NCBI GenBank assembly: GCA_947474415.1 | Contig: CANJKD010000023.1 | Span: forward strand, 1 to 11,243 | Reading direction: 5' to 3' | DNA length: 11,243 nt | From: Burkholderiales bacterium | GTDB lineage: Bacteria > Pseudomonadota > Gammaproteobacteria > Burkholderiales > Burkholderiaceae_C | Part shown: piece by piece, positions 1 to 11,243 of the stretch | How the letters are laid out: each line of letters starts with the position of its first letter | Position numbering within the stretch: the stretch's first letter is position 1 | Position numbers and translations under genes: made by a program | Notes under the pieces: generated by a model | Seen by the model: the letters and a program-made list of their open reading frames with translations, nothing else | Told to the model about the DNA's origin: nothing | Database searches by the model: none

Positions 1-1116
1 CATGCGAGGCGACAGCGACGCGAAAGGGTCTTGCAGCACGACTTGCATGCGTCGACGCATCGCTCGCAGCGCGCGGCGGTCGGCGTTGTCGATGCGCTCG
101 CCGCCCATCAGCACCTCGCCCGCCGAGACCGCCTGCAAGGCCAGCAGCGCCATGCCCAGCGTGGTCTTGCCCGAGCCCGATTCGCCGACGATGCCGAGCG
201 TCTCGCCGCGCTTGAGCTGCAGCGTGGCGTGGCGCACCGCCTCGAAGTGGCGCTTCGAGAACCAGCCTTGCGTGATCGTGAAGGTCACGCCCAGATCGCG
301 CGCTTCGACGAGCGTGGGCGCGTCGGCCGCGACGGCCTGCACCACACGCTGCGGCCGGCTCGCCATCAGCTTCTTCGTGTACGCGTGTTGCGGGTTGGCG
401 AACACCGCGGCGGTGTCGCCCATCTCGACCAGCTTGCCGCGCTCCATCACGCCGATGCGGTGCGTGAAGCGGCGCACCAGGTTCAGGTCATGCGTGATGA
501 ACAGCAGCGCCATGCCCATCTCGGCCTGCAGTTCGTCGAGCAGCGCCAGGATCTGGGCTTGTATGGTCACGTCGAGCGCGGTGGTCGGCTCGTCGCAGAT
601 CAGCAGCTTCGGGCGGCAGGCCAGCGCCATCGCGATCATCGCGCGCTGGCGCTGGCCGCCCGACAACTGGTGCGGGTAGGCGTCGATGCGGCGCTCGGGC
701 TCGGGGATGCCGGTGCGTGTCAGCAGCTCGATGGCGCGCGCCCGTGCCGCGTTCGGGCGCAGTGCCTCGTGCAGTTCGAGCACCTCGCCGATCTGGTTGC
801 CCACGGTGTACAGCGGGTTCAGCGCCGTCATCGGCTCCTGGAAGATCATCGCGATCTTGGCACCGCGAATGCCACGCATCTCGCGCTCCGACTTGCGCGT
901 CAAGTCGGCGCCGTTGAAGCGGATCGCACCGGTCGTGGTGGCCGAATCGACCAGCCGCAGCACCGACAACGCGCTGATCGATTTGCCAGAACCCGACTCG
1001 CCGACGAGCCCGAATTTCTCACCCGGGGCGATCGAGAACGACACGTCGTCGACGACCGTGCTCTGGCCGAAACGTACGGTCAGGTGCTCGACTTCGAGAA
1101 GGGGGGGGTTAGACAT
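1..1116 (-). CDS. yejF: YejF-type peptide ABC transporter ATP-binding protein, two fused ATPase domains (partial, 3' end outside window)
   Basis: This is the ATPase that powers the Yej peptide importer at the inner face of the cytoplasmic membrane. The visible 372 codons are open without interruption from ATG at 1116 to the window edge; E. coli YejF is about 530 residues, so roughly the last 150 are missing. The first nucleotide-binding domain shows Walker A GESGSGKS (residues 39-46), Q-loop Gln93, signature LSGGQ (151-155), Walker B LLICDEP (171-177) and switch His209. After a linker containing the [13 protein letters not shown] stretch (241-253) typical of oligopeptide ATPases, a second domain begins with Walker A GESGSGKT (311-318) and Q-loop Gln362. 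In E. coli yejF directly follows yejE; here a GxxExxY gene intervenes, ending 17 bp upstream. No strong Shine-Dalgarno sequence precedes the ATG, so translation may be coupled to the upstream gene. Codons 4-6 lie in a run of eight C. Function is confident by family and context; the start is likely but not certain. Confidence 0.95.
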
Positions 1117-1126
1117 GATGGATTTC

Positions 1127-1173
1127 AACTCACTCACCGCAGAGGCGCAGAAGGCGCAGAGGAACGCAGAGAA
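1127..1173 (+). repeat. Left arm of inverted repeat flanking the GxxExxY gene (CGCAGAGG-type micro-repeats)
   Basis: The arm starts AACTCACTCACCGCAGAGG and continues as imperfect 9-10 bp tandem units (CGCAGAGG, CGCAGAAGG, CGCAGAGGAA, CGCAGAGAA). It pairs in inverted orientation with 1528-1576. On the minus strand it encodes the last residues (SSAPSAPLR) and the stop codon of the GxxExxY protein, and it lies immediately upstream of the yejF start. Because the two arms are complementary in a single transcript, a long stem could form in the operon mRNA. Confidence 0.85.
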
Positions 1174-1598
1174 TTCACAACGCGTTTGATGCCAGATTTC
1201 AGCAGCGGCACGTTGAAGTTGATGAGCAGCCCGGCGGCCAGACCGGTCGCGCGAAGGTAGCTCAGCAACTGGGCGCGGTGCACTTCTTCGATGGCAGTCA
1301 GTGCCTTCACTTCGACGATCACGCGATGATCAACGATCAGATCGAGGCGCAGAGCGGTTTGAAGGGCGGTGCCTTTGTAGATGACCGGTATGGCAACTTG
1401 CGCCTTGAATGGCACGCCGCGCAGCGCCAGTTCTTGCCGCAGGGCGCCCTGGTAGATCGACTCCAGCATGCCTGGGCCAAGAACGGTATGCACCTCGATG
1501 GCAGCCGCGAGAATCACGTCTGTGAGTTCTCTCTGCGGGAACTCCGCGTCCTCTGCGCCTCTGCGGTGCGTGAGTTGTTCTTGTTCGGTGGCCATCAT
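1134..1598 (-). CDS. GxxExxY family protein (PD-(D/E)XK nuclease-like, PDDEXK_3)
   Basis: The 154-residue product belongs to the GxxExxY family, whose biochemical role is not established but whose fold is predicted to be PD-(D/E)XK nuclease-like. Visible hallmarks are GPGMLESIYQGAL (residues 41-53), giving Gly43-x-x-Glu46-x-x-Tyr49; RLDLIVDHRVIVEVKAL (84-100), giving a candidate Asp86/Glu96-x-Lys98 active site; and LLSYLRATG (111-119) followed by GLLINFNVPLLKSG (123-136). The start chosen is ATG 1598, overlapping the yejE stop as ATGA; ATG 1595 is the next codon and equally possible. Residues about 9-19 (LTHRRGAEDAE) and the C-terminal SSAPSAPLR come from the flanking inverted repeat, so the conserved core is about residues 20-145. 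No strong ribosome binding site is seen; translation is probably coupled to yejE. It has no known link to peptide transport and is best read as an insertion. Family assignment is firm; nuclease activity is inference. Confidence 0.9.
   Translation of the reverse strand: MMATEQEQLTHRRGAEDAEFPQRELTDVILAAAIEVHTVLGPGMLESIYQGALRQELALRGVPFKAQVAIPVIYKGTALQTALRLDLIVDHRVIVEVKALTAIEEVHRAQLLSYLRATGLAAGLLINFNVPLLKSGIKRVVNSLRSSAPSAPLR
1528..1576 (-). repeat. Right arm of inverted repeat flanking the GxxExxY gene
   Basis: Read on the minus strand, the arm begins AACTCACGCACCGCAGAGG, matching the left arm at 24 of the first 25 bases. It then diverges but keeps CGCAGAG-like units (CGCAGAGGA, CGCGGAGTTC, CGCAGAGAG). 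It encodes the LTHRRGAEDAEF stretch near the N-terminus of the GxxExxY protein, starting about 20 bp downstream of the yejE stop codon. Confidence 0.85.
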
Positions 1599-2719
1599 GA
1601 CTTGCGCGTATCGAAAGCGTCGCGCAACGCGTCGCCGATGAAGGTCAGCAGCAGCAGCGTCATCACCAGCACCGCGAATGTCGGGAAGATGATCCACCAC
1701 GAGTCGAGATTCGCCTTGCCCTGCTTGACCAGGTCACCGAGCGACGGCACCGAAGGCGGCACGCCCAGGCCGAGGAAGTCGAGCGCCACCAGCGACAGGA
1801 TGGCGCCGCTCATGCGGAACGGCAGGAAGGTGATCACTGGCGTCATCGAGTTCGGCAGCACATGGCGCCACATGATTTGCCGGCTGGAGAGGCCGAGTGC
1901 ACGTGCCGCCTTCACGAACTCGAGGCCTCGGTTGCGCAGGAACTCGGCCCGCACATAGTCCGACAGGCCGATCCAGCCGAACATCGACAGCAGCACCAGC
2001 AGCAGCAGCAGCGAGGGCTCGAAGATCGACGCGAAGATGATCAGCAGGTAGAGCTCGGGGATCGAGCCCCAGATCTCGATCAGGCGCTGCAGTGTCAGGT
2101 CGACGCGGCCGCCGAAGTAGCCCTGCACCGCGCCGGCCGTCACCGCGATCACGGTGCCCACCGCCGTCAGCGCCAGGCCGAACAGGATGCTGACCCGAAA
2201 GCCGTAGAGCAGCCGCGCCACCATGTCCTGGCCCACGCTGTCGGTGCCCAGCCAGTTCTTTGCGCTCGGTGCGGCCGGGTTCGGTGCCTTCTGGAAGTAG
2301 TCGGTCGAGGTGGCCGAGTGCGGGTTCAGCGTGCGCAGCATCCAGTTGTCGGGTTGGTCGAACTGCTGGGTGATGAACGGATCTTTCCAGTCGGTGGGCG
2401 TCGCGAAGTCCCCGCCGTAGGTGGTCTCGGGGGGGTTGCTGAAGATCGGGAATGTCCAGTGCCCGTCGTAGCGCGCCACCAGCGGTCGGTCGTTGCTGAT
2501 GAGTTCTGCGAAAGCACTCAGCACCAGCAGCGCCACCATGATCCACAGCGAGCCGAAGCCGATCCGATTGCGCTTGAAGCGCGCCCACGCCCTTTGATTC
2601 GGTGAGAGTGGCGCCCCTCGCCCGACGAGTACATCGGTCGATCCCCCGAGGGGATGCGGGTCCGCTTGGGAGCGGCCCGGCGCTGGACCCGCTGCCGCTT
2701 CGGCCAGAAGTTCAGTCAT
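1595..2719 (-). CDS. yejE: YejE-type peptide ABC transporter permease, with N-terminal extension
   Basis: Second inner-membrane permease of the Yej peptide importer (374 residues; E. coli YejE is about 341). After the first membrane segment (FGSLWIMVALLVLSAFAELI, about 55-74) comes a long periplasmic stretch with YDGHWTFPIF and the NWLGTDSVGQDMVARLLYG motif that marks OppC/DppC/YejE permeases, then several membrane helices and the ATPase-coupling EAA loop (EFVKAARALGLSSRQIMWRH, followed by a conserved proline/asparagine turn). The C-terminus FIGDALRDAFDTRKS matches the YejE ending. The ATG at 2719 overlaps the yejB stop as ATGA and has GGGAG at 2729-2733, nine bases upstream, so the start is well supported. 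Residues about 1-36 have no counterpart in E. coli YejE, where homology begins at LSPxNQxxWARF; part of this extension is encoded by a hairpin-forming sequence (2641-2655). The stop overlaps the start of the GxxExxY gene. Confidence 0.95.
   Translation of the reverse strand: MTELLAEAAAGPAPGRSQADPHPLGGSTDVLVGRGAPLSPNQRAWARFKRNRIGFGSLWIMVALLVLSAFAELISNDRPLVARYDGHWTFPIFSNPPETTYGGDFATPTDWKDPFITQQFDQPDNWMLRTLNPHSATSTDYFQKAPNPAAPSAKNWLGTDSVGQDMVARLLYGFRVSILFGLALTAVGTVIAVTAGAVQGYFGGRVDLTLQRLIEIWGSIPELYLLIIFASIFEPSLLLLLVLLSMFGWIGLSDYVRAEFLRNRGLEFVKAARALGLSSRQIMWRHVLPNSMTPVITFLPFRMSGAILSLVALDFLGLGVPPSVPSLGDLVKQGKANLDSWWIIFPTFAVLVMTLLLLTFIGDALRDAFDTRKS
2641..2655. repeat. Small perfect palindrome within the yejE N-terminal extension
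   Basis: ATCCCC (2641-2646) and GGGGAT (2650-2655) form a 6-bp stem around a 3-base loop. It lies within the roughly 36-codon 5' extension of yejE that E. coli YejE lacks. A short palindrome inside a non-conserved, in-frame extension could be the core of a dispersed repeat that landed in the gene; this cannot be decided from one window. Confidence 0.45.
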
Positions 2720-3750
2720 TTCGCCACGCTCCCGAATTGCACCCGCGGATCGACCACGACATAGAGCACGTCCGACACCAGCTTCACCCCCAGCCCGATC
2801 AGCGTGAACAGGTACAGCGAGCCGAGCACGACGGGGTAGTCGCGCCGCACGATCGACTCGTACGACAGCAGGCCCAGGCCGTCGAGCGAGAACAGGGTTT
2901 CGATCAGCAGCGCGCCGCCGAAGAACGCGAACACGAAGGCGGCCGGGAAACCGGTCACGAGCGGGATCAGCGCGTTGCGGAAGATGTGCTTCCACAGCAC
3001 GCGCTGCTGCGACAGGCCCTTGGCGCGCGCCACCAGCACATACTGCTTGCGCATCTCCTCGATGAAGGTGTTCTTGGTCAGCAGCGTGACGATCGCGAAG
3101 CCTTCGATCACGTAGCAGATGAGCGGCAGCGTCAGGTGCCAGAAGTAATCGCGGATGCGCGCCGGCCAGCTCAGCTCGATCCAGTTGTCGGACGTCAGGC
3201 CGCGCAGCGGGAACACGTCCCAGAAGGTGCCTCCGGCGAACAGCACGATCAGGAACACGCCGAGGACGAAGCCCGGAATCGCGAAGCCGATCAGCACCAG
3301 GAAGGTCGTGGCCACGTCGAATCGCGAGCCCTCGCGCACCGCTTTCGCGATGCCCAGCGGCACCGAGATCAGGTAAGAGATCAGGAACGCCCACAGCCCC
3401 AGGCTCATCGAGACCGGCAGCTTCTCCTTGATGAGCTGCCACACGTCCTTGTTGTGCATGAAGCTGCGGCCCAAGTTGAAGCGCGCGAAGTTGCCCAGCA
3501 TCTCGACGTAACGCACATGGGCCGGCTTGTCGAAGCCATAGAGCTTCTTCAGCTCGGCGATCTGCTTCGCGTCGCTGTCGCGCCCGGCCTTGTAGACCGA
3601 CCCTTCACCGCCCTGACTGACGCGTGACTCGGCCATGATCTGCTCGATCGGCCCGCCCGGCACGAACTGGATCACGATGAATGTGATGGTCAGCACGCCC
3701 AGCAGCGTGGGCACCATCAGCAGGATGCGCTTGAGGATGTAGCTCAGCAT
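2716..3750 (-). CDS. yejB: YejB-type peptide ABC transporter permease
   Basis: First inner-membrane permease of the Yej peptide importer, 344 residues. The N-terminus MLSYILKRILLMVPTLLGVL is the classic OppB/DppB/YejB start. The region around residues 43-75 (SQGGEGSVYK ... LKKLYGFDKPAHVRY) and LPVSMSLGLWAFLISYLISV (111-130) follow YejB rather than DppB. The ATPase-coupling EAA loop is at about 235-262 (KQYVLVARAKGLSQQRVLWK onward), and the protein ends VVDPRVQFGSVAK, resembling the YejB C-terminus. The ATG at 3750 is preceded by AAAGGTGA at 3758-3765 with 7-base spacing, the strongest ribosome binding site in the operon. It lies 20 bp after the upstream yejA copy and overlaps yejE by 4 bp. 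With YejE it forms the membrane channel. Assignment is confident. Confidence 0.96.
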   Translation of the reverse strand: MLSYILKRILLMVPTLLGVLTITFIVIQFVPGGPIEQIMAESRVSQGGEGSVYKAGRDSDAKQIAELKKLYGFDKPAHVRYVEMLGNFARFNLGRSFMHNKDVWQLIKEKLPVSMSLGLWAFLISYLISVPLGIAKAVREGSRFDVATTFLVLIGFAIPGFVLGVFLIVLFAGGTFWDVFPLRGLTSDNWIELSWPARIRDYFWHLTLPLICYVIEGFAIVTLLTKNTFIEEMRKQYVLVARAKGLSQQRVLWKHIFRNALIPLVTGFPAAFVFAFFGGALLIETLFSLDGLGLLSYESIVRRDYPVVLGSLYLFTLIGLGVKLVSDVLYVVVDPRVQFGSVAK

Positions 3751-3757
3751 GGTCGGG

Positions 3758-3765
3758 TCACCTTT
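3758..3765 (-). promoter_or_regulatory. Ribosome binding site of yejB
   Basis: On the minus strand this reads AAAGGTGA, seven bases before the ATG at 3750. It is a good anti-16S match and fixes the yejB start. It is notably stronger than anything seen before the other genes of the operon, which appear to rely more on coupling. Confidence 0.7.
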
Positions 3766-3770
3766 GTCGT

Positions 3771-5720
3771 TCAGCGCTTGTCCAGGGCCTTGATCCACCA
3801 GGTCGAGATGGGCCAGGGAATCTGCTCGTCGACCTCTGGGGGCAAGTCGGCCTGAAAGAACTTCGGTCGCTCGGCGGGTATGCCGAAAATATTCCAGTAC
3901 GACATCGGCTCGTAGTCGGCGTACAGCTCCGGCACCTGCCAGTGGTTCCACATCACGACCCGGTCCAGCGCGCGGGTGGCGTCGGTGAATTCCCGCGGCG
4001 TGGTGGCGCGGTTCATGGCCGCGAGGATGTGATCGACCGCAGCGCTCTTCACGCCGCGGAAATTGTTGCCGCCCTTTTCGTCGGCAGCCTTGCTGCCCAG
4101 GAAGGCTGCGGTATCCGCGGCCGAAGGCAGACCAAACGTGCCGCCGGCGAGTGTGACGACGTCGAAGTCGTACTCTTCCAGGCGGCGGCTGTAGAGCGCG
4201 AAGTCGACGTTGCGCACCTTGAAGCTGATGCCCAGCTTGCCGAGGTTGCGCGCCCAGGCGTTCAGGCGGGCGTTGTTGAAACTGTCGCCGGGCGCGAGGT
4301 ACTCGAATTCGAACGGTTCGCCGCGCGCGTTGCGCAGCTTGCCATCGGGTGCGAGCTTCCAGCCGGCGGCCTCCAGCAGGTCGCGCGCCTTCAGCAGGTT
4401 GCGCCGCAGCGCGTTCACGTCGCTGTCGGTGCGCGGCGCAACATACGGTGGGCCGAACACTTCCGCAGGCAGCGCGTCGCGGAACGGTTCCAGCAGCTTC
4501 AGTTCGCCCGCCGCTGGCAGCCCCTGGGCCGCGTAGTCGGAGTTGTTGAACAAGCTGTTGGCGCGCTTGAACAGCCGGTAGCGGTTGTTCGTCTCGAAGT
4601 CGTAGGTCAGCCCCAGTGCCTCGCGCACGCGGATGTCCTGGAGCAGCGGCCGGCGCATGTTCAGCGTGTACGACTGAAGACCCTGACCGGTGCCGACCGG
4701 GAACGATTTCTTGACGATACGCCCGTCGTCCCACTTCGGCCCCTTGTGCTTGCGCACCCAGATGGCGGCGCCGTAGACGCGCACGAGGTCGAACTCGCCA
4801 GCCTTGAACGCCTCCAGCGCCACGTCCTCGTCCTGGTAGTAGCGGTACACGATGCGATCGAAGTTGAAGAAGCCGCGCCGCGCCGGCAGGTTGCGCGCCC
4901 AGTAGTCGGGGTTGCGCTTGAGCTCCAGGCGCCGCCCGGAGTCGGCCACAGCTATCGTATAGGCGCCACTCGTGACGGGAAACTCGCTGACGATCTCGTC
5001 GAAGCGGGTGTGCGTGCCGTCGGGTTTGAGCCCCCACTTGTGCGAGAACACGGGCAGCGCGCCGACCTTGAACAGCGTGTCGCCGGTCCGCTCCGACAGG
5101 TCGAAGCGGATCGTTCGCGCATCGATCACCGTCGCCTTGCTCACGCCCACTAGCACCGAGCTGTAGGTCGGAGACGCGTACTTGCCGGACAGCGACTCGA
5201 AGCTGTACTTCACATCCGCCGCGGTCACCGGGTCGCCATTGCTGAAGCGCGCCAGCGGGTGCAGGCGGAACGTGATCGCGCTCAGGTCGGGTTCGATGCG
5301 CATCTCTTGCGCGAGCAGGCCATACATGGTGCGCGGCTCGTCGCCGCCGAGCACGGTGAGCGTCTCCAGCATGAAGATGCCCATTCCCGCGGGCGCGTTG
5401 CCGCGGATGGTGAAGTAGTTGAACTTGTCGAAGCTGGTGCGCCGGTCAGGGTTGGCCAAGTGCAGCACGCCGCCCTTCGGCGCGCCCGGGTCGGCATAGT
5501 TGAAGTGCGTGAAGTCCCTGCCGTGTTTCGGCTCACCGTAAGCTGCGTAGGCATGAAGCCATGGGGCGGTGGCCGTCACGGGCGCCGATGCCGGTGGTGT
5601 CGGCAGGGACTGCGCCTGCACCGGCCCCGCCACTGCGGTGGCGCACAGCAGCAGCACGCCCAGCCAGCGCGCCGGGGCCGCGCCACGGGTGCGGTAAGCG
5701 TCAGCGCCTGGCCGGGTCAC
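3771..5720 (-). CDS. yejA: YejA-type extracellular peptide-binding protein, copy 1 (SBP_bac_5 family)
   Basis: Periplasmic solute-binding protein that delivers peptides to the YejBE permease. The reading frame is also open from an ATG at 5759, but GTG at 5720 is preferred: it gives 649 residues, close to the 651 of the neighbouring paralogue, places the signal sequence correctly, and reduces overlap with the upstream gene to 20 bp (5701-5720). The N-terminus has a signal peptide (hydrophobic LGVLLLCATAVA, probable cleavage after PVQA). Family features are WLHAYAAYGEPK, NPDRRTSFDKFN, FMLETLTVLGGDEP, the SBP_bac_5 hallmark FSNGDPVTAADVKYSFE, and the YejA-specific ending VVMWNHWQVPELY ... ISTWWIKALDKR. 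It is closely similar along its whole length to the upstream copy, indicating tandem duplication, but sequence differences are spread throughout, so the duplication is not recent. Function is firm at family level; its ligand is unknown. A GGTGGA at 5724-5729 is the only, weak, ribosome site candidate. Confidence 0.93.
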   Translation of the reverse strand: MTRPGADAYRTRGAAPARWLGVLLLCATAVAGPVQAQSLPTPPASAPVTATAPWLHAYAAYGEPKHGRDFTHFNYADPGAPKGGVLHLANPDRRTSFDKFNYFTIRGNAPAGMGIFMLETLTVLGGDEPRTMYGLLAQEMRIEPDLSAITFRLHPLARFSNGDPVTAADVKYSFESLSGKYASPTYSSVLVGVSKATVIDARTIRFDLSERTGDTLFKVGALPVFSHKWGLKPDGTHTRFDEIVSEFPVTSGAYTIAVADSGRRLELKRNPDYWARNLPARRGFFNFDRIVYRYYQDEDVALEAFKAGEFDLVRVYGAAIWVRKHKGPKWDDGRIVKKSFPVGTGQGLQSYTLNMRRPLLQDIRVREALGLTYDFETNNRYRLFKRANSLFNNSDYAAQGLPAAGELKLLEPFRDALPAEVFGPPYVAPRTDSDVNALRRNLLKARDLLEAAGWKLAPDGKLRNARGEPFEFEYLAPGDSFNNARLNAWARNLGKLGISFKVRNVDFALYSRRLEEYDFDVVTLAGGTFGLPSAADTAAFLGSKAADEKGGNNFRGVKSAAVDHILAAMNRATTPREFTDATRALDRVVMWNHWQVPELYADYEPMSYWNIFGIPAERPKFFQADLPPEVDEQIPWPISTWWIKALDKR

Positions 5721-7656
5721 GGATCCACCAGGTGACGAGGGGCCAGGCCGGCTGCGCATCGCTCGGGCTGTCGATCGAGTAGTAGGTCGGGCGCACCGCC
5801 GGCATGCCGAACTTGTTCCAGTAGCTCGTGGGCAGCTGAGAGAAATACAGGTCGGGCACCTGCCAGTGGTTCCACATCACGACGCGGTCGAGCGCGCGCG
5901 CGGCGGTGCGCAGTGCGTCGAGCGTCTGGGCCGCGTTCATCGCCTCGACGACGTGGTCGACCGCCGCGCTCTTCACGCCGCGGTAGTTGCTGTTGCCCTT
6001 TTCGTCTGCGGACTTGCTGCCATACAGCTGCTCGTAATCCTTCGGGCTGGGCAGCGTGAACCGGCCTTCGACGATCGCCACCATGTCGAAGTCGTAGTTC
6101 TCCAGGCGCCGCCGATAGAGCGCGAAGTCGACGTTGCGCACCTTCATCTTGATGCCGAGTTTTTCGAGGTTGCGCTGCCAGTCCTCCACGCCCGAGCGCT
6201 CGGACGGCGTCATGTACTCGAACTCGAAGGGCTCGCCCTTGGCATTGCGCAGCACGCCGTCGGCGCCCAGCTTCCAGCCCGCAGCCTCCAGGAGCGACCG
6301 CGCCTTGAGCAGGTTGGCGCGCAGTCGCAAGGCATCGCCGCCGGTATCGGGGGCCACGAACGCCGGGCCGAACACTTCGGCGGGCAGCGCCTGGCGAAAG
6401 GGCTCGAGCAGCTTCAGTTCGGCGGCGGACGGCAGGCCTTCGGCGGCGAAGTCCGAGTTGTTGAACATGCTGCTCGCGCGCCGGAACATCTTGAACCGGT
6501 TGTTCGCGGTATCAAAGTCGTAGGTCAGCCCGATCGCGCTGCGCACGCGCAGGTCCTGGAAGATCGGCCGGCGCAGGTTCAGGTCATAGGCCTGCAGGCC
6601 CTGGCCGAAGCCGGTCTGGAACAGCTCCTTGACGATGCGTCCGTCGTCCCACTTCGGGCCTTTGATCTGGCGGTTCCAGGTGCGCGCGCCGTAGATGCGA
6701 ACGATGTCGAACTCGCCGGCCTTGAAGGCTTCGGTGGCGACCACGTCGTCCTTGTAGTAGCGGTACACGACGCGGTCGAAGTTGAAGAAGCCACGCCGCA
6801 CCGGGAGATCGCGGGCCCAGTAGTCGGGGTTGCGCTTGAACTCGATGCGCCGCCCCGAGTCGACCAGGCCGATCATGTACGGCCCGCTGGTCACCGGGTA
6901 CTCGGTGACGACCTCGTCGAACCGGCGCGGCTTGCCGTCGGGGCCGGTCGTCCACCGGGGTGAAAACACCGGCAACGCACCGAGCGAGAACAGGGTGTCG
7001 GCGCTCTTGTCTTGCAACTCGAAGCGGATGGTGCGTGTGTCGACCACGACCGCGCTCGACACGCCGGCGTACTGGGTCTGGTACGCCGGTGCCACGTACT
7101 TGCTGCGCAGCGTCTCGAAGCTGAACTTCACATCCGCCGCCGTGACCGGGTCGCCGTTGTAAAAGCGCGCCTTCGGGTTCAGGCGAAAGGTGATGGCCGA
7201 CTTGTCGGGTGCCACCAGCATCGCTTCGGCGAGCAGCCCGTACATGGTCTGCGGCTCATCGCCGCTGAGGAGGGTCAGCGATTCCAGCATGAAGATCGCC
7301 AGACCACCCGGCGAACTGCCCTTCACCGTGAAGGGGTTGAACTTGTCGAAGCTGGTACGCCGGTCGGGGTTCTTCAGGTACAGCGTGCCACCCTTCGGTG
7401 CCGTCGGGTCGGCGTACTCGAAGTGAGTGAAACCGGGCCCGTACTTGGGTTCGCCGAAGGCGGCATAGGCATGCACCCAGCCGGCACCCGCAGCGGCAGA
7501 CGCCGCAGGCGCAGCGGGCTGAAGCGCTGCGATGGCAGGGGTGCTGGCGATGAGGTTTGCCGCCGACGCGGCGAGTGCCAGGGCGGCGGGTAGCAGCCAG
7601 GCGAATCGGCGGGTCAGGCTGCGAAGTGTCAAATTGCGAACGGCGGGTTTTCGCAT
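5701..7656 (-). CDS. yejA: YejA-type extracellular peptide-binding protein, copy 2 (SBP_bac_5 family)
   Basis: Periplasmic solute-binding protein of the Yej peptide importer, 651 residues, first gene of the yej cluster in the direction of transcription. It has an Arg-rich start followed by a hydrophobic segment (FAWLLPAALALAASAANLIA) and a probable signal peptidase site after TPAIA near residue 43. Family features include WVHAYAAFGEPKYG, NPDRRTSFDKFN, the SBP_bac_5 block FYNGDPVTAADVKFSFE, the repeated YPVTSGPYMIGLVDSGRR region, and the C-terminal VVMWNHWQVPDLY and LVTWWIRDPARR. The copy just downstream has the same blocks in the same order. The ATG at 7656 is the only reasonable start, but no clear Shine-Dalgarno sequence precedes it. 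Only 45 bp separate it from the thioredoxin-like gene, so both may lie on one transcript. Whether the two YejA copies differ in ligand cannot be read from sequence. Confidence 0.95.
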   Translation of the reverse strand: MRKPAVRNLTLRSLTRRFAWLLPAALALAASAANLIASTPAIAALQPAAPAASAAAGAGWVHAYAAFGEPKYGPGFTHFEYADPTAPKGGTLYLKNPDRRTSFDKFNPFTVKGSSPGGLAIFMLESLTLLSGDEPQTMYGLLAEAMLVAPDKSAITFRLNPKARFYNGDPVTAADVKFSFETLRSKYVAPAYQTQYAGVSSAVVVDTRTIRFELQDKSADTLFSLGALPVFSPRWTTGPDGKPRRFDEVVTEYPVTSGPYMIGLVDSGRRIEFKRNPDYWARDLPVRRGFFNFDRVVYRYYKDDVVATEAFKAGEFDIVRIYGARTWNRQIKGPKWDDGRIVKELFQTGFGQGLQAYDLNLRRPIFQDLRVRSAIGLTYDFDTANNRFKMFRRASSMFNNSDFAAEGLPSAAELKLLEPFRQALPAEVFGPAFVAPDTGGDALRLRANLLKARSLLEAAGWKLGADGVLRNAKGEPFEFEYMTPSERSGVEDWQRNLEKLGIKMKVRNVDFALYRRRLENYDFDMVAIVEGRFTLPSPKDYEQLYGSKSADEKGNSNYRGVKSAAVDHVVEAMNAAQTLDALRTAARALDRVVMWNHWQVPDLYFSQLPTSYWNKFGMPAVRPTYYSIDSPSDAQPAWPLVTWWIRDPARR

Positions 7657-7701
7657 GGCGCGAATGCTAAGCGAAGCACGCTGCCATTTCGCCGAGTGTT
7701 G

Positions 7702-9372
7702 TCATGTGGTTTTCTTCGGCGCAGGCTTGAGCAGCGCTTCGCAATTGGCGCGCTTCGGGTCGGCTGCATCAAGTGCTGTGCAGATGCCGTCGAGCTGGCC
7801 TTGCAGGCGCTTCACCGAGGCGGTGTGCGCCCCGCCCTGGTTCCAGCTTTGCAGCTTGCTGCCAACGCGCTGCAGCGACCGGCCACTGCGCTCGTAGAAC
7901 GCATCGGGCAGGTCTGCGGCTTCGGTCAGCAACTGGCGCGCTGCCTTTTCGATACGGGCCTCGTCGTGCGGCGCCAGCTCGACCATTGCGTTGATGTAGC
8001 TCGCGCCCCATTGCAGCCGTGTCGCCGGGCCTTCGCTCCGGTTGAAAGCTTCCTCGTACCAGTGCAGTGCCTCGGTGGTGTCGCCGCGGTTCTTCGCGTT
8101 GCTGGCCAGTTCCGACATCAGGTAGTAAGGCGAATGGCTCTTTGCGAGATTCGCTTTCAGCAGCGCGTCGGACTCGGCGTCGAGCCCGGACTCGGCGAGC
8201 AGGTAGGCCGCCGCCGTGATCACCGCCTGGCGTTCGTAGCCGTCGGTGATCTCGCGGTCGGCGCGCGCCGTGTGTTCGCGCACGTCGGCAAGCAGGGCCT
8301 CGGGCAGCCCGGGCTTGGGGGCCGCCCGGCTCGCCTTGGCGGCCTTGTTCGTGGCCGGCTTCGCCGCATCGATGCGGGCCATGCCCACCCGCGCCATCAG
8401 GGCCGACAGGCGGTCGGCACGCGACAGCGTGGCATCCGCTTCGAGCCGCTTCAACGCCAGGTCGAACGCGGCGACGAGCTGACCCCGCTGAGGCGTTCCG
8501 GCGGCGCTGAGGGCGCGCGTGATCTCGGGCGCTGCGTTCGTGATCTGGTCGGTGTGCGCGCGTGCGGCCACCGGGTCGGCCAGCAATCGGGTCACCACGA
8601 CCAGGGCTGCGGCATCCGGCTTGCGCCGCGCGTCGTCGCCTGCGGCCGCCAGCGCGTCAAGCCGCAGCCGGGCCGCCAGCTCGGTCTGACCGGCGGGGCA
8701 GGCATCGGCAAGCTGTTCAAGGAGCGCCGCAACCGCGTCTTTCGGCACGAGTTGCTGCTCGTCGGTGCCCCATGAATAGAACGCCAACAGGCGCCAGTCG
8801 CCGGCCGCAAGGCCTTGCCCACCGGCTTTCACCAGCGCCAGCACGTCCTTCACGGGCCGCTGGGCGTTCATGCCGAGCGTCAGCAACTCGGTGTAGCGCT
8901 GCGGGTCGACTTCACCGGGCAGGCGTGTCAGCTCGGTGCCTTGCGGGGTGAACAGCAGCATGGTCGGGTAGCCGCTGACCTTGAACCGGCTGCCGAGCTT
9001 TTGCGCGCCGGGGCTGTCGCCGTCCACGTACACCGGCACGAACGCGCGCGAGCGTTCGATGAAGTCTTGCCGGTTGAACAGCGTGGCCTTGACCTGGTTG
9101 CACGGCGGGCACCACTTCGCGCCCCAGTAGACGAACACCGGCTTGCGCTCGTCCTTCGCCAGCGCGAACGCGGCGTCCACATCGGCGTCGGTCGAGGCGT
9201 GCTTCCAGGCGATGCCCGGCCCGGCGTGGTCGGCTGTGGCTGCTGCGGTCGTCGTGGTGGGCACCGGGAGGGCGGGTGTCGCGTCTTGCGGCCTGGAGCA
9301 AGCGGCGAGGAAAGCGGCGAGCGCCACCGCTGACAGCGTGTGCAGCGAAGCGGCGTAAGGGGTGGGCTTCAT
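7702..9372 (-). CDS. Thioredoxin-domain lipoprotein with long C-terminal region of unknown function
   Basis: A 556-residue exported protein. The start at ATG 9372 gives a lipoprotein signal (SAVALAAFLAAC, lipobox LAAC with Cys25), so it is probably anchored to a membrane on the periplasmic side. After a Thr/Ala/Pro-rich linker (about 30-50), a thioredoxin-fold domain spans about 55-170 with the active site WCPPC (87-91), PVFVYWGAKW before it, and the cis-proline in GYPTMLLF (Pro136). This resembles the Thioredoxin_7/DsbD-gamma-like group: a dithiol oxidoreductase or thiol-reducing partner is likely. The remaining ~380 residues are rich in Ala, Leu and Arg, predicted helical, with a stretch (LHWYEEAFNRSEGPATRLQW) reminiscent of tetratricopeptide-type helices; I do not recognise a named domain there. 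It precedes yejA copy 2 by 45 bp in the same direction. The thioredoxin call is firm; substrate and partner are unknown. Confidence 0.88.
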   Translation of the reverse strand: MKPTPYAASLHTLSAVALAAFLAACSRPQDATPALPVPTTTTAAATADHAGPGIAWKHASTDADVDAAFALAKDERKPVFVYWGAKWCPPCNQVKATLFNRQDFIERSRAFVPVYVDGDSPGAQKLGSRFKVSGYPTMLLFTPQGTELTRLPGEVDPQRYTELLTLGMNAQRPVKDVLALVKAGGQGLAAGDWRLLAFYSWGTDEQQLVPKDAVAALLEQLADACPAGQTELAARLRLDALAAAGDDARRKPDAAALVVVTRLLADPVAARAHTDQITNAAPEITRALSAAGTPQRGQLVAAFDLALKRLEADATLSRADRLSALMARVGMARIDAAKPATNKAAKASRAAPKPGLPEALLADVREHTARADREITDGYERQAVITAAAYLLAESGLDAESDALLKANLAKSHSPYYLMSELASNAKNRGDTTEALHWYEEAFNRSEGPATRLQWGASYINAMVELAPHDEARIEKAARQLLTEAADLPDAFYERSGRSLQRVGSKLQSWNQGGAHTASVKRLQGQLDGICTALDAADPKRANCEALLKPAPKKTT

Positions 9373-9403
9373 GGCGAACCGCGCGGGTCGATTGGGGTCG
9401 CCA

Positions 9404-9432
9404 AGGCTAGCGAAGCGCCCGCGCTGGCGCAA
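9404..9432 (-). promoter_or_regulatory. Candidate sigma-70-like promoter for the thioredoxin lipoprotein gene
   Basis: On the minus strand, TTGCGC (9427-9432) and TAGCCT (9404-9409) are separated by 17 bp, a fair -35/-10 pair for a GC-rich genome. Transcription would begin about 25 bases before the ATG at 9372. Each hexamer has only partial consensus match, so this remains a candidate. Confidence 0.3.
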
Positions 9433-9471
9433 GTCGCACCGCAGCGAATCCATTGGCCCGCCCCGGCCATC

Positions 9472-10461
9472 TCAATCGACTGGCGCCACGGATTCGCATA
9501 CCGGGTCCCGCGAACGCGGGTTCACGAACTGCGCCATCGCCACGCCGGCCAGTGTGAGCGCGGCACCGGCCAGCTTCACGCCGGTAAAGCGTTCGCCGGT
9601 CAGGGCCCAGGCGACCAGCCCGGCCACCGGCGGCATCAAGTACATCAGCGGCGCACTTCGCGCCACCCCGCGCACCGCGTTCACCCAGCCCCAAACCAGC
9701 CAGCCGAGGAAGGCCGACACCAGCACCGCGTACAGCAGGCCGGCCCACAAGGTGGGGCCCACGTCGCCCCAGGCCACGCGCAGGCCGGCCGGCAGGCTGA
9801 GCAGCACGACCGGGCCGCTGCCGAGCAAGGTGGCGTAGGCCATGACCGTGACGCCGCCGTGGCGCTCGATGAGCGGCTTCGCGCTGACCGTGTAGTACGA
9901 GAAGAACGCAGCGGCGACGAGCAGCGTGAGGTCACCGACACTGGCTTGCCAGTGGCCGCCGACCAGCTTGTCGGACAGGAACAGCAGCACGCCCGCACAC
10001 GCCACCGCCACGCCCGCCACCTGGCCACGCGTGAGCTGCTCCAGGCCGTGCCAGTGCAGGATCAGCAGCGTAAACATCGGCCCGCAGGCGAGGATCAGCG
10101 AGCTCGAAAACGCCGTCGACCAGTGGATGCCGTAGGTGACCAGCCCGACGTGCAGCAGGTGCCCGACCAGGCCAAGTTTGAGCAGCGCGAGCCCGTCGGC
10201 GCGGCCCACGCGCGGCCAGTGCAGACCATGCCGCGAGCACAGCAGCAGCGCTGCTGCAACCGGCATGATCAGGTAGCGTGCGAACAGGAATCCGCCCGGC
10301 GTGAGCGCGTTGAACAAGACCTTCTGCACGCTGAAGTTCGAACCCCACACGACGACCATCGCCAGTGCGGCCCAGAGCGCCCGCCTCGAATGGTCGGGCG
10401 GGCCGTGGTCAGCGTCGGGAGGGGAGGGCATCGGTGTCGTGTCTCGTGAAGCAGGCTTCAT
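9472..10461 (-). CDS. EamA/DMT-family transporter (RhaT/YdcZ-like exporter)
   Basis: An inner-membrane protein of 329 residues with the two-repeat, roughly ten-helix layout of the drug/metabolite transporter superfamily. The first EamA repeat spans about 29-163, opening with ALWAALAMVVVWGSNFSVQK, in which WGSNF is the family's typical entry motif, and ending at GVLLFLSDKLVGG. The second repeat spans about 175-310, ending VAWALTGERFTGVKLAGAAL and TLAGVAMAQF. Members export amino acids, metabolites or drugs; the substrate here cannot be inferred. The ATG at 10461 is chosen; ATG 10431 would also leave both repeats intact, and an upstream ATG at 10542 would add a poorly conserved-looking extension. 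The gene is divergent from the HD-like gene and lies 99 bp upstream of the thioredoxin-domain gene. Confidence 0.9.
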   Translation of the reverse strand: MKPASRDTTPMPSPPDADHGPPDHSRRALWAALAMVVVWGSNFSVQKVLFNALTPGGFLFARYLIMPVAAALLLCSRHGLHWPRVGRADGLALLKLGLVGHLLHVGLVTYGIHWSTAFSSSLILACGPMFTLLILHWHGLEQLTRGQVAGVAVACAGVLLFLSDKLVGGHWQASVGDLTLLVAAAFFSYYTVSAKPLIERHGGVTVMAYATLLGSGPVVLLSLPAGLRVAWGDVGPTLWAGLLYAVLVSAFLGWLVWGWVNAVRGVARSAPLMYLMPPVAGLVAWALTGERFTGVKLAGAALTLAGVAMAQFVNPRSRDPVCESVAPVD

Positions 10462-10647
10462 GATCAGCCCCGGAGTGTCGCCGAGGCCGGGTGGCGGTTC
10501 TGCGTGACGCAAGTCTCGCCGGGCGGGGCCCGGGTTCGACATCGCCTCAAGTAATTCGCCGCGCGGACGAAAACCGGGCTTGCGAGCCGCCCGAATCGAA
10601 CCGGACCGGGGTCGCCGTTGCCCACCCGACACTACCGCCGGAGCCCC
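10462..10647. other. Divergent intergenic region between EamA transporter and HD-like gene
   Basis: This 186-bp region must carry the start signals for both divergent genes. I see a GGAG at 10640-10643, four bases before the ATG at 10648, as the ribosome site of the rightward gene. No convincing -35/-10 pair, operator palindrome or riboswitch is evident on either strand. Confidence 0.5.
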
Positions 10648-11243
10648 ATGCAGTACTTCCAACTCGAAGCCCTCAAGCACCTCCTGCGGGTGGGCTTGCC
10701 ATTGCCCTTCAACGTCTACCAGTCCGATCACAAGCTGCTGCTCGCGCGCGGCCAGATCGTCGGCACTGCGTTTAAGCTGGAGGCGCTGTTCGAACGCGGC
10801 ATGCTGGTCGACATCGCCGAGTTGGAAACCGCCCGCGAGCGCATCCTGAAGGCGCCGCGCAACCAGCTTCCCACGATCTGGGGCCGGGCCATCGACAAGG
10901 CCGGCCAGGCCTTGCTGATGCTGCCGACCGATGGCTTTGAAGAGGTGGTCGAAGAGGTGGCCCAACCCCTGGTGGCGCTGGTCGAGCGCGACCCCGACCT
11001 GGCCATCTTCCAGGTGCTGCGTCAGCACGGCAACCGCCACACCCAATACGGCGTGAACCACGCGATCCATTGCGCGATCGCGGTGTTTCTTTCGGCCCAG
11101 CGCTTGGGGCTGGCGGCGCCCGATGTGCAGCGTGCCTTCAAGGCCGCGTTGACGATGAACGTGTCGATGTTCGAGTTGCAGGGCCAGATGGCCACCCAGT
11201 CCGGACCGTTGACCGACGCGCAGCGCGAAGCGATCCACGCCCA
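10648..11243 (+). CDS. HD/HD-GYP-like domain protein with altered HD motif (partial, 3' end outside window)
   Basis: The ATG at 10648, with GGAG just upstream, opens a frame of 198 codons that runs off the right edge. Residues 1-70 (MQYFQLEALKHLLRVGLPLP, then NVYQSDHKLLLARGQIV) resemble the N-terminal region found in Burkholderiales proteins annotated as HD-GYP or HD-domain phosphohydrolases. The HD-like part begins near 125: YGVNHAIHCAIAVFLSAQRL (134-153) aligns with the helix carrying the first metal-binding His (His138), and GPLTDAQREAIHA (186-198) aligns with the GPLT-x-x-E segment that follows the HD doublet in HD-GYP proteins. Where the catalytic HD-x-GK motif is expected, the sequence reads TMNVSMFELQ (169-178), so the His-Asp pair is apparently replaced by Met170-Asn171. 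The protein may therefore be a non-catalytic sensor or scaffold related to cyclic-di-GMP signalling. The rest of the domain is missing, so family assignment is tentative. Confidence 0.7.
   Translation, partial: MQYFQLEALKHLLRVGLPLPFNVYQSDHKLLLARGQIVGTAFKLEALFERGMLVDIAELETARERILKAPRNQLPTIWGRAIDKAGQALLMLPTDGFEEVVEEVAQPLVALVERDPDLAIFQVLRQHGNRHTQYGVNHAIHCAIAVFLSAQRLGLAAPDVQRAFKAALTMNVSMFELQGQMATQSGPLTDAQREAIHA

Follow-up and report, generated by a model that had tools for sequence, protein, structure and literature searches.

IS-derived MITEs carry terminal inverted repeats common to gene-bearing and gene-less copies, free-standing homing endonucleases are selfish nuclease genes, S23 proteins are helical bundles, and the palindromes of REPIN/RAYT systems appear to depend on a low-copy RAYT gene. 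REP palindromes, as described in excerpts of PMC3733652, are 20–40 bp long and GTAG- or CGTC-tagged. The 23S intervening sequence (IVS) of Coxiella burnetii, as described in excerpts of PMC4990558, is 428–444 nt long, has complementary ends and is excised from the RNA by RNase III. An IVS with an S23 ORF, as the same excerpts describe it, resembles the element analysed here, a GxxExxY gene with inverted arms, in having one small ORF within ~430 nt and stem-forming inverted repeats, in being tolerated in an essential transcription unit and in having long been suspected of being selfish or mobile. The two differ in protein family and location (the IVS lies inside the 23S gene, the GxxExxY insert at an operon junction), and in the GxxExxY element CRCNNAG units are iterated along the arms, and copies lacking the gene occur genome-wide. 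The flanks of S23 genes show a similar architecture with other units and no nuclease.

The remaining systems are similar in other ways. Like REPIN/RAYT systems, the GxxExxY element combines many short gene-less palindromes with one or a few copies of an apparently required gene; however, this gene lies between the arms and encodes a predicted PD-(D/E)XK nuclease rather than a Y1 tyrosine transposase, and the elements of the host are 85–103 bp long and built of CRCNNAG heptamers. As in IS-derived MITEs, terminal inverted repeats occur in both gene-bearing and gene-less copies, but no transposase was recognised in the GxxExxY copy, no target-site duplication was seen in its diverged flanks, and the arms consist of iterated units instead of one fixed terminal repeat. 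The gene may also be a selfish nuclease gene, as homing endonucleases are, with the difference that the word it would read, judging from the covariation described below, sits in its own arms. Searching a collection of open-licence papers in full text by name, accessions and repeat words gave no description of such elements and no known role for GxxExxY genes.

A GxxExxY gene inserted between yejE and yejF

The window, i.e. the whole stretch of 11,243 nucleotides analysed, contains on its minus strand an ABC transporter permease gene (1595..2719; defined from the ORF list, the junction comparison and its codons, with ATG 2719 as the chosen start) and, downstream, an ABC transporter ATPase gene (1..1116, continuing past the window edge), which we take to be yejE- and yejF-like, as in the initial annotation. 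The 478 bp gap between the end of yejE (1595) and the start of yejF (1116) is occupied by a GxxExxY/PDDEXK_3 gene (1134..1598, minus strand; 154 aa), whose candidate start, ATG at 1598, overlaps the yejE stop codon as ATGA. Its product matches TIGR04256 (GxxExxY; E 4.1e-41, 140 bits against a curated cut-off of 35) and, as its sole Pfam match, PF13366 (E 2.9e-40, 137.7 bits against a cut-off of 22). The GxxExxY motif corresponds to G43-xx-E46-xx-Y49, and the PD-(D/E)XK active-site residues D86, E96 and K98 are all intact. No transposase was recognised in the gene between the arms, which matched GxxExxY alone in Pfam and NCBIfam, and the location is the yejE-yejF junction, with no S23 ORF or 23S rRNA gene insertion.

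The upstream arm (1529..1577, minus strand) consists of CAACTCACG followed by the units CGCAGAG, CGCAGAG, CGCGGAG and CGCAGAG; the downstream arm, its inverted copy (1126..1176, plus strand), consists of CAACTCACT followed by CGCAGAG, CGCAGAA, CGCAGAG and CGCAGAG. Over 36 nt (1126–1161 and 1542–1577) 32 of the 36 bases are complementary (89%), and the outer 25 match at 24, as the initial annotation had reported in describing a gene framed by inverted repeats at this junction. The best minus-strand self-match between 1000 and 1700 scored 24, while the maximum in 200 dinucleotide shuffles was 12. Both arms fall within the GxxExxY open frame, which can be read from 1598 to 1134; the upstream arm thereby supplies the N-terminal LTHRRGAEDAE, and the complement of the downstream arm the C-terminal SLRSSAPSAPLR.

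When 30 yejE ends were compared, the junction was filled only in the window genome (G000) and its sister G004. It was empty in five genomes of the same genus (G001, G003, G006, G008 and G009), in which yejE and yejF overlap or almost abut. The gene with its arms is thus an insertion, and the empty congener junctions rule out that the gene is ancestral at this site. The copy would have entered before G000 and G004 split, leaving both neighbours readable. Of the two traces envisaged in the initial annotation the empty site was found, whereas no target-site duplication was visible on comparison with the empty congeners, either here or at five gene-less sites, the flanks having diverged. Within 500 bases of the 28 unfilled yejE ends no chain of three units was present; two-unit chains occurred at 25 of the 28, mostly on the opposite strand, and were taken for chance occurrences in coding sequence. 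The dN/dS ratio between the window gene and the sister copy in G004 was about 0.15, so the window copy is under purifying selection, which is compatible with a selfish and with a useful gene alike.

Gene-less copies in the host and armed genes in many phyla

The repeat is not confined to this locus, a point on which the initial annotation had staked its proposal: the host genome yielded 47 matches to the arm pattern, against 1 for the reversed pattern. In the host, 14 paired gene-less palindromes of 85–103 bp are built from the arms of the window element and share the terminal repeats of the gene-bearing copy, as MITEs do. Matches to the array pattern ACCRCRRAGNCRCRRAG, which is blind to variants such as CGCCAAG, numbered 203 in G004, 25 in the window genome and 0–2 in eight other congeners. 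Among these 10 genomes of the genus, many arrays were found only in the two with a CGCAGAG-type gene; the copies in G003 carry the CGCCAAG variant, so this genome could hold arrays that the pattern missed. Eight joined gene-less sites were searched in congeners and five could be aligned, all of them empty in at least one congener; one (C101b) was filled in G004. At another site, C9, the element is absent from G004 but GGCGTGAGTTG remains, which speaks against precise excision and fits an imprecise deletion following an older insertion. Three loci with gene-less copies had no match to a known RNA family at the gathering threshold.

The gene and its arms recur as a unit in many phyla. A set of 110 loci was assembled from the best 80 of 312, 29 from a survey of the window's order and the window itself. 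Beyond the window, inverted flanks were present at 99 of 109 loci and in 2 of 138 control windows, and chains of at least two units on both sides at 90 of 110 loci and in none of 139 controls; together with the shuffles, these controls rule out a chance repeat. The arms comprise about three iterated 7-mers, CRCNNAG, which are similar within a locus and differ between loci: unit pairs within an arm agreed at bases 2 and 5 with frequencies of 0.91 and 0.92, compared with 0.50 and 0.52 between loci. The catalytic D, E and K, numbered 8 lower in the conservation alignment than D86, E96 and K98, were present in all 107 proteins from these loci, three under 100 aa (L139, L184 and L194) having been removed. 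A fold search pointed to RecB/Cas4-like, Hjc-like and restriction-like nucleases, and the structure alignment comprised 75 sequences. The only match to a solved structure by sequence, an unrelated enzyme, had an E-value of 0.99 and was dismissed as a close relative. PF13366 occurred in 44 of 300 genomes of the order and 61 of 319 of the phylum. None of 50,697 phage records matched, and the 8 matching records among 72,556 plasmids were all <60% identical, which rules out phage or plasmid cargo.

Covariation between the protein and its arms

Base 5 of the arm unit covaries with residues 26–27 of the protein, also when phylogeny is simulated on the tree. In the window these residues are T26 and D27 (codons ACA GAC, 1518..1523, minus strand). 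Labels drawn from at least four units were available for 90 of the 110 loci; base 5 was clear for 84 proteins and base 2 for 86. T26 was found at 41 of 57 loci with G at base 5, one of which (L073) is fragmentary and gapped at residue 26, and at none of 27 loci with A; 400 tree simulations gave a familywise p of 0/400 at residue 26 and of 0.01 at residue 27. Both residues have ordinary codons that lie clear of the arm units, so the covariation is not an artefact of arms lying in frame. Such artefacts do account for residue 12, the top column for base 2, and residue 13 (base 5), which were excluded from the simulation test; the scan gave no covarying residue for base 2. The tree was mostly weakly supported, and a pair test on supported branches gave three pairs, too few for significance.

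Loci outside the scan behaved similarly, with exceptions. T26 or E/D/G27 was present at 11 of 18 loci with G at base 5 and at 0 of 22 with A, leaving 7 of the 18 with neither (counted by hand from listings; three calls are doubtful: L310, a tie, was scored as G, and L354 and L355, with A in the upstream arm and a mixed downstream arm, as A). One set comprised 33 loci, three of them without units and uncounted; the other comprised 15 gene loci, 10 of which could be used, as L345, L350, L353 and L359 missed the pattern and L358 lacked a unit chain. The units of gene-bearing and gene-less copies, compared through two hits per genome that in some genomes were both ends of one element, agreed at base 5 in G320, G138, G240, G099 and G177, differed in G343 and G276, were mixed in G216 and G306 and were uninformative in G331 and G185. 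Given the covariation and the agreement of the new loci, exceptions included, the GxxExxY protein probably reads its own arms.

Candidate mechanism and alternatives

The gene-less arm copies, the insertion in an operon and the similarly armed relatives in many phyla give the gene the appearance of a core component in a minimal mobile element. On balance, we think it probable that the element (gene plus arms, ~450–480 bp) is mobile in this sense, with its sole recognised product binding its own arms, a nuclease acting there and MITE-like derivatives arising from it. The predicted PD-(D/E)XK nuclease would recognise the iterated CRCNNAG units, base 5 of each being read by residues 26–27, which lie near the start of a helix preceding the catalytic core. 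The nuclease would probably cut or nick either the arms or a hairpin that these may form, after which host repair or replication would place copies elsewhere; the gene-less pairs of the host would spread with the help of the resident protein. The initial annotation had likewise proposed a minimal mobile or selfish unit without its own transposase. This proposal gains from the empty junctions, the recurrent unit, GxxExxY being the only recognised gene and the covariation, while the binding and cutting of the arms, and spread as a consequence of cutting, stay conjectural.

A wider reading, which we lean slightly against, is that GxxExxY elements form a distinct, pan-bacterial, transposase-free mobile class, in which a nuclease reads arm heptamers through a residue-to-base code and powers the spread of gene-less palindromes as well as its own, and which, with S23 elements (likewise 7-bp units around one protein, the proteins being unrelated), reveals a general, undescribed way to build minimal selfish elements. 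If the element is indeed mobile, an entire protein family without a known role would turn out to supply mobile DNA with its enzyme, genomic palindromes of a so far unexplained class would gain a parent element, and the S23 parallel would be relevant to a long-standing problem, the nature of rRNA intervening sequences. The link between base 5 and residues 26–27 makes the reading directly testable in vitro.

Alternatively, a host or foreign transposase, e.g. of the RAYT-type Y1 family, might move the arms, with GxxExxY a passenger or an arm-binding regulator. Palindromic repeats accompanied by a low-copy gene do resemble REPIN/RAYT systems, and the window genome has one match to PF01797, the transposase family examined. 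We nevertheless consider this unlikely. In the survey of 300 genomes of the order (31 array-rich, 269 others; counted by hand from listings), PF13366 was present in 20 of the 31 and 24 of the 269 (odds ratio 18.6; counted by genus, 13 of 20 versus 11 of 115, p 2e-7), with no match in 11 array-rich genomes. The association of PF01797 was weak (24 of 31 versus 157 of 269; odds ratio 2.4 with p 0.05, and p 0.12 when counted by genus), seven array-rich genomes had no match to it, and GxxExxY genes are framed by arms in many phyla.

S23 (PF05635) was array-associated as well, with an odds ratio of 5.1 (17 of 31 versus 52 of 269; p 5e-5), so the association may partly mark genomes rich in such elements generally. 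S23 genes, which are not nucleases, show the same kind of architecture with iterated units of their own (20 of 23 arms have a period of 7), so spread may be driven by something other than nuclease chemistry. The element could instead be copied by the host through replication template switching, RNase III processing or reverse transcription, which would act on the palindromes or on transcripts, as they may do for the 23S rRNA IVSs; the protein would bind its arms to protect or regulate the element, and catalysis would be secondary to spread. The removal of the Coxiella IVS from RNA by RNase III would accord with this, as would the folding of two gene-less palindromes (−80.7 and −87.4 kcal/mol). 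Yet the invariant D, E and K imply that catalysis matters for something, and a host process alone leaves the protein-arm covariation unexplained, which makes this account rather improbable.

That GxxExxY has been domesticated as a regulator or repair nuclease, with the arms as operators or targets spread by drift and recombination and mobility incidental, is very improbable given gene-less copies abundant in just 2 of the 10 genomes of the genus, five further sites empty in congeners and a distribution over many phyla, even though it would suit the purifying selection on the window copy, the in-frame coupling to yejE and the copies that G003 and G004 both carry between ureB- and ureC-like genes.

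The GxxExxY insertion at the yejE–yejF junction

The window corresponds to contig C23 of a draft genome of 2.9 Mb and 68% completeness. Its minus strand bears, in this order, yejE, a GxxExxY gene (154 aa) and yejF, the names of the two flanking transporter genes being those that we assume, following the initial annotation. The 154-aa gene gave strong profile matches to both PF13366 and TIGR04256. Its arms are 36 nt each and 89% complementary, an inverted match well above those of shuffled sequence; both lie inside the GxxExxY open frame, a possible start ATG of which overlaps the yejE stop. The small gene framed by inverted repeats that the initial annotation had noticed here is real, and the finding is larger than stated.

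When the yejE end and the sequence downstream of it were read in 30 genomes, the junction was filled in two, the window genome and its sister G004; the insertion is also present in JANXZA010000060.1, a Rhizobacter sp. metagenome-assembled genome. In five congeners (G001, G003, G006, G008 and G009) yejE and yejF overlap or almost abut, so vertical presence in all relatives was not found, and the GxxExxY gene at this junction is an insertion. Chains of three arm units were seen within 500 bases of the yejE end in none of the 28 unfilled loci; two-unit chains, mostly on the opposite strand, occurred near it in 25 of them and were treated as chance. Comparing the two filled copies over 441 positions gives 62 differences, of which 38 fall on third positions; with dN ∼0.07 and dS ∼0.45, purifying selection has acted on the protein since the copies split.

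Arms at other GxxExxY loci and gene-less copies

Scanning genome contigs with the window protein rendered 312 loci, the best 80 of which were retained and, judging by record titles, come from many phyla. Inverted flanks were present in 71 of these best 80 of 312, and in 28 of 29 further GxxExxY loci from the window's order, against 2 of 138 control windows. The arm unit is a chained heptamer, CRCNNA(G/T), spaced at 8 or 9 bp in 286 of 336 steps in arms of at least three units, and its variants include CGCAGAG, CACAGAG, CACGGAG, CGCAAAG, CACGAAG and CGCCAAG. Both flanks carry two or more chained units in 90/110 loci (control windows, 0/139), and at least one flank carries three or more in 92/110 (control windows, 2/139). 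Pairs of units inside an arm agree at bases 2, 5 and 4 in 91%, 92% and 73% of cases, the values between loci being 50%, 52% and 44%, respectively.

The search of the host genome for further repeat copies, suggested by the initial annotation, yielded 47 matches to CACCGCAGAGGCGCAGAG (up to three mismatches allowed) and one to the reversed pattern used as a control. Fourteen match pairs are gene-less palindromes of 85–103 bp; RNA folding of two of them yielded −87.4 kcal/mol (z-score −13.8) and −80.7 kcal/mol (z-score −11.4). Within the genus, array matches per genome numbered 203 in G004, 25 in the window genome and 0–2 in eight others, the latter being the level of the reversed-pattern control; one congener, G003, has two GxxExxY genes and zero array matches, its arm variant being invisible to the array pattern. 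Eight gene-less sites were joined and searched, and five were aligned: each was empty in at least one congener, one was filled in G004, and no target duplication was visible at these five, whose flanks have diverged. At the C9 site, the G004 locus (L265, G004:C83) lacks the element and retains GGCGTGAGTTG, apparently the scar of an older insertion that was deleted between short repeats.

The recurrence of inverted flanks at GxxExxY loci and their rarity in controls, the insertion and the gene-less host copies give good support to the initial annotation's proposal of a single mobile unit made of gene and repeats. In the open-licence full-text papers, as far as these were covered, GxxExxY serves as a gene label and the arm repeat words have no relevant-looking description; either may be described elsewhere.

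Some gene-less copies (L006, L012 and L003) end on one side in AATGCTTACCGCAG in place of CAACTCACGCACCGCAG, and there seem to be two outer-end types. Two gene-less palindromes of other genomes have arms of unlike unit variants, CGCAGAG and CGCAAAG in L324 (G138) and CACAGAG and CGCAAAG in L332 (G306), as if arms had been exchanged. Three GxxExxY copies, L261 and L262 (G003) and L263 (G004), again occupy an operon junction, between genes that we take from their encoded ends to be ureB- and ureC-like; their arms carry A at unit base 5 and are unlike between copies yet still mirrored, and L263 has an in-frame TAG.

Association of the GxxExxY protein with the arms

Across 300 genomes of the order, 31 were array-rich (at least four array matches). 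PF13366 was found in 20/31 of these versus 24/269 others (odds ratio 18.6; by genus, 13/20 versus 11/115), S23 (PF05635) in 17/31 versus 52/269 (5.1), array-rich genomes thus being richer in S23 too, and the Y1 transposase family PF01797 in 24/31 versus 157/269 (2.4). The GxxExxY gene is therefore the best array predictor among the three families tested. A PF13366 match was absent from 11 of the 31 array-rich genomes, and unit base 5 of gene-less copies and gene arms, compared in 11 genomes, agreed in five and disagreed in two, two more giving a mixed picture and the last two being uninformative; gene loss or incomplete drafts may explain the misses.

Covariation was analysed in the 84 proteins whose arms have a clear unit base 5. 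Where this base is G (G5), 41/57 loci have T26, and where it is A (A5), 0/27 do; at residue 27, E, G, Q or D predominate in G5 loci and K, N, R or Q in A5 loci. The codons of both residues lie outside the arm units. Significance was assessed by simulating the trait 400 times on a tree made without the tested columns, taking the maximum over 114 columns: residue 26 exceeded it in 400/400 simulations, and for residue 27 the familywise P was 0.01. The tree requires a minimum of 14 changes of unit base 5. On supported branches, where three pairs are too few for significance, residue 27 behaved as expected in 2.8/3 pairs on average and residue 26 in 0.7/3, with none opposite. For unit base 2, the column scan found no covarying residue. 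Of the loci outside the scan, 11/18 with G5 and 0/22 with A5 have T26 or E/D/G27 (P = 1e-5, which overstates independence because many loci are interrelated); the rule fails in seven of the 18 G5 loci, and in four of these seven the pair is S-Q. The GxxExxY protein thus probably reads the arms, as far as sequence covariation can tell, and we hypothesize that its nuclease activity powers spread.

S23 loci and a neighbouring gene pair

As a contrast family, 30 S23 loci (L201–L230) were taken. CRCNNAG arms occurred in none, inverted flanks in 23, and the arms are iterated too; the best period was 7 in 20 of these 23. Unit words (GTGAGGA, AGGGGCT, AGGATTG and others) differ from those of GxxExxY arms and, by eye, are similar inside a locus and unlike between loci. 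Since S23 arms are inverted and iterated like GxxExxY arms, one architecture is common to two unrelated small genes. The rRNA intervening sequences carrying S23 have been portrayed as selfish, stem-forming inserts excised from the RNA by RNase III (PMC4990558). The common architecture may denote either a general element class or that GxxExxY nuclease activity is not the DNA mover, and both readings are kept.

Elsewhere in the window, two adjacent, similar-looking long minus-strand ORFs, at 3771–5759 (662 aa) and 5701–7656 (651 aa), appear by eye to be a tandem duplication of a binding-protein gene, presumably yejA-like.
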